Positions 1-64,000 of a DNA stretch of 64,000 nt are shown piece after piece (the stretch's first letter is position 1; the number at the start of each line of letters is the position of its first letter). This DNA comes from Desulfuribacillus stibiiarsenatis. GTDB lineage: Bacteria; Bacillota; Bacilli; Desulfuribacillales; Desulfuribacillaceae. A program made the translations under genes and the position numbers. Under the pieces are notes generated by a model. It worked only from the letters and a program-made list of their open reading frames with translations. It was not told the DNA's origin and made no database searches. The stretch spans positions 62,001 to 126,000 of the forward strand of contig NZ_MJAT01000033.1 in NCBI RefSeq assembly GCF_001742305.1, in the 5' to 3' direction.

Positions 1-910
1 CCCCTGGTGTTTTTCCGAGTAATTCTGGGGTCTTTTTTACTGTTTCTAAGATTGGCGTCAATAGAATCGTTTCTTTGAATAGATTGAAATTCTGAATGAT
101 TGGTATTAACGCTATGACCACTTTGCCTTCCCCTGGGTTTTGGAAGCTATATCTTCTTTGCCCTAATCTCCTTGTCGTTTCGAACAAGATTGCTTGACGT
201 TGTCCAGGATTCTCTAACGGAATCCGAAAATGTTCCTTCTTGGGATGGATCACAGCAGCTACACCTTCCCCAGCCATCCATTGCTGTGCTTCCTCTTCCC
301 CAAGTACATTGGTAATAAAAATATTATCTACATACATTTCCGAGCCTTTGATTTCAATTTTCCCTTCCGTAACTGTTGCAATATCTTGAATCTTTAAACG
401 TTTCGTAAAATACTTAAGCAAAAAGTAGACAATCAATCCAATCATCGATCCTGCTATCACTTTTATTTGCGGTGTCACATCTGCATAGCTTTCAAGCATT
501 TGAATCGTAAATGCTGTTGTAAAAGCTACCAATAAGGCAACATAATTCCGCGACTCAAAAATCTTCGCAATTCCATCAATGTACGCATCTCCACGTTTCG
601 TATACTCATGCCCCTCCAAATCTAGCAAGCTTTTTCTTTCAATTTTTCGAACCTCGCGAAACTGTTGAATGGCAAGAGCCAAGAAGGTAACGGCTGTGAA
701 GTTTTTAGTCATTAACGTTGGAATTATAAAAGCCCCAAGAGCAGCAGCAACAACACCTGTAACAACATGTATCAAATATCCGTTTGGATAATTCGGATAC
801 TGACGATAGTCCATCTTAATCGATAAGACTCTAGCTAGTGTTCCGATTATGGTTGCGGTAACAATTAGTAGTAAGAATTCAGGTGATATGATATCTTTCC
901 CGTTTTCCAT
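1..910 (-). CDS. YIEGIA-family membrane protein (partial, C-terminus outside window)
   Basis: I translated 303 codons from an ATG at 910 without meeting a stop; the gene runs off the left edge. A GGGGG ribosome site lies 10 nt upstream. The protein has about four hydrophobic segments in its first 180 residues (for example FLLLIVTATIIGTLARVL and VIAGSMIGLIVYFLLKYF), then a soluble part. It carries YIDGIAK, a variant of the YIEGIA motif that names this Bacillota family. The family has no established function, although it is widespread in spore formers. An integral membrane location is inferred from the hydrophobic segments. Confidence 0.8.
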   Translation of the reverse strand, partial: MENGKDIISPEFLLLIVTATIIGTLARVLSIKMDYRQYPNYPNGYLIHVVTGVVAAALGAFIIPTLMTKNFTAVTFLALAIQQFREVRKIERKSLLDLEGHEYTKRGDAYIDGIAKIFESRNYVALLVAFTTAFTIQMLESYADVTPQIKVIAGSMIGLIVYFLLKYFTKRLKIQDIATVTEGKIEIKGSEMYVDNIFITNVLGEEEAQQWMAGEGVAAVIHPKKEHFRIPLENPGQRQAILFETTRRLGQRRYSFQNPGEGKVVIALIPIIQNFNLFKETILLTPILETVKKTPELLGKTPG

Positions 911-1090
911 GTCATTTCAACCCCCTTACAATTTTAAGAAACAGCACAAAATCTCAACCCGCCTTATTAGTTTCTAATAGATTTTGTTGTTTTGTATTTT
1001 GTTATACCAAGGAATCTCCGTAATATGGAATTTTTGCGGAATTGTTTGCCAATACTATAAGAATTAAAAGGAACAAATGAGGTGTTAACC

Positions 1091-3439
1091 ATGGTCCTTC
1101 GAGACGAGGAAACTTCCGAAAAAACAATTCAAAAAAGCATCTTCCGGAAAGAAGCGCAACAGAAGGTAACTGGTGTAGCTAAATATACAGATGATTTGCC
1201 TACCACAGGGATGCTCCACGTCCATTTAGTGACTAGCCCGTACGCACATGCAAAAATTGTATCGATCGACACAAGCAAGGCTGCACGATCACCCGGCGTT
1301 CGTGCAATTGTACTGGGACAGGCATACCCCCTAACTGGGGAAGAAATTCAAGATCGGCCTATCATTGCTTTTGATAGAGTTCGGTATCACGGCGAGCCAG
1401 TTGCTGCTATAGTAGCAGACCGCATAGTCAATGCGAAGAAAGCCGCAGTATTGATTGAAGTATCTTATGAACTTCTATCTGTTGTGAATTCACCGCGGGA
1501 TGGGCTGAAAGGGGATGCCCCACTTATACATCCACAGCTAGATTTATATCAAAAGATTCAACACGTATATCCAGAGCCTTACACGAACATTGCCAATCGT
1601 TCGAAGATTCGCAAAGGGGACATGCAGAAAGGGTGGAAAGAGAGCGATGTCGTTATAGAATCGAGATACACATTCTCCCCATCCGATCACATGGCAATTG
1701 AAACACGGTGCGTAACTGCTGAGATTCGGCCAGATGGTGTTGTTATGTTGAATTCAGCAACACAAGCGCCCTATATGATAAAAAAACTCATGAGCCAATA
1801 TTTAAAAATCGATTCTGGAAAAATCATTGTCAATACTCCTTTTGTTGGCGGAGGCTACGGAGGTAAGGTAGCTGTTCAACTTGAATTAATTGCTTATCTA
1901 GCTTCAAAAGCAGTTGGCGGTCGACCAGTCAAGCTATGGAATTCCCGTGAGCAAGATATGATTACATCTCCTGTACATATTGGTTTGGATGCAAAAATCA
2001 AGTTAGGTGCTACTAGAGAAGGTAAAGTCACTGCTGCAGAAATCGAATATCTTTTTGATGGCGGCGCCTATTCCGACAAAGGAGCAACGATTTCCCGCGC
2101 TGCCGCTGTTACAGCTACTGGGCCGTATAACATTGAGAACATCGCTTGCGATTCCCTTTGTATCTATACCAACCACCCTTACGCTACCGCATTTCGTGGG
2201 TTTAGCCATTCCGAGTTACTTTGCGCCTTTGAAAGCGCTATGGACCAACTAGCGAAAAAACTGTCACTCGACCCGATTGAACTACGCTCAAGAAATTTAA
2301 TTTTACCTGGTCACTCGACGCCTACGCAAATGGTGCTAAATAAAAGTACGATTGGAGATCTTCCCGCTTGTGTGGACAAACTAAAGGAACTCATGGCATG
2401 GAATGAAGGTCAGCTTGTACAAGTAAACGATCGAAAAGTACGTGCTAAGGGGATTAGCTTAATCTGGAAAACTTCTACGATTGATTCTGACGCAAGTTCT
2501 GGCGTGACGCTACTATTTAATCTCGATGGAAGTATCGAGTTAATGTCAGGTCTTGTTGAAATCGGGACTGGAACAAAGACAATTCTTGCACAGATACTCG
2601 CAGAAAAACTTAAGATGGACGTCTCACTGATTCATGTGAAAATGGAAGTGGATACACAAGTCATGCCAGAGCATTGGAAGACAGTTGCCAGTAGAGGAAC
2701 GTTAATGGCAGGAAGGGCTGTTTTAAAAGCTGCCGACGATGTGATCTATCAATTAAAGGATATTGGATCTCGAGTACTGATATGCTCCCCTGACGATTTA
2801 GAAGTCGGTGACGGAAAGGTCTACGTACGAGATGAACCAGCAACTTTCGTGTTAGTAAAAGATATATGCCACGGCTACAAGTATCCCAATGGTTTTTCCA
2901 TTGGAGGGCAAGTTATCGGACGAGGCACGTATATGCTTCGACATTTAACACATCTGGAGCGTGAAACAGGTGCGGGGAAACCAGGTCCAGAATATGCAGT
3001 CGGCGCACAAGGGGTAGAAATTGAATTCGACATTAGAGACTACACCTACAAAGTATTAAAAGCTTATTCTGTAGTGGATGCAGGAAAAGTGCTGAATCAC
3101 GATTCCGCTCGTGGGCAAATTACTGGTGGAATGAGCATGGGCCTGAGCTTTGCTAGTAGTGAGTCTTTCGTTATTAATGATGATGGTCTAATTCTGAACA
3201 ATCGATTGCGCACTTATGTACCATTTCATTATGGCGATCATCCTGAATATATCGTCCATTTCATCGAACGTGCACATATTGATGGTCCTTATGGTGCCCG
3301 CGGTCTTGGTGAACATGGTTTAATAGGCATGCCAGCCGCTCTTGCTAATGCAATCTCAACAGTGACCGGCGTCGAGATGGAACGTCTACCACTCACTCCT
3401 GAAACGATTTGGGATACTCTAAAGGCGGTGAAGCAATAA
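1091..3439 (+). CDS. Xanthine dehydrogenase family protein, molybdopterin-binding (large) subunit
   Basis: Molybdenum hydroxylase catalytic subunit of about 782 residues, the usual size when the Mo subunit is a separate chain. Visible motifs are VGGGYGGK near residue 255 (molybdopterin contact), TAFRGFSHSE near 368, RGTLMAGRA near 537, and GARGLGEHG near 740 whose Glu matches the catalytic base of the family. I chose the ATG at 1091 because TGAGGTG ends 6 nt upstream; a GTG at 1082 lies inside that ribosome site. The next gene overlaps by 1 nt (TAATG) and a [2Fe-2S] subunit follows, giving a complete three-chain enzyme. The substrate (purine, aldehyde or aromatic) cannot be read from sequence. 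RGFSHSE differs from the RGFGxPQ-like form of typical purine enzymes. Confidence 0.9.
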   Translation: MVLRDEETSEKTIQKSIFRKEAQQKVTGVAKYTDDLPTTGMLHVHLVTSPYAHAKIVSIDTSKAARSPGVRAIVLGQAYPLTGEEIQDRPIIAFDRVRYHGEPVAAIVADRIVNAKKAAVLIEVSYELLSVVNSPRDGLKGDAPLIHPQLDLYQKIQHVYPEPYTNIANRSKIRKGDMQKGWKESDVVIESRYTFSPSDHMAIETRCVTAEIRPDGVVMLNSATQAPYMIKKLMSQYLKIDSGKIIVNTPFVGGGYGGKVAVQLELIAYLASKAVGGRPVKLWNSREQDMITSPVHIGLDAKIKLGATREGKVTAAEIEYLFDGGAYSDKGATISRAAAVTATGPYNIENIACDSLCIYTNHPYATAFRGFSHSELLCAFESAMDQLAKKLSLDPIELRSRNLILPGHSTPTQMVLNKSTIGDLPACVDKLKELMAWNEGQLVQVNDRKVRAKGISLIWKTSTIDSDASSGVTLLFNLDGSIELMSGLVEIGTGTKTILAQILAEKLKMDVSLIHVKMEVDTQVMPEHWKTVASRGTLMAGRAVLKAADDVIYQLKDIGSRVLICSPDDLEVGDGKVYVRDEPATFVLVKDICHGYKYPNGFSIGGQVIGRGTYMLRHLTHLERETGAGKPGPEYAVGAQGVEIEFDIRDYTYKVLKAYSVVDAGKVLNHDSARGQITGGMSMGLSFASSESFVINDDGLILNNRLRTYVPFHYGDHPEYIVHFIERAHIDGPYGARGLGEHGLIGMPAALANAISTVTGVEMERLPLTPETIWDTLKAVKQ

Positions 3440-4275
3440 TGATATCCTTTGACTTTGAATATTACAAACCTACTTCTACGGATGAAGCTGTAAGCCTGTA
3501 TCATTCATTAGATGACCTGGGCAAACAACCAATGTACTTCTCCGGAGGAACAGAACTGATTACTTATGGAAGAGTAAACAACATCACTACTGGTGCTGTC
3601 ATTGACCTTAAGGGCATCCCTGAGTGCCTAGAATTAAAGGCAAGCGGAAACCGTGTAATCATTGGCGCTGCCATTTCACTCACTAAGATTCGCGAGGCAC
3701 GAGTATTCCCTTTTCTCAGTAAAGCAATTGTAGAAATTGCGGATCACACAGCTAGAAACAAGATAACCCTGGGAGGCAACATCTGTGCAAACATCATTTA
3801 CAGAGAAACTGTCCTGCCATTACTACTTACAGATAGCCAAGTGGTGATTGCCACGAATAACGGTCTGCTAACGAAACCAATAACACAACTGTTTCAACAA
3901 ACTCTTCAGCTTCAAAAGGGCGAATTTCTTGTGCAAGTCCAAACGGATCATAGTAATATTGACTTGCGATTTTTGAGTGTAAAAAGACGCCGACAATGGG
4001 ATGTTGGGTATCCTCTCATAACTACTGCTGCCCTTTGGAATGATGGGAAAATCAAAACAGCCTTCAGTGGTTTATGCGAATATCCTTTTGTAAGCGAAGA
4101 AATGAATCAAGCACTAAACGATGATTTATTGCCTGCTACGATTCGAGTCGAACAAGCCATTGAACGTATTCCCGCCCCTGTTCTTGATGACGTCAATGGT
4201 TCTGCAGCATACAGGAAATTCGTTTTGAAGAACATTCTTTTAGATGTCTTAGAGTCTAAAAATCCTGTAGATTAA
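3439..4275 (+). CDS. Xanthine dehydrogenase family protein, FAD-binding (medium) subunit
   Basis: A protein of 278 residues of the FAD_binding_5/CO-dehydrogenase flavoprotein type. It should pass electrons from the [2Fe-2S] subunit to NAD or another acceptor. The FAD loops are visible as YFSGGTELITYG near residue 35 and TLGGNICAN near residue 112, close to the family forms AGGTDLL and TIGGNIA. The start at 3439 overlaps the stop of the Mo subunit by one base, with GGCGGTG just upstream, so translation is probably coupled. An upstream in-frame start at 3409 lies within the previous gene and is unlikely. The gene is somewhat shorter at its C-terminus than some relatives but looks intact. Confidence 0.88.
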   Translation: MISFDFEYYKPTSTDEAVSLYHSLDDLGKQPMYFSGGTELITYGRVNNITTGAVIDLKGIPECLELKASGNRVIIGAAISLTKIREARVFPFLSKAIVEIADHTARNKITLGGNICANIIYRETVLPLLLTDSQVVIATNNGLLTKPITQLFQQTLQLQKGEFLVQVQTDHSNIDLRFLSVKRRRQWDVGYPLITTAALWNDGKIKTAFSGLCEYPFVSEEMNQALNDDLLPATIRVEQAIERIPAPVLDDVNGSAAYRKFVLKNILLDVLESKNPVD

Positions 4276-4367
4276 GAATCAAAAATATAGATCCAAATCA
4301 AAAAGTCTAGTGGATTAATAAGCAAAAAGCGCTTTTGAAAATTATTAGAAAGAAGGTTTTAGTTTCT

Positions 4368-4832
4368 ATGACTTCTATCAAAACAGAAATTACCCTATCA
4401 ATCAACGGTGAAGAACATACAGTATACATTCGCTATGCGGACACCCTGCTAACTGTGCTGCGGGAACACCTTGGACTAACTGGTACAAAACCTGGTTGCT
4501 TAAACGGTGACTGTGGTGCGTGCACTGTAGATGTTGACGGTGAATCCATGAAGTCCTGCATCATGCTTGCCATTGATGCTGTTGGTAAGAAAATTACTAC
4601 TATTGAGGGACTTAGAGATACACCCATCCAAAAGGAGTTTATCGAGAATTTCGCATTTCAATGTGGGTATTGTACTTCAGGTTTTATCGTCAATAGTAAT
4701 ACTCTCATTCAAAAGTACCCTGATGCTGATGATTCTCTCATCAAAGATGTCTTAGAATCTAATATCTGCCGATGCACCGGTTACGAAGAGATAGAACGAG
4801 CTGTTAAAACAGTATTCCGAAACAGTCGTTGA
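4368..4832 (+). CDS. Xanthine dehydrogenase family protein, [2Fe-2S] (small) subunit
   Basis: A 154-residue iron-sulfur subunit with two [2Fe-2S] clusters. The plant-type cluster is CLNGDCGACTVDVDG (C-x4-C-x2-C) with a further Cys at MKSC. The C-terminal helical cluster has QCGYCTSG and CRCTGYEEI. Length and layout are those of a complete subunit. I chose the ATG at 4368 because AGAAGG (4351-4356) lies 11 nt upstream; the TTG at 4335 has no ribosome site. A gap of 92 nt separates it from the FAD gene, longer than the 1-nt overlap between the first two, but the three are clearly one operon. Confidence 0.92.
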   Translation: MTSIKTEITLSINGEEHTVYIRYADTLLTVLREHLGLTGTKPGCLNGDCGACTVDVDGESMKSCIMLAIDAVGKKITTIEGLRDTPIQKEFIENFAFQCGYCTSGFIVNSNTLIQKYPDADDSLIKDVLESNICRCTGYEEIERAVKTVFRNSR

Positions 4833-5336
4833 TTTTACTTAGTTGCCGATAGGAAAAGGCTTGCATTATGTGCGTCTTATCGTTGAGTTTATTGTGGTAA
4901 CTACTCTTTCGATATGTTGGGAGGTACTCCTCCTTTTTCCACGCCTAGAAAACCGCATAGGACAAAGGAAAAAAGTTATGAAATTGATTTAGTTATTTTA
5001 CAATCAAGCCTCTTAATTGAAAAGAATCTCTATAAAAAAATATAGCAACCAATATATACTAATAAAAACACTTATAATATGTTCTCTCGAAGAATTATCA
5101 TATTTCCACTCAGCATATTAATACCCTTGTAAACAGTTTCATTATTTTAACTGTCTTCATGCTGCAAACGAACTTTTTCAGTGCCCTCCTACTTAAGCTT
5201 TTTGCCGTATTCCTAGCATAAAATGTCGGGAATTTAGGTTATATGCCGCAACGTATGTTCGAGCATTCCTAAGGGCCAACAATCCATCCCCCCCCTAAAG
5301 AGGATGTGGGATGAATTGTCGAATTAGGTTAAAACT
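4833..5336. other. Gene-poor intergenic region
   Basis: I see no convincing gene here. A plus-strand stretch at about 5110-5221 reads as a short hydrophobic peptide ending LKLFAVFLA, without a ribosome site. It contains AACTTTTTCAGTGCCC (about 5170-5185), which resembles insertion-sequence ends seen elsewhere but has no partner here. A run of C residues lies at about 5288-5295. The region may be decayed mobile DNA, like the transposase remnant nearby. Confidence 0.4.
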
Positions 5337-5903
5337 CTAAAATAAAATCGTGATAAAATCACCAAAGTTAATTTTTTCTTTAGATTCTATCATGAAAATG
5401 TTTTTACCCTCTGCTATACTGTCAATTGAAAAAATTTCCATAGGACAATCTTCTATCTTTCTATCTGTAATACCTAAGTAAATACTTGAGGAATGTATCC
5501 TACCCGACCTCGAGTATATTTCAAACCCCTCAAAAACTACTCCATTTTGGATGTTTTCATCATCGTTATAATAATAACCATATTTATGAAAAAAACCTTC
5601 AACAAAAGTCATATTATTAGGGTCAACTGTATATTTACTTTCTACAGATGGTATATGCGCTAAATTAAAAGGAGCTATAGCTTTACCTTTAACCTTAGAA
5701 AAGTTTACAAAAGATTCATCAAGGTATGCAATATATCTTTCATCTTTAGTAGAATCCAAATTACTAAATACACTGAATATTATTTCGTCACTACCTATTA
5801 TATTTACTAATATTTTCTCATAAAACACATTTATTACAACACATATTAGAATGTATACTATTATTGCAGTTACAATTATCTTTCTTTTTTTCCCCTTTAA
5901 CAT
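5337..5903 (-). CDS. Small membrane-anchored hypothetical protein
   Basis: I do not recognise this 188-residue protein. It starts with a basic stretch (KGKKRK) followed by one hydrophobic segment, IIVTAIIVYILICVVINV (residues about 9-26), so it is probably an N-terminally anchored protein with an extracytoplasmic domain. The rest is polar, rich in Tyr, Asp and Ser, and has no motif I can name. The ATG at 5903 has GGGAG 8 nt upstream. It stands alone between gene-poor stretches and next to a decayed transposase, which suggests an accessory region. Confidence 0.65.
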   Translation of the reverse strand: MLKGKKRKIIVTAIIVYILICVVINVFYEKILVNIIGSDEIIFSVFSNLDSTKDERYIAYLDESFVNFSKVKGKAIAPFNLAHIPSVESKYTVDPNNMTFVEGFFHKYGYYYNDDENIQNGVVFEGFEIYSRSGRIHSSSIYLGITDRKIEDCPMEIFSIDSIAEGKNIFMIESKEKINFGDFITILF

Positions 5904-5947
5904 TCAAATACTCCCTTTTACAATAATCAGGACATCCATCGTAAATC

Positions 5948-6117
5948 TTTAAGAGCATTACAGCAGATAATGGATCTGAGTTTGCAGAACTATCTTCACT
6001 AGAAACAGCAAGCACAATTGGTGCAATACACTGCCACGAAAGATACTAGGGTCCTTAACTCTTAATGAAGCCTTTGAAGCAAATCTAAGAGAGCTAGAAA
6101 TCCAATGCTGTCTGTAA
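5948..6117 (+). pseudogene. Decayed IS30-family transposase fragment
   Basis: Two pieces of an IS30-type DDE transposase are visible. From 5948 one frame reads FKSITADNGSEFAELSSLE, the region around the second catalytic Asp (DNGSEF). From 6025 another frame reads NTLPRKILGSLTLNEAFEA, the conserved C-terminus of the family, ending at TAA 6115-6117. The catalytic-core portion between them (about 50 residues in the family) is missing and the frame changes, so this is a deletion remnant. No start, N-terminal half or inverted repeats were found. Confidence 0.75.
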
Positions 6118-6399
6118 ACATAAAGATTTATTCCCTCGCTGGTAAGTAGGTGCCTGCTATGCAGATACTCACAAAAGGGTGAAGATTATGCCATGCAGCA
6201 CCCTTATATGTTCATGTAATTTTTATAAGAATTGAACCAAACTGTACTTCTCCCCAATTTATGGATAAATATAGTTTCGATACAAAATAAACACATCCTC
6301 CTTACTTTCTCAAAAATAGAAGTTTCTCGCATGAAACTATGTGTTTTTTGAATGAAAAGCATTTGTTACTCAAAATAAGTTGCCAAAAATACACAAAAG
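6118..6399. other. Intergenic region without a recognisable gene
   Basis: This follows the transposase fragment and precedes the terminator of the dehydrogenase gene. It holds a short inverted repeat (AAGGGTG near 6175 and CACCCTT near 6200) with a 17-nt loop and no T-tract. I see no ORF with a ribosome site. Confidence 0.4.
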
Positions 6400-6429
6400 A
6401 AAATGGCCTCCCGCAAAAGAGACCATTTT
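6400..6429 (-). terminator. Rho-independent terminator of the 2-hydroxyacid dehydrogenase gene
   Basis: Read on the minus strand, AAAATGG pairs with CCATTTT around a GC-rich inner stem, followed by TCTTTTGTG. It lies 27 nt after the stop codon at 6457. Confidence 0.75.
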
Positions 6430-6456
6430 TAAAAGATTGTATTTTTTATTTTCACG

Positions 6457-9342
6457 TTACTTCGCTTTTGCACATCGATCCACTAAATATAGTATCGATT
6501 GGTAGCTGATGTCACTATGGTGGGACAACCCAATTTCACATGTTCTACTGTTGGAGTATCCCGACTTACAACGCCCCTCAAGCGAGTCGCTCAATGTAGC
6601 TAAGGCTGAAGCATTGAGTTCTGGAGTGGTGAAACCCTTATCTCCTGAGAAGCCACAGCATTTAATACCTTCTGGGAATATTGTATCTTTCGCACACGCA
6701 GAAGTTACAGCAACAAACTTATCTCTTAAGCCCATCTTAATGGAGCTACATGTGACATGGACAGCCACCGTTTCATTGACTGGTTCAATGTCTAAGTGCT
6801 CCAACAGATAGTCATGAATGAACTCTACTGGTTCATATAGCTTTAAGTGGTCACCCATGACACGCTGCATTCTATAGGTACACGGACTCGTATCACATAA
6901 GATAGGGATTTTCCCATTATTCGACACTGCTAATAATTCCTTCTCTAACTCTGCGCTCATTCGATCAGCTTCTTCGAAGTATCCTTTACTTTCATAAGGA
7001 GTACCACAGCATAACTCATTACGATTTTTCGGAATAATTACCTCATATCCTGCTTTACGTAAGATGGATAGTGTAACCTCAGGAATCGATCTTTGATCTA
7101 TATCACTTTTCGCAGGCCCCATTGTTCTACTTATACAAGATGGGAAATACACGACTTTACGATTACTTGCTTTATTGCTATGTTTACTTAACGTCGAGTC
7201 TAAGCTAGTTGCCTTTTTCGGCATCCATGGACTCCATAGCGGGATTCGATCTCCTGAAATAGTTCTTGTTAGACTTGTGATACTTCTCATTGCCTTCTTA
7301 CCAATTATCGAATGGACTCCATTGACTGCCGCAAGCCCCATACCAATCATGGAAGTGATTCCAGCGAAATGGTTAGCCGTTAATTCTGATGTCTTATTTC
7401 CAATGCGTCCTACCGTGTAGGAACGTAGTACCTTAGTATGCTCCCCGGTGTTTATTGCAACTGGGCAAGTTGTTGAACACATGCCGTCAACAGCACAAGT
7501 TTGGTTCCCCATATACGTATAATCGGATTGCAGTCGTTCTAGTAATTGTTTATCTACGGTCGGAAGGTCCTCTGCATGTGCCTTTAGGCTAGAAATCGCT
7601 CTTCGAATTACAATCCTATGACGTGGCGTAGTGGTAATGTTGCGTGATGGACAGTTAATCTCGCAGAAACCACACTCAATACATTTATCTATGATGTCGT
7701 GTGTTGGTGGCAGAGATTTTAAATCCTCGAGATGGGCGTTCGGATTGTCATTAATAATAACCCCTGGGTTAATGATCGATAGTGGATCAAATGCTTTCTT
7801 CAATCGTACCATCATATCATAGGCTTTCTTACCCCATTCCTTCTCAACAAATGGTGCCATATTACGCCCTGTACCATGTTCCGCTTTCAGCGACCCTCCG
7901 AAACGGTCTGCAACTAAATCACAAACCTCTTGCATGAAACGGTCATATCGTTCCACCTCTGAGTCATTACTGAAGTCTTGGGTGAATACGAAGTGTACGT
8001 TGCCATCCAGCGCATGTCCAAATATAATGGCTTCATCGTACCCATGCTTATCGAACAGATCCTGTAATGCAAGAATAGCTTCTGCCATATGTTCCATAGG
8101 AAAGGCTACGTCCTCGATAATAACGGTAGTTCCTATTTTTCGAACCGCCCCAACGGCTGGAAATAGACCTTTGCGTATATTCCATAACTTCATATATTCT
8201 TGCTTAATCTCGGTAAATGCAATCGGGAAAACCGTAGGAATCCCTTCTAACGCTTGCTTTACATCCTGAATACGACTGTGCAAGCTCTTCTGATCTTCTC
8301 CTGATACCTCAATTAACAAGGCGCTAGCATCCTTGTCTAACTCCTTTAAGTATGGTGGCATACCTTCAATATTCTCCACTGAACGCAAGGAGCGACGGTC
8401 CATCAATTCGGCGGCCGATACGAATTCCCGGTCTAACTTCATAACGCCACGACATGCTTGTTCGGTGTTAGGGAAGATGACTAAAGCAGAGGCACGGTTT
8501 TCATATTCTTTCACTGTTTTGTAGGAAATCTCAGCAATGAAACCTAATGTTCCTTCCGAGCCAATCATCAGATGTTTAATGATTTCAATGGCATCGAAAT
8601 AATCGACAAACGCGTTAATGCTATATCCCGTTGTGTTCTTAATCTTGAATTTATGTATGATTTGTTCTTTTAAGGCACTATCTTTGAGAATCTCATCTCG
8701 AATCGCTTCAATTTCTTTCACTAGATTGGCATGTTTGACTTTAAACTCATTTATAGATTCTTGATCTGAAGTGTCTAATAGTGTTCCATCCCAAAAGATG
8801 ATTTTCATATCGACGACTGTTTTATAGCTATTGTCGGCAGTACCACAGCACATACCACTTGCATTATTCGCAGCAATACCACCAATCATAGCATGGTTAA
8901 TCGATGCTGGATCAGGACCTATTTTTCTCTTATACTTCAAAAGTTTGCGATTCGCTTCCGCCCCAATGACCCCAGGCTCTAACTTAATAAGCTCGCCGTT
9001 TTCTTGAACAGAACAATTCGTCCAATTGCCGAACAAATAAATCAGAATTGAATCGGATATTGCTTGACCTGATAAACTTGTACCTGCTGCTTTAAATGTA
9101 ACGGGTACTTTAAGCCTTGCTGCTACCTCCATTAATTTCGTGATTTCTTTAATTGTTCTAGCTTTAATTACTAGCTTAGGAACTAAACGATAAAATCCGC
9201 CATCCGTTCCGTATGCGATTCTTCGAAGTGGGTCAGCAATTACCCGATCATCGGGGATAATCGATGATATTTCATGATAATACTGTCTATACACTGGTGG
9301 TAATGCTTGAATATCTTCTTGCCTGAGTGCTAATTTATTCAT
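6457..9342 (-). CDS. FAD/4Fe-4S D-2-hydroxyacid dehydrogenase (Dld-II/YdiJ type)
   Basis: A fusion of about 961 residues. The N-terminal half is a VAO-type flavoprotein with AAGTSLSGQAISD near residue 75, NNASGMCCGT near 155 and EHGTGRNMAP near 460. Then follow ferredoxin cysteines, CIECGFCEINCPS near 530 and CAVDGMCSTTCPV near 620. The C-terminus has two CCG-type domains (ELCCGTPYESKG; IKCCGFSGDKG) as in GlpC and HdrB. The architecture and length match the YdiJ/Dld-II group, which oxidises D-lactate or D-2-hydroxyglutarate and passes electrons to the respiratory chain; the substrate is not resolvable. I chose the ATG at 9342, with GAGGGG 8 nt upstream; the earlier ATG at 9357 lies on the ribosome site. 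Confidence 0.88.
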   Translation of the reverse strand: MNKLALRQEDIQALPPVYRQYYHEISSIIPDDRVIADPLRRIAYGTDGGFYRLVPKLVIKARTIKEITKLMEVAARLKVPVTFKAAGTSLSGQAISDSILIYLFGNWTNCSVQENGELIKLEPGVIGAEANRKLLKYKRKIGPDPASINHAMIGGIAANNASGMCCGTADNSYKTVVDMKIIFWDGTLLDTSDQESINEFKVKHANLVKEIEAIRDEILKDSALKEQIIHKFKIKNTTGYSINAFVDYFDAIEIIKHLMIGSEGTLGFIAEISYKTVKEYENRASALVIFPNTEQACRGVMKLDREFVSAAELMDRRSLRSVENIEGMPPYLKELDKDASALLIEVSGEDQKSLHSRIQDVKQALEGIPTVFPIAFTEIKQEYMKLWNIRKGLFPAVGAVRKIGTTVIIEDVAFPMEHMAEAILALQDLFDKHGYDEAIIFGHALDGNVHFVFTQDFSNDSEVERYDRFMQEVCDLVADRFGGSLKAEHGTGRNMAPFVEKEWGKKAYDMMVRLKKAFDPLSIINPGVIINDNPNAHLEDLKSLPPTHDIIDKCIECGFCEINCPSRNITTTPRHRIVIRRAISSLKAHAEDLPTVDKQLLERLQSDYTYMGNQTCAVDGMCSTTCPVAINTGEHTKVLRSYTVGRIGNKTSELTANHFAGITSMIGMGLAAVNGVHSIIGKKAMRSITSLTRTISGDRIPLWSPWMPKKATSLDSTLSKHSNKASNRKVVYFPSCISRTMGPAKSDIDQRSIPEVTLSILRKAGYEVIIPKNRNELCCGTPYESKGYFEEADRMSAELEKELLAVSNNGKIPILCDTSPCTYRMQRVMGDHLKLYEPVEFIHDYLLEHLDIEPVNETVAVHVTCSSIKMGLRDKFVAVTSACAKDTIFPEGIKCCGFSGDKGFTTPELNASALATLSDSLEGRCKSGYSNSRTCEIGLSHHSDISYQSILYLVDRCAKAK

Positions 9343-9429
9343 ATAATCGCCCCTCATATTATAAATTTAAGCCTCTATACAATAATCATATGATTTTTTT
9401 ATTCCTTTACATTAAAGATTTGCAAGAAT

Positions 9430-11430
9430 CTATACATTTATCCACTTTTGCTTAACTTTTTCAATAATTGCTTCTACTGTTATTCCGAATTCCTTATATA
9501 ATTCTTGATATGGTGCAGAGGTGCCAAATCGATTGATACCAATGGTAGTATCTTGACTATTCGTATAGCGTTCCCAACCAATTGTAGTTCCTGCTTCAAT
9601 CGAGACTTTTATAGCGACATCTGCTGGAAGCACAAGCTCCTGATATTCTGGACCCTGCTGATCAAATAGCTCCCAGCTAGGCATACTTACGACCCTTGCG
9701 TCTATATTCATAGAAGCTAAACGACTAGCTGCCTCTAAGGCAATATGGACTTCTGAGCCTGTTCCAATCAGAATCGCATCAGGCTTATCTTTCTTCTCTT
9801 TACGTAAAATGTAAGCGCCAAGTTTCAAGTGACTTGCCGAGGTAGATTCACTCTGATCAAGTATCGGTACATTTTGTCTTGTGAGTGAAAATGCCACTGG
9901 TCCCTGCGCTTCACCAATAGCATAACGCCATGCTTCTAGCGTTTCATTCGCATCTGCTGGTCGTATTACCGTCAAACCAGGAATCGCTCGTAAAGATAAC
10001 AAGTGCTCTATTGGTTGGTGGGTTGGTCCATCTTCCCCTAAACCAATGCTATCATGTGTAAATACGTAAATTACCTTTAACCCCATCAACGCTGCTAAAC
10101 GAATCGATGGTTTCATATAGTCGCTGAACACAAGGAATGTTGCACCATACGGTAGAGTTCCACCGTGTAGAGCCATCCCATTGAGGATTGCCCCCATTCC
10201 ATGCTCTCGGACACCAAAACGCAGATTCCTTCCGCTATATAGGTTTGAAGAAAAGTCCGCTGCACCTTCAATCTCAGTTTTTGTCGATGGGGCTAAATCC
10301 GCTGAACCGCCGATTAAATTCGGAATATATTTAGCAATCTTATTGAGCACTTGACCTGATGCGTTACGCGTAGCCATCCCTTTCTCGTTCCCTTGGAAGT
10401 AGGAGAGCTCACAACCCCATTGCTCCAGTAATTTCCCCTGCTGCAAACGTAACCATTGTTCGCTTAGTTCAGGATACTCTTGCGCATAACGGGTGAACTG
10501 TTGCTGCCAAAATTGTTCATGCTTCTGGCCGTTTGCGATGCACGCACGGAAATGATTGAGAATATCCTCGGGAACAGAAAAGCTATCGTCTTGCTCCCAT
10601 TGTAGATATTCCTTGGTCTTCTGAAGTTCCTTCTCTCCTAGTGGCTCACCATGGGCTGATGCAGAATTTTGTTTATTTGGGCTACCGTAGCCAATTTGCG
10701 TTCGAGTAATAATGATAGTCGGTTGATCTGTATTGTTCCTTGCTATTTCAAGTGCTTCCTCAACCATCCCGATGTCGTTGCCATCTTCCACGTTCAGCAC
10801 CTGCCAACCATATCCCTCAAAACGTTTACTTGTATCCTCGGTGAAGGCTAGAGCCGTTGACCCTTCAATCGATATTCGATTGTCATCATAAAGGCATATC
10901 AGTTTTCCTAGTTTCCAATGACCTGCCAATGAAGCAGCTTCGTGGGATATACCCTCCATCAGATCTCCGTCACTCGCTATCACATAGGTGTAATGATCAA
11001 CAATGGGGTGCCCCGGCCGATTAAAAAGTTCTCCTAAATGCGCCTCCGCCAATGCCATCCCTACAGCATTGGCAAAACCCTGTCCTAATGGCCCTGTTGT
11101 GGTTTCCACACCTGAGGTGTGAAGGTATTCAGGGTGCCCAGGCGTCTTACTTCCGAGTTGTCTGAATTGCCTAAGATCATCTAATTCCAATTCATAGCCT
11201 GTTAAATACAATAAACTGTAAAGTAGCATCGACCCATGCCCTGCCGATAGTACAAACCGATCCCGATTCGACCATTTCGGGTGTTTCGGATTATGTTTCA
11301 TAAATTTCGTCCATAGCACATATGCTGGAGCTGCCATTCCCATTGGCATTCCCGGATGCCCCGACTTAGCTTTCTCTACAGCTTCTGCTGAGAGTATACG
11401 AATTGCGTTAATACACCTCTGTTCCAACAT
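9430..11430 (-). CDS. tkt: Transketolase
   Basis: A full-length transketolase (666 residues), a cytoplasmic ThDP enzyme moving two-carbon units in the non-oxidative pentose phosphate pathway. Visible are GHGSMLLYSLLYLTGY near residue 65, the ThDP/Mg motif SDGDLMEGISHEA with YDDNRISIEG near 155-195, and EDGPTHQPIEHL near 465. I chose the ATG at 11430: the GGGAGG ribosome site overlaps the alternative ATG at 11439 and sits 9 nt before this one. It stands between the dehydrogenase gene (88 nt downstream) and htpG on the same strand, with the htpG terminator between, so it is probably transcribed separately. Confidence 0.95.
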   Translation of the reverse strand: MLEQRCINAIRILSAEAVEKAKSGHPGMPMGMAAPAYVLWTKFMKHNPKHPKWSNRDRFVLSAGHGSMLLYSLLYLTGYELELDDLRQFRQLGSKTPGHPEYLHTSGVETTTGPLGQGFANAVGMALAEAHLGELFNRPGHPIVDHYTYVIASDGDLMEGISHEAASLAGHWKLGKLICLYDDNRISIEGSTALAFTEDTSKRFEGYGWQVLNVEDGNDIGMVEEALEIARNNTDQPTIIITRTQIGYGSPNKQNSASAHGEPLGEKELQKTKEYLQWEQDDSFSVPEDILNHFRACIANGQKHEQFWQQQFTRYAQEYPELSEQWLRLQQGKLLEQWGCELSYFQGNEKGMATRNASGQVLNKIAKYIPNLIGGSADLAPSTKTEIEGAADFSSNLYSGRNLRFGVREHGMGAILNGMALHGGTLPYGATFLVFSDYMKPSIRLAALMGLKVIYVFTHDSIGLGEDGPTHQPIEHLLSLRAIPGLTVIRPADANETLEAWRYAIGEAQGPVAFSLTRQNVPILDQSESTSASHLKLGAYILRKEKKDKPDAILIGTGSEVHIALEAASRLASMNIDARVVSMPSWELFDQQGPEYQELVLPADVAIKVSIEAGTTIGWERYTNSQDTTIGINRFGTSAPYQELYKEFGITVEAIIEKVKQKWINV

Positions 11431-11595
11431 TACAACCATCCTCCCTTTCTCTTTGTCTGCATGTCCTATGATTTTATGCCCTTTGAATCTATGTTCTCTG
11501 AATCATTTTCTTGCAAATCCCCGTGTATCTATTCTGATATACTTTTATTATAAGGGACTTACAATACCATTACGAATTTATAGCAGTAATTATGC

Positions 11596-11624
11596 AAAAA
11601 AAAAGCACTCCTTTCGGAGCGCTT
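11596..11624 (-). terminator. Rho-independent terminator of htpG
   Basis: On the minus strand AAGCGCTCC-GAAA-GGAGTGCTT is followed by eight T. The stem has a GAAA tetraloop and one G-T pair, and its first two bases are part of the htpG stop codon. Confidence 0.92.
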
Positions 11625-13503
11625 ACACCATAATTTTGCATATATCGTTCGTAAATTCTACTGGATCGTTTACTTGTAATCCTTCAATTAGCAATGCTTG
11701 ATTGTATAGTAGATTCGTGTATAAACTTAACTTGTCTTTATCTTGGGCGAATGCATTTTTCAGTGATTGGAATACCTGATGGTTGGCATTAATTTCTAAC
11801 ACTTTATCTGCTTTTACGTTCTGGCTGTTAGGCATGGACTTGAGAATCTTCTCCATCTCCACAGTCAATTCACCTTCTGTTGCTATACATACAGGGTGAC
11901 TCTTTAAGCGTTTCGATGCACGTACATCCTTCACCTTATCCGCTAATATTTCCTTCATAAACGAAAACAGTTCCTTATTTTCTTCTTGAACCGTATCTGT
12001 GTTGTTGTCCTTATCCTCAGCTTCAATCCCTAAATCGCCACTGGATACAGATTTGAATTCCTTTTCCTTATAATTCGTCAGAATACGAATCGCGAATTCA
12101 TCAATGTCATCTGTAAAGTAAAGGATTTCAAAGCCTTTCTCTGTTAACAACTCGATTTGCGGTAACTTCTCAATGCGTTCAATACTTTCGCCAGACGCGT
12201 AGTAAATAAATTTCTGATCTTCTGGCATTCTGGACACATATTCATCAAGGGTGACTAATTTCTTTTCTTTCGAAGAGTAGAACATGATTAAGTCTTGTAA
12301 GTCTTCTTTGTTGCTACCGTAATCACTATATACTCCGTATTTCAGCTGTCTTCCAAACGAGTCATAGAATAGATCGTATTGTTCTCTTTCATCCTTCAAT
12401 AAGCTTAGAAGCTGACTCTTAATCTTATTCTTAATATTTTTCGCAATAAGCTTCAGTTGACGATCATGCTGTAGCATTTCTCTTGAGATGTTAAGCGAAA
12501 GGTCTTCTGAGTCTACCATTCCCTTAACAAAGCTAAAGTAGTCAGGTAACAAGTCCGCGCATTTACTCATAATTAACACGCCATTTGAGTAAAGCTCTAA
12601 TCCCTTTTCATACTCTTTCGTATAATAATCAAATGGGATGCTCTCCGGGATAAATAAAATCGCATTATATCGAACAGCGCCATCAACGCTGATATGCACG
12701 TGTTTGATAGGCTTGTCAAAGCCGTAACGTTTCTCTGTATAGAAGTTCTCGTAATCCTCTGGTGTCAACTCATTCTTGTTCTTTCTCCAAATTGGCACCA
12801 TGCTATTGACCACTTGTTCTTCTGTGTAATCCTCATATTCATTTTCTTGATCCGCCTTAGGTCTTCTTCCCGTAATATCCATTTTGATTGGATAGCGAAT
12901 GAAGTCAGAATACTTCTTAATAATTGCTTTTAATCGATATTGGTCTAAGTACTCATCATATTTCTCATCTTCTGTATTCTCTTTGATTTTTAAAATTATA
13001 TCTGTACCGATTGACTCCTTATCGGACGCCTCCATCGTATATCCGTCAGCACCCTTAGATTCCCACTTGTAAGCTTGCTCACTCCCAAGTGCTTTACTGA
13101 TTACCGTTACTACATCAGCAACCATGAATGCGGAATAAAAGCCAACACCAAACTGACCTATGATATCATAGCCATCTTTAATTTCATTGTCTTTCTTGAA
13201 CGCTAAGGAGCCACTCTTCGCAATGACACCAAGATTCTCCTCAAGCTCTTCCTTCGTCATACCAATCCCAGAATCAGAAATAGTTAACGTTCTTTGATCC
13301 TTATCAGCTGTGATTCTTATGTAGTAACTATCCTTGCTGAATGTTAAAGAATCATCCGTCAATGCTTTATAATAGATTTTATCAATTGCATCACTTGCAT
13401 TTGAGATTAACTCTCTTAAGAAAATTTCTCTATGAGTATAAATCGAGTGAATCATCATATCTAATAGTCGTTTTGATTCAGCTTTAAATTGTTTTTTGGC
13501 CAC
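11623..13503 (-). CDS. htpG: Chaperone HtpG (Hsp90)
   Basis: A complete 626-residue bacterial Hsp90. The N-terminal GHKL ATPase shows [12 protein letters not shown] near residue 30, [12 protein letters not shown] near 75 and [12 protein letters not shown] near 115. The middle and C-terminal dimerisation domains follow at normal length. The start is GTG at 13503, with AAAGGGG 9 nt upstream and no better ATG. Directly upstream are a TTGACA promoter and a perfect CIRCE element, so the gene should be repressed by HrcA. Bacillus subtilis htpG, from established knowledge, is not in the HrcA class, so control differs here. Confidence 0.96.
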
Positions 13504-13557
13504 GAATAATTTCCCCTTTGCTTAGATCTGTTGATTTCGTTAGTTATGCACAGCTTA

Positions 13558-13584
13558 TTAGCACTCTCTTCAAGCGAGTGCTAA
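13558..13584. promoter_or_regulatory. CIRCE operator (HrcA binding site) upstream of htpG
   Basis: TTAGCACTC, nine bases, GAGTGCTAA: an exact match to the CIRCE consensus 9-N9-9. It lies between the htpG promoter and the GTG start, about 55 nt before the start codon, where it would block initiation. Confidence 0.96.
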
Positions 13585-13593
13585 TCTATATTT

Positions 13594-13624
13594 TTATATA
13601 CCATATATTGTTTTTTCTTGTCAA
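13594..13624 (-). promoter_or_regulatory. Sigma-A-type promoter of htpG
   Basis: On the minus strand a TTGACA -35 box (13619-13624) is followed at 18 nt by TATATA. The transcription start would fall at the edge of the CIRCE element. Confidence 0.7.
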
Positions 13625-13664
13625 CATTTTATCTTGTTTCATGTGTTTATCTTGTTTCAACCTA

Positions 13665-13880
13665 CTAATCATTATCTTGGTCTTGTTTCAATAGTTCGAT
13701 AATTTTATAATCACATCGATTTCCTTTACAGGTGCCTGAACCAGCTTTCGTAGAGTGTTTCACCTTTTCAAGAGAATCTGCCCCTTCTTTGATTGTCTTT
13801 TTTATGGTTGCTCTTGTAATCCCATTACAAAGGCATGTTTTTGTAAGTTTATCTTTTATTTCCTGACTTAACTCGTCCAA
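13665..13880 (-). CDS. BFD-like [2Fe-2S]-binding protein
   Basis: A 71-residue protein with the bacterioferritin-associated ferredoxin fold. CLCNGITRATIKKTI near residue 16 and TKAGSGTCKGNRC near residue 45 supply the four cysteines in C-x-C ... C-x4-C arrangement and the TxAG motif. Such small proteins bind one [2Fe-2S] cluster and act in electron transfer or iron release; the partner is unknown. The start is TTG at 13880, decided by GGAGG exactly 7 nt upstream. It is divergent from nothing: htpG and the STAS gene are on the same strand, each with its own signals. Confidence 0.8.
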   Translation of the reverse strand: MDELSQEIKDKLTKTCLCNGITRATIKKTIKEGADSLEKVKHSTKAGSGTCKGNRCDYKIIELLKQDQDND

Positions 13881-13951
13881 CTTTCTTCCTCCATTTGCTT
13901 TACTAAGCTACTTTTGTTACATATATTCTATTATAGTCTTAACCCTATGAT

Positions 13952-13990
13952 AAAAAAAGAAAACCTGATCCTAATATAGATCAGATTTTT
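13952..13990 (-). terminator. Rho-independent terminator of the STAS gene
   Basis: On the minus strand AAAATCTGATC and GGATCAGGTTTT form a stem around an AT loop, followed by CTTTTTTT. The first arm overlaps the end of the STAS coding sequence. Confidence 0.75.
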
Positions 13991-14291
13991 CTAAGCGTAA
14001 TATTTCATCTAATTTCATAATCGAGAATATCTCGAGTAAATGTTGACTTTGAATATTGACAATATGAATCTGCCCATTTTGGCATTCTAGTCTTTTGTGG
14101 TATGAGAGTATCATTCCTATGGATGTACAATCAATATATTTCACATGACGGAAATCTAGGGAAATATGGTTGCATCCATTGTCAATAAGCTCTTCCAATT
14201 TCTGTTTCAGTTTCATATGGTTGTGCAGATGAACTCTATACTCTAGTATTTGTATCGATGCTTCCTTATGCTTCATAACTACAGTATACAT
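13971..14291 (-). CDS. STAS-domain protein (anti-sigma factor antagonist-like)
   Basis: A single STAS domain of 106 residues, like SpoIIAA, RsbV or RsbS. The signature loop reads KYIDCTSIGMIL (residues 51-62) where the family has YxDSSGLG. The Ser phosphorylated in SpoIIAA/RsbV follows the Asp directly; here that position is Cys55, with Thr56 and Ser57 next. I chose the ATG at 14291 with GGAGG 8 nt upstream. An HD-GYP gene ends 31 nt upstream of this start, so they are probably co-transcribed. No kinase of the SpoIIAB/RsbT type is in the window. Confidence 0.8.
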   Translation of the reverse strand: MYTVVMKHKEASIQILEYRVHLHNHMKLKQKLEELIDNGCNHISLDFRHVKYIDCTSIGMILSYHKRLECQNGQIHIVNIQSQHLLEIFSIMKLDEILRLEKSDLY

Positions 14292-14322
14292 ATTTACTGC
14301 CTCCATACATTTTTACTTATTC

Positions 14323-15357
14323 TTAGCAGAATTGATTATATTTCTGGTATTTTTTGCAGATCTCATTGAACTTTTCTTCTACTGCAAGGAAAGCATCGAC
14401 CACCTTAGGGTCAAAATGCGTACCTGAGTCGCCCTTTATGAGCTCAATCGCTTTCTCATGTGCAATTGGATGCTTATATGGTCGCGTAGATGTGATGGCA
14501 TCATACGCATCTGCTAAAGCAAATATTCTAGCTGCTAAAGGAATCTCTTCGCCTACTAACCCTTGTGGATATCCTTTACCGTCATATCGCTCATGATGAC
14601 TCAAGACAATCTCAAGCCCTAATAGATAGAATCCCCGTGTTAATTGCTGTCCATGGACGACTTTACTTAGTGTTTGGGCTCCAATAATTGTATGCTCTTT
14701 CATTTCCTCGTATTCTTCATCTGTAAGTTTTCCTGGTTTCAGCAATATGCTGTCGCGAATCCCTACTTTGCCGATATCGTGTAGCGGACCTACTTTATAT
14801 AACAACGTTATAAACTCATCATCTAATCCCATCTGTTCCGCTAGTAATACGGAGTACTCTCTTGTTCTATCTAAATGTTTCCCTGTTGCAGGATCTCTTT
14901 GTTCTGCCAAGTTTGCCAACGCAAAAATCGTGTGATCTTTCACTTCAAAGTACGTCTCACCAACAATTGCTATCGTTTCATGGTGGAGCATATCCACAGC
15001 ACCTATATAGTCAATTAATTGATCTTTTGGCACGTTATCCATTAGAATTTTCGCATAGCTCTCCTCAAAGAAATGAAATACACGAATAAAGGTCTTAAAA
15101 TCAATGTCATTATAGGCTACTTTCATTGCTACTTCCGCATTTCCTTCGTAATACGCATCTAAATTACTTAAACTAAGATGAGTAATGAAATCTTTAATGA
15201 GACGTTCAAAACCTTCTAAAAAATACACCTTCTCATCTTCGTTTGGTAAAATATTTTCTCTCTCTATAATTGCTAACCAATTCTTTAGAATTGTTTCTTG
15301 ATGTTTTTTAAATAACAGGGCAACATCTTGAATCATTGCAATGTGCTTCTGTTTCAT
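14323..15357 (-). CDS. HD-GYP domain protein with an RsbR-like N-terminal domain (predicted c-di-GMP phosphodiesterase)
   Basis: 344 residues. The C-terminal half (about 165-335) is a full HD-GYP domain with GPLHDIGKVGIRDS, HHERYDGKGYP, RIFALADAYDAITSTRPY and GTHFDPKVVDAF, the metal-binding set of active enzymes that hydrolyse cyclic di-GMP. The N-terminal 150 residues are helical, with no membrane segment, and resemble the RsbR-type N-terminal domain (inference). It lies 7 nt downstream of a second HD-GYP-like gene and upstream of the STAS gene, so the three form a signalling operon. Confidence 0.85.
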   Translation of the reverse strand: MKQKHIAMIQDVALLFKKHQETILKNWLAIIERENILPNEDEKVYFLEGFERLIKDFITHLSLSNLDAYYEGNAEVAMKVAYNDIDFKTFIRVFHFFEESYAKILMDNVPKDQLIDYIGAVDMLHHETIAIVGETYFEVKDHTIFALANLAEQRDPATGKHLDRTREYSVLLAEQMGLDDEFITLLYKVGPLHDIGKVGIRDSILLKPGKLTDEEYEEMKEHTIIGAQTLSKVVHGQQLTRGFYLLGLEIVLSHHERYDGKGYPQGLVGEEIPLAARIFALADAYDAITSTRPYKHPIAHEKAIELIKGDSGTHFDPKVVDAFLAVEEKFNEICKKYQKYNQFC

Positions 15358-15364
15358 AGAGAAG

Positions 15365-15949
15365 TCACGCCCTTCCAGTTAATATAGAGTCTCTGTCTTT
15401 ACTTATGGAACGGTATTCTTTAAAATGGCTTTTCATATTTCTAACGAATATCTCCCAAATTTCGGGGTCATACAGATACTGCCCCTCTAATGAAAGTTCT
15501 TTTAAGAATTTGTACTTCTGATATTCTGTTAAAAACGTTTGACCATGGCTTTTGTTATGATAAAAATCTGCAATAGCAAGTATTTTAGCAAACAAGTGAA
15601 TCTCCGAGCCTTTTAGACCAAAAGGGAAGCCGCTTCCATCATAAAGTTCATGATGAAACAGCACAGCAAGTAGTACACTGCAATCAAACTCGTTTTTACC
15701 CGCTAGTACTTCAAACCCTTTTTTCGCGTGATCACTATCACTATGAGACATGATACCAATGTCATGGAGTAATCCCGCACAAGCTAAATGATATATATCT
15801 GTCTGTGATAGCTTCAGCCAATTTCCGATGGTTGCACAGAGTATTCCGACATGAGTAGACTTTGTATCGATTAATTCAAAAATGTTCGAAGACTTCTGTA
15901 GATGATATATAATTTCTATAGCTTTATGACGTATTTCCATAGTATTCAT
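15365..15949 (-). CDS. Short HD domain protein, HD-GYP-like with a GFP variant
   Basis: 194 residues, an HD-superfamily phosphohydrolase without an added sensor domain. LLHDIGIMSH near residue 76 gives the HD pair and FHHELYDGSGFPFGLKG near 110 corresponds to the HHExxDGxGYP region with Phe replacing Tyr of GYP. Several later HD-GYP metal ligands look weaker than in the neighbouring protein, so it may be a degenerate or regulatory partner. The ATG at 15949 has GGGAG 6 nt upstream. Confidence 0.75.
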   Translation of the reverse strand: MNTMEIRHKAIEIIYHLQKSSNIFELIDTKSTHVGILCATIGNWLKLSQTDIYHLACAGLLHDIGIMSHSDSDHAKKGFEVLAGKNEFDCSVLLAVLFHHELYDGSGFPFGLKGSEIHLFAKILAIADFYHNKSHGQTFLTEYQKYKFLKELSLEGQYLYDPEIWEIFVRNMKSHFKEYRSISKDRDSILTGRA

Positions 15950-16082
15950 AAGGCACTCCCTAGAATCAATGACATTCTTTTCACCAATACTGTGAAAATT
16001 ATAGCATCGGACTCCGCGAATTACTATTTACTAAAGTTAATAAAAATTGAAATGTTACAAAAATGAGCAATTTGTACTGAGT

Positions 16083-16682
16083 CTAAATAACCTCCTCTTC
16101 CTTGGCCTTTACAATTGCTTGAGTTCGATTTTTAAGATTTAACTTTTGGAAAATTGTATTATTGTAGACCTTGATGGTCCCCTCTTTTAATTGCAATTTA
16201 TCAGCAATTTCTTTATTCGTATAGCCTTTCTCAATCCATTTAAGAATCCTAAATTCTTGCTCAGTTAAGGAATCAATTTCTCCTGAAGCCTTTTGAGTAG
16301 GTATGTTCACTTTGGCTTGTGTTCTTCGCAATAGCGCATTAATCTTAGCAATTAATACGTTCGGATCAAACGGTTTCGTCATATAATCGTCCCCACCGAT
16401 CTCTAGTCCAGAAATAATCGTTTCTGTTTCTTGTAAACAGCTTAAAAAAATCACTGGTATCGCATATTTCTCTCGGATAGTTTTGCAAATATCGAGTCCC
16501 GTCATATCAGGTATCATGATATCTAATATAATCACATCAGGTCGATAGCGTTCGACAGCTTGAATCCCTGTTTTCCCACTATCTGCACAAAGTACCTCAT
16601 ACTCATTTTCTATCAAATACAATTCAATCAGTGCTCTAATCTTATACTCATCATCTATTACTAAGACCTTTCCCTTACTCAT
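16083..16682 (-). CDS. Response regulator, REC plus LuxR-type helix-turn-helix
   Basis: 199 residues. The receiver domain (1-120) has the acidic pair D10/D11, phospho-acceptor D54 in IILDIMIPDM, and the TKPFDP lysine near residue 106. The C-terminus (about 135-199) is a LuxR/FixJ-type DNA-binding domain: LTEQEFRILKWIEKGYTNKEIA followed by LQLKEGTIKVYNNTIFQKL. The ATG overlaps the stop of the upstream histidine kinase in ATGA, so they are a translationally coupled two-component pair. The receiver looks more like PhoB/YycF receivers than NarL ones, an uncommon pairing with a LuxR output. Confidence 0.9.
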   Translation of the reverse strand: MSKGKVLVIDDEYKIRALIELYLIENEYEVLCADSGKTGIQAVERYRPDVIILDIMIPDMTGLDICKTIREKYAIPVIFLSCLQETETIISGLEIGGDDYMTKPFDPNVLIAKINALLRRTQAKVNIPTQKASGEIDSLTEQEFRILKWIEKGYTNKEIADKLQLKEGTIKVYNNTIFQKLNLKNRTQAIVKAKEEEVI

Positions 16683-18856
16683 GATATACCCTCCAGATAC
16701 TCAACCTGAACGAATTGAAATGGCAACATAAAATAAAAACGACTCCCCTCTCCTAGAACACTTTCTACTCCAATGGTACCCCCGTGATTTTCGATGATCT
16801 CTTTCACAATTGCTAACCCAAGACCTGCACCTCGAATCTCTGAATCCTCCTGTGTTTGGACTTTATAAAAGCGATTAAATATATATGGAAGATCTTTCTC
16901 GGGTATGCCTGGACCGTTATCAATTACACCGAGTTTCAGATAGTGATTCTCATCGATTGTAACGATGGAAGTTTCAATTGAAATGATTCCACCGGCTTGC
17001 GTGTATTTTTTTGCGTTAATCACCAGATTCATAAACACTTGTTCAATTCTTTTAGGGTCAATATTCCCCATAACTTCCGATAAACCATCTTGTCTTGTAA
17101 CATTCTCATGATAATGAAATACAAGTCCCTTTTTTTCTACAATTGGTTTCTGTTTATCATATAATTGCCTGAAAAATGTTAGCATCTCAATCCTTTGATA
17201 GCTAAATTTGACATGCCCAGATTCTAGCTTCGATAACTCTTGCAAATCTTTAATAATATGCGCCATCAATTGAGTATCACTGTATATGGAACGCAAATAC
17301 TTTGAGTCTTCTTTATCAATTACCCCATCAATCATTGCTTTTATATACCCTTGTATAAAGGTAAGGGGAGTATTGAGTTCATGAGACACACTAGCAAACA
17401 ATTTTCCACGTGCTTGTTCCATTTTTATTAAATTATCGTTCGCTTTTTGTAATTGCTGCGTTCTTTGATGCACCTTTTGCTCTAGTGAGAAGTTTAGTTC
17501 TTGTAAATCAACAGATAATCGCTCGACTTTATCGAAAGATTTTGAAAATCTTCTAGATAAATTGACTGCTTGAACAAAAATATAAAAAAATAATCCTAAA
17601 GAAACTAACTCATCCGTTGAAATCCATTGACCGTAGTAAAATATATCGTTTAATACTGCAGCAAACAGTACCAACACACCTAAGAAGTTGAGATATGCTC
17701 CTTCCCGACCTCGAAGTAATCGGATAATCGTCACAATGAGGGTAGTACTCATCACCAAGAAAGCTAAAGCAAACATGACATACACCGTAGTAGTAAACAC
17801 ATAGGTTGGTGTAACTAAAACGAATATTCCGTAAACAATTAAGCAACCTACTAAGATCTTTACAATAATTTTCGGAATATCTACCATACATTCTAATTGC
17901 TTAAAAAGCAGGAAGAAAATGAGTCCAAAAACACCCGCCAAGTATTCAGTTTTCACTGCAGCATCCCAACCACAATCTCTAATAAAATAAACAAATAAAT
18001 TGTCACTTAAAAGCGATGCCCGTATACCTATACCAAAACATGCTAAAGCAAAAAATAGCGGTGAAAATTCCTTCCGTCTAAGGAAAAATAATACTACATG
18101 GTACATTCCAATGATAAAGATACTACCTATAATAAATGTTTGAAATATTATATTGTGCTCCCGGACCGCCAATATATGTTCACTCGTACCAAAAGTAATT
18201 GATTCCCAAAGACCTGATTTTCTTTGATAGAAATCTGACACATGAATCACAATCTCTATCATTTCCGATTGTATTGGGAAGCTAGCTACTTGCGATAATT
18301 CCTTCGGCAACATTTCTTCCCTTGTTTTTCCAACAATACCATTGGAAATCAACTCAACGTCATCCACCCAAATCGTGTATGCAGTTGCTACACTTGGGAT
18401 GTATAAAGAACCCACCTTCCCAATTTCTGAAGCACTTACATACAACTTCAACCGATATGTAGCATATCCTTCGTTCGGTAGGCTCTCTCCATCGATACTA
18501 TATTTACTCCAATTACTCGGAACAATAACTATATCGGTCCTCTTATCTAATATGTGCTGCTTTCCATCAGCTTGCAAATCTTCTGGAAACAGCAATTGAT
18601 CCCAGTAAAATTCCCACTCGCCATCCAATGTAAAAGGTCCATCCACACGAATATTCTTTGCACGCAAATCTAATATTCCTTTTTCAGCGACTACTTGTTC
18701 TAACAACTGATTTGGGTTGATTGATTGAATGGCATCCCTTGTAGCAGCATTCACAGATGGAAAAATCTTTATGCTAAACAAACTTAAGCTAATAATAGCA
18801 AGTACAATGGTTAAAGTCAGTAAGTTTTTCGACGAGAATAACTTTTTAGGTTTCAT
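16679..18856 (-). CDS. Membrane histidine kinase with 7TM-DISM-type sensor
   Basis: 725 residues. After an N-terminal signal anchor (LLTLTIVLAIISLSLFSI) comes an extracytoplasmic beta-rich domain (about 60-220, with DGEWEFYWDQLL and VPSNWSKY, like carbohydrate-binding jelly rolls), then about seven membrane segments (225-430). The cytoplasmic part has a coiled linker, HisKA with phospho-acceptor His near 492 (SVSHELNTPLTF), and HATPase boxes NLVINAKKYT, DNGPGIP and GAGLGLAIVKEIIENHGG. This is the 7TMR-DISM layout, thought to sense small carbohydrate-like ligands. It is coupled to the response regulator. The ATG at 18856 has GGAG 8 nt upstream. Confidence 0.9.
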   Translation of the reverse strand: MKPKKLFSSKNLLTLTIVLAIISLSLFSIKIFPSVNAATRDAIQSINPNQLLEQVVAEKGILDLRAKNIRVDGPFTLDGEWEFYWDQLLFPEDLQADGKQHILDKRTDIVIVPSNWSKYSIDGESLPNEGYATYRLKLYVSASEIGKVGSLYIPSVATAYTIWVDDVELISNGIVGKTREEMLPKELSQVASFPIQSEMIEIVIHVSDFYQRKSGLWESITFGTSEHILAVREHNIIFQTFIIGSIFIIGMYHVVLFFLRRKEFSPLFFALACFGIGIRASLLSDNLFVYFIRDCGWDAAVKTEYLAGVFGLIFFLLFKQLECMVDIPKIIVKILVGCLIVYGIFVLVTPTYVFTTTVYVMFALAFLVMSTTLIVTIIRLLRGREGAYLNFLGVLVLFAAVLNDIFYYGQWISTDELVSLGLFFYIFVQAVNLSRRFSKSFDKVERLSVDLQELNFSLEQKVHQRTQQLQKANDNLIKMEQARGKLFASVSHELNTPLTFIQGYIKAMIDGVIDKEDSKYLRSIYSDTQLMAHIIKDLQELSKLESGHVKFSYQRIEMLTFFRQLYDKQKPIVEKKGLVFHYHENVTRQDGLSEVMGNIDPKRIEQVFMNLVINAKKYTQAGGIISIETSIVTIDENHYLKLGVIDNGPGIPEKDLPYIFNRFYKVQTQEDSEIRGAGLGLAIVKEIIENHGGTIGVESVLGEGSRFYFMLPFQFVQVEYLEGIS

Positions 18857-18886
18857 ACAATATGCTCCATGTGATTTGATCCTTCA

Positions 18887-18934
18887 TGTCAATCTATAAT
18901 CCACGTCAATTTATAATCCACGTCAATTTATAAT
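18887..18934. repeat. 17-bp tandem repeat, about 2.8 copies
   Basis: Unit CGTCAATTTATAATCCA (first copy TGTCAATCTATAATCCA; third partial). It lies about 30-80 nt before the histidine kinase start, in its probable leader or promoter region. Confidence 0.85.
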
Positions 18935-18980
18935 ATATTCCATATTCCATAGGAAACTAGAAAAACCTTTTTCCACATAA

Positions 18981-19066
18981 ACAAAACTTGGCAATCGCCA
19001 AGCTTTAGCGAAGAGAATGCTTAGTTGCCGTTACTTATACTCAGAATTTTTATAAATTTGAGTATG
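18981..19066. repeat. Structured intergenic element, copy 1 of 3
   Basis: On the plus strand AAACTTGGCAATCGCC, then GCGAAGAGAATGC-TTAGTTGCC, then an inverted repeat TATACTCA/TGAGTATGA. The same modules recur at 41488 and 61469. On the minus strand it lies downstream of pyc, after the pyc terminator, and ends CTTGGC-GATT-GCCAAG-TTTTG, which looks like a terminator hairpin. Confidence 0.75.
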
Positions 19067-19069
19067 AAA

Positions 19070-19103
19070 AATAAACACTGCCAGTAACTCAGCAGTGTTT
19101 ATT
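19070..19103 (-). terminator. Rho-independent terminator of pyc
   Basis: A 12-bp perfect stem, AATAAACACTGC and GCAGTGTTTATT, with a 10-nt loop and TTTC after it on the minus strand. Confidence 0.88.
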
Positions 19104-19137
19104 CCGGTGTATAAGTTGCGTTATTATATTTGCCTCT

Positions 19138-22100
19138 TTATTTCAATTCTATCAGTAGGTCACCTGTTTGTAGAGAATCACCGTTCTTTACGTTGACGCT
19201 CTTGATTTCCCCGTCAAACGGCGCTTGCACTGTGGTTTCCATTTTCATCGCTTCTGTAATGATGAGGTGGTCTCCTTTTTTGACTTTTTCACCTTTTGTT
19301 ACAAGAATTTTCAACACCGTACCTGGCATGGATGCACCGATGTGATTTGGATTTGACTTATCAGCCTTTTGTTTCGCTGTAGCCGCAACCTTAATTTCTT
19401 TATCCTTAATGACGACTTCACGTAACTGCCCATTGAGCTCAAAGTACACTAAACGAGTACCATCATCCAATGGTTTCGAAACCGATACCAACTTGATAAT
19501 TAGTGTCTTTCCGCGTTCGATCTCGACTTCAATTTCTTCTCCCAAACGTAACCCGTAAAAGAATGTGCCTGAATCGATGACAGAAACATCGCTAAAGCGT
19601 TCACGGAACCTTTCGAATTCCTCATACACCTTAGGATACAACGCGTAAGACAATACATCAAAGTTGGTAATTTCTTTATCAAACTTCTTAGAAAGCTCTT
19701 CGCGGATTTTATCAAAGTCTACGGGTGCCATTAGCTCCCCTGGACGGACAGTAATCGGCGTTTTTCCTTTTAGGATAATCTTCTGTAGCCTTTCTGGGAA
19801 TCCTTGATATGGTTGACCTAGCTGCCCTTGGAAAAACTCCACTACAGAATCTGGGAAGTCTAAGCTATCACCGCGGTCGTAAATATCTTGCTCCGTTATA
19901 TTATTCTGCACCATATAAAGCGCCATATCCCCAACGACTTTAGAGGAAGGTGTAACTTTCACCACATCGCCGAACATATCGTTAACGGTGCGGTACATTT
20001 TTTTGATATCGTTCCAACGGCTACCTAAGTCAACTGCTTTAGCCTGCTGTTGAAGGTTACTGTATTGTCCACCTGGCATCTCATGATTATATACTTCTGT
20101 ATGCGGTGCCATCATGCCACTTTCAAAGGCGCTGTAATATTTACGTGCTTCTTCCCAATACTCGCCGATTTTCTCCAAAGCATCGATATCAATCTTAGGT
20201 TGGCGTTCTGCTCCAGCTAACGCATAGTACAAGCTATTAGCACTTGGCTGTGAAGTTAACCCCGCCATCGTATTCACTGCAACATCCACAATATCTACCC
20301 CTGCATCGATTGCCTTTGCATAGGCATAAATCCCGTTGCCACTTGTGTCGTGAGTATGCAAGTGAATCGGAATGTCTATTGCTTCTTTTAGCGTTGTAAC
20401 CAGTCGATACGCAGCTTCTGGTTTTAACAAACCGGCCATATCCTTAATACCTAGGATATGAGCGCCTGTTTTCTCTAATTCAACTGCTAAGTCTTTGTAA
20501 TATTTTAAGTCATATTTGCTTCTCGTCGGGTCTAGAATATCACCTGTATAGCAGATTGCCGCCTCAGCAATCCCTCCGGATTGGCAAACAGAATCAATTG
20601 TAAGTCTCATGCCATCTACCCAGTTCAAGCTATCGAATATGCGAAACACGTCAACACCTGATTCCACAGACTGTTTAACGAATTCACGAATCAGATTATC
20701 TGGATAGTTCGTATAACCTACTGCATTCGATGAACGTAGTAGCATCTGCGTTAGGATATTCGGCATTTTCTTGCGTAGAAGCAATAATCTTTCCCAAGGA
20801 TCTTCATGTAGGAAACGCATGGCCACATCATAGGTAGCTCCACCCCACATTTCCATGGAGAATAAGTTTGGTAACATACGCGCCGTTGGCTCTGCAATCA
20901 GCTTTAAGTCCTTGGTACGGACACGAGTTGCCAACAAAGACTGATGCGCATCACGGAATGTTGTATCTGTCAGTAATACTTCCTTCTGTTCCTTAACCCA
21001 ATCCGCTAACCCCTTTGCACCTTTTGCCTCAAAGATTTGTTTCGTACCATTCGGGAAAGGCTCAGTCATATTCACCTTTGGAATATTCGGTTGGTGAAAA
21101 ATTGGCTTTTTCGTCTTTTCGATTCCAGGGTATCCATTGACAATAGTTTCCCCGATAAAATTCAACAGCTTACTTCCACGGTCACGAATTAGCGGGAAAT
21201 TAAATAACTCTGGTGTTGTATCAATAAAAGAAGTCGTGTATTCGCCCGAAATAAACTTCTCATGCTGAACAACATTCTCAAGAAATAGTATATTCGTCTT
21301 TAAACCACGGATACGGAATTCTCTTAAATTTCGCACCATTTTGGCAGCTGCCTGTTCAAAGGTAAGCGCCCATGTTGAAACTTTAACAAGTAAAGAGTCG
21401 TAGTGTGGTGTAATAACAGCGCCTTGGAATCCATTGCCACCATCTAAACGCACACCAAAACCACCACTCGTACGATACGCAGCTATCTTCCCTGTATCAG
21501 GTAAGAAGTTATTGGCAGGATCTTCTGTTGTTACACGAGATTGAATGGCATAACCGTTACAAGCTATATCTTCTTGCTGAGGTATGCCAATCTTAGGACC
21601 ATGTAATTGTTCCCCATCTGCAATCATTAGCTGCGACTGAACAATATCAATACCCGTTACCATTTCTGTAATTGTATGTTCAACTTGGATGCGCGGATTA
21701 ACTTCAATGAAGTAGAATGCACCATCTGGCGTTACAAGAAATTCTACCGTACCCGCATTGACATACTTCACATTTTTACATAGTTTTACTGCCGCGTCCC
21801 AAATATCCTTACGTAGCTTTTGGTCAAGCGAAACACTTGGTGCAACCTCTACAACCTTTTGGTGACGACGCTGAACAGAGCAGTCGCGTTCATATAAATG
21901 CACAATATTTTCGTGTTGATCAGCAAGAATTTGTACTTCAATGTGTTTAGGATTTTCGACAAACTTCTCAACATAGATTTCGTCATTTCCGAAAGCAGAT
22001 TTCGCTTCTGATTTCGCACGATTATATGCTTCCTCTAATTCTTCTTTCGCACGAACGATACGCATACCACGACCGCCGCCACCTAGAGCCGCTTTGATAA

Positions 22101-22581
22101 TTAGTGGCAAACCGTGTTGATTGGCAAAATCTTGGACTTCCTGTATCGATGAAACAGGACCGTCACTACCAGGAATTACTGGAATTCCAGCTAAAATCGC
22201 CTGCTCTCTTGCGCGCACTTTATCTCCAAACATATCCAAATGAACAGGCTTAGGTCCAATAAAAGTAATGCCTTCTTCCTCACATCGTCTCGCAAAGTTA
22301 ATATTTTCTGATAAAAATCCATAGCCTGGATGGATGGCATCCACACCATGTCTCTTCGCAACTTCAATAATTCCTTCGATATCTAAATATGCTTCAATGG
22401 GCTTTTTACCTTCGCCAACTAAATATGCCTCATCCGCCTTATTTCGATGGAGGGAGCCTGCATCTTCTTTAGAATAAATTGCCACTGTGCGAATATGTAA
22501 CTCAGTACATGCACGAAAGATACGAATTGCAATTTCACCACGGTTTGCTACTAGTAGTTTATTAATATTTTTACAATTCAT
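19138..22581 (-). CDS. pyc: Pyruvate carboxylase
   Basis: 1147 residues, the full single-chain enzyme that carboxylates pyruvate to oxaloacetate with ATP and bicarbonate. The biotin carboxylase domain (1-450) shows [14 protein letters not shown]; the carboxyltransferase domain (about 530-830) begins [18 protein letters not shown]; the C-terminal biotinyl domain carries EAMKMETT, whose Lys holds biotin. The ATG at 22581 overlaps the TGA of dsdA (ATGA), and its ribosome site GGAGGTG codes for the last residues of DsdA. The two are therefore tightly coupled: pyruvate made from D-serine could feed straight into oxaloacetate. Confidence 0.97.
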
Positions 22582-24041
22582 AGAGCACCTCCATTAAATA
22601 ATACCATTATATAATATTTAGCTTTTACTGAACATTGTTTTTCATTCGAATCGCTTGTCGAATCATCTCTTTTGAAATTAAGTTTTCTTTGTATTTTCGA
22701 TGCATTTGTATAGTACTCTTCCATCACTTCAAATGGAACCATATTCCCACCTGTAGCCCAAGGCAAATGAATCGCTTGGTGCATCTTTTCTTGCAGATTA
22801 TGCTGTGCAATATACTCTTGCCCCATTTTCGATCGTAACAACATTGTTGGACCAGCTAATCCCGTAAGCGCTGAAGGCTCCAACGAAATATTTTCTGTGT
22901 CTACTAACTTCTTAAGCAATAGAAAGAGCTTTTCGTCCGTAACCGTGTAAACTCCACTAATCATCTGTTCTAATGTTCTGCCAATAAAGCCCGACGGCCT
23001 CCCTACTGCCAAACCGTCTGCCGCAGTAATGTTATCGAGATTGAAATCTTGAACGGATACTTGCTCATGCAAACCGGTCAGTAATCCTAGTAACATACAA
23101 GGGGAATGGGTCGGTTCGGCAAAGAAACAATGGACATCGTCCCCGAAAATCAACTTCAAGCCAAAAGCAATTCCACCAGGACCTCCACCGACACCACATG
23201 GGAGATATGCGAATAATGGATGGTCATGGTCCACCAAGTAACCCTTATCCTTCAACTGTTCTTGCAAGCGGTATGCTGCAACAGCATATCCTAAGAATAA
23301 ATCTTTGGAATTTTCGTCGTCTATGAAAAACATCTTCGCGTTAGATTCTGCCTGTTTTCTCCCAGCAGCGACAGCCTGACTGTAATCAGCATCATACTCG
23401 ATGACAGTAACGCCCTTGTCTCTTAATAAATCTTTCTTCCATTGCTTAGCATCAGCAGACATATGCACGAACACTTGGAAACCTATTTGCGCTCCCATGA
23501 TTCCAATACTCAAGCCTAGGTTCCCTGTAGATCCGACCGCTATTGAGTATTGCGAGTAAAACTCACGAAACCTATCGCTGTTCATCATAGCATAATCATC
23601 TTCTAACGTCAGAAGGTAATTTTCAATTGCTAATGTTTCCGAATGCTTCAAAACCTCGTAAATTCCTCCACGGGCTTTGATTGATCCAGAAATAGCAAGT
23701 TGGTTGTCGCATTTAAGTAGTAGCTTTCCTGTCAGCTGAGCCTTATAGGAATTATTAAGGTCAGCATGCATACTCGGAACCTCAATTAAGGGAGACTCGA
23801 TAACTCCTCGATTCTTTGAAGTCTCAGGGAAAGCTTCCATCAGATAGGGAGCGAATCGTTCTAACCTCGCAGCCGCGTCTCGCACTTCATCTTCAGAGAT
23901 GCGAATATTCTGTATAGCTTCCTGATAACTAGTATAGCTAGGATTGTTCCAAAAAACCTCTTTAGCATCTATGACTTCCTCTAGCATCGGATACATTGCA
24001 AGCCATTCTTCTAAAGTTTTTCCATGAATCATCTTGTTCAC
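22578..24041 (-). CDS. dsdA: D-serine ammonia-lyase (D-serine dehydratase)
   Basis: A fold-type II PLP enzyme converting D-serine to pyruvate and ammonia, about 487 residues. The PLP lysine is in [14 protein letters not shown] near residue 120, the phosphate-binding glycine loop is [11 protein letters not shown], and CGVGGGPGG lies further on. I chose a GTG at 24041, with GGGGGAGAA 5 nt upstream; an ATG at 24032 is an alternative. About 25 residues after the usual end ([14 protein letters not shown] and on) look like an extension that runs through the pyc ribosome site. The coupling to pyc is described there. Confidence 0.92.
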
Positions 24042-24138
24042 AGGTTCTCCCCCTAGCACGCGCTTTTTTTTCTAATATCGTTGTTATATTTCCTAGTTTC
24101 CTTAATGTGCGCAGGTAAAATAACTGCATTAAAAATGT

Positions 24139-25131
24139 TTATTGTAGATACAAATGATAATTCGTTAACGTAATTGGCTCTCCAACTATTATGAATCCAG
24201 GTTCGATGTTCATTTCATAATATGACATCGTGAAGTGCAAATGCGAGCCCGTAGAAAAACCCGTCGTCCCCATGGTAGCAATTTGCTGCCCTCGTTCTAC
24301 AATTTCGCCTACTTCGACCATATTCTGATCATTGTGAAAATAGACGCTAAAGAACCCTTCCCCATGATCAACAATGATGGTATTGCCCGTCAGGATCAAA
24401 GGCATTGCTAATACAACTTTCCCGCGGTTTGTTGCCATGATTTCCGTCCCAATTGGCGCTGCAATGTCTAGTCCAGAATGTCTTGATGATGTTGGCGCAC
24501 CGTTTACATAGCGCGTCTGCCCAAATTCTGTCGTGAGTCGCCCGATGGCAGGTATCATAAATGGCTCAGAATAATACTTTTGCGGGGCTGACTTCTTCCG
24601 GACTGGTACGAAATATTGATCCATCTCTTGATATGCCGCTTGATTTCTTGTCGTTTCTTCTATCTTGCGATCAATCGTTAAATGCTGAATTCGATATTCA
24701 TGTGCTATGATTTCAATCTCCTGGGAAAATTCAGTTCCGGTTTTTCGGTTTCCGTACTTAATTTCATATCGTCCTGGACTCGTACTATAATTCGTAGGTA
24801 TATACCCTCTAACAATACCATTTCCATTAAACCACCGAAAGTCTTTATATAATGTTTGCTCTATATATAAATCCTCAGGTTGATTCGCAAAGTAAACAGA
24901 TACCTCTAGAATATCCCCTTGAATGATACGGTCTTTCGAAAATATAAACTGCTCAATTGTCAACATCTGCTCTTCTTGGTAGGCAAAGAGTGCCGTATCT
25001 TCCAACGCATCATCATGTTTATTTTCTATAATTGGTACTTGATAATAAGACGTAACCATTGGATAATACAATACAGTGATGATAAGTGTAACGGCAACAA
25101 GTAAGAATATCTGAATTTTACCTTTGACCAT
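24139..25131 (-). CDS. M23-family metallopeptidase (membrane-anchored cell-wall peptidase)
   Basis: 330 residues with an N-terminal membrane anchor (IFLLVAVTLIITVLYYPMV) and an outside domain. The C-terminal LytM domain has the zinc ligands in SRHSGLDIAAPIGT near residue 217 and GSHLHFTMS near 295. Such enzymes cut peptidoglycan peptide bridges, or serve as activators when degenerate; here the H-x3-D and HxH ligands are present. The middle (about 55-190) is a beta-rich region without a named domain. GGAGG lies 12 nt before the ATG, slightly far. It is downstream of rsgA, separated by that gene's terminator. Confidence 0.88.
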   Translation of the reverse strand: MVKGKIQIFLLVAVTLIITVLYYPMVTSYYQVPIIENKHDDALEDTALFAYQEEQMLTIEQFIFSKDRIIQGDILEVSVYFANQPEDLYIEQTLYKDFRWFNGNGIVRGYIPTNYSTSPGRYEIKYGNRKTGTEFSQEIEIIAHEYRIQHLTIDRKIEETTRNQAAYQEMDQYFVPVRKKSAPQKYYSEPFMIPAIGRLTTEFGQTRYVNGAPTSSRHSGLDIAAPIGTEIMATNRGKVVLAMPLILTGNTIIVDHGEGFFSVYFHNDQNMVEVGEIVERGQQIATMGTTGFSTGSHLHFTMSYYEMNIEPGFIIVGEPITLTNYHLYLQ

Positions 25132-25207
25132 TTACTTTATAGACCTCCATTTGTAAATTTCCCCAATCAATAGAATGCCCATTTGTTATGAGAATTACTA
25201 AATAAGA

Positions 25208-25290
25208 AAAACAGACTAGCGAACTGAACTGCACCCCAATTATTAGGTCTGTCTAACTTTTAGGGGTCACTTCAAACACTAGTCTGTTTT
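25208..25290. terminator. rsgA terminator stem, split by a 50-bp insertion in its loop
   Basis: Perfect 12-bp arms AAAACAGACTAG (25208-25219) and CTAGTCTGTTTT (25279-25290), 11 nt after the rsgA stop. The loop is 59 nt because an IS-like remnant (25225-25274) has entered it. Without it the loop would be CGAACA, a normal terminator. The element can act in both directions. Confidence 0.8.
25225..25274. mobile_element. 50-bp solo remnant of an IS3-type insertion sequence
   Basis: It begins TGAACTGCACCCC and ends AGGGGTCACTTCA, imperfect inverted ends of the kind found on IS3-family elements. AAC (25222-25224 and 25275-25277) flanks it directly, fitting a 3-bp target duplication. All internal DNA is missing. 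Confidence 0.65.
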
Positions 25291-25300
25291 GTGAAGATTT

Positions 25301-26380
25301 CTATCTATTCCTTTTATTCTTTTCCTTGATCATTTTTCTAGCCTGCTTCATACCGCTTATCCCTTGAAACATAGTATTTATTTTCTCTCTTTCAATTTGT
25401 TTAGAATTGAGACCCCCGTATCGAATCTCTTTCTTAAGTTTATGGTAACTATGCAGTCGTTCGTTTGCTAGAGATCCCTCTAGAATCGCTTGTTGGATCG
25501 CACATCCTGGCTCACTATTATGCGTACAATTACGATATTTACATTGTAATGCAAGTTGGTCTATATCAGCGAATGACTTCGATATATCACTACTGACAAT
25601 ACCAAGTTCTCGCATACCCGGAGTATCAATAATCGCACCTCCCCCAGGTACTATAAATAACTCACGTCTTGTAGTAGTATGCCTGCCCTTATCGTCTTTT
25701 CTAGTTTCACTAGTAGCTATGCCATCATTTCCAAGCACACGATTAATCAGTGTTGATTTTCCAACGCCTGAAGAACCAATACAAGCAATTGTTTTTCCAG
25801 TTCCGATATACTTAAAAACAGACTGAAGTCCATCCTTTGATAAGTTGTTCGTAACTAAAATATCAACCCCAATTGCTATCGGTTGCAACTCTTGGATTTT
25901 CGCAGCTAGTTCTTCACATAAGTCTGACTTTGTTAGAATAATTACCGGGGTTGCCCCACTATCCCAAGTAATCGAAAGATACCGCTCCATCCTACGAAGA
26001 TTCCAATCATTATTCATCGACATACACAGAAATAGGGTATCAATATTTGTAGCTACTACTTGTATGTCGTTTCTTGAGCCAGCTACCTTCCTGGAGAAGA
26101 TACTTTTTCGAGTGAGGATATGATGAATTACTGTATTTCCGTTTACATCGTTTATGCCGTCAACCATAACAAAGTCACCCACGGCAGGATAATCCACTTG
26201 ATTATTTATCTGGTAACGAAATTTTCCAGAAATTCTAGCAATGAATTCCCCGCGCTCTGTTACAACCTTATAGGAATCTTTATATTGTGCAGTTACTCTA
26301 CCTACCAATAAATTGCTATAGTTCATGGCCTCTTGAGAAAGAGATTCTGTAAGGCCAATGCTTTTCATATTCACATTCAT
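25301..26380 (-). CDS. rsgA: Ribosome small subunit-dependent GTPase A
   Basis: 359 residues with the order typical of circularly permuted GTPases. An N-terminal OB-fold (about 25-95) is followed by TKSDL (G4) near 155, then GSSGVGKSTLIN (G1) near 205 and DTPGMRELG (G3) near 255. The C-terminal zinc motif is CKYRNCTHNSEPGC. RsgA acts in late 30S subunit maturation in the cytoplasm. The ATG at 26380 follows GGGAGG by 10 nt. It is longer than the usual 290-300 residue Bacillus form and is not next to the usual spoVM/rpe genes, so it may be a second paralogue. Confidence 0.9.
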   Translation of the reverse strand: MNVNMKSIGLTESLSQEAMNYSNLLVGRVTAQYKDSYKVVTERGEFIARISGKFRYQINNQVDYPAVGDFVMVDGINDVNGNTVIHHILTRKSIFSRKVAGSRNDIQVVATNIDTLFLCMSMNNDWNLRRMERYLSITWDSGATPVIILTKSDLCEELAAKIQELQPIAIGVDILVTNNLSKDGLQSVFKYIGTGKTIACIGSSGVGKSTLINRVLGNDGIATSETRKDDKGRHTTTRRELFIVPGGGAIIDTPGMRELGIVSSDISKSFADIDQLALQCKYRNCTHNSEPGCAIQQAILEGSLANERLHSYHKLKKEIRYGGLNSKQIEREKINTMFQGISGMKQARKMIKEKNKRNR

Positions 26381-26552
26381 TCAATGGAGTCCTCCCAAAG
26401 TTAAATTGCCTTTTGGAGGTTACATGTAAGTTATTTTACACATACCTCCTTATTGGAAACAATCTCAGCAACATTTGTTTTATACATAAACATTTCCCCT
26501 TTTCGTTATGATACTGGTATTTTATCACGACTTAGATATTTTTACCATTGTG

Positions 26553-26582
26553 TTGACAATAGCTCGTCCATTAATATATGAT
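26553..26582 (+). promoter_or_regulatory. Promoter of the TetR-family gene
   Basis: TTGACA (26553-26558), an 18-nt spacer and TATGAT (26577-26582). The proposed operator follows directly. Confidence 0.7.
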
Positions 26583-26588
26583 AGTAAT

Positions 26589-26604
26589 GTAAGTGATTAC
26601 TTGC
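26589..26604. promoter_or_regulatory. Proposed TetR-family operator 1
   Basis: GTAAGTGATTACTTGC, an imperfect palindrome just downstream of the promoter. It shares the half-site TACTTGC with a perfect palindrome at 27235-27250 before the target gene. Confidence 0.5.
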
Positions 26605-26637
26605 ATGATGAAAATATACTTCTGTCGAGGTCCTATT

Positions 26638-27213
26638 ATGAATGAAACTACAGAAAGAATCATCGATGCTGCTATTGAGCTAATTAAAGATAAGGGGTAT
26701 GCAGGGGCTACCACGAAAGCAATTGCGAAGAAAGCAGGAGTAAATGAAGTAACAATTTTTCGCCATTTCGGAACTAAAAAAGGAATCCTCGAGGCTGCTG
26801 CTGAGCGCATTTCTTACGTGCCAGTTCTATCTATTATGATTCGTGATCAAATGACTTGGAATCTCGAACATGATCTTTCTATCATTGCCAGCTCCTACCA
26901 ACATTTAGTTCAGTCTAAGAAAGACCTGATTCTTATCGCTTTTAAAGACGGGAATCTGAATGAAGATTTGAATGTAACGATTTCGAAAACACCCCTTCAG
27001 CTGAAAAAAGATCTGATGGAGTACTTCTCCGTTATGCAGAAAAAAGGCTTACTAATAGAATGTAACTTAGAAGCCCAAGCGATGAACTTCATCTGGCTAA
27101 ACTTTGGGTATTTCATTCAGAAAGCCCGCTTACAGGATAATGTAACATCTATACCCACAGATGAGTTCATCAAACATAGTATTATGCTATTTGCTAGGGC
27201 ATTAACGCCCTAG
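26638..27213 (+). CDS. TetR/AcrR-family transcriptional regulator
   Basis: 191 residues. The N-terminal DNA-binding domain reads RIIDAAIELIKDKGYAGATTKAIA, then AGVNEVTIFRHFGTKKGIL, the standard TetR helix-turn-helix; the ligand-binding C-terminal part is helical and not diagnostic. I chose the ATG at 26638, with GAGG about 7 nt upstream; an upstream in-frame ATG at 26593 lies within the promoter/operator region. The next gene on the same strand encodes an exporter-like membrane protein, and matching palindromes precede both genes, so this regulator probably represses itself and that gene. Confidence 0.88.
   Translation: MNETTERIIDAAIELIKDKGYAGATTKAIAKKAGVNEVTIFRHFGTKKGILEAAAERISYVPVLSIMIRDQMTWNLEHDLSIIASSYQHLVQSKKDLILIAFKDGNLNEDLNVTISKTPLQLKKDLMEYFSVMQKKGLLIECNLEAQAMNFIWLNFGYFIQKARLQDNVTSIPTDEFIKHSIMLFARALTP
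27194..27213 (+). terminator. Short hairpin at the end of the TetR gene
   Basis: CTAGGGC-ATTAAC-GCCCTAG includes the stop codon and is followed by TTTATAT. It is a weak terminator or attenuator between the regulator and the downstream gene. Confidence 0.5.
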
Positions 27214-27234
27214 TTTATATGCTAAAGTTAAAGC

Positions 27235-27250
27235 AAGCAAGTACTTGCTT
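27235..27250. promoter_or_regulatory. Proposed TetR-family operator 2
   Basis: AAGCAAGTACTTGCTT is a perfect 16-bp palindrome directly before the ribosome site of the membrane protein gene, as expected for a repressor site. Confidence 0.6.
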
Positions 27251-27265
27251 AAGGAGAGTGGAATT

Positions 27266-28471
27266 ATGGATACGTTAAAAAAGTTTTTCAAATTGCCTTT
27301 AACTTACGTTGGTATAGTTTCGGCAATAGCATTTCAGTTAATCTTCTTCTCGGTATGGCTGACCGCATACGATGGAGTATCTGACCGAATGAATCAGCTC
27401 TCAATCACTATTATCAACGAAGACAAAACGGGAATTGGCAACGAAATCGAAAATATGCTTAATACACGGTTACCTTTTGAAGTCATTACGAAAGATCAGT
27501 TAGATGATGCATTATCTTCTATGAACTTACGAGAAACTCAAATGGTACTTCATATCCCTACTGATTTTAGCCAAATGGTACAATCGACTGGGACAGCAAG
27601 ATTGAATTATTACATCAACCAAGCAACATCTACAGTGGCAAAACAAGCAATGGAATCTGTAGCACGTCAAGTATCCCAAGATATAAACACTCAGATTCAA
27701 TGGAAAAAGCATGCAGCCTTTACTACGCAATTAGAAGTACAGCTAAAAAGTACATTGCCTTCTGAGCTACTTGCAATCCAAATAGCCGACTCAATCAAAA
27801 ACCAATTATCTATCATTTCTGCACCTTCAGTCACCAGTCAAATAGAAAAAACTAACAACGTCGATGGGTTTGGAGCATCCATGGTTCCAATGATGATTGT
27901 ACTTGCTTCTTTTGTTGGCGCAATGATTATGAGTATGCAAATTCATGAAGCATCATGTAGATTGATTGATAGTAGTAAATGGGCAATATTTTTTAGCCGA
28001 CAAACTATTAATATCGCTGTTTCTATTGTGTTATCAATTATTACATTAACACTTATGGGCTTGTTCTCATTAGACATCAAGACATCAGTATTAACAGCAT
28101 GGTCATTACAAACACTTGTATTTTTTGCATTTCTATCCTTATCTCAAATGTGGCTATATTTGTTTGGGAAGGCAGGTATGTTATTGAATATTCTATCCTT
28201 ATCGATTCAGCTAGTAACTTCGGGGGTTGTAGTGCCTAGGGAGATGCTTTCTGATTTCTACTATCTAATCAGTTCTCTACTACCTGCAACCTATGCTGCT
28301 GATAGCTATTTCACAGTAATCTTTGGTGGTGGGCCTTTACAATCGAATATGACTATCTTGCTAGCAATGATACTTGTTACTCAGATTGTAGTCATGATTC
28401 GTGTATTTCTCCAAAGTGTATCAGTGATTGCTAACAAAACTGTATGTATTGATAATAACGAACTTAGTTAG
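27266..28471 (+). CDS. YhgE/Pip-like or ABC-2-type membrane protein
   Basis: 401 residues: one N-terminal membrane segment (VGIVSAIAFQLIFFSVWL), a large outside domain (about 35-205) and five to six C-terminal membrane segments (from MIVLASFVGAMIMSMQ on). This is the layout of YhgE/Pip and DUF3533 proteins and of ABC-2 export permeases. No ATPase gene adjoins it, which favours YhgE/DUF3533. The ATG at 27266 has AAGGAG 9 nt upstream. It lies downstream of a TetR regulator and a perfect palindrome, as inducible export systems often do. The substrate is unknown. Confidence 0.75.
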   Translation: MDTLKKFFKLPLTYVGIVSAIAFQLIFFSVWLTAYDGVSDRMNQLSITIINEDKTGIGNEIENMLNTRLPFEVITKDQLDDALSSMNLRETQMVLHIPTDFSQMVQSTGTARLNYYINQATSTVAKQAMESVARQVSQDINTQIQWKKHAAFTTQLEVQLKSTLPSELLAIQIADSIKNQLSIISAPSVTSQIEKTNNVDGFGASMVPMMIVLASFVGAMIMSMQIHEASCRLIDSSKWAIFFSRQTINIAVSIVLSIITLTLMGLFSLDIKTSVLTAWSLQTLVFFAFLSLSQMWLYLFGKAGMLLNILSLSIQLVTSGVVVPREMLSDFYYLISSLLPATYAADSYFTVIFGGGPLQSNMTILLAMILVTQIVVMIRVFLQSVSVIANKTVCIDNNELS

Positions 28472-28508
28472 CAATACATTAGATATCAATACATTTACAT
28501 CAAACATT

Positions 28509-28534
28509 AAATGGGTGGCCTAGGCCACCCATTT
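28509..28534. terminator. Bidirectional terminator
   Basis: A perfect 26-bp palindrome, AAATGGGTGGCC followed by its complement, with T-rich flanks. It sits between convergent genes ending at 28471 and 28555. Confidence 0.85.
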
Positions 28535-28554
28535 TAAGTTTGATGTACTATATG

Positions 28555-28914
28555 TTAATGTACTATAATGGAGTAATTTGCTTTTTCCATTTCGATTGTT
28601 AGATTCTTTTCTGCAATCGTTGCTTTTATCCCTTTATACACTGGTACCTCATATACATCTTGTGGGATGTCGATTTCACCTTTATCCGTGATGATTTTTC
28701 CTTTGCCGTGTAGAATTACCTCTTGATTGGCTAAATAATAATCGGGATCAGGTCTTTCTATCGTTCGAGTTGAAATCCTTTCCAGTTCGAAGCGAACTTT
28801 ATCGATATCCATCGTTTCATGCGTACCAATTTTCGATTCTCTCTTTTGAATTATTAAAGTACTGCCAGTATTCTGCTCTAACCATTTGGTAATATCACTT
28901 ACTACTTGATTCAT
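28555..28914 (-). CDS. Conserved-looking hypothetical protein, 119 residues
   Basis: I do not recognise this protein. It is hydrophilic, with no membrane segment or cysteines. The N-terminus looks helical (VVSDITKWLEQNTGS) and the rest beta-rich, with alternating charged and hydrophobic residues (VILHGKGKIITDKGEIDIP). The ATG at 28914 has GAGG 6 nt upstream. It ends against a bidirectional terminator and appears to be a single-gene unit. Confidence 0.7.
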   Translation of the reverse strand: MNQVVSDITKWLEQNTGSTLIIQKRESKIGTHETMDIDKVRFELERISTRTIERPDPDYYLANQEVILHGKGKIITDKGEIDIPQDVYEVPVYKGIKATIAEKNLTIEMEKANYSIIVH

Positions 28915-29006
28915 ATTTTTCCTCTTAATGCTCTAAGAAGTCTAATATGATTACTATTTCTATTTCTCTTAGGAATATACATATCTGAAAAGTAAGTCTC
29001 TATCCA

Positions 29007-29144
29007 TTACGCTGTAAATTTTCCATCATAACTTAACATGACTGCAGACTTAATCCCGTTTAGACTTGATATTTCATTTAATAATTGCGTCTCTTCGGAT
29101 TTCACTCTCACTTCAAAAGTAATTTCATAATCTTGATTCGGCAT
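29007..29144 (-). CDS. Small ORF, 45 residues
   Basis: ATG at 29144 with AAGAGG about 10 nt upstream, ending TAA at 29007. The peptide contains YEITFEVRVKSEE and LLNEISSLNGIKSAVMLSY, a beta-alpha-beta pattern that resembles the C-terminal tail of MgtC/DUF4956-type proteins (from memory). It may be a stand-alone small protein or a remnant of a larger gene; an in-frame stop lies just upstream. Confidence 0.45.
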   Translation of the reverse strand: MPNQDYEITFEVRVKSEETQLLNEISSLNGIKSAVMLSYDGKFTA

Positions 29145-29182
29145 GATTTCCAAGCCTCTTAGTTAAAAAGAAAAGAATATAT

Positions 29183-30049
29183 CTAAAAACCCTTATAATA
29201 TTTAATTAGCGCTTGCGTTCCTAAATCTCCTAATCCTTGTTCTTCTAACTCTTTGTACATTTTCAGTACTGTTTCTAGCACATCAAGCTGTATGTTGACA
29301 GTGGTTGCCTCTTCGGCTGCCACATCCATATCTTTAATAAAGTGTTTCAGGAAAAATCCTGGATTAAGGTCTCCGTTCAAGATTCGCGGAGCCATATTCG
29401 TCATCTGCCAACTACCAGCGGCGCCCTTACTGATACTGTCTAACATTGTTTGGACATCCAACCCGACGTTTCTCGCATAAGCCATTGCCTCGCATACACC
29501 AGCCACAGCGCCAGCGATTGCAATTTGGTTTGCCATTTTCGTGTGTTGCCCAGTACCGGCACCACCTTCGTAAATAATGTTTGTTCCAAGGCATGTAAAA
29601 ATGTCATAACAAGCATCAAATGCCTCTCTGTCACCACCAACCATAATCGATAGTGTCGCGTTCTTCGCACCGATATCTCCGCCCGAAACAGGTGCATCTA
29701 ATGCAAACAGATTATTCTTCTTCGCTTCTGCATAGATTTGCACAGACTGCTTAGGGCTTGTTGTTGTCATATCTATAATATAGGTTCCAGGATTGGCATT
29801 TGCTATAATCCCTGTTGCACTAAAATATACTTCCTCTACGTCTTTTGGATATCCTACAATCGTAATAATAGCATCTTGATTCTTAGAACAACTGGCTACG
29901 TCATCACACCAAATCGCGCCTTCCTCAATGACATCAAGGACTTTACTCTTTGTCCGAGTATAAATCGACACCTGATGTCCATGCTTCATTAAATTACGTA
30001 CCATTGACTTTCCCATTACACCTACACCGATGAACCCGATTTTCTTCAT
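29183..30049 (-). CDS. NAD(P)-dependent beta-hydroxyacid dehydrogenase (GarR/MmsB/YkwC type)
   Basis: 288 residues, the family that oxidises 3-hydroxyisobutyrate or reduces tartronate semialdehyde and relatives in the cytoplasm. The Rossmann loop is IGFIGVGVMGKSMVRNL at the N-terminus; the substrate signature DAPVSGGDIGAKNATLSIMVGG lies near residue 118; the catalytic Lys is in GTGQHTKMANQIAI near 170. Length is normal. GGAGGAG lies just before the ATG at 30049. The exact substrate cannot be given; Bacillus YkwC is the closest type I can name. Confidence 0.88.
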   Translation of the reverse strand: MKKIGFIGVGVMGKSMVRNLMKHGHQVSIYTRTKSKVLDVIEEGAIWCDDVASCSKNQDAIITIVGYPKDVEEVYFSATGIIANANPGTYIIDMTTTSPKQSVQIYAEAKKNNLFALDAPVSGGDIGAKNATLSIMVGGDREAFDACYDIFTCLGTNIIYEGGAGTGQHTKMANQIAIAGAVAGVCEAMAYARNVGLDVQTMLDSISKGAAGSWQMTNMAPRILNGDLNPGFFLKHFIKDMDVAAEEATTVNIQLDVLETVLKMYKELEEQGLGDLGTQALIKYYKGF

Positions 30050-30241
30050 GATATCTCCTCCACCAATATATTTTTTTGTTCATAGACCTCTATTAACTTA
30101 CTTTTCTATTCCCCTCTTTACTAACTCTTCCATCTTCCTAATTTACTATTTCTTCCGTTTACTGTTCCACTAGATCTACCATTTACTAGACCCTATATTT
30201 AATATATATTTCTCCATGGGACATGATTTTCCTTTTATTAT

Positions 30242-31546
30242 TTACTTGTTTTGCTCTATTTGTTCTATGGTGTCGCCTTTTTTCGTTCCATACAATCTGC
30301 TTTTCGATCCATACACGGACTGCGATGGCCATAAACCATGATGTCCCGATACAATATAACTGACAAGACACGCAACAAGGAAATATTCTATACCTTTCCC
30401 GTCAAACATCTCGATACTAAGAAAAAGAGCTGCAATAGGCGTATTCGCTCCAGCGCAAAAAGCAGCAATTAATCCTAATCCTGCTAAGAAAGACATCGGT
30501 AAATCTACAATAGTAGATAAAGTATTGCCTAAGGTCGCACCCATGAAGAATAACGGTATAGCCTCCCCACCGACAAATCCAGTTCCCAATGTAACTGCGG
30601 TGAATACTAACTTTGCTATAAACGCATAGGGTGGAACGTCTTCTTTAAATGACTGTTCCAGCATATCTAGACCACGTCCATTATAATCGTAGGAACCAAT
30701 CAAAACTGTCAATGCAATAATGACCAGTCCTCCGACAAATGCACGTATCATATGATTTTTATTAAATAATTTTTCAGTATATTTCTGAATTCCATGTCGC
30801 AATTGGCAATACAGAAGACTTAATAATCCAAATAGGATTGAGACGGCAATTACTTTTGCGAAAGTCACAATGGATAGTTCCGGAATCGCTTGAATAATAA
30901 ACTTTTCGTGCTCTACTCCCCATGCTTTCTCCGTCGTATAGTGTGCGACGAAACTAGCTACTACACAAGCAATGAACGCATTATACTTCATCTTCCCTAA
31001 GGTAACCATCTCCATTCCGAAGATAGCACCTGTAATTGGTGTACCAAAGGCTGCAGCAAAAGCCGCACTAATACCACTCATTAGCAGTATTTTCGTATCA
31101 ATCGGATTAATCTTGAAAAATTGAATAATACCCTGAGAAACACTTCCGCCCATCTGAATTGCAGCACCTTCCCTACCTGTAGATCCTCCGAATAATACAG
31201 TGATGAATGTACCTATATAAACAATTGGACCCATTCTCCGTAATACCCTAGATTTTCCGTGGACGCCTTCTATGACTAAGTTGTTCCCTAATGCTGCATC
31301 GTTCCCAGATTCTTTACCATGATACATATACATATACCCAATCAGTATACCGCCAAGCGGTAAGAAATAAATAAGCCATGTGTTGGCTTCACGCGTTTCT
31401 CCAAGAAAGTCGTTTGTATTCAGTAGTACTGAAGTTACAGAACCGACAAGAATACCTATAGCAGTCGCCAAAATAACCCATGTTGATAAGATTGCTATGT
31501 AGTTTTTATACTTTTCTGTTGCTTTCGCAGTTTTAGCTGCCTCCAA
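30242..31546 (-). CDS. ClC-family chloride channel/transporter
   Basis: 434 residues and about ten membrane segments. GSTGREGAAIQMGGS corresponds to the GREGP filter motif with the gating Glu; GFVGGEAIPLFFMGATLG corresponds to the GxFxP region, modified. It belongs to the shorter ClC branch common in Bacillota. The start is TTG at 31546: a GAGG site 8 nt upstream overlaps the stop of the preceding DUF421 gene, 10 nt away. The two membrane proteins form one operon. Confidence 0.85.
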   Translation of the reverse strand: MEAAKTAKATEKYKNYIAILSTWVILATAIGILVGSVTSVLLNTNDFLGETREANTWLIYFLPLGGILIGYMYMYHGKESGNDAALGNNLVIEGVHGKSRVLRRMGPIVYIGTFITVLFGGSTGREGAAIQMGGSVSQGIIQFFKINPIDTKILLMSGISAAFAAAFGTPITGAIFGMEMVTLGKMKYNAFIACVVASFVAHYTTEKAWGVEHEKFIIQAIPELSIVTFAKVIAVSILFGLLSLLYCQLRHGIQKYTEKLFNKNHMIRAFVGGLVIIALTVLIGSYDYNGRGLDMLEQSFKEDVPPYAFIAKLVFTAVTLGTGFVGGEAIPLFFMGATLGNTLSTIVDLPMSFLAGLGLIAAFCAGANTPIAALFLSIEMFDGKGIEYFLVACLVSYIVSGHHGLWPSQSVYGSKSRLYGTKKGDTIEQIEQNK

Positions 31547-31556
31547 AGAGTTGTCC

Positions 31557-32180
31557 TCATTTCAAATGATCTGGAATGTCTTTTCTATGAGCTTTTGTTT
31601 TAACTTCTTGAAATAGATTGTCTGTATCTTCAGTTTCATTAGTTACTATATTGACCGACTTAAACTCTTTCGCGCCTAGTCCGGTTTCCTGAATCATCGA
31701 TAAGAGCATTTGAATATCGGCCTTTGTAGCAGGTTGCTTAGCTGGCATTAACATGTAACCAATCTGGCCATTTGACTCTATAGTTGCCCACTGCAAATCA
31801 CTAATATTGGAAATCCCTTGTTGTCGAATACGAAGCTCTAACATATCGACCGTTAAGCGCATTTTCTTCAAATTTGCTTTGATAATCTTCCCATTTTCCA
31901 CTACTGCGATTGATTTACCGTACATAAAGCTTTCCAGCTTATCGTATTTCAGAGCCATATACTCAAGAAAAATAAGGGTAAGTACCATCAAGAAAGTAAT
32001 GATAAGTGTGATCCATATATTCCTATCACCCACTGGCTGTATAATGAGTGAGCCAACGGCAACCATCATAACCGTCTGTGCGACAGTCAGCTGGGAAATG
32101 GACTTCCTACCAGCTAAACGTAAAATCAACACACCACCTATGACAATTACGGCAGCTTTCCAAATAAAATTTAAGTCCAA
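31557..32180 (-). CDS. DUF421 (YetF-like) membrane protein
   Basis: 207 residues with three N-terminal membrane segments and a soluble C-terminal domain. RLAGRKSISQLTVAQTVMMVAVGSL is the DUF421 signature; the C-terminal part (SIAVVENGKIIKANLKKM) is the conserved cytoplasmic domain. Function is not established; relatives are linked to spores in Bacillus. The start is TTG at 32180, set by GGGGG 7 nt upstream; the longer reading frame to 32282 would run through the promoter. Confidence 0.85.
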   Translation of the reverse strand: MDLNFIWKAAVIVIGGVLILRLAGRKSISQLTVAQTVMMVAVGSLIIQPVGDRNIWITLIITFLMVLTLIFLEYMALKYDKLESFMYGKSIAVVENGKIIKANLKKMRLTVDMLELRIRQQGISNISDLQWATIESNGQIGYMLMPAKQPATKADIQMLLSMIQETGLGAKEFKSVNIVTNETEDTDNLFQEVKTKAHRKDIPDHLK

Positions 32181-32211
32181 CGTTACACCCCCGAATGAAA
32201 ACGCTATACAA

Positions 32212-32239
32212 TTTATATTTACCAATTTTAGTATGTCAA
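32212..32239 (-). promoter_or_regulatory. Promoter of the DUF421-ClC operon
   Basis: On the minus strand TTGACA (32234-32239) and TATAAA (32212-32217) with a 16-nt spacer, about 32 nt before the TTG start. Confidence 0.65.
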
Positions 32240-32271
32240 AAAATACACATAACGATGCTACTACCTGAAAT

Positions 32272-32306
32272 AAAAAAACCACTCACCTTGTTAAAAAGTG
32301 AATGGT
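32272..32306 (-). terminator. Terminator of the YkvI-like gene
   Basis: On the minus strand ACCATTCAC and GTGAGTGGT form a 9-bp stem (one G-T pair) followed by seven T. Confidence 0.75.
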
Positions 32307-32341
32307 AAAGCTGAATGAAGATTGTACTATGTAGGGTAGTC

Positions 32342-33403
32342 TTATGCCCTCTTCCTAATTTTAGTAACCACTAAACTAAGTAATAACAACGTACCACCGT
32401 AACCGACTAAAGGATATAAGTATTTCACAAGATTCGAAAATCCGAACTGACTTGCAACAAGTGCAACTATCGTCGTCACTATAACTAACAGTCTCCCCTT
32501 ATTCGGTGACCTTTGAATATCAGTAATGCGGGACACAAATCCATATAAAGATCCTACAGCCGTCGTGTAAATGGCCGCAATTAATATCACCGCATAGACA
32601 ATCACAACAATTGGGGATATCCCACTTGCAATATGCATCATAGGTACTTCTAACCCTGCAATCTCTGCCATGTTACCAGAAATGGCGAGGTAAATCATCA
32701 CAGATCCAAGTCCTAATCCTAGACCTCCTAGAAACGCTCCATTTCTTATCGTATTCCGACTGTTTGCTCTCACCCCTAACGGACCTAACACAGCTATCGC
32801 AATAATAATATTATAAGAAACATAGAGAATAGCTGCTAAGAACCAATTCGTTATGAGTCCACTGTCTCCTGAAATTGTTGCAACTGCATGGATATCTGGT
32901 GGTGTATATAAAACAGAGTAAATACTTGTGCCTACAACTGTAACAAGTAGAAACGGCACGACAATACTGATGGAATTGATTACACCATTGATTCCTGTCA
33001 GTACAGTCACTGCAGTAATCACAGCCATCAAGATATTCCCTAACAAGCTCGAAATTTGAAACTGTTGCGTAAAAAGTGCCCCAGTTCCTGCAATCATCGC
33101 AGTTAACGCACCGAACAGGAAGAATATTATAACCCCGTCAATAATCGTTCCCAAAATCCTTCCCCCGGAGAATTGGATGATTTCTAGATGGGAGGTAGCA
33201 TTTAATTTTCTTCCTATATCCATAATCATGTGTCCAAAGAATATAAACATAATAGTTACTAACACGATGCCTAGTAAACCAGCAATACCGAATCTGGCGA
33301 AAAACTGTAATACCTCCTGCCCTGTGGCAAAACCTGCCCCAACAATCGTGCCAATATATGTAGCCGCTACTTTAAACGTAGAAATACCTTTTTTTCTCAC
33401 CAA
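32342..33403 (-). CDS. YkvI-family membrane protein (amino acid permease-like)
   Basis: 353 residues with about ten membrane segments. The N-terminus FKVAATYIGTIVGAGFATGQEVLQFF is the conserved start of the YkvI family, with the glycine-rich unwound segment typical of LeuT-fold transporters. The substrate is unknown. The start is TTG at 33403 or GTG at 33400, both suited to the AAGG site upstream. It is transcribed alone, ending at its own terminator. Confidence 0.82.
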   Translation of the reverse strand: MVRKKGISTFKVAATYIGTIVGAGFATGQEVLQFFARFGIAGLLGIVLVTIMFIFFGHMIMDIGRKLNATSHLEIIQFSGGRILGTIIDGVIIFFLFGALTAMIAGTGALFTQQFQISSLLGNILMAVITAVTVLTGINGVINSISIVVPFLLVTVVGTSIYSVLYTPPDIHAVATISGDSGLITNWFLAAILYVSYNIIIAIAVLGPLGVRANSRNTIRNGAFLGGLGLGLGSVMIYLAISGNMAEIAGLEVPMMHIASGISPIVVIVYAVILIAAIYTTAVGSLYGFVSRITDIQRSPNKGRLLVIVTTIVALVASQFGFSNLVKYLYPLVGYGGTLLLLSLVVTKIRKRA

Positions 33404-33515
33404 CTCACATCCTTCTTCTATAGCTTTAGAATTAACATAAAGCTATGTCGTTCACTTTTACACTTGTCTATCTATAGATATTATGGGAAAGAAGAAGGTA
33501 TTCTATGAATATTAA

Positions 33516-33552
33516 ACAGAACCGTTCTCTAAAGTATTGAGAGCGGTTCTGT
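33516..33552 (-). terminator. Terminator of hcp
   Basis: ACAGAACCG and CGGTTCTGT form the stem, extended by TCTC/GAGA with one bulge, 11 nt after the hcp stop. The T-tract on the minus strand is short (TTTAAT). Confidence 0.7.
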
Positions 33553-33562
33553 AATCACATCA

Positions 33563-35215
33563 TTAGATTGCTTGTTGTAGTGAATTCTTCAAATCTACAT
33601 CTGCTGTACTAATCGGTTTTATGTTAAACGTGTCAACTAAGAATTGTAATACATTTGGCGATATAAACGCAGGTAAACTTGGTCCTAGGTACATCCCCTT
33701 AAATCCTAAGGATAATAATGCTAATAAATCTGCAACAGCTTTCTGTTCATACCATGACAATACAATAGTTAGCGGCAGAGCGTTCACGTTCGTTTCAAAC
33801 GCATCAGAAAGAGCAGTAGCGATTCTTACCGCTGAGTATGCATCGTTACATTGACCAATATCCAGCAACCTTGGCAGCCCCGCTACAGTACCGAACTCCA
33901 GTTTATTGAATCTATACTTTCCACAAGCTAAAGTTAAAATCACACAGTCCTCGGGAACCTTTTCAGCAAATTCTGTATAGTAGTTTCGGCCAGGCCTTGC
34001 ACCATCACATCCACCAATTACGAAGAAGTGTCGAATCTTACCGTCTTTGACAGCGTTGATAATTGTTTCAGCGTGGGATAAGGTCTCATGGTGACCAAAG
34101 CCGACTAGGATTTCTTTAGATTTCTCACTTTCTTCAAATCCACCTAGTTCTAACGCTTTATTGATAATCTCTGTAAAGTCTTTTGTATTGTCTTCTTTTA
34201 ACTCGATTTTCTTAATACCGTCCCAACCTACAACGTTTGTCACATATATTCTATCTTTATATGTGTCTCTAGGCTTCATTAGACAGTTGGTCGTCATTAA
34301 TATACAACCTGGGATACCATCAAACTCATGTTGCTGATTTTGCCAAGCAGAACCAAAGTTTCCGACTAAATGCTTAAACTTCTTTAGCTTTGGATATCCA
34401 TGAGCTGGCAGCATTTCTCCATGAGTATAGATATTTATCCCTTTTCCTTCTGTTTGTTCAAGTAATAATTCAAGATCTCTCAGATCATGTCCCGAAACAA
34501 TAATAAATGGACCCTTTTGGATGTTTACGTTTACAGCTTGCGGTGATGGATTTTCATATCTCGTAGTGTTTGCTTCATCTAGCACGCTCATGACTTCAAC
34601 ACTCATATCTCCTGCACGCATCGTCATCCGTATTAATTCTTCCATTGTGAGATTCTCATTCGTAATTGCTTCTAGTGCTAGGAAGTAGAACATATCTACT
34701 TGATCACTATGATGACCAATATATCGTGCTTGATGTCCATAAGCACTAATCCCTTTTAGTCCATAAAGAATTGTTGAGCGTAAGGAACGGATATCTTCGT
34801 CAATTGTCTGATCATACATGATACCAGCTTTGACAGCATCCCTTAACATCTGATCCTTCGTATGACTTAAGTTATATGTCGCCACTTCTGGATAATCGCC
34901 CTGCGGTGCTTTATTTCTCAATGCTTCTTTTATTGTTTGTGATTCCTGTAATATTTCCAAATGAAAATCTAAATCGAAGTTAACATTAGTTAAAGTTGTA
35001 AAAAGTGCATTTTCTACGAACTTTACGATTTCCTTATCCATGTGTTCGCCCTTCTCGATTAAAGGCTTTGCATAACAGGATATACCCTTTAACTGATGAA
35101 TTAAAAGGTCTTGTAAATTAGATATTTCTGGTGTTTTTCCGCAAACTCCATGCTTCGTGCACCCTTTGCCGCCCATTGTCTGTTCACATTGATAGCAAAA
35201 CATTGAATGTTCCAA
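33563..35215 (-). CDS. hcp: Hydroxylamine reductase (hybrid cluster protein)
   Basis: 550 residues. The N-terminal cluster cysteines are C-x2-C-x8-C-x5-C (MFCYQCEQT, GKGCTKHGVCGK), the class I arrangement of anaerobes. Later ligands for the hybrid 4Fe-2S-2O cluster are present (GHHETLSHAE, GGCDGARPGR, LACGKYRFN, LDIGQCNDAYSA). Hcp reduces hydroxylamine or nitric oxide and serves in nitrosative stress defence. I set the start at TTG 35215 because GGAGG is 8 nt upstream; the ATG at 35203 before FCYQC is 20 nt away from it. A perfect 7-N7-7 inverted repeat lies just upstream. Confidence 0.93.
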   Translation of the reverse strand: MEHSMFCYQCEQTMGGKGCTKHGVCGKTPEISNLQDLLIHQLKGISCYAKPLIEKGEHMDKEIVKFVENALFTTLTNVNFDLDFHLEILQESQTIKEALRNKAPQGDYPEVATYNLSHTKDQMLRDAVKAGIMYDQTIDEDIRSLRSTILYGLKGISAYGHQARYIGHHSDQVDMFYFLALEAITNENLTMEELIRMTMRAGDMSVEVMSVLDEANTTRYENPSPQAVNVNIQKGPFIIVSGHDLRDLELLLEQTEGKGINIYTHGEMLPAHGYPKLKKFKHLVGNFGSAWQNQQHEFDGIPGCILMTTNCLMKPRDTYKDRIYVTNVVGWDGIKKIELKEDNTKDFTEIINKALELGGFEESEKSKEILVGFGHHETLSHAETIINAVKDGKIRHFFVIGGCDGARPGRNYYTEFAEKVPEDCVILTLACGKYRFNKLEFGTVAGLPRLLDIGQCNDAYSAVRIATALSDAFETNVNALPLTIVLSWYEQKAVADLLALLSLGFKGMYLGPSLPAFISPNVLQFLVDTFNIKPISTADVDLKNSLQQAI

Positions 35216-35234
35216 ATGAACCATCCTCCAATAT

Positions 35235-35255
35235 ATTTGGTATGTACCCAAATAT
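35235..35255. promoter_or_regulatory. Inverted repeat upstream of hcp, probable operator
   Basis: TATTTGG, seven bases, CCAAATA: perfect 7-bp arms immediately upstream of the hcp ribosome site. It does not match the FNR or CIRCE consensus; the regulator is unknown. Confidence 0.55.
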
Positions 35256-35381
35256 TATTCCCGATTGAATGGAACATATGTAATGATTTCGTAACTACTA
35301 ATTCAAGGCCGCACCCCTTAGAAAAACACCCCAATCTTTCTATAGATAATAATTATTTGTAAAGTAGGTGGTCCATTTATT

Positions 35382-35471
35382 ATTAAATGGCTAGTTAACT
35401 TGATATTCATTGTTTTATATTTAGGAGTTACATTCTTCGGGTTTGGCCCTATTTTGTTAATAGATGGTTAA
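35382..35471 (+). pseudogene. Truncated small membrane protein remnant (DUF6954-like)
   Basis: An open frame reads IKWLVNLIFIVLYLGVTFF, then GFGPILLIDG and a stop. From memory this resembles the first half of small two-segment DUF6954 proteins, which begin MKW. The expected ATG is ATT and the second half is missing, where the convergent redox-protein gene now ends. A GGTGG lies about 13 nt upstream. It may be a remnant or a non-ATG small protein. Confidence 0.35.
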
Positions 35472-35701
35472 CTTTTCAATATATTTGCAATCTCTTTGGG
35501 CTTTAATACCTTGCCATATGAAACTACTTTTTCATCAATTACTAATGCTGGAGTAGACATTACGCCATACGCCATTATGTCCTTGAAGTCAGTTACTTTT
35601 GTAATTTCAGCTTCCATGCCTATTTCTTTTAACGCTATCTCAGTATTTTCTTTTAAAGTCACACAATTTTTACAACCCGTACCTAAAATTTTTATTATCA
35701 T
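35468..35701 (-). CDS. Small thioredoxin-fold redox protein (redox-active disulfide protein 2 type)
   Basis: 77 residues with the thioredoxin-like fold: MIIKILGTGCKNCVTLKEN holds the C-x2-C pair (GCKNC), and STPALVIDEKVV contains the cis-proline. Such proteins are often encoded next to ArsP/UPF0718 permeases, as here. The ATG at 35701 has GGAGG 8 nt upstream. Inferred role: thiol-disulfide partner or metal(loid) carrier for the permease. Confidence 0.85.
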   Translation of the reverse strand: MIIKILGTGCKNCVTLKENTEIALKEIGMEAEITKVTDFKDIMAYGVMSTPALVIDEKVVSYGKVLKPKEIANILKS

Positions 35702-35807
35702 ATCAATTACCTCCAAAGTTATATTAGAAACCTAAGTAAAACATATATAAACCAATCAGCATAACCATAAACCCATTTAACCCTCACCTTCTATCATTAA
35801 ACTTTCA

Positions 35808-36776
35808 TTATATGAGCCAGTGTGCGATTGCATTAAAAAAGTATCCTACTAATATGATTGCAAAACCTGTAATACTAACAAAAACTACAATGAGTTTTGT
35901 TTTAATTACCTTTTTTAATAGAATCATCTCTGGCAGTGATAAAGCAGTAGTCGCCATCATAAAAGAGAGGGCCGTTCCTATCCCAACGCCTTTACTGATT
36001 AAAGCTTCTGCAATGGGAATTGTCCCTAACGCATTGGAGTATAATGGAATACCAAAGACTACAGCGATAATTACCGCAAAAGGGTTATCAGGGCCCGCGT
36101 ATTTAGCCAATAAAGGCGCTGGGGCCCATCCGTGAATCAATGCCCCAATCCCTATACCAATTAATAAGAAAATCCATACTCTTCTAATAATCTCTTTTAC
36201 GTTATCTAACGCAAATTGTGCTCTATCTTTATGTGTTAATTGTTCGATTTCTATTTCCCCTGATTTAATTTGATACACATATTCTTCAACTTCGTTTTCC
36301 AACTTCATCGAACCAATGAATATCCCTCCTAAAACTCCCACAACAATTCCGGTAACGAGATATACCAAAGCGATTTTCCATCCAAAAGACGCAATAAGAA
36401 TCGCAAACGCTGCTTCATTAACAATCGGAGATGTGATGAGAAAAGAAAATGTCACTCCTAACGGTATTCGAGCTTCCACAAATCCAATAAAAATCGGTAC
36501 CGATGAACAGGAGCAAAATGGCGTAACAATACCTAATAACGATGCCATAATATTTCCTTTAATACCGCTAAATCTTTCAAGAATCTTTTTAGTCCTTTCT
36601 GGTGGAAAATAGCTTCTAATATACGATATAGCAAAAATCATAACACCTAAAAGAATAATGATTTTAATCGTGTCATAGAAGAAAAAGTGAATACTCGAAC
36701 CCAACCTAGTCTCTGTAGATATCGAAAGTATTTTCTCAACAAATAATGCTACTAGATAATCTAGCCACCCAAACAT
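35808..36776 (-). CDS. Permease of the ArsP/UPF0718 (DUF318) family
   Basis: 322 residues, about eight membrane segments. GIVTPFCSCSSVPIFIGF is the family hallmark with its two cysteines, and ITSPIVNEAAFAIL is the second conserved block; a soluble loop (about 165-195) splits the halves. Some members (ArsP) export trivalent organoarsenicals; for most the substrate is unknown. AGGAGAGG lies 6 nt before the ATG at 36776. The small redox gene follows 106 nt downstream on the same strand. No ArsR regulator is adjacent. Confidence 0.87.
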   Translation of the reverse strand: MFGWLDYLVALFVEKILSISTETRLGSSIHFFFYDTIKIIILLGVMIFAISYIRSYFPPERTKKILERFSGIKGNIMASLLGIVTPFCSCSSVPIFIGFVEARIPLGVTFSFLITSPIVNEAAFAILIASFGWKIALVYLVTGIVVGVLGGIFIGSMKLENEVEEYVYQIKSGEIEIEQLTHKDRAQFALDNVKEIIRRVWIFLLIGIGIGALIHGWAPAPLLAKYAGPDNPFAVIIAVVFGIPLYSNALGTIPIAEALISKGVGIGTALSFMMATTALSLPEMILLKKVIKTKLIVVFVSITGFAIILVGYFFNAIAHWLI

Positions 36777-36928
36777 TGAATTCCTCTCCTAACTACTTTT
36801 CTAATAAGTCATTCATATCTATTACATTGATTTCAATAGTTCAACTTTGTCATATTATTATATAATTATATGTTCATGCGTTTATTATATTCTTGTAATT
36901 TTTACCTGTCAATCGATAAAAAAATAAA

Positions 36929-36963
36929 AAAAATGCGACCCAATAAAGAAAAGGTCGCATTTT
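36929..36963. terminator. Terminator after the GIY-YIG gene
   Basis: AAAATGCGACC and GGTCGCATTTT form an 11-bp stem with A and T flanks, able to work on both strands; it ends the minus-strand DUF6530-GIY-YIG transcript. Confidence 0.88.
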
Positions 36964-36990
36964 ATATTATGATTATGCCATTGGCTAATT

Positions 36991-37335
36991 TTAATAGTAT
37001 TCTAATCCTGTCTCTTCGATTTTTTCTTGCCAAACCAGCTGTAATATCTCTAGTTCAACACTATAGTCAGTTTTTGACTCGTCTTCATCGTACTTTAATG
37101 TTTCCAGAATTTCTATTGAAAATCTTGATTCGCCATGTTGCTTCCAAGCATTTTGCAGGTCTTTATTAGGGTAACTTCCCATCTTTAATTGGAACTTCAC
37201 ACGATTGATTCTTGCTTTTAAGTCTTGACTGACTTCAAGCAAGCACTTATTATCAACATCAGATTTGATAATAAATATCCCCATATCTGTCTTCATTTGT
37301 TTGTATTGTTCTTTCAGTTCTTTCTTTCTGTCCAT
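36991..37335 (-). CDS. GIY-YIG nuclease family protein
   Basis: 114 residues. GIFIIKSDVDNKCLLEVSQDL corresponds to the GIY-YIG strand region (GIF... and LLEV), and KDLQNAWKQHGESRFSIEIL to the conserved later part of a short family found in Bacillota. The second YIG motif is not canonical, so nuclease activity is uncertain. The start ATG at 37335 lies one base after the stop of the DUF6530 gene (TGATATG), so the pair is translationally coupled. Confidence 0.7.
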   Translation of the reverse strand: MDRKKELKEQYKQMKTDMGIFIIKSDVDNKCLLEVSQDLKARINRVKFQLKMGSYPNKDLQNAWKQHGESRFSIEILETLKYDEDESKTDYSVELEILQLVWQEKIEETGLEYY

Positions 37336-37336
37336 A

Positions 37337-37816
37337 TCAATAACCCATTTCCTTTAAGATTCTTGATAGAGTGCTTAAGCGTTCTCCTATGAGCTCTCCA
37401 TCTTCACTTAATGATTGGCTAAATAACTTAATATCTTCATTTATCTTTTCATTATCTGTGCATACGGCTACGGTCATAGCATCCCCCTGTAAGCCTACTC
37501 TGTCTACCACAGAGTTTTCCGTATTATACAGATTTTCAAAGCGATAAGCTTCTTGAAAGTGTTGTTTTGTTCGACAAACAAGTATGGCCAAATCTAATAC
37601 ACGGTGAAGGGGTAGCTCCTCCGATTGCCTTGACCATTTTCCTCCCGTATGTCTCCATACCTTGGCAGATATATCAATCTTCCCTCTGTCGTTCCATTGT
37701 GCTAATCCTAGTGAAATTCCCTTAGCTTCGGAATTGTAAGCGTTTCTACCATCAATATTTTCATAGTTCTCTGCAACTATGACAGGCTTGTGTTTCAATG
37801 TTGTAGGTATCTTCAT
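37337..37816 (-). CDS. DUF6530-like conserved protein
   Basis: 159 residues, cytoplasmic, no membrane segment. KGISLGLAQWNDRGKIDISAK and RQSEELPLHRVLDLAILVC are strongly conserved-looking blocks that I associate from memory with DUF6530. Function is unknown. GGAGG lies 7 nt before the ATG at 37816. A long octanucleotide repeat begins 20 nt upstream of the start, so expression may vary with repeat number. It is coupled to a GIY-YIG gene. Confidence 0.65.
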   Translation of the reverse strand: MKIPTTLKHKPVIVAENYENIDGRNAYNSEAKGISLGLAQWNDRGKIDISAKVWRHTGGKWSRQSEELPLHRVLDLAILVCRTKQHFQEAYRFENLYNTENSVVDRVGLQGDAMTVAVCTDNEKINEDIKLFSQSLSEDGELIGERLSTLSRILKEMGY

Positions 37817-37835
37817 TCTATGACCTCCGAAATAT

Positions 37836-37928
37836 AATTTAGTAATTTAGTAATTTAGTAATTTAGTAATTTAGTAATTTAGTAATTTAGTAATTTAGTA
37901 ATTTAGTAATTTAGTAATTTAGTAATTT
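37836..37928. repeat. Octanucleotide tandem repeat (AATTTAGT), about 11.6 copies
   Basis: Perfect 8-bp units over 93 bp with no interruption, directly before the ribosome site of the DUF6530 gene. It occupies the place of the promoter or leader. Perfect short repeats of this length usually change copy number by slippage. Confidence 0.95.
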
Positions 37929-37960
37929 GATTTTATGATGAATCGTACGTTTTGTCAAAT

Positions 37961-37986
37961 AAAAAAACCTCTACCTTACGTAGAGG
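37961..37986 (-). terminator. Terminator downstream of the ArsC-like gene
   Basis: On the minus strand CCTCTAC-GTAAG-GTAGAGG is followed by seven T. It ends the transcript of the ABC exporter/ArsC-like genes 87 nt after the ArsC-like stop. Confidence 0.85.
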
Positions 37987-38072
37987 CTACTATTATTTAC
38001 TGTTATTCGTCTATTTTTGCAATCTCTTGCGAACTATAGATATGCTTGCCCTTTATTTCTTCTATTGCTTTC

Positions 38073-38432
38073 TTATACATAGCCCGTGCCACTACCCGTC
38101 CATTCTTTCCAGACATCTGGCTGATACCCTACTGTTGCAAGCTTTCCATTTCTGACAATTGGCGTCTTATATAGCTTAGGGTTCTTAAAGAGAATTTCTT
38201 CCCTAACACTCGCTCCTGAAATGCGATCTAGATTCAACTTATTATAATCACTAGAGCTTTGATTAAATAAAGTGTTTAAGCCAAGGGCTGCCTTAACACT
38301 TGCAAATTCGCCTTTACTTAAGCCATATTTATACAAATCAACCAACTGATATGGCAATTTTCTTTCTTTAAAATAACGCTCTGCCTTTTTCGTATCAAAG
38401 CATTTTGCCGCTCCAAAAATTTGAATCCCCAT
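38073..38432 (-). CDS. ArsC/Spx-family protein (YffB-like)
   Basis: 119 residues of the thioredoxin-like ArsC/Spx superfamily. GAAKCFDTKKAERYFKERKLPYQLVDLYKYGLS gives the N-terminal active-site region in which only one Cys is present (C-x3, not the Spx C-x2-C), and KNPKLYKTPIVRNGKLATVGY is the later conserved part. True arsenate reduction is unproven for this group. GAGGAG lies 8 nt before the ATG. A 25-codon frame starting within the last codons (to 37998) has no convincing ribosome site. Confidence 0.82.
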   Translation of the reverse strand: MGIQIFGAAKCFDTKKAERYFKERKLPYQLVDLYKYGLSKGEFASVKAALGLNTLFNQSSSDYNKLNLDRISGASVREEILFKNPKLYKTPIVRNGKLATVGYQPDVWKEWTGSGTGYV

Positions 38433-38468
38433 TCCCTATTCTCCTCAAACACAGTAATTGAAAACTGA

Positions 38469-39728
38469 TTATCTTGACTCATTTTTTGAAAATTGAAGAG
38501 CTTTTTTAATATCTTTTAGTATACTAGTTTTCCCATACATTAGTACTCCACCTCTGTAAACTCTAGCTCCAAAGATAGCCATAATAATAATTGTTGCTAA
38601 TAAAATCCCTACACCTAGTAATGGCTCCCAAGCAGGAAGATTCAACATACCAACTCTCATGAACATAATCATAGGCGTAAAAAAAGGAATATAAGAAGTA
38701 ATCGTTATAAATGTTTTGTCAGGTGCACCTAATCCAAACATGGCAATCATGAATCCAGCAACAATCAGTAGTGTCATAGGGGTAATTGTTTGTTGAACAT
38801 CTTCGATTCTGCTCACTAAAGAACCTAACAATGCTGCTAGAGTGGCATATAAAAAGTAGCCGAGAATAAAGAAAACAAAAGCATAAACAATTGTTAGTAC
38901 TGGTACATTATGAAAACCGAAAAAATCGAAAAATCCGCCCTCCATAGACGAAAGATTTCTTGTAATTGAATAATAACCTACACTTAGAAGTAGGATCATT
39001 TGTGTTAAACTTACGAGTCCTACACCAATTATTTTAGCAAACATATGTTTAATTGGTGATACACTAGATATGAGAATTTCCATAACTCGTGACGATTTTT
39101 CTGTAGCTACCTCCATTGCAATCATACTTGCATATAAAATGACCGCAAAATATATAACAAAAAGAAGGACATAGACTAGACCTCTAGCCTGATTTAGTTC
39201 TTCTACGGTTTTAGCATTTTCCTCTAAGGCAATCTGTTGGAATGAAACTGGTTCATAGAGAGTTTCCAATTGTTCCTGTGTGAGATTTATCTTAGAAGCT
39301 GCAAGCTGTGTCTTCATTTGCTGCAAACTATTTCTAAGTTCATTAGGGAGCATAACATTTGTTATCGTCATAGATGTATATGTTGCTTCTGGTAAGTTCT
39401 CAGAGTTGTTCGTTAAAATTAATAAGCCTTTCCACTTGCCTTCTTTTACTTCTTGTACAGCATTCTCCTGACCACCATTATAAGCTACTAAAAGAACATT
39501 TTCATTCGTTGTACTGATTACTTGTTTGAGAGAATCAAATAAGAGACCCGTATCGTCAATCACTGCAATCTTGTCCTGCTCTTTATCACTATTCACAAAG
39601 TCCATAATATGAGGAATACTTGTTAGACCAAGCATAATTGTCAATGTAATAATCGTAGTTATAATAAATTGCTTTGATTTAATCTTAGTTGAGTACGTAT
39701 GCAATAAAATAATCCAAAAATTATTCAA
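38469..39728 (-). CDS. ABC-2-type transporter permease (YhaP/NatB-like)
   Basis: 419 residues, equal in length to Bacillus YhaP as I recall it. One membrane segment near residue 30, a large outside loop (about 50-190), then five or six segments after residue 190. EKSSRVMEILISSVSPIKHMFAK is the conserved cytoplasmic coupling motif of this permease class. The start is TTG at 39728, overlapping the end of the ATPase gene by 8 nt. Together they form an exporter; NatAB exports sodium, but the substrate here is not known. Confidence 0.88.
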   Translation of the reverse strand: MNNFWIILLHTYSTKIKSKQFIITTIITLTIMLGLTSIPHIMDFVNSDKEQDKIAVIDDTGLLFDSLKQVISTTNENVLLVAYNGGQENAVQEVKEGKWKGLLILTNNSENLPEATYTSMTITNVMLPNELRNSLQQMKTQLAASKINLTQEQLETLYEPVSFQQIALEENAKTVEELNQARGLVYVLLFVIYFAVILYASMIAMEVATEKSSRVMEILISSVSPIKHMFAKIIGVGLVSLTQMILLLSVGYYSITRNLSSMEGGFFDFFGFHNVPVLTIVYAFVFFILGYFLYATLAALLGSLVSRIEDVQQTITPMTLLIVAGFMIAMFGLGAPDKTFITITSYIPFFTPMIMFMRVGMLNLPAWEPLLGVGILLATIIIMAIFGARVYRGGVLMYGKTSILKDIKKALQFSKNESR

Positions 39729-40620
39729 AGGAATTACCTACTTTCTCAATAAAAATGTCGTTTAGAGAGGGTTCTTCTAATACGAACTTACGGATGAATC
39801 CCTTTCCAACAATATCTTGCAATATCTTTTCTGCTATATGTTCGCTGATGATCTGTAATTCAATACCTTCTGCTGTTACCCTTGCATTTGTAACACCTGA
39901 ATAACCCTTTAGAAATTCCATTGGGAAATCCCCATGTATAATTAAATTCTTTTTGCCAAAAGAACGTTTGATATCTTTAAGTGCACCTTGTACAACTGGT
40001 CTTCCCTGATGCATAATACATAAATGCTCACACATTTCTTCCACATGATACATTTGATGACTAGAAAAAACGATGGTAGTTCCTTTCGCCTTCAAATCTA
40101 ATACGGCTTCCTTTAGCATTTCCACATTCACTGGATCGAGCCCACTAAATGGTTCATCTAGAATCAGCAGTTTTGGTTTGTGTATGATAGCTGTAACTAG
40201 TTGTATTTTCTGTTGATTTCCCTTTGAGAGTTCTTCTACTTTTTTCTCTAAGTAGTCTGGCACCTTGAATCGCTCTAACCAGTATACCAACTCTTTTAAA
40301 GCATCTTGTTTTTGCATACCTCGTAATCGCGCTAAATAAATCACTTGTTCTTTCACCTTTAACTTCGGGTATAATCCCCTCTCCTCTGGAAGATATCCAA
40401 TATAGGGACTCGTAGAATAATTGATTGGCTGATCATTCCAACTTATGGTTCCGCTAGTCGGATATAGCAACCCCAGAATCATTCGGAAAGTTGTTGTCTT
40501 TCCTGCACCGTTAGCTCCTAAGAAACCGAACATCTCTTTTTCTGGTATTGATATTGATAGTTGATCCACTGCTGTAAAGTCCTTAAATTTTTTTGTTACT
40601 TGTTCTAATTTTAATGTCAT
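39721..40620 (-). CDS. ABC transporter ATP-binding protein (YhaQ/NatA-like)
   Basis: 299 residues. Walker A GANGAGKTTTFRMILGLL near residue 35, signature ELSKGNQQKIQLV near 130, Walker B LLILDEPFSGLDPVN near 150 and the switch His in FSSHQMYHVEEM. The C-terminal extra 80 residues are typical of the YhaQ/NatA group. GAGGTGG lies 7 nt before the ATG. It partners the overlapping permease; the alarmone synthetase gene ends 27 nt upstream on the same strand and may share the transcript. Confidence 0.92.
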   Translation of the reverse strand: MTLKLEQVTKKFKDFTAVDQLSISIPEKEMFGFLGANGAGKTTTFRMILGLLYPTSGTISWNDQPINYSTSPYIGYLPEERGLYPKLKVKEQVIYLARLRGMQKQDALKELVYWLERFKVPDYLEKKVEELSKGNQQKIQLVTAIIHKPKLLILDEPFSGLDPVNVEMLKEAVLDLKAKGTTIVFSSHQMYHVEEMCEHLCIMHQGRPVVQGALKDIKRSFGKKNLIIHGDFPMEFLKGYSGVTNARVTAEGIELQIISEHIAEKILQDIVGKGFIRKFVLEEPSLNDIFIEKVGNSFE

Positions 40621-40647
40621 TTTTCTACCACCTCATATTTTATACAA

Positions 40648-41385
40648 TTAACTCCGCAGTTTCAGGGTACTCAAAAGGTCAAATGGCAATTGAAATTTCT
40701 CATTATTTATAACTAATTCATAGATATCTTCCTCTTCATCAGAATTCTTTATATCTAGCATTTCCTTATGGATGTTTTCCATTTTTCTGTCCAATTGTGC
40801 GGCAGTATTTGCTGCCTCTTTTAATTCTTCTACTAAATACTGCGGTACTTCTTTGTTATACTTATAGTAAATTTTATGTTCTAAACTCGCCCAGAAATCC
40901 ATTGCAATCGTTCGTATTTGGACTTCAACACAGACCATCTCTACACGATCGCTCATAAAGACTGGAACTTGTAATATTAAATGCAAACTTTGGTAACCAT
41001 TTGGCTTTGGGCTCTTTATATAATCATTGCAATCGATTACGGTAATGTCCTTTTGACTTTGAAGCATGTTACTTAATTCATAAATATCAGAGATAAAGGA
41101 ACACGTAATCCTGATTCCCGCTATGTCTTGGATGTTCTCTCTGATTGCGCTAAGGGTGAGCGGGTATCCTTTTCGATATATTTTCTGGACTATGCTTTCT
41201 GGAGACTTAAGACGCGATTTGACATGTTCAATTGGATTATATTCGTGTATGTAACTGAATTCTTGCTTCAATATATCAATCTTTGTATTTACTTCGTCTA
41301 ATGCAAACTTGTAGGTCATCATAAATCTAGTTAATTCAGCTTTCAATACTCTCAAGTTTTTCATATCCACGGATTGAATATTCAT
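40648..41385 (-). CDS. Small alarmone synthetase ((p)ppGpp synthetase, RelQ/YjbM type)
   Basis: 245 residues containing only a RelA/SpoT synthetase domain, without the hydrolase or TGS/ACT domains. Visible motifs: IQDIAGIRITCSFISDIYEL near 95, SPKPNGYQSLHLIL near 130 and VEVQIRTIAMDFWASLEHK near 165, the substrate-binding and catalytic parts. It would make (p)ppGpp from ATP and GTP/GDP. It is about 35 residues longer than YjbM/YwaC. The ribosome site GAGGAG is 13 nt before the ATG, rather far. Confidence 0.9.
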   Translation of the reverse strand: MNIQSVDMKNLRVLKAELTRFMMTYKFALDEVNTKIDILKQEFSYIHEYNPIEHVKSRLKSPESIVQKIYRKGYPLTLSAIRENIQDIAGIRITCSFISDIYELSNMLQSQKDITVIDCNDYIKSPKPNGYQSLHLILQVPVFMSDRVEMVCVEVQIRTIAMDFWASLEHKIYYKYNKEVPQYLVEELKEAANTAAQLDRKMENIHKEMLDIKNSDEEEDIYELVINNEKFQLPFDLLSTLKLRS

Positions 41386-41487
41386 GTTTATTCACTTTCT
41401 CCTCTTAACAAACTATTTATTATGTTCTATAAATAATTATAAGAAGGATATATGTATAGACTATGAATAGGTAATTAAATCTTTATA

Positions 41488-41564
41488 AACAAAACTTGGC
41501 ATACACCAAGTCCTTAGGACGCAGGTGTATGCCTTAGTTGCCCGACGCAAATGAGTCTTGCGTC
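41488..41564. repeat. Structured intergenic element, copy 2 of 3
   Basis: Plus strand: AAACTTGGCATACACC, then GGTGTATGCC-TTAGTTGCCC, then the hairpin GACGCAA/TTGCGTC. The arms GGCATACACC and GGTGTATGCC are perfectly complementary. The last hairpin touches the selO stop codon, so in the minus direction the element is the selO 3' end. Compare 18981 and 61469. Confidence 0.78.
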
Positions 41565-43040
41565 TTAAGTACCACAAAATGTTCGATAAGCTCCATACGA
41601 TGCGTCTGGAAGTGAAGCGTAATGCTCTTGATCCACTGTATAAGCATATGGCTCTGATAGCACTTCGTTTAACTTCTCCATGACACCATAATCACTCAGC
41701 TCCACTGCCGCTTCTATTGCTTCTTCCACCCGATGATTCCGAGGTATGATTGCAGGATTGCTATTCTTCATTAACTGCAGAATCTCATCCTTTGATTGTT
41801 CTTGTCTACTTATCCGTGCCAGCCACATTTCATACCACTGCGTGAATTCATCATAACCAAATAAAACAAGTTCATTCACTTGATTCAACGTAAGCGCTCG
41901 GAAGGTATTCGTATAATCAGCACCGTACTTTTGCATCATGCTGAGTAGGCCTTCAATCAATTCCTTATCCGCTTCTTCATGATTGACAATCCCCAATTTC
42001 GCTTTCATTCCCGTTAGCCAAGCTTGTTCGAATTGTGGCGTAAACTGCGCAATAGCAGCTTTCGCAATTTCAATTGCTTGCTCGTGACTCTGATCGAGTA
42101 ACGGAAGTAATGTACCCGCAAATCTTGCAAGGTTCCACGTAGCGATATTCGGCTGATTACGATACGCATATCGACCATAGGTGTCAATGGAACTAAATAC
42201 AGTAGCGGGATCATAGGTATCCATAAAAGCACATGGCCCATAATCGATTGTCTCACCACAAATTGTCATATTATCTGTATTCATAACACCATGTATGAAC
42301 CCTACTAATTGCCATTTCGCAATTAATTCTGCTTGGTGCTTAATTACTTCTTCGAGTAAATATAAGTACTGATTCTGACGACCTTCGAAATCAGGATAAT
42401 GTCTCTGTAGTGTGTAATCTGCCAGCGACTGGAGTTCCTCTGATGTTCCAAAGCTAGCCGCGTATTCAAAGGTTCCAACGCGTATATGACTAGCCGCTAC
42501 TCGCGTAAGAATAGCACCCGGTTGAAAAGTTTCACGTATTACTGTCTCCCCAGTCGTAACTACAGCCAGACTTCTAGTCGTGGGAATACCTAGGGCATGC
42601 ATCGCCTCACTAATTATGTACTCACGCAGCATTGGTCCAAGACCCGCTCGTCCATCCCCACGGCGAGAATAGGGAGTTCTTCCTGGGCCTTTTAGTTGAA
42701 TATCAAAACGCTCCCCTTTAGGAGTAATCTGTTCTCCTATCAGTATCGCTCGACCATCTCCAAGCATAGTAAAATGTCCAAACTGATGGCCAGCGTACGC
42801 TTGGGCAAGCGGTTCAGCACCTATAGGCATCTGATTCCCCGCCAGCACTTCTACACCTTCCTTACTTTTAAGGAATTCGTTGGCTATGCCCAGAGAATTT
42901 GCCAAATCCGAATTTAGAACAAACAGTTGCGGTGATTGGACAGGAGTTGGCCATACATTTGTATAAAATGTTTCTGGCAAACGAAGATAACTGTTGTCCA
43001 AACTCCATCCTGCATCTTCTCTAATTATTTGGTCTGTCAT
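41565..43040 (-). CDS. selO: Protein adenylyltransferase SelO (YdiU/UPF0061)
   Basis: 491 residues, a pseudokinase-fold enzyme that transfers AMP from ATP to protein Ser, Thr or Tyr. Conserved blocks are [21 protein letters not shown] near 85, [28 protein letters not shown] near 115-145 (nucleotide loop) and [25 protein letters not shown] near 255 (catalytic and metal Asp/Asn). Length is normal. I chose the ATG at 43040 with GAGGGG 8 nt upstream. Bacterial SelO is linked to redox and oxidative stress. Confidence 0.93.
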
Positions 43041-43147
43041 AAATAACACCCCTCAGATATGCCATACTTATAATTAAACTATACATTTTTAGTGTCTACT
43101 TGGGAAATTATCTTATTCTATTGCCGGATACTTGTTAAGATGCTATT

Positions 43148-43471
43148 TTATTTCTTTTTCGGAAGTGTTACTTTTAGAAATCCTTTTTCATAGCTAGTCT
43201 GAAGGTTATCTCCATCCGCATTGCCGATATAAAAAGTCCTGCTAAACTCGCTGTAATAACGCTCTTGACGAATAAAATTCTTCCTCTTATCTTCCATAAA
43301 TTCTTCCCTTTTGCCATGAATGATTAAATGATGATTGACATATTCAACCGTAACTGAGTTCTCATCGATTCTTGGATATTGAACATTTACTACATAGGCA
43401 GAATCGGTTTCATCCATTTGTACAGACAATTGATTGGGATGACTCATTCGAAAAGGTGTAAGCCCGAACAA
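43148..43471 (-). CDS. Small heat shock protein (Hsp20/alpha-crystallin)
   Basis: 107 residues, nearly only the alpha-crystallin domain, with a short N-terminus. The pattern MDETDSAYVVNVQYPRIDENSV, LIIHGKREE and SYEKGFLKVTLPKK is the Hsp20 core; the C-terminal IxI tail is missing or minimal (LPKKK), so it may form small assemblies. The start is TTG at 43471, supported by an ideal AGGAGGTGAT 4 nt upstream. It is divergent from the spore gene sspH, sharing about 200 nt. Confidence 0.87.
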   Translation of the reverse strand: MFGLTPFRMSHPNQLSVQMDETDSAYVVNVQYPRIDENSVTVEYVNHHLIIHGKREEFMEDKRKNFIRQERYYSEFSRTFYIGNADGDNLQTSYEKGFLKVTLPKKK

Positions 43472-43679
43472 TTACATCACCTCCTAAAGAACAATAATAC
43501 GATAACAGTTAAAAATCCCATTATTAATATTATTCAATTCGGAGGATTCTTGTTCTACATTCTTAACGTATGCCAATTGAAATGTAACGACTGGAATATC
43601 ACAAAACGTTGTTGTGCATATTATTACCGTCGTTAACAAACGATGATTTGCGAGTTCAAGTATAAAGGAGGTGCCTTTG

Positions 43680-43859
43680 ATGGATCTTTTACGCGCGCAT
43701 GATATAGCATCTTCGCCAAGCATGGTCGATGTTACGTATAATGGTGCACCTATCTACATCGAACAAGTCCATGATGAAAGTAATACAGTTACAGTTCACT
43801 TTCTCGACAAACCGGAAGAAAAGCATACTGTTTCTGTGACACATTTATTGGAGATATAA
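43680..43859 (+). CDS. sspH: H-type small acid-soluble spore protein
   Basis: 59 residues. MDLLRAHDIASSPSMVDVTYNGAPIYIEQV matches the SspH family (MxxxRAxEIxxSPxMxxVTYNGxPIYIxxV). Such proteins are made in the forespore and found in the spore core. The ATG at 43680 follows AAAGGAGGTG by 6 nt. Its presence shows that the host forms endospores. A strong terminator follows within 40 nt. Confidence 0.95.
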   Translation: MDLLRAHDIASSPSMVDVTYNGAPIYIEQVHDESNTVTVHFLDKPEEKHTVSVTHLLEI

Positions 43860-43890
43860 GAACTGGAAAAAGAACTGAAAATAGTACTCA

Positions 43891-43921
43891 AAAAAGCGAC
43901 CCTCCATTGGGTCGCTTTTTT
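43891..43921. terminator. Bidirectional terminator between sspH and the PhnB-like gene
   Basis: AAAAAGCGACCC and GGGTCGCTTTTT, a perfect 12-bp stem with a 6-nt loop, between convergent genes. Confidence 0.93.
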
Positions 43922-43930
43922 AAGTAATGA

Positions 43931-44347
43931 TTATTCTTCAGGATAATTGAACTGCCAACCTATCCCGAATTTATCCGTTACAAAACCGTAGCATTTACTC
44001 CAGAAAGTCTCCTGAAGCTCCATAACAACCGTACCATCTGCTTTAAGTTTATCAAACATTGTCTTTATTTCATCTACGTCGTTACTTATTATAGTCAAGC
44101 TAATATTATTCCCAACGACAAATGGCATACCTGGCGGAACATCAGAAAACATGACTTTGCTACCTTTTATTTCCAGAAAAGTGTGCATCACGAAATTCTT
44201 TGTCTCTTCTGTTAGAGGAAATTCTCCATCTGTATGAACGTCCCCATAAAACATAATCTGCTGCTTCTCCGCTGCAAAAACGTCGGCGTAAAACTCTACA
44301 GCTTCGCGGCATTTACCATTAAAATTGACGTATGCTTGTACAGTCAT
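43931..44347 (-). CDS. VOC-superfamily protein, PhnB-like
   Basis: 138 residues of the glyoxalase/PhnB type: VQAYVNFNGKCREAVEFYADVF at the N-terminus, FLEIKGSKVMFSDVPP in the middle and WSKCYGFVTDKFGIGWQFNY at the end. These domains bind a metal between repeats and are mostly of unknown substrate. I chose the ATG at 44347 with AAGGAG 8 nt upstream. Confidence 0.85.
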   Translation of the reverse strand: MTVQAYVNFNGKCREAVEFYADVFAAEKQQIMFYGDVHTDGEFPLTEETKNFVMHTFLEIKGSKVMFSDVPPGMPFVVGNNISLTIISNDVDEIKTMFDKLKADGTVVMELQETFWSKCYGFVTDKFGIGWQFNYPEE

Positions 44348-44538
44348 TTGCTTCACTCCTTGAAATTGTTATTTTCCCAAAATCTATAAATTACTAAATC
44401 TTACTAACCTTTTTATATTATATACGAAACCCAAACTATAAAAACAGTTATATTCGCAGGGAAAATCCTGCGATTTCATTCAATTTCTCTTTTTTGTTTT
44501 CTATTACTAAAACAACAAGTAGTTGACCTGTGCTTAGC

Positions 44539-44579
44539 AAAAGGAGAAAATGTTTGTTATTAAACATCCTCTCCTTTTT
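44539..44579 (-). terminator. Probable terminator of CRISPR array 1
   Basis: AAAAGGAG, AATGTTT, loop, AAACAT, CTCCTTTT: a stem directly after the last (oldest) repeat in the direction of array transcription. Its loop contains TGTTTGTTA, as in the repeat end, so it may be built from a decayed repeat. A second hairpin, CGCAGG/CCTGCG, lies at 44455-44472. Confidence 0.65.
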
Positions 44580-44583
44580 AAGT

Positions 44584-47367
44584 GTTTCAATTCCCTGCAC
44601 GGAAATTAGATGTTTGTTACACAGCCTGATATAGTCAAAGACCCAGCGACTACGTTGAAGTTTCAATTCCCTTAACGGAAATTAGATGTTTGTTACGATG
44701 GATGAGTTCGTTGCCGCAGTAGAGAAACACGCAGGGTTTCAATTCCCTGTACGGAAATTAGATTATTATTACGCAGAAAGAGTTGTTGATCTTCGAATTC
44801 TTCATGGTAAGTTTCAATTCACTAATCGGAAATTAGATTGTTATTACTGACGTTACAAGACAACATCAAAAGGCAGTTAGAATGTTTCAATTCCCTAATC
44901 GAAAATTAGATGTTTGTTACATAGCAAGAAGTATCTTTTTGTATCACGCCAACTATGGTTTCAATTCCCTTAACGGAAATTAGATGTTTGTTACGATCCT
45001 TTTGCTGGTGGACCAACAATCGATATCAGTGAGTTTCAATTCCCTTAACGGAAATTAGATGTTTGTTACATAAAGCAAAATGTTATCTCTGAGTCTCAAT
45101 ATAAGTTTCAATTCCCTTAACGGAAATTAGATGTTTATTACCAGGTAAGACTACTGCCCATTGTGTGAGACTGGCACTATTGTTTCAATTCCCTTAACGG
45201 AAATTAGATGTTTGTTACTTTAATAGATTCTCCCCCTCCTAATGATTACACGATGTTTCAATTCCCTTAACGGAAATTAGATGTTTGTTACATATAATCA
45301 AGAATTTCAATTAAATTAGACTGATCCGTGTTTCAATTCCCTTAACGGAAATTAGATGTTTGTTACGCCGACAGAACATATAGAGCAGCCAATAAAGAAA
45401 ATGTTTCAATTCCCTTAACGGAAATTAGATGTTTGTTACTCAATAGAATATTTAGGAGCTTCACTATGGAATGGCTTAGGTTTCAATTCCCTTAACGGAA
45501 ATTAGATGTTTGTTACTTTTCTTGTCGAAATCGTCCAGGTTATGTTCTGTTAGCTTGGTTTCAATTCCCTTAACGGAAATTAGATGTTTGTTACTCCAGA
45601 AGAAAATATGCACGCGGCAACAAAGCAGTTTGTGTTTCAATTCCCTTAACGGAAATTAGATGTTTGTTACTAAGAGTATCAAATACAAGAAAGGATGTTT
45701 AAATTAGTTTCAATTCCCTTAACGGAAATTAGATGTTTGTTACATGATAGAAGTTTTTTATGCCACTGGCTGCAGGCTATCGTTTCAATTCCCTTAACGG
45801 AAATTAGATGTTTGTTACGACAGAAAGAGATTTAGCAAATGCTATCGGCGAAACAGAGTTTCAATTCCCTTAACGGAAATTAGATGTTTGTTACTCAACG
45901 TGTACAGCTCGTGGATCGATCGATGTCCATGTTTCAATTCCCTTAACGGAAATTAGATGTTTGTTACATATTCAAGAAACTCAAGACACAGATGTTGAAG
46001 AAATGTTTCAATTCCCTTAACGGAAATTAGATGTTTGTTACCAAAGTCTGTGGGATTGGCTATTATAGATGTAGAAGTGTTTCAATTCCCTTAACGGAAA
46101 TTAGATGTTTGTTACACTGCAGGAGATCCATTACGTGGAATCCTTGAAAAGTAGTTTCAATTCCCTTAACGGAAATTAGATGTTTGTTACTAAGAAAATC
46201 ATTCTTATTATAATCAATACCTACATTTGTTTCAATTCCCTTAACGGAAATTAGATGTTTGTTACGGCGCAAACGGTGAAATAGCCGCCATAGTAGATAT
46301 GTTTCAATTCCCTTAACGGAAATTAGATGTTTGTTACACGGTCATTCGTTCCGCTGTTAGTCTTAAGATTAAGTTTCAATTCCCTTAACGGAAATTAGAT
46401 GTTTGTTACAGGATAAGGTTAAGGGCCCCTACATAGTTACAGAAAAGTTGTTTCAATTCCCTTAACGGAAATTAGATGTTTGTTACTTATATACAGTTGA
46501 CTTGCAAGATATTAAAGTAACGTTTCAATTCCCTTAACGGAAATTAGATGTTTGTTACGAGGGTGGTTTTAGTTAAGATATGGATAATGATTGACCAGTT
46601 TCAATTCCCTTAACGGAAATTAGATGTTTGTTACGTTACTGACGGTACAGTGTGGATTCAAGCGCGGCATGTTGCGTTTCAATTCCCTTAACGGAAATTA
46701 GATGTTTGTTACCGATAGCTACGCTGGAAGAAATGAAAGCGCAGCGGGAGTTTCAATTCCCTTAACGGAAATTAGATGTTTGTTACGGCAGCAGAGAAAC
46801 GTGCAAATGAAAAAAAGGAAGCGTTTCAATTCCCTTAACGGAAATTAGATGTTTGTTACTAATAGATAACAAGAGTGGCGCAAGTACATCTGTTACTGTT
46901 TCAATTCCCTTAACGGAAATTAGATGTTTGTTACCAAAAGCGATCAAGACACCGTACACAGACAAAAGGGTTTCAATTCCCTTAACGGAAATTAGATGTT
47001 TGTTACTGGCTACGGCTACCGCCGTGGTCGTTGGTGGTACTGTTTCAATTCCCTTAACGGAAATTAGATGTTTGTTACTGAAAGAACAAACGTGTGAAGT
47101 TGGTATGGATGAGTTTCAATTCCCTTAACGGAAATTAGATGTTTGTTACGGCAAATAAAACTGCACTGATGAGACTTGAATAGTGTTTCAATTCCCTTAA
47201 CGGAAATTAGATGTTTGTTACTTTACCCTGATAAACCGTCTATGACATACCATATCAGTTTCAATTCCCTTAACGGAAATTAGATGTTTGTTACATGTAG
47301 TAACAGCCGTAAAGATTTATTGCTGAAATTGTTTCAATTCCCTTAACGGAAATTAGATGTTTGTTAC
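44584..47367 (-). CRISPR. CRISPR array 1: 38 repeats of 37 nt, 37 spacers
   Basis: On the plus strand each repeat begins GTTTCAATTCCCTTAACGG and ends AAATTAGATGTTTGTTAC. Spacers are about 35-41 nt. The variant repeats are all at the low-coordinate end (starts 44584, 44736, 44811, 44884; single changes at 45105), so the leader is at the other end, next to cas2, and the array is transcribed on the minus strand. In that sense the repeat ends ATTGAAAC, the 8-nt crRNA handle of type I-B and III systems. No spacer matches anything else I noticed in the window. Confidence 0.98.
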
Positions 47368-47604
47368 CGCTTATGGTTTTTACCTTTGATAGCTATATTT
47401 TGACTGAATCTAATTCGAGAGCCTCATTAAGTGCTGTTTTCCAACCTCTTTAAGTTTCAAATAGTAACTTTAAATTGCTTGAATATCCAATGTTTCCAAT
47501 GACCGAGCAACTCTTAGAAATTCCAGCCACCCGAACCTCTCGATATTTTGACTCTTTTAATGTTTTCTATGGTATATAATTCTACATTGATATCGAATCT
47601 CCTG
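47368..47604 (-). promoter_or_regulatory. Leader of CRISPR array 1
   Basis: AT-rich non-coding DNA between cas2 and the newest repeat. TCGAGAG (47415-47421) and CTCTCGA (47537-47543) form an inverted repeat found at exactly the same distances in leader 2. A block beginning CGAGCAACT (47504) and containing AGCCACCC before GAACCTCTCGA is also shared. Confidence 0.85.
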
Positions 47605-47880
47605 TTAATAAACCAAATCAATATCACCAAACACTACAACATTCGTGCCTAGCCGCTCCAAATCACTCTTACAACTAGCGCACTGGGAATAGAATATGAT
47701 GCTATCTTCCTTCTTCATCAATCGTTTCAGTCTATATTTCAAATTGACATACTCTTCTTTTGTTATGATTGCCTCAAAAACACTATACTGTACAGGTGTC
47801 GCATAATCCTTTAATGTCTTGAAGATTTTCGTTCTCCGTTTATCATCGCGAATGTCATATACAATTACTATATGTTTCAT
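47605..47880 (-). CDS. cas2: CRISPR-associated endonuclease Cas2
   Basis: 91 residues with the ferredoxin-like Cas2 fold: MKHIVIVYDIRDDKRRTKIFK has the conserved Asp at the end of strand 1, and VQYSVFEAIITKEEY is the typical following strand. Cas2 dimers bridge two Cas1 dimers during spacer integration. The ATG at 47880 comes 2 nt after the cas4-cas1 stop, with AGGTG 9 nt upstream within that gene. Confidence 0.95.
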   Translation of the reverse strand: MKHIVIVYDIRDDKRRTKIFKTLKDYATPVQYSVFEAIITKEEYVNLKYRLKRLMKKEDSIIFYSQCASCKSDLERLGTNVVVFGDIDLVY

Positions 47881-47882
47881 TA

Positions 47883-49526
47883 CTAACGCACCTGATATGG
47901 AGTATATTCTGGCCACTCATTGGTCAGAACTTTAGCAAGAAAACGCACCTGTAGTTCTAACATTCTTCGATAAGTTACTTTATAATGAAATAGCGGATGG
48001 GTCGCCTCTTGGTTCATTCTCGTTTGGTATGCTTTAAAGAAATTTTTCCTTCCAGAATCCTTTAATTCACAACCTCCAATAGTTTCTACAAAATCATCTG
48101 GCTTTAGCATCTTCGTGTTTATGGCTGTTATTACGACGGAATCTGCTATTATTGGCCTGAACTCTTCCATAATATCAAGTGCCAATGCAGGTCTTCCGTA
48201 TTTATCTGAGTGAAAAAAACCCAAATATGGATCAAGTCCTACGCGGATGATTGCCTCAATGACATCCTTGGTTAATAACGTGTAAGCAAAGCTTAATAAA
48301 CAGTTAACTGGATCTTTCGGTGGTCTTCTATTCCGATTGACGAAGGCGAACCCTAAATCTTCTTTCAGCAACTTGTTGAAAACACTGTAATAATATTTCG
48401 CTGCAATCCCTTCAACGCCCATGATACTTGCAACGGAATCACAAGTTTTTAATTTTTTTAGACAAGCGTTCAACTCGTTAGCTACGTTATGAATATCGTT
48501 ATCTTTAATCGTGCGATTATACCGTAATAGCGTAGTCCTAGAGTTATTGATTTTCCCCGTGACAAATGCTTTAGCAAATTGCAACGTATGTTTACAGTTG
48601 AGGTTTGCAGCATATTGAGCTTTTCTCAGAATGACGTTTTTGTTTAATGTTGGCTGTAACCACCCTTTGACCTTCCCTTTATCCAATACATAGCAGGAGA
48701 CTCCTAAATCGCACATCGTTGCCAATAAAGATCCTGTCATTGCAGCTGGTTGCCCTAACACTACTTGATCAATAGCAGACAAGGGTATATCTTTTGTTTC
48801 CTCATTGATCTTCAGTTTAATTCTACCTTGCTCTTTTTTTAAATATGCCCCTGGGGTATCAATGTATAGGATTCTTCCTAAATCCATAGAAGGGGATGGT
48901 CTTCTTGGTGTTTTTTTCATATTGTCTTTGCCGTTAGTTTTCTGTATAAGTGCTTCTGTCTCCTCAGGCAGACAGCGGCTAATTAAACTGCAACCGATAC
49001 AACGACTGTCATTCACTGGTTCAGGTATGATATTCTCATCAATCATTACCCTAGCATCTTCAACAGTTTGAAGTGCCAATTCTCTCAATTCTTCTGTGAA
49101 ATCTACTGATATTCGTTGATTTGACTCAGAATAATAGATATATCCCCTATCAATACTCGTCCCAATATTTTCTTCAAGTAATAGAGCTTGCAAACAAAGC
49201 TGAACTCTATCATTTAACTGATTTTGGGCGATACCTTTTTTAAATTCAATCGGATATACTTCTTGTCCATTCTCTTCAATCGTATCCAAAACTCCTACTA
49301 AACCAAGATTATCCGATGTTAAATATACTTTTCGAGTTTGTATCCCAGTCGGTCTTACTTTTCTCTTAATTTCATCTCGTGCCTCTTCCTGCCATTTCCC
49401 TTCCAAAACATGATTGTTCCTCTCATCAGCCATCATAACTGTACGATAGTAGAAATTTCTTGGGCAATATAAGATTTCTGCGATGGATGAAATAGATAAA
49501 TACTCAATCTCAACAGTTTGTTCCAT
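47883..49526 (-). CDS. Cas4-Cas1 fusion protein
   Basis: 547 residues. The Cas4 part (1-185) has the Fe-S cysteines CPRNFYYR near 20 and CIGCSLISRC near 175, and the RecB-type nuclease motif YPIEFKKG near 100. The Cas1 part (about 205-547) shows GRILYIDTPGAYLKKEQGRI, AIDQVVLGQPAAMTG, EGIAAKYYYSVF and HSDKYGRPALALDIMEEFRP with the metal ligands Glu, His and Asp/Glu. Cas4 trims and selects PAM-bearing prespacers and Cas1 integrates them. Such fusions are best known from type I-G (I-U). I chose the ATG at 49526, with GGAGG 9 nt upstream. Confidence 0.94.
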   Translation of the reverse strand: MEQTVEIEYLSISSIAEILYCPRNFYYRTVMMADERNNHVLEGKWQEEARDEIKRKVRPTGIQTRKVYLTSDNLGLVGVLDTIEENGQEVYPIEFKKGIAQNQLNDRVQLCLQALLLEENIGTSIDRGYIYYSESNQRISVDFTEELRELALQTVEDARVMIDENIIPEPVNDSRCIGCSLISRCLPEETEALIQKTNGKDNMKKTPRRPSPSMDLGRILYIDTPGAYLKKEQGRIKLKINEETKDIPLSAIDQVVLGQPAAMTGSLLATMCDLGVSCYVLDKGKVKGWLQPTLNKNVILRKAQYAANLNCKHTLQFAKAFVTGKINNSRTTLLRYNRTIKDNDIHNVANELNACLKKLKTCDSVASIMGVEGIAAKYYYSVFNKLLKEDLGFAFVNRNRRPPKDPVNCLLSFAYTLLTKDVIEAIIRVGLDPYLGFFHSDKYGRPALALDIMEEFRPIIADSVVITAINTKMLKPDDFVETIGGCELKDSGRKNFFKAYQTRMNQEATHPLFHYKVTYRRMLELQVRFLAKVLTNEWPEYTPYQVR

Positions 49527-49621
49527 GAAAAACAACCTCCATTCACTACTATATCTAATCCCAGTATTACCAATTTTCATACCGTTCATAAGTAGTTCTA
49601 AGGCTTATTAATCAGGCCAAT

Positions 49622-50920
49622 TCTTAATTCTCTGTTCGGAAGTTAGATTTGTTGTTACTATACGGTGGAATGTCAAGAGAAGAAAGATCTGTAAGTTTCA
49701 ATTCCTTGTTCGGAAATTAGATTGTTGTTACCTTGACCAAGACGAGGTTATCATAGAGTGGACTAAGGTGTTTCAATTCCCTGTACGGAAATTAGATTGT
49801 TGTTACTTAATATCAATAATACTATCATACAGTTTCATGAAAACGTTTCAATTCCCTGTACGGAAATTAGATTGTTGTTATGCCATTATTGTAAGGCCTC
49901 CTGATACTCATAATGGGTTTCAATTCCCTGTACGGAAATTAGATTGTTGTTACTGTAAATGAAATAAACAAAGGAAACATAACTATTGAGTTTCAATTCC
50001 CTGTACGGAAATTAGATTGTTGTTACATTAACAGTTTATCAAATACAGGTGACTTTACCGATGTTTCAATTCCCTGTACGGAAATTAGATTGTTGTTACA
50101 GAAACTTCATTCCGTTGAAAAACAAGATTTTATCGATGAAGTTTCAATTCCCTGTACGGAAATTAGATTGTTGTTACTGATCTTCAGACATTACAGGATA
50201 AAGCAGCTGAAGGTAAGTTTCAATTCCCTGTACGGAAATTAGATTGTTGTTACAATTTATGACGATAGGTTCACACAAGCGAGTTCACTTTTGTTTCAAT
50301 TCCCTGTACGGAAATTAGATTGTTGTTACATAAGGAGCTTTACAATGTGAGCGTAGACGTATTATTGTTTCAATTCCCTGTACGGAAATTAGATTGTTGT
50401 TACCTGACAATTTGCAAGAGTAAATTCGGACTTCGTGTTTCAATTCCCTGTACGGAAATTAGATTGTTGTTACCCAATTGATTATGAGATTGCCAAAGAA
50501 AACGGAATATCGTTTCAATTCCCTGTACGGAAATTAGATTGTTGTTACCCCAACGGGCAGACCTCCCCCTAGCGTTGCATTGTTTATGTTTCAATTCCCT
50601 GTACGGAAATTAGATTGTTGTTACGTCGATGTAAATGCTGTAACAGCTGGAGTTCATATGTTTCAATTCCCTGTACGGAAATTAGATTGTTGTTACTTAA
50701 AAATCTTAATAACTTACCTGAATGCGAGGATAAGTTTCAATTCCCTGTACGGAAATTAGATTGTTGTTACCAAGAGGTCGAGGTATACAAGTTTAAGTTT
50801 GCCGGCGAGTTTCAATTCCCTGTACGGAAATTAGATTGTTGTTACGAAAACTTTAATCCATCTCGTGAAGTTACTGTTTATTCGTTTCAATTCCCTGTAC
50901 GGAAATTAGATTGTTGTTAC
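49622..50920 (-). CRISPR. CRISPR array 2: 18 repeats of 37 nt, 17 spacers
   Basis: Repeats begin GTTTCAATTCCCTGTACGG and end AAATTAGATTGTTGTTAC on the plus strand, differing from array 1 at TTA/GTA and ATGTT/ATTGT. The oldest repeat (49622-49658) is strongly decayed and the next (49695) has two changes, so the leader is at the high-coordinate end, next to cas6. Transcription is on the minus strand and would run towards cas4-cas1, which starts 95 nt after the last repeat. Confidence 0.98.
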
Positions 50921-51244
50921 CGCATCAGAGTTTTTCCATTATCAGTTATGTGTTGTGTCGCTATAAATCGAGAGGCTCAGTTTTAAAAGTGGATTTGCGT
51001 ACAAAGAAACTAGTTTGGTAATTCTAAAGCTTATTTTACATAGAATTCTAAACATCGAGCAACTTCTGAAAAAATTAGCCACCCTGAACCTCTCGAAAAA
51101 ATAATTATTATGTGTAGCCTATCTACTTCTATACTTCTTCTAGACTATTTAGTAAATTTCCTTCTTACGTAAAGATTTGAGTAATAACGGATAATAGCAA
51201 ACTAGTAAGGATTCCACTACATTGTCTAGAAACTTTTAAGCAAA
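50921..51244 (-). promoter_or_regulatory. Leader of CRISPR array 2
   Basis: Non-coding AT-rich DNA between cas6 and array 2. TCGAGAG (50968-50974) and CTCTCGA (51090-51096) sit 47 nt from the repeat and span the same length as in leader 1; here the arms extend to 12 of 13 pairs. The block CGAGCAACT (51056) with AGCCACCC is shared. Confidence 0.85.
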
Positions 51245-52015
51245 CTACTTCATCAATCGTACTTGTCCCATTCCCATTGTTGTTTTATAGCCTACTCCTG
51301 AAAAGGCAGCAAACTGAGACAACGAATTTACTGCCCATTTCATTACTTCTGCTGAATCGCTTGGTAGTGTATAGTTACATATCCCCTTAAAACCAATCAA
51401 GTTATAGTTTTTGAATGGAACCATAATCGTTTTCAACTCATACTTTGATACATTTATTTGAGAGAAATCTACAATTGGCAACTGAACTTCACTGAAATAT
51501 TCCCATTTATCTTGCAAACTACCAAATACTAATTCGGGCTCTGGAAAAAGCAACGTTTTCCCACTACTACGAAAGCAAGTTGGGGCGGTAAATTCAATAT
51601 TAATTCGCGAGTCCTGATATCCTGCCGCCATAAAATCATAATATGTTTCTTTACTTATCAATTCTTTTGCCTCTACTACTACGAAACCAGCACTTCCAAT
51701 CACCAATAAATTCTTCTTTAGATATTCAAGCATATCAGGCAGACTATTAGTCAATCTTTCTGTCAAAGTCGCCAAAGTAAATGAGCAAATGCTTCCTTCT
51801 TCAATCTGTGCTACACCATCACGCCGCTGAAGCTTTCCAGCTAACGGTCCAATGCTAAATGGTTTGTACTGCATTTGATGAATCTCAGAAGCTAGCTCAT
51901 TATCAATATTCTCTACCGCCTTAAAAAATAATCCGTGTAATTCTGCCCCTCCATGTCCTTTGATTATTCCTGATTCCTGGCAAAGTAATTGTATTGAGAT
52001 TTTTTTTAGTTGCAT
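51245..52015 (-). CDS. cas6: CRISPR-associated endoribonuclease Cas6
   Basis: 256 residues. The C-terminal glycine-rich loop AAFSGVGYKTTMGMGQVRL is the Cas6 hallmark; HGGAELHGLFFKAVEN near residue 25 holds the likely catalytic His. Cas6 cuts the repeat 8 nt before the spacer to release crRNAs with an ATTGAAAC handle. The ATG at 52015 has GGAGG 10 nt upstream; the csm5-like gene stops 49 nt upstream. One Cas6 presumably processes both arrays, since their repeats end alike. Confidence 0.9.
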   Translation of the reverse strand: MQLKKISIQLLCQESGIIKGHGGAELHGLFFKAVENIDNELASEIHQMQYKPFSIGPLAGKLQRRDGVAQIEEGSICSFTLATLTERLTNSLPDMLEYLKKNLLVIGSAGFVVVEAKELISKETYYDFMAAGYQDSRINIEFTAPTCFRSSGKTLLFPEPELVFGSLQDKWEYFSEVQLPIVDFSQINVSKYELKTIMVPFKNYNLIGFKGICNYTLPSDSAEVMKWAVNSLSQFAAFSGVGYKTTMGMGQVRLMK

Positions 52016-52064
52016 GTAAGGAAATCCTCCAATTGCCAATTAAGTTGATACTATTTTGTTATAT

Positions 52065-52895
52065 CTATTCCATAACTTCTTTTATGTTAACCAATCCATA
52101 AGGTAAAAATAGTACTTTATCAATAAATAATGCCCCTGCATTTTCTTCTAAACCTAGGATTGAGTGTTTCAGACCTTTGTATCCACCGATTATGATTAGG
52201 TTATTATTAGCTAGCGTATCTTTAAGCTTATTATTTATTCGAGTTAAATCGTTAAATTCTGGATTCATTTCTTGTAATTTATCTAGATATTCTAGCATTT
52301 TTTTTACTTTTATCTCGGTAGTATAAGAAATATTTTTAAGAAAAGAATTAATCGAAAAATCACTAGGGATTGATATTGTCAATTGTAGTTCAACATTAGG
52401 TTTTAACATTTCTATAGCAACATTTTCAAAAAATGGTTCCCACTTAACTTTTTTACGCTCCGTTTCGTTTTCCGTTTCGTTTTCCGTTTCGTTTTCCGTT
52501 TCGTTTTTTTTGGGCGATTTAATGTGGTTTGAAGCCAAAAAATCCCTATTAAGATATTGTACTTTATGTAAATTTCGAAGTTCAATACTAGTATTTTGAA
52601 GAGGAACATCATCGACAATAATTTTAGTTTCTCTATTATTTGAAGCATGTACCATAGCTCCCTTCAAAGAAGAACCTGGTATATAATAGTTGGTCTCTTT
52701 CGGCGAGTATTCTTCATATTGACCGTATTGATAAAATGGATAGATAATATTAGGAGTCTCATCATCTGGCCATTTATCATCAAGGTCTTGATATTCATAA
52801 TCAACATTTTTGTAAAAGGCTTGGCTTTCCCTTGGCGATATAATTATATATGATTTTGTTTCTAATTTAATTTTATATTTTTTGTAATTATTCAT
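52065..52895 (-). CDS. Type III RAMP protein, Csm5-like (Cas7 group)
   Basis: About 276 residues. YYIPGSSLKGAMVHA near residue 75 is the RAMP motif (IPGSSLKGAIR in Csm5). In type III-A complexes Csm5 caps the 3' end of the crRNA filament. A run of four NETE units lies in the middle, coded by a 12-bp tandem repeat. I chose the ATG at 52895 (MNNYKKYKIKLE), overlapping the stop of the upstream gene by 8 nt; the longer frame to 52964 would overlap it by 77 nt. A Csm5 assignment rests on position and motif. Confidence 0.78.
   Translation of the reverse strand: MNNYKKYKIKLETKSYIIISPRESQAFYKNVDYEYQDLDDKWPDDETPNIIYPFYQYGQYEEYSPKETNYYIPGSSLKGAMVHASNNRETKIIVDDVPLQNTSIELRNLHKVQYLNRDFLASNHIKSPKKNETENETENETENETERKKVKWEPFFENVAIEMLKPNVELQLTISIPSDFSINSFLKNISYTTEIKVKKMLEYLDKLQEMNPEFNDLTRINNKLKDTLANNNLIIIGGYKGLKHSILGLEENAGALFIDKVLFLPYGLVNIKEVME
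52461..52508. repeat. 12-bp tandem repeat, four copies, inside the csm5-like gene
   Basis: Unit CGTTTCGTTTTC on the plus strand; the last copy ends in T. In frame on the minus strand it codes for the acidic repeat NETE four times, flanked by lysines. Units can be gained or lost without frameshift. Confidence 0.95.
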
Positions 52896-53889
52896 AAACC
52901 AGTGCCCCCCTACTCTGCAATGGATATAAAAAGGAGTTGCCAAACACGATGGAATTCTTGTCAAATTTCGCTTCTATAGATTGAGTCAAATCATTAAGTT
53001 TATACTTATTGGTACAAGCTATGATACTACCAGAAGAAATAAAGCTCAGAAAATGATTGTCCTTCTCAATAATGTGCGTATCCCAACTCCCAACCATTTC
53101 AAAAGGTCTACGATCAGATGTGTATAGTTGCAAAACGGAATTATTATAGTCAATATGCTCTGGAATCATCATCCCTAGATTAAGATAGTGATTTGAATTA
53201 TGATTGTTTACTTTTTCTGTTATTGCAGATTTGAAAGTAAATAAATTGAACCCCTGCGATGCCCTTTTTCCTAGTACTACTATTTCTTTTTTCTCTACTA
53301 ATGAATACAGACAACTTAGAAACTTATCGACCAAATCCGCATAAATATTTTCGTAACATGGAATTCCGACAAAGAACTCATAATCTGTTATTACCTTGTG
53401 TTCTTTGCTTTTACTCGAATGAGGAATGAGAACATATTCATTTTTTGGCACTGAATACAGGTCATTCCCTATACCAGCCAACTGATAAACATCTTCTTTT
53501 ATTCCCAGTCGAATTTGTTGACTTGAAACCTTGGATATATAGTCGAAATTAAAAACGTTGCTATCAATACTGCTGATATCTGACAGAAGGTTCCATTGGC
53601 ATTTGCTAACAAAGTCTAGTTTCTTAATCTGCTTATAATACTCTTTCTTCCCATCACCTTGATATCGAGAAATCAAATAGTTTTTAGGCGTCGGGATATA
53701 ATTTTCTGGTAACATATCTGAAATCATTAGAGTTATCTGCTTTTGTTTAACAGCCTTTACAAACATCTGTCCTTTTTCATGCCCATATTGATCAGAAAAC
53801 AAGTACATTAGACAGCCAAATATTTTTTGTGAATCAGGCAACTGTGTCATTTGTCCATTTAATTTCATTTGTATTTTATGTATCTCCAT
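52888..53889 (-). CDS. Type III RAMP protein, Csm4-like (Cas5 group)
   Basis: 333 residues. The N-terminal GQMTQLPDSQKIFGCLMYLF corresponds to the SDTLFGAL-type helix of Csm4, and VLGKRASQGFNLF near 210 is the glycine-rich RAMP loop. Csm4 binds the 5' handle of the crRNA and Cas10. GGAGGG lies 11 nt before the ATG at 53889. It lies between the csm3-like gene (23 nt upstream) and the csm5-like gene (8-nt overlap), the order of type III-A operons. Confidence 0.8.
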   Translation of the reverse strand: MEIHKIQMKLNGQMTQLPDSQKIFGCLMYLFSDQYGHEKGQMFVKAVKQKQITLMISDMLPENYIPTPKNYLISRYQGDGKKEYYKQIKKLDFVSKCQWNLLSDISSIDSNVFNFDYISKVSSQQIRLGIKEDVYQLAGIGNDLYSVPKNEYVLIPHSSKSKEHKVITDYEFFVGIPCYENIYADLVDKFLSCLYSLVEKKEIVVLGKRASQGFNLFTFKSAITEKVNNHNSNHYLNLGMMIPEHIDYNNSVLQLYTSDRRPFEMVGSWDTHIIEKDNHFLSFISSGSIIACTNKYKLNDLTQSIEAKFDKNSIVFGNSFLYPLQSRGALVYE

Positions 53890-53912
53890 AAGAGCTTCAG
53901 CCCTCCTTATAA

Positions 53913-54620
53913 TTAGCCTTGATCTTGAAAATCTATTATTATTTTCCCATAGCCTCTACTTTTTGAGTTCCCAATTCTATAAATTCCTTCGTTAAATTTA
54001 GTTAAACTAGACTTTACAAAATCACGAACTATTTTTAAGCTTTGTTCATTACTAAAATTATAGAAATCGATTTCCCCTGCAAATGTAATACCCTTTATAA
54101 CAGACTTATATGTTCTCGGGTTTGAACTAACCGTTGATTTCTCTTTATCTTCCGTTATAGAATTCTTACTATCTATAGAAAAGCACTGTTCTGATTGAAG
54201 TGAATGGTTCATTACATGAAAGTCAGAAAAAATTAGCTTTGGTGACCGATTGACTCCTTCGATACCAAATAAATATTCTAACGATATTCGCTCTTTTGTA
54301 TTTAGAAATTGTTGCAATGCTTTGTCTAACTTCACCTTGTCATCCATACGATGTAATAATGTTATCTTTTCTTCTTCTGTTTTAAAATAATCTTCGTATA
54401 TTTGAACTATATATTTGTTAGAGTTATCCTGTATTGTAATCATGTCTTTAATCATAGCCCTAAAAGCACCTTTGAATGATGATGCTGGTATATATGGTTT
54501 GCCCTCATTGTCTAAAACAGTGCACTGATCAATTCCGCCAATCTCAAAAGTCGAGGGTGCACCACCAATAAAAAGATTCGAGTCCGTAGTTATAATTATT
54601 TTTAAAGGATTTCGTTTCAC
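53913..54620 (-). CDS. csm3: Type III RAMP protein, Csm3-like (Cas7 backbone)
   Basis: 235 residues. SNLFIGGAPSTFEIGGIDQCTVL at residues 14-36 contains the Asp (GGID) that cuts target RNA in Csm3; PYIPASSFKGAFRAMI follows, and GNSKSRGYGKIIID is the C-terminal glycine loop. It forms the repeated backbone of the effector and cleaves target RNA every 6 nt. The start is GTG at 54620, overlapping the cas10 stop (GTGA), with GGCGGGG 7 nt upstream. RNA cleavage is thus predicted to be intact. Confidence 0.88.
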   Translation of the reverse strand: MKRNPLKIIITTDSNLFIGGAPSTFEIGGIDQCTVLDNEGKPYIPASSFKGAFRAMIKDMITIQDNSNKYIVQIYEDYFKTEEEKITLLHRMDDKVKLDKALQQFLNTKERISLEYLFGIEGVNRSPKLIFSDFHVMNHSLQSEQCFSIDSKNSITEDKEKSTVSSNPRTYKSVIKGITFAGEIDFYNFSNEQSLKIVRDFVKSSLTKFNEGIYRIGNSKSRGYGKIIIDFQDQG

Positions 54621-56656
54621 TTGATTACCCCGCCTTTTTTATTTTTTTGTTGATGGTTTTTGTTACCTGTTCGTTTATTATCTTTGTCTTTTTCTTTTTC
54701 GAAAGCATCTTTGTAAATATTTTTAAAGGCAATTAAGGCATTATCGTAGTTATAAAAGTTTATCAAAGAATCTATGAAATCCTCATCCCAATATTTTTGT
54801 TCGGAATTATCTGACGCCTTTTTCTCAAAAACTGTCGAATTAAAATCTTTATAGTAGACAGGTTTTTCTTTACTATCTGTTTTCTGGTCTTCACGCAACT
54901 TTGTATGTTTTAGTATGGCAACAGTTCGTTCTATAGATTGTAAATTTTTATATTTCTTTAATTTGAATAACATTGATGAAGTAAGTTTTACTTTGCAGTA
55001 TATTTCAATCCGTCCACTATGCTTTTTTCTTTCTATAAAAAGTTTTCCGTAGGGGTTTCTATTAATAATATGATCATATAAATAGCGAAGCGGTTTAGTA
55101 TATACGAGGCTTTTGATCTTTAAAAGCTTCCAATAATCATTATTAAACTCTATCTCCGTTAATTCCTCATTAAAAGTGGCTTTAAATCGCTCATCAGAAA
55201 AAAACATTAATAGTCGAAGCTTTTTTTCAAACCAGTATTTAGTGTTCTCGTTAAGAGTAATTTCTAGTGAAGGTCTAGAATTACTTGATACATTTGTTAA
55301 TAGAAAATCTATCAATAGTTTTTTTAACACCAATTCGGGCTTGGACTTTTGCCTGTCACCGATATACTCAGGAGTTAGATGGTACAATACTGAATTGATA
55401 TACGCTATATTGTTCCCTTTGATGGTTGTGTCCGTGATTCTGTCTAGCAGCTTATGAAAGTAGCTTGGGGTTCCTAAACTATCACAGCCCTTTAATCGAA
55501 TATAGTTTAATAGTTTTACTTCGTTATACAGTTTGCTCCAGCCAATTTTTGATCCCTTCCCCTTAAACTCTTCATATGATGCAAAGAACGTATTATTTAT
55601 GCATATTCCTACTTTAATAATTCCTGGCTCTTTATTCTTTTTCGCTATATTCAACTGATTTTCTACACGTTCATAATAATAACGTATTGGTTGTTTATTA
55701 TATGATATATCTATCCCTACACTCATTGAGAGCTTTTTATCGCTATCAATCTCTTGTTCAATTTTTATATTCATTTCATTTAGCATTGTCTTCAGTAAGT
55801 TGACTGCCGTGAAAATATGATTGACATTAACAGCAAAAAAAATGTCGTCTCCTGCAACATAGAATGGAAACATCTTGAAATTTTTCACTTTCATTTTTTC
55901 ATAATAATGGTGGAGCTTATCTAGAGATATAAAATCCGATAAAATTTGACTTAGCTTGTCATAGGAGCTTGCATTATCTATCCTTTTAAACAGATCACCT
56001 ACTCCATCCAAATCCGCCTTAATAACTGCAATTCTGTATTGTTCATTTTTTCTCCCATCTTGCTGATTCTCCTGGTATACGTCTGGCAGCAGATCATCAA
56101 TATTTTTAGCAAAAATGTATTCATTCACTGTAGAGGCTTCCTTAGCTTCCTCTTTATGAAACCCTATTTTAATGCAGCTTTTAGGAATATATGTTGCTTC
56201 TGGAAAGCGGAATAAAATTTCCTTATTCGCTTCTATAATACTGTTCCTACTTTTTGGGTCTTCTAATTTTTGCTTGCAAGTTCGAATATTAGCTAATTTA
56301 TCAAAAGAATCTTCAATAATCACATATTTCAGTTCAACCTGACCAGCAAATAGATGGTAATAATCACGGTATAGCTCATTTAGTTTTTGAATCACTATCT
56401 CTTTTAAGAGTACTGTTTTAAAAATTACTTTTCCAGGTATACTTAGTAAAATCTTACTCTGGTTTTCGTGCTTTCCCTCTATATAAAACTTCTTTTGCAC
56501 AGCTTCCATAAATAATTGAGAAATCTCTCTAGATGAGTTGCAAATAGTTTTCAGTGTATCTTCTTCTTTTTGTTTCTCTTGCTCGTGTGCTCTTATAGCG
56601 TGATAGAGAAAATTTTGAATTTTATCGATTGTAATAGCTACAATTAAACTTCTCAT
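54617..56656 (-). CDS. cas10: Cas10/Csm1-like large subunit without HD domain, AGDD variant
   Basis: 679 residues. The protein starts almost at the first palm domain (AITIDKIQNFLYHA, residues 7-20, the DISGIQxF region), so the N-terminal HD DNase of typical Csm1 is absent. The second palm has KADLDGVGDLF (D215, D217) and VAGDDIFFAV (268-271), where the usual GGDD is AGDD. The metal ligands for cyclic oligoadenylate synthesis therefore remain, with a changed loop. About 190 C-terminal residues (from FIERKKHSGRIEIY) are extra, ending in a Lys/Asn-rich tail. GGAGG lies 6 nt before the ATG at 56656, and the DUF6602 gene is 12 nt upstream. Confidence 0.88.
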   Translation of the reverse strand: MRSLIVAITIDKIQNFLYHAIRAHEQEKQKEEDTLKTICNSSREISQLFMEAVQKKFYIEGKHENQSKILLSIPGKVIFKTVLLKEIVIQKLNELYRDYYHLFAGQVELKYVIIEDSFDKLANIRTCKQKLEDPKSRNSIIEANKEILFRFPEATYIPKSCIKIGFHKEEAKEASTVNEYIFAKNIDDLLPDVYQENQQDGRKNEQYRIAVIKADLDGVGDLFKRIDNASSYDKLSQILSDFISLDKLHHYYEKMKVKNFKMFPFYVAGDDIFFAVNVNHIFTAVNLLKTMLNEMNIKIEQEIDSDKKLSMSVGIDISYNKQPIRYYYERVENQLNIAKKNKEPGIIKVGICINNTFFASYEEFKGKGSKIGWSKLYNEVKLLNYIRLKGCDSLGTPSYFHKLLDRITDTTIKGNNIAYINSVLYHLTPEYIGDRQKSKPELVLKKLLIDFLLTNVSSNSRPSLEITLNENTKYWFEKKLRLLMFFSDERFKATFNEELTEIEFNNDYWKLLKIKSLVYTKPLRYLYDHIINRNPYGKLFIERKKHSGRIEIYCKVKLTSSMLFKLKKYKNLQSIERTVAILKHTKLREDQKTDSKEKPVYYKDFNSTVFEKKASDNSEQKYWDEDFIDSLINFYNYDNALIAFKNIYKDAFEKEKDKDNKRTGNKNHQQKNKKGGVIK

Positions 56657-56668
56657 AGCTTTCCTCCT

Positions 56669-57595
56669 TTAACCTTCTAATTCCAAGTGATCATTGAACA
56701 TTTTTACGTACGCCTGATGTGGAAATAGCAATGGGTTATTAATCAACATGAGCATTTGATTTAACTGAAAAATGAGCGAAAGAATAGATATCTCTTCTTT
56801 CTCGCTTTTCTCATTTTTGCTACTAAAGACTTTATAGTTATTAAATGAAATATCAAGATCTTCATTAGATTTAATAACATTGTCAATTGTGCCATTATGA
56901 TTTAATCTCTTATATGCTTGTGCTAAAGTGTTAATATCATCATTTATTGAAACTTGTAATCTTAGCTTATTTGTTCCTTGTTCTCCCGTTGTAATAGAAG
57001 TTGTGGAAATTGTAAAGTCAAATATTTTTTTTAAATTATGTGTATCTGTCCATTTCTCATTTAAATGACATAAAATTTTTATTGGTCTTGTTGATGTTTG
57101 AGTCTGCTTATATTTCTCTTCAATTTTAGTAGTTTCATCACTTTTAATAATGCTTTCAGATTTATTTATAGCGATATAGCTATGCATTCTAGCTATTGAG
57201 TTAAAACAAGTTTTAAGTTTGTCAATTCTATAAATCCAATCACTAATTCCTTCTGGGCCAAGACTATTACTCTTGCACTGAATTACTACCGCTACAGCTT
57301 CTATCGGAATAAATTTCATTTCTCCATAGTTAAAAATATATGGGGTATATTGTTCATCAAAAATAGCTAAGTCCACTTCCTTCGATACACTACCTTCAGA
57401 ATCAATAATAAAAACAGATTGTTCTATAGAAAATTTTTTAGGAACAATTTGTTCAAATAATGATTTCCAGATTTTTTCTCGGAAACTGCCAATAACAGTT
57501 GGATGTTCACATTGCAAATGCAATTGGTTTGCAATAACGCTCTCTAATTCTTGATAATTTTTTGCTATTAAATTAATCAATTTAATATCGCCCAT
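56669..57595 (-). CDS. DUF6602-type protein, predicted PD-(D/E)XK-like nuclease, in the type III operon
   Basis: 308 residues, the first gene of the effector operon. SFREKIWKSLFEQIVPKKF (E40), SKEVDLAIFDEQ (D75) and FIPIEAVAVVIQCKSN (Q106, K108) follow the pattern I associate with DUF6602 and with PD-(D/E)XK nucleases of the QxK kind, as in Mrr. The C-terminal 180 residues are helical and polar and have no named motif; there is no CARF or SAVED domain or membrane segment. GGGGG lies 6 nt before the ATG. Position 12 nt before cas10 argues for an accessory effector or regulator of the type III system. Nuclease activity is inference. Confidence 0.72.
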   Translation of the reverse strand: MGDIKLINLIAKNYQELESVIANQLHLQCEHPTVIGSFREKIWKSLFEQIVPKKFSIEQSVFIIDSEGSVSKEVDLAIFDEQYTPYIFNYGEMKFIPIEAVAVVIQCKSNSLGPEGISDWIYRIDKLKTCFNSIARMHSYIAINKSESIIKSDETTKIEEKYKQTQTSTRPIKILCHLNEKWTDTHNLKKIFDFTISTTSITTGEQGTNKLRLQVSINDDINTLAQAYKRLNHNGTIDNVIKSNEDLDISFNNYKVFSSKNEKSEKEEISILSLIFQLNQMLMLINNPLLFPHQAYVKMFNDHLELEG

Positions 57596-57664
57596 AATTT
57601 ACCCCCTAGTTTTAAGAAAGTATCGAGAATAAAAAACAATAACAAACTTCTATTCCTACCACAC

Positions 57665-57716
57665 TTCGACAAATTCCCCATATCTCCTCGTTCGAATATT
57701 GTCGCAATTTGTCGAA
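57665..57716. promoter_or_regulatory. Inverted repeat upstream of the DUF6602-cas10 operon, probable operator
   Basis: TTCGACAAATT (57665-57675) and AATTTGTCGAA (57706-57716) are perfectly complementary over 11 bp, 30 nt apart. Between them GTTCGAATATTGTCG repeats part of the arm (TTCGAA, TGTCG). It lies 70-121 nt before the first gene of the effector operon. Confidence 0.6.
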
Positions 57717-57751
57717 ACAGTAAATATTTACATACCCATGCATTTTCAAAT

Positions 57752-57793
57752 AAAAAAAACAACCTTCTCAAATTACCTTACATTGAGAAAGTT
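57752..57793 (-). terminator. Terminator of the citrate synthase gene
   Basis: On the minus strand AACTTTCTCAA and TTGAGAAGGTT form an 11-bp stem (one mismatch/G-T) followed by GTTTTTTTT, about 130 nt after the stop. Confidence 0.82.
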
Positions 57794-57924
57794 GCCTATT
57801 ATAATCGACTACTATAATAATTCACATATTCTATCCGCGCTTATTCAAGTGCAGCTAAATCAATTCATTTTCAGAAAAACTTGGACAGGAATCGTATGGA
57901 AAGTAATCATGAGACGTAATTAGT

Positions 57925-59286
57925 CTATCTTTCAGACATTTCCGTATAATTCTTTTCCGTTACGATACTCACATAAGCAGGTCTCATGATTTTGTCGACA
58001 TTGATTAGTTCCTCTAAACGGTGGGCGCTCCAGCCAACGATTCTTGCCATTGCAAAAATAGGCGTATAGAGCTCCAACGGTATATCTAGCATGCTGTATA
58101 CAAACCCGCTATAGAAGTCGACGTTTGCACTAACACCTTTATAAATGCGGCGCTCTTTCGCGATTACTTCTGGTGCAAGTCTCTCAATCATCGAATATAA
58201 TTCGAAGTCTGCTCTTCTGCCTTTTTCATCTGCCAGCTTTTCAACAAATCCTTTAAAGACTGTTGCTCGTGGATCGGATATGGAATAGATGGCGTGTCCC
58301 ATTCCATAGATTAAACCACGGTTATCAAAGGCTTGCTTGTTAAGGATTTTAACTAAATAGCGTTCTACCTCAGCTTCATCTTTAGTATCAGCAACATTCG
58401 CCTCTAAGTCGTTCATCATCTCTACTACCTTAATATTGGCACCACCATGCTTAGGTCCCTTTAAGGAAGATAGGGCAGCAGCGATTGCTGAGTAGGTATC
58501 AGAGCCCGACGATGAAACGACTCTTGTAGTAAATGTAGAGTTATTCCCTCCACCATGCTCCATATGAAGTAGCAAAGCAATGTCTAATACACTTGCCTCA
58601 AGGTCTGTATATACCTTATCAGGTCTTAACATTCTTAAAATATTCTCGGCTGTTGAAAGGTTCTCTTCTGGTCGATGGATATAGAAGCTATCGTCACGCT
58701 CATAATGATTAAATGCGTGATAACCGTATACAGACATCATCGGGAACGTAGCAATCAGGGTTAAGCATTGTTTTAAAACATTATCTAAAGATAAATCTGA
58801 CACATTATCATCATAGGAAGCTAATGTCAGTACACTTTTTGTCAAAGAATTCATAATATCCTTACTTGGAGCCTTCATAATTACGTCTTTGACAAAGTTT
58901 TTCGGAAGATTCCTGCAACTAGCAAGGATAACTTCAAATTCCTTGAGTTGCTCTTCATTAGGCAGGGATCCAAATAATAGTAAATACGTTGCTTCCTCAA
59001 ACCCTTGACGTTTGTTATTGATTGCACCATTTACTAAATCTATCACATTGTAGCCGCGGTAAAATAGTTTACCCTCACTTGGTACACTTTCCCCATTCAC
59101 CACATCATGAGAATGGATTGCTGAGATATTGGTAATTCCAGCAAGTACACCCTTCCCATTTTTGTCTCGCAGACCACGCTTTACCCCATATTCGTCATAT
59201 AAATTAGTGTCAATAAAATTCTTTTCTACACATACTTTACTGTACTGTTCTGTGAAGTTATCAAGATCGTATCTACCATTCTTCAT
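57925..59286 (-). CDS. Citrate synthase (citrate/2-methylcitrate synthase family)
   Basis: 453 residues. Catalytic parts are visible: LHMEHGGGNNSTF near 228 (His), GPKHGGANIKVVEMM near 265 and YGMGHAIYSISDPRATVFKG near 320 (His, with the Asp further on). It condenses acetyl-CoA with oxaloacetate. The sequence is of the longer Clostridia-type citrate synthase with an added N-terminus, so methylcitrate activity is possible. GGAGG lies 6 nt before the ATG. A MarR regulator gene ends 36 nt upstream on the same strand, an uncommon partner. Confidence 0.88.
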   Translation of the reverse strand: MKNGRYDLDNFTEQYSKVCVEKNFIDTNLYDEYGVKRGLRDKNGKGVLAGITNISAIHSHDVVNGESVPSEGKLFYRGYNVIDLVNGAINNKRQGFEEATYLLLFGSLPNEEQLKEFEVILASCRNLPKNFVKDVIMKAPSKDIMNSLTKSVLTLASYDDNVSDLSLDNVLKQCLTLIATFPMMSVYGYHAFNHYERDDSFYIHRPEENLSTAENILRMLRPDKVYTDLEASVLDIALLLHMEHGGGNNSTFTTRVVSSSGSDTYSAIAAALSSLKGPKHGGANIKVVEMMNDLEANVADTKDEAEVERYLVKILNKQAFDNRGLIYGMGHAIYSISDPRATVFKGFVEKLADEKGRRADFELYSMIERLAPEVIAKERRIYKGVSANVDFYSGFVYSMLDIPLELYTPIFAMARIVGWSAHRLEELINVDKIMRPAYVSIVTEKNYTEMSER

Positions 59287-59322
59287 AAAATACCTCCATT
59301 AGCTATTCTTAATTTTCAATAT

Positions 59323-59766
59323 CTATTCTTCATTTTCAATTGCCTCATTAATGTTCTTAGAAAGTTTTTTAGCGACAATAGCCATGAGTTTTCTCTCTTC
59401 TAATGAAATATCTTTAAATATAATCATTAGTAAATTCTTACGCATCTCTTTAGCTTCTTCTAGTAATGGTTTGGCGTAATCAGATATTTTCAAGTGAACA
59501 CAACGTCTATCCATAGAATCATGATTTGAATGCAAATATCCCTTTGTGATTAAAGAAGTGATTGCTTTTGATACATGGGATTTCGCAAAAAACTTCAAAT
59601 CGACAATATCTTTTGCTGTATCATATTGCTTGTTATTTTCTAAGAAAAGTAATATTTCAATTTCAAGCTTTGTTAGACCATACTTCTCTGATATTTGATG
59701 GCATTTTTTCTCGTACAATTTTTTGAATTGCTGACCACTAAAGAGAAGCTCTAGCGTATTATTCAT
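59323..59766 (-). CDS. MarR-family transcriptional regulator
   Basis: 147 residues with the winged helix of the family: LTKLEIEILLFLENNKQYDTAKDI, then FAKSHVSKAITSLITKGYLHSNHDSMDRRCVHLKISDYA, where DRRxxxLxxT is the wing signature. The start is ATG at 59766 with GAGG 9 nt upstream. It precedes citrate synthase by 36 nt and probably controls both genes; a four-fold GTTC repeat lies 25-80 nt upstream of its start. Confidence 0.88.
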   Translation of the reverse strand: MNNTLELLFSGQQFKKLYEKKCHQISEKYGLTKLEIEILLFLENNKQYDTAKDIVDLKFFAKSHVSKAITSLITKGYLHSNHDSMDRRCVHLKISDYAKPLLEEAKEMRKNLLMIIFKDISLEERKLMAIVAKKLSKNINEAIENEE

Positions 59767-59790
59767 CCATTGATACCTCTAGTCTGTATA

Positions 59791-59848
59791 GTTCATTTGA
59801 AAAAGTTCGTTTTTGAATTGTTCGATTTGAAACTGTTCTGTATAGAAC
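59791..59848. promoter_or_regulatory. Four-fold GTTC repeat before the MarR-citrate synthase operon
   Basis: GTTC begins at 59791, 59805, 59820 and 59835 (steps 14, 15, 15). The units read GTTCATTTGAAA, GTTCGTTTTTGAAT, GTTCGATTTGAAAC and GTTCTGTATAGAAC, each GTTC-N-GAA, so each is an imperfect palindrome. This is a plausible array of MarR binding sites. Confidence 0.6.
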
Positions 59849-59867
59849 TAATTTTGAAGTAAAAAAA

Positions 59868-59897
59868 AGAATATGTCAAGCTAATTTAACATATTCT
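59868..59897 (-). terminator. Terminator of the AraC-type gene
   Basis: AGAATATGT and ACATATTCT form a 9-bp stem with eight T after it on the minus strand. Confidence 0.78.
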
Positions 59898-59951
59898 TTA
59901 TTCCCGTTTATATGACTTATACGTTACTATTTTAGGAAATGGTCATTTTGT

Positions 59952-60836
59952 TCATATGTGACTTTCTACTCTCGTTACTGGTATCCAAATTTCGCTCTTA
60001 TAGTCAGGCAAGGTCGTGTCTTTGCTCTCATTCCACAAAATCTCAGGTCCTTCTACTATTTCATAACTAGAGGACGGAAACCATTCGGAGTAGATTCGAC
60101 CCCAGATATTTTGTAACGTTTCTGGAAAAGGACCAACTGCTTCAAACACTGCCCATTTGGAAGCAGCCACTTCTAATTTTTCTAAACCATCAGGACATAT
60201 ATTCGTCGTTGCTACCCCAATATAGTGATCTAACTCGCCTTTTTCCTCCATTCTCCCTTCAGAGAAATTTACGGAAGCACTTATTAGACCCTTTGGCTCA
60301 ATGTTTGATAGTTCTTTGAGTTTTGTAATCATTTCCATGTTTAAGCTTTGCCACATTGCTGCAATTTCTGGATTCACACCATTAAAGACGATTGGTACTC
60401 TTTTTTTCAATCCAACAATTTGAAATGCTTCTTTTTCAACAATTCGGTAATTCATTTCATTCCCACCTTCTATGGTTAGTTGGAAGGTCATTTGGGGATA
60501 TGCTTTTAATAGATGCTGATTCTTCCTAGCTTCTGATGGTGTTACACCATGCATATTTTGAAAAGCCCTGGTAAACGAATCTGCAGAACCATAACCATAT
60601 TTCATCGCAACATCAATGACCCGTAACTTGCTCCCTATAAGGTCAAATCCTGCTAATGTTAATCTTCTCCTGCGTATATATTCACTAAGACTGACACCTG
60701 CAAGGAAAGAGAACATCCTTTGAAAATGATATTCGGAACAATATGCGATTCTCGCAACCTTCTTGTAATCTATATCCTCCAAGAGATTCTGTTCCAAGTA
60801 ATATAGTGCTTCATTCATCTTTTTGAGCGTATTCAA
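59952..60836 (-). CDS. AraC-family regulator with GyrI-like effector domain
   Basis: About 294 residues. The N-terminal AraC domain (1-105) has two helix-turn-helix units: [21 protein letters not shown] and [22 protein letters not shown] followed by VTPSEARK. The C-terminal half (130-294) is a GyrI/BmrR-type ligand-binding domain ([23 protein letters not shown] at the end). Such regulators (Rob, SoxS-GyrI fusions) sense hydrophobic compounds. The start is TTG at 60836, decided by AGGAGGTG 5 nt upstream; the longer frame to 60902 has no site. Confidence 0.88.
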
Positions 60837-60981
60837 AATGACACCTCCTATTACCGTTAAGAATAGCAAACACCAATCGATTGCATCCGACTTTTTCAGC
60901 ACGTATTATGGCGTTTTGGCACCGCCTAAATTCCTCAGCATATGATATTACCAACCCACGAAAAGGAGTGCTGAACACGAA

Positions 60982-61452
60982 ATGTATCATAATGGTTACC
61001 CTTATTGGGGATGTTCACCAAGACCACAAGGGGGATGTATCCCTATAAGAGACTATGGTCCACATCCTTTTGTAGTCAATATCGAAGGTGCTACGAAACA
61101 AAATACGACATTCCGTACCGCTTTATGGACAGGAGAATATTTGCAACTTACGTTAATGAGTATTGAGGTCGGAGACGATATAGGTCTAGAAATCCACACG
61201 GATCATGACCAATTCATTCGTATTGAAGAAGGCCAAGGTCTTGTCATGATGGGCGATAGTAAAGATCGATTAGATTTCCAGGCGAACGTCTATGAAGACT
61301 ATGCAATATTTATTCCTGCAGGCAAATGGCACAACCTAATTAATACAGGCTGTACGCCACTCAAATTGTATTCTATTTATGCACCACCAGAGCATCCACA
61401 CGGTACAGTTCACAATACCAAACAGGATGCTGAGCGGGCACACGGTTATTAG
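60982..61452 (+). CDS. Cupin-domain protein (Bacillus spore-former type)
   Basis: 156 residues. A Tyr/Gly/Pro-rich N-terminus (MYHNGYPYWGCSPRP) leads to a single cupin barrel: GLEIHTDHDQFIRIEEGQGL supplies the first metal motif and FIPAGKWHNLINTG the second. Relatives in Bacillus have the same length and N-terminus, which looks like that of spore-coat proteins, but I know of no proven role. GGAG lies 13 nt before the ATG, rather far. It is divergent from the AraC-type gene. Confidence 0.82.
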   Translation: MYHNGYPYWGCSPRPQGGCIPIRDYGPHPFVVNIEGATKQNTTFRTALWTGEYLQLTLMSIEVGDDIGLEIHTDHDQFIRIEEGQGLVMMGDSKDRLDFQANVYEDYAIFIPAGKWHNLINTGCTPLKLYSIYAPPEHPHGTVHNTKQDAERAHGY

Positions 61453-61468
61453 GCAATAGAATTATACA

Positions 61469-61561
61469 GAAAACTTGGTATTCGCCAAGCCTCTGGCGAA
61501 GAGAATGCCTTAGTTGCACTTATGTACATCAGATAAAATTTATAAATTCTGATGTACATAA
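61469..61561. repeat. Structured intergenic element, copy 3 of 3
   Basis: Plus strand: AAACTTGGTATTCGCC, then GGCGAAGAGAATGCC-TTAGTTGC, then the 13-bp inverted repeat TTATGTACATCAG/CTGATGTACATAA. It lies between convergent genes, downstream of the MFS gene on the minus strand. Compare 18981 and 41488. Confidence 0.78.
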
Positions 61562-61571
61562 GGTCTTTTAA

Positions 61572-61602
61572 AACAGCTCTAATGAATCGATTAGAGCTGT
61601 TT
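61572..61602 (-). terminator. Terminator of the MFS gene
   Basis: AACAGCTCTAAT and ATTAGAGCTGTT, a perfect 12-bp stem that includes the MFS stop codon. The minus-strand tail is TTAAAAG. Confidence 0.75.
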
Positions 61603-62832
61603 TTCCCCTGCCTTCACTAACGTTTTACTCCCTACCAACATGAAGCCTTGCAAAAATAAAAGAATTCCAGAACCAATTAACAACCATTCGATTTTCAAAA
61701 CATCCGCTAATGGTCCAAACACAAGCATTCCCAAAGGCATCATCGAGGTAGAAATCATTCCTAGAACTCCAAAGACCCTCCCTAGATACTCCTCTTCCAC
61801 TTTTTCTTGTAAAAGTACTGTTGAAGGGGTGTTAAATAAAGGGATCGCTACCCCTATAATGCTCATGAATAACAAATAGATCCAAAAGTTCGGAATGATC
61901 CCCAAAGCAAATGTACATAGACCAAATATCATACAGCCTAATGTCATGGTGTGTATTTTATTCTTAAAGCCTCCCCAAAAAGCCATCACGAATCCACCTA
62001 GCATCATCCCAATGGAAAAAGCAATTTCTATAGCCGTTAATCGCCAAACATCACTACCAAAACTGCGTGTAACCTGAAGAGGAGTTAAAAAAGCTGCCGG
62101 TGCAATGAGCACAAAGAAGACAGCGAAAAAGACAAAAAACTTCTTCAAAAAAGCATGCTGACGAATATAATTAATCCCTAGTTGTAAATCTTTAAAGTAA
62201 CTGGTTGTTTGCTCTTGCAGGGCTTTTGCATGCACTGGAATTTTCAGAAGGAATAGTAACGTAAAAATCGCAATTACTGCTGTAATCACATCAATGAAGA
62301 AAATAGCCTCTAATGTAGCAATGCTCAGAAGAACGGCACTAGCCATTGGAGCTAGAAGATTGACGATCGCATGAATACTCCCATTGATTCCATTCACTTT
62401 TGTAAGATTGTCGGCTGGAACTATCTGTGGAAGTATGGCTCCCACCGCTGGTGTCTGGATGCCAGTCCCGACCGCCCGAATCGATGCCATCAGAAATAAA
62501 AGCCACGTAGTTCCATATCCCAAAAGAAAAACAATCGCCAGAATCAGTGTTGCCGTTGCAATCAGCGCATCCGCCATAATGATGAGGTTCTTGCGATTAT
62601 AACGATCTGCCCATACCCCCGCAATCGGAGATAAAAAAAACGTAGGAAGAAACCCACATATAATATACATCGTCATCATTAATCCCGACTCAGTTGTTAA
62701 CGTAATATACCATAAGATAGAAAACTGCACTAAAGCAGAGCCAAAAAGCGATATCGTTTGACTTGATAAAAATAGAATAGTATTCTTTTGCCAATTCGAA
62801 TAACTATCATTTACTTGTTCGTTTGTTTGCAT
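61591..62832 (-). CDS. MFS transporter, DHA3-type (macrolide-efflux-like)
   Basis: 413 residues with twelve membrane segments. The N-terminal part FLSSQTISLFGSALVQFSILWYI and the loop IAGVWADRYNRKNLIIMAD (motif A variant between segments 2 and 3) are typical of the DHA3/MefA-like drug exporters. The substrate is unknown. AAGGA lies about 12 nt before the ATG at 62832, so the start is less certain. It has its own terminator. Confidence 0.85.
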   Translation of the reverse strand: MQTNEQVNDSYSNWQKNTILFLSSQTISLFGSALVQFSILWYITLTTESGLMMTMYIICGFLPTFFLSPIAGVWADRYNRKNLIIMADALIATATLILAIVFLLGYGTTWLLFLMASIRAVGTGIQTPAVGAILPQIVPADNLTKVNGINGSIHAIVNLLAPMASAVLLSIATLEAIFFIDVITAVIAIFTLLFLLKIPVHAKALQEQTTSYFKDLQLGINYIRQHAFLKKFFVFFAVFFVLIAPAAFLTPLQVTRSFGSDVWRLTAIEIAFSIGMMLGGFVMAFWGGFKNKIHTMTLGCMIFGLCTFALGIIPNFWIYLLFMSIIGVAIPLFNTPSTVLLQEKVEEEYLGRVFGVLGMISTSMMPLGMLVFGPLADVLKIEWLLIGSGILLFLQGFMLVGSKTLVKAGEKQL

Positions 62833-63000
62833 ACTGATTTCACGTCCTTACTTATCATCACATAAAGAAGACTTGTGTAGTGTCGAAGATGATTATATCA
62901 AAACATAAACTGAGAATAAATGCCACTGTTACGGATACACTAAGAAATATTTTTCAAGTAGATTTCAAAATACATTAAACAGATTTATGGAGGCTATAGT

Positions 63001-63345
63001 ATGGAAACCTTTCAATTAGCAGACAAGATGGTCTTCTCAGACAAATCCTTAACGAAAAAGATTATTTATAGCGATAACAGTATCTTAGTTTTCGTTCTCA
63101 ACTTTAAGCCTGGACAGGTATTACCTCCTCATACTCATCCAGGGATGGTTACAATTGTTCAAATCCTACAAGGGACTGCAATATTTACAGTAGACGGAAA
63201 GGATACTCAACTTACTTCGGGACAGGGACTCATCTGTCAGGAGAAAGAAATGCTGAGTTTACAGAATAGTGGAGATGAAGATCTTTCCCTTTATGTAACT
63301 CTTTCACCAGGACCTGAGAATAAGATATTCGCTGAGGAAATCTAG
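63001..63345 (+). CDS. Small cupin protein
   Basis: 114 residues, one cupin barrel: FKPGQVLPPHTHPGMVTIVQILQG contains the HxH metal motif and the following Glu position is replaced by Gln/Val; LICQEKEMLSLQNSGDEDLSLYV is the second half. Substrate and role are unknown; such proteins often bind a metal and act as oxygenases or sensors. GGAGG lies 8 nt before the ATG. It faces the GbsR-type gene across a shared terminator. Confidence 0.82.
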   Translation: METFQLADKMVFSDKSLTKKIIYSDNSILVFVLNFKPGQVLPPHTHPGMVTIVQILQGTAIFTVDGKDTQLTSGQGLICQEKEMLSLQNSGDEDLSLYVTLSPGPENKIFAEEI

Positions 63346-63355
63346 AGCACATCTA

Positions 63356-63388
63356 AAAGAGCCTAATCAATCAAATGATAGGCTCTTT
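63356..63388. terminator. Bidirectional terminator
   Basis: AAAGAGCCTA and TAGGCTCTTT, a perfect 10-bp stem, between the convergent cupin and GbsR-type genes. Confidence 0.88.
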
Positions 63389-63404
63389 ATTCTATATTTC
63401 TTAT

Positions 63405-63950
63405 CTATTTATCCTTCTTCTTATCCGTTGGAACAAAGTTTAGAATTTCCTGTGTCTCAAAACTGTCGATCAGTCTATCTTGCCAATCATAATAGTTAAG
63501 CCTTTCTTCTAGCTTTTTAAGATCACCCATGGCACTCTCACGGATTTCTTCTGAAGTATTAGGATCATCAATGAGTTGTTTTAGTTTGGCAATGGATTTC
63601 TCCATCGTACTGCTATTCATCATAATAGCTGCTCGCCATTTAATTGTGAAGTAATCAAAAAAGCACTGATACCAATCTTCTTTGATTGTATATAAATCCT
63701 TCCTTTCCCCTTTTACCCAAACCTTTTCCACCATATTTAAATCAAGTAAGCTTCTAACCGAAACACTCATACTTGTTTTACTCATACCAAGCTCTTCTTT
63801 CATTTCATCAAGCGTAAGCGGCTTATTGGCAAAAAACAGTAGACCATATAACCTTCCAGCAGATTGAGTGATTCCATATAGGTTCATGTTTTGAGCAAGT
63901 GCCTCTATAACCATAGCTCTAGACTTTTCTAATATTTTAATATCATTCAA
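63405..63950 (-). CDS. GbsR-family (MarR-like) transcriptional regulator
   Basis: About 181 residues. The winged helix is visible as QSAGRLYGLLFFANKPLTLDEMKEELGMSKTSMSVSVRSL, then MVEKVWVKGERKDLYTI; the helical C-terminus (FFDYFTIKWRAAIM and on) is that of GbsR/OpcR proteins, which control glycine betaine uptake or synthesis. I prefer the TTG at 63950 with AGGA about 10 nt upstream; a GTG at 63959 is too close to it. No betaine genes are visible; the target may lie outside the window. Confidence 0.82.
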   Translation of the reverse strand: MNDIKILEKSRAMVIEALAQNMNLYGITQSAGRLYGLLFFANKPLTLDEMKEELGMSKTSMSVSVRSLLDLNMVEKVWVKGERKDLYTIKEDWYQCFFDYFTIKWRAAIMMNSSTMEKSIAKLKQLIDDPNTSEEIRESAMGDLKKLEERLNYYDWQDRLIDSFETQEILNFVPTDKKKDK

Positions 63951-64000
63951 TGATTTCACATCCTATAAATTATTAATACTATTTAGTTCTAGCCTACATA

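Follow-up and report, generated by a model that had tools for sequence, protein, structure and literature searches.

In type II-A CRISPR systems a short leader-anchoring site beside the repeat directs integration, and three leader motifs (I, II and III) of cyanobacterial type I-D were reportedly described by Kieper et al. in 2019. For Synechocystis 6803, a review reports that three motifs of the I-D leader enhance spacer uptake and that a bending host factor has been proposed (PMC10212523). In type I-F, once IHF has folded the DNA, inverted repeats of the leader make contact with the integrase (PMC12259127), and according to PMC13034035 it is unknown in types I-A, I-D and I-G how Cas1-Cas2 locates the leader end if IHF plays no part. 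Acquisition by a type V-B system in E. coli needs no Cas proteins beyond Cas4/1 and Cas2 (PMC9419969). Here we report that two CRISPR leaders in a 64,000-nt window (the whole stretch of DNA that was analysed) share a layout of short sites at partly fixed distances, and we follow this layout into related leaders.

The locus encodes a type III system whose adaptation module is of the Cas4/1 kind (Table 1). Its fused Cas4-Cas1 protein matches NF049935 at 628 bits (cut-off 560), and the Cas4 cysteines and conserved Cas1 nuclease residues are invariant in our Cas4/1 alignment (A1). Because the effector is of type III with NucC, the locus is not a type I-D system and has only a leader that is built like one. 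Both leaders are read on the minus strand, and the repeats, followed in the direction leading off from the leader, run ...GGGAATTGAAAC.

Table 1. Features of the CRISPR locus (window coordinates; negative numbers are distances from the first repeat).
Feature	Position	Strand	Description
CRISPR array 1	44584..47367	minus	37-nt repeat GTAACAAACATCTAATTTCCGTTAAGGGAATTGAAAC; degenerate repeats at trailer end
Leader 1	47368..47604	minus	separates array 1 from cas2 stop codon
Site C, leader 1	47415..47421	minus	CTCTCGA on minus strand; CTCG end at -49 from repeat
Site B, leader 1	47504..47511	minus	GTTGCTCG on minus strand; CTCG end at -137
GGTGGC element, leader 1	47526..47531	minus	within A-B unit
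Site A, leader 1	47537..47543	minus	TCGAGAG on minus strand; CGAG start at -175
cas2	47605..47916	minus	
cas4-cas1 fusion	47883..49589	minus	NCBIfam cas4g_cas1g, above cut-off
CRISPR array 2	49621..50920	minus	repeat GTAACAACAATCTAATTTCCGTACAGGGAATTGAAAC on minus strand
Leader 2	50921..51244	minus	separates array 2 from cas6
Site C, leader 2	50968..50974	minus	CTCG end at -49
Site B, leader 2	51056..51063	minus	GTTGCTCG on minus strand; CTCG end at -136
GGTGGC element, leader 2	51078..51083	minus	within A-B unit
Site A, leader 2	51090..51096	minus	CGAG start at -175
Type III effector genes	51245..57595	minus	cas6, csm5-like, csm4, csm3, cas10, nucC

Several other features of the locus were observed. 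The nucC gene (56669-57595) ends the type III effector (51245-56656) and lies beside a Cas10 with weak model matches, no small-subunit gene was recognised among the effector genes (51245-57595), and the effector is possibly a reduced type III variant. The csm5-like gene contains a tandem 12-nt unit (TCCGTTTCGTTT) at 52459-52506. Degenerate repeats occur at the trailer ends of both arrays (44584-44900 in array 1, 49621-49720 in array 2), and the old end of array 1 carries repeats like those of array 2 (GTACAGGG, GTGCAGGG), a sign that the two arrays may have exchanged sequence.

The initial annotation had noted an inverted repeat in the same geometry in both leaders, and this observation stands. 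On the forward strand, TCGAGAG (site C in Table 1) begins 47 nt beyond the end of the repeat in both leaders (repeat ends 47367 and 50920), and the span from there to its partner CTCTCGA (site A) is 129 nt in leader 1 and in leader 2. While a lone 7-mer inverted repeat in one leader is ordinary (2 and 11 such repeats, with shuffle means of 2.3 and 7.1), the geometry common to both leaders is remarkable, and it arose in 0 of 20,000 dinucleotide-shuffled leader pairs. The accompanying description of the arms, as lying in mostly differing sequence apart from the 40-nt block beginning CGAGCAACT, is borne out as well. Between the two leaders this distal block is 85% identical (shuffled mean 52%, maximum 73%) and site C 90%, while the B-C linker reaches 54% (shuffled 52%) and the repeat-adjacent 47 nt 57% (shuffled 50%).

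With the distal unit and site C this similar and the linker at the shuffled level, the 40-nt block can be understood as a palindrome of two sites, A and B, and the second arm as a third copy, site C; as we read the sequences, the two arms first noticed are two of three sites. Towards the array, on the minus strand, their order is A (CGAG...), B (...CTCG) and C (...CTCG). Together, A and B make up a palindrome some 41 bp long, with half-sites CGAG...CTCG and a conserved inner part, lying 136-176 bp upstream of the first repeat, and site C, in the same orientation as B, ends 48-49 nt from the repeat in most leaders. Site B lies within the CGAGCAACT block and had been missed as a palindrome partner; it, and not the proximal arm, is the true partner of the distal arm. 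As in multi-motif adaptation leaders of the I-D kind, several conserved motifs thus occupy the roughly 200 bp before the first repeat: in the window leaders A lies at -175, B at -137 (leader 1) or -136 (leader 2) and C at -49.

Related leaders distinguish rigid from flexible distances. The distance from the start of A to the end of B (39-40 nt) and that from C to the repeat are rigid, while the B-C spacing varies from 77 to 102 nt in relatives, with values clustering at 77, 81-82, 87-92 and 98-102; a helical phasing of this spacing was tested and was not convincing. In a related genome (G001) whose Cas4/1 is 84% identical to that of the locus, the leader adjoining cas2 carries TCGAGAGG together with GTCTCGA, 47 nt from the repeat and with a span of 130 nt, and a second array 25 kb away has the layout too. 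The 129-nt span, although identical in both window leaders as noted, is therefore not the conserved quantity. All four arrays of these two genomes have the layout with linkers at random identity, and the alignment of their four leaders retains only the blocks TCGAGAG (A), GGTGGC, CTCG (B) and CTCGA (C), GGTGGC being invariant within the A-B unit in 4/4. Conservation in related leaders had been named as the check on the initial annotation, and both sites and phasing recur there. Another leader (L053, 8010-8238) has a normal A-B span but about 141 nt to site C, far above the other leaders.

A scan of genome contigs with a single Cas4/1 sequence gave no matches, while an alignment-based scan gave 80 loci. 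Searching whole genomes, GTDB contigs and plasmids, we assembled 71 leaders of loci whose Cas1 belongs with those of Cas4/1 fusions and type I-D, among them a few outliers; they come from one relatedness-biased scan and, though de-duplicated, are non-independent. Under a strict call (CGAG, a CTCG whose end is 39-40 nt from the start of A, and a further CTCG with its end between -47 and -51), 51 of these 71 leaders have the A-B-C layout, against a mean of 0.003 in shuffles. None of 36 control I-B and I-C leaders of the same class has it, among them that of the I-B array in the genome of the window, which belongs to a separate system (L234, G000:C34:40000-58000). A letter-blind test, which used a word derived only from the A/B pair, likewise places the third site at -47 to -50: of 66 leaders, 43 have their best match there, and no other position has more than two. 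At the junction itself, the only thing shared is a GC-N end, common to 35 of the 51 strict-layout leaders.

The layout adjoins genes of type I-B (L050, L051, L032 and, with the longer linker, L053), I-D (L130, where cas4 and cas1 are separate, and the Poribacteria leader L058), I-G (L073), III (the window and the III-D-like L097) and V-B (L038). By these comparisons it accompanies at least five types of CRISPR array, from many phyla and with related spacer-inserting enzymes, and in the Cas1 tree all its bearers fall within one clade. Its presence across five effector types indicates that it tracks the adaptation module and not the effector. An assignment of L032 to type III from its repeat was rejected, as its genes are Cas3b/Cas8b-like and place it in I-B. 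Further copies near the junction were seen in some leaders: a site D in 10 of the 51 strict-layout leaders, mainly V-B and in neither window leader, and a fourth, outward half-site copy (CGAG) starting about 12 nt before the first repeat in L039, L041, L043, L044, L047 and L130, again mainly V-B.

The geometry is kept where the letters are not. Poribacteria have CTGTGAG-like words, with letters differing at all three sites, and the I-D leaders of Picosynechococcus and Synechocystis have TTTGGCA/TGCCAA words at equivalent places, again with changes at all three. A layout that stays in place while its letters change suggests a shared reader, co-evolving with its sites. The I-G leaders show little co-variation of letters beyond the core, in cyanobacterial I-D leaders of another Cas1 branch B and C are directly repeated GCGCAA words with no clear A, the R. 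marinus leader has no CTCG at C, and one leader (L008) has no part of the layout. The window leaders alone fail the letter-free test, since beyond the core their B no longer resembles A and C; their apparent membership rests on the CGAG/CTCG cores and on their relatives.

Based on these observations, we consider it likely that each leader carries a docking signal for the Cas1-Cas2(-Cas4) integrase in spacer insertion, with the B-C linker looped. The only genes common to all these loci are cas1, cas2 and cas4, which makes the integrase the best candidate reader; the comparisons point to a factor tied to Cas1, Cas2 and Cas4, and it is from this that we infer the integrase itself. The sufficiency of Cas4/1 and Cas2 in the V-B assays agrees with this view, and type I-F offers a precedent for leader inverted repeats that touch the integrase. 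A C2-symmetric Cas1-Cas2 integrase (here Cas4/1-Cas2) would hold the first repeat while contacting site C and the A-B palindrome, whose symmetry, by analogy with these systems, would suit such a complex, and site C would fix the register. The AT-rich B-C linker would be looped, perhaps by an HU-type protein, and insertion would be limited to the leader-repeat junction. The signal would thereby probably tell the enzyme where to insert new memories. The protein-bridged loop anchoring Cas1-Cas2 that was first proposed fits the comparative evidence, in that sites and phasing recur, track the adaptation genes and match the Synechocystis I-D layout, but it would be built on a palindrome and a third site and not on one inverted pair. 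More tentatively, and with slightly less than even confidence, we propose a single IHF-independent leader code common to I-B, I-D, I-G, III and V-B, in which a clade of C2-symmetric Cas1-Cas2(-Cas4) integrases would read the A-B dock and, on the other side of a variable loop, the phased half-site C, the letters co-evolving with the integrase and the geometry staying fixed.

A host DNA-binding protein, HU-like or other, might instead read A, B and C and bend the leader, with Cas1-Cas2 recognising only the resulting shape. IHF has this role in types I-E and I-F, a host factor has been proposed for I-D (PMC10212523), and the genome has three genes of PF00216, an IHF/HU family that does not separate HU from IHF. 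We nevertheless regard this account as unlikely, since the layout is found across many host phyla yet only with one Cas1 clade, is missing from the I-B array of the same genome, and has letters that vary between lineages. The IHF consensus WATCAANNNNTTR is absent from both window leaders and matches 2 of the 51 strict-layout leaders, which disfavours the IHF-like anchor suggested by the initial annotation. That supplying just Cas4/1 and Cas2 is enough for type V-B acquisition in E. coli also speaks against a host factor, with the proviso that E. coli has its own HU and IHF. That the sites are operators or promoter parts controlling array transcription is less probable again. Looping operator pairs about 90 bp apart are known in bacteria, which counts in its favour, and leaders do carry array promoters (PMC10212523); however, no -10-like element recurs at a constant distance from C, promoter scans of the window are near shuffle level, and no regulator gene is common to the I-B, I-D, I-G, III and V-B loci, whereas cas1, cas2 and cas4 are.

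An RNA or cruciform hairpin of A with B (or with C) seems to us the most improbable of these accounts. The A-B unit of V-B folds strongly (z -5.5), one I-G leader does so moderately (z -2.4), and the inner pair 12/38 co-varies; however, the A-B segments of the window fold at shuffle level (z -0.2 and 0.0), where A has CGAGA the matching T is missing from B in 8 of 11 leaders, and site C carries the motif yet lies outside the hairpin. The long-range RNA stem offered earlier as an alternative is disfavoured by the same folding at shuffle level, by mismatches that are usually uncompensated and by an Rfam search of structured RNAs that gave no match. In V-B loci (L044:3262-3312, L046, L048) the A-B unit comes directly after a stretch resembling a tracrRNA anti-repeat. 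Since it folds strongly there and follows what looks like a tracrRNA end, a second role is possible, and the V-B A-B unit may also end the tracrRNA.

A defined layout of three sites at fixed and flexible distances, common to five effector types and present in I-D and V-B leaders already used for acquisition assays in E. coli, makes the question of how leaders are found without IHF directly testable. The layout is also a means to recognise and orient leaders, and could pair orphan arrays with their adaptation module.

Among the known systems, type II-A likewise directs integration by leader DNA, but from a site beside the repeat, whereas the sites described here lie 48-176 nt away. The IHF-dependent leaders of I-E and I-F share the principle we propose, in which bending of the DNA carries a distal leader motif to the integrase, and their motif phase is reported to matter; they differ in that the window leaders lack the IHF consensus, go with another clade of Cas1 and have three half-sites, with a B-C linker that ranges from 77 to 102 nt in relatives. 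Closest is type I-D, whose leader, about 200-220 bp long, is reported to hold several motifs, set apart from one another, that increase spacer uptake; the leaders of this locus likewise have separated motifs. The Synechocystis 6803 I-D leader (L264) itself has the A-B-C geometry with TTTGGCA/TTGCCAAA words; in the letter-free test 0 of 500 shuffles were as good, with C at -46 and A-B symmetric. We infer that motifs I-III of cyanobacterial I-D would correspond to A, B and C. The papers covered by our literature search contain no earlier description of the extension to I-B, I-G, III and V-B or of the geometry of palindrome and fixed C, though a prior report elsewhere is possible. The finding is a variant of adaptation-leader motifs already known, of which those of type I-D are the most similar, and extends them broadly.
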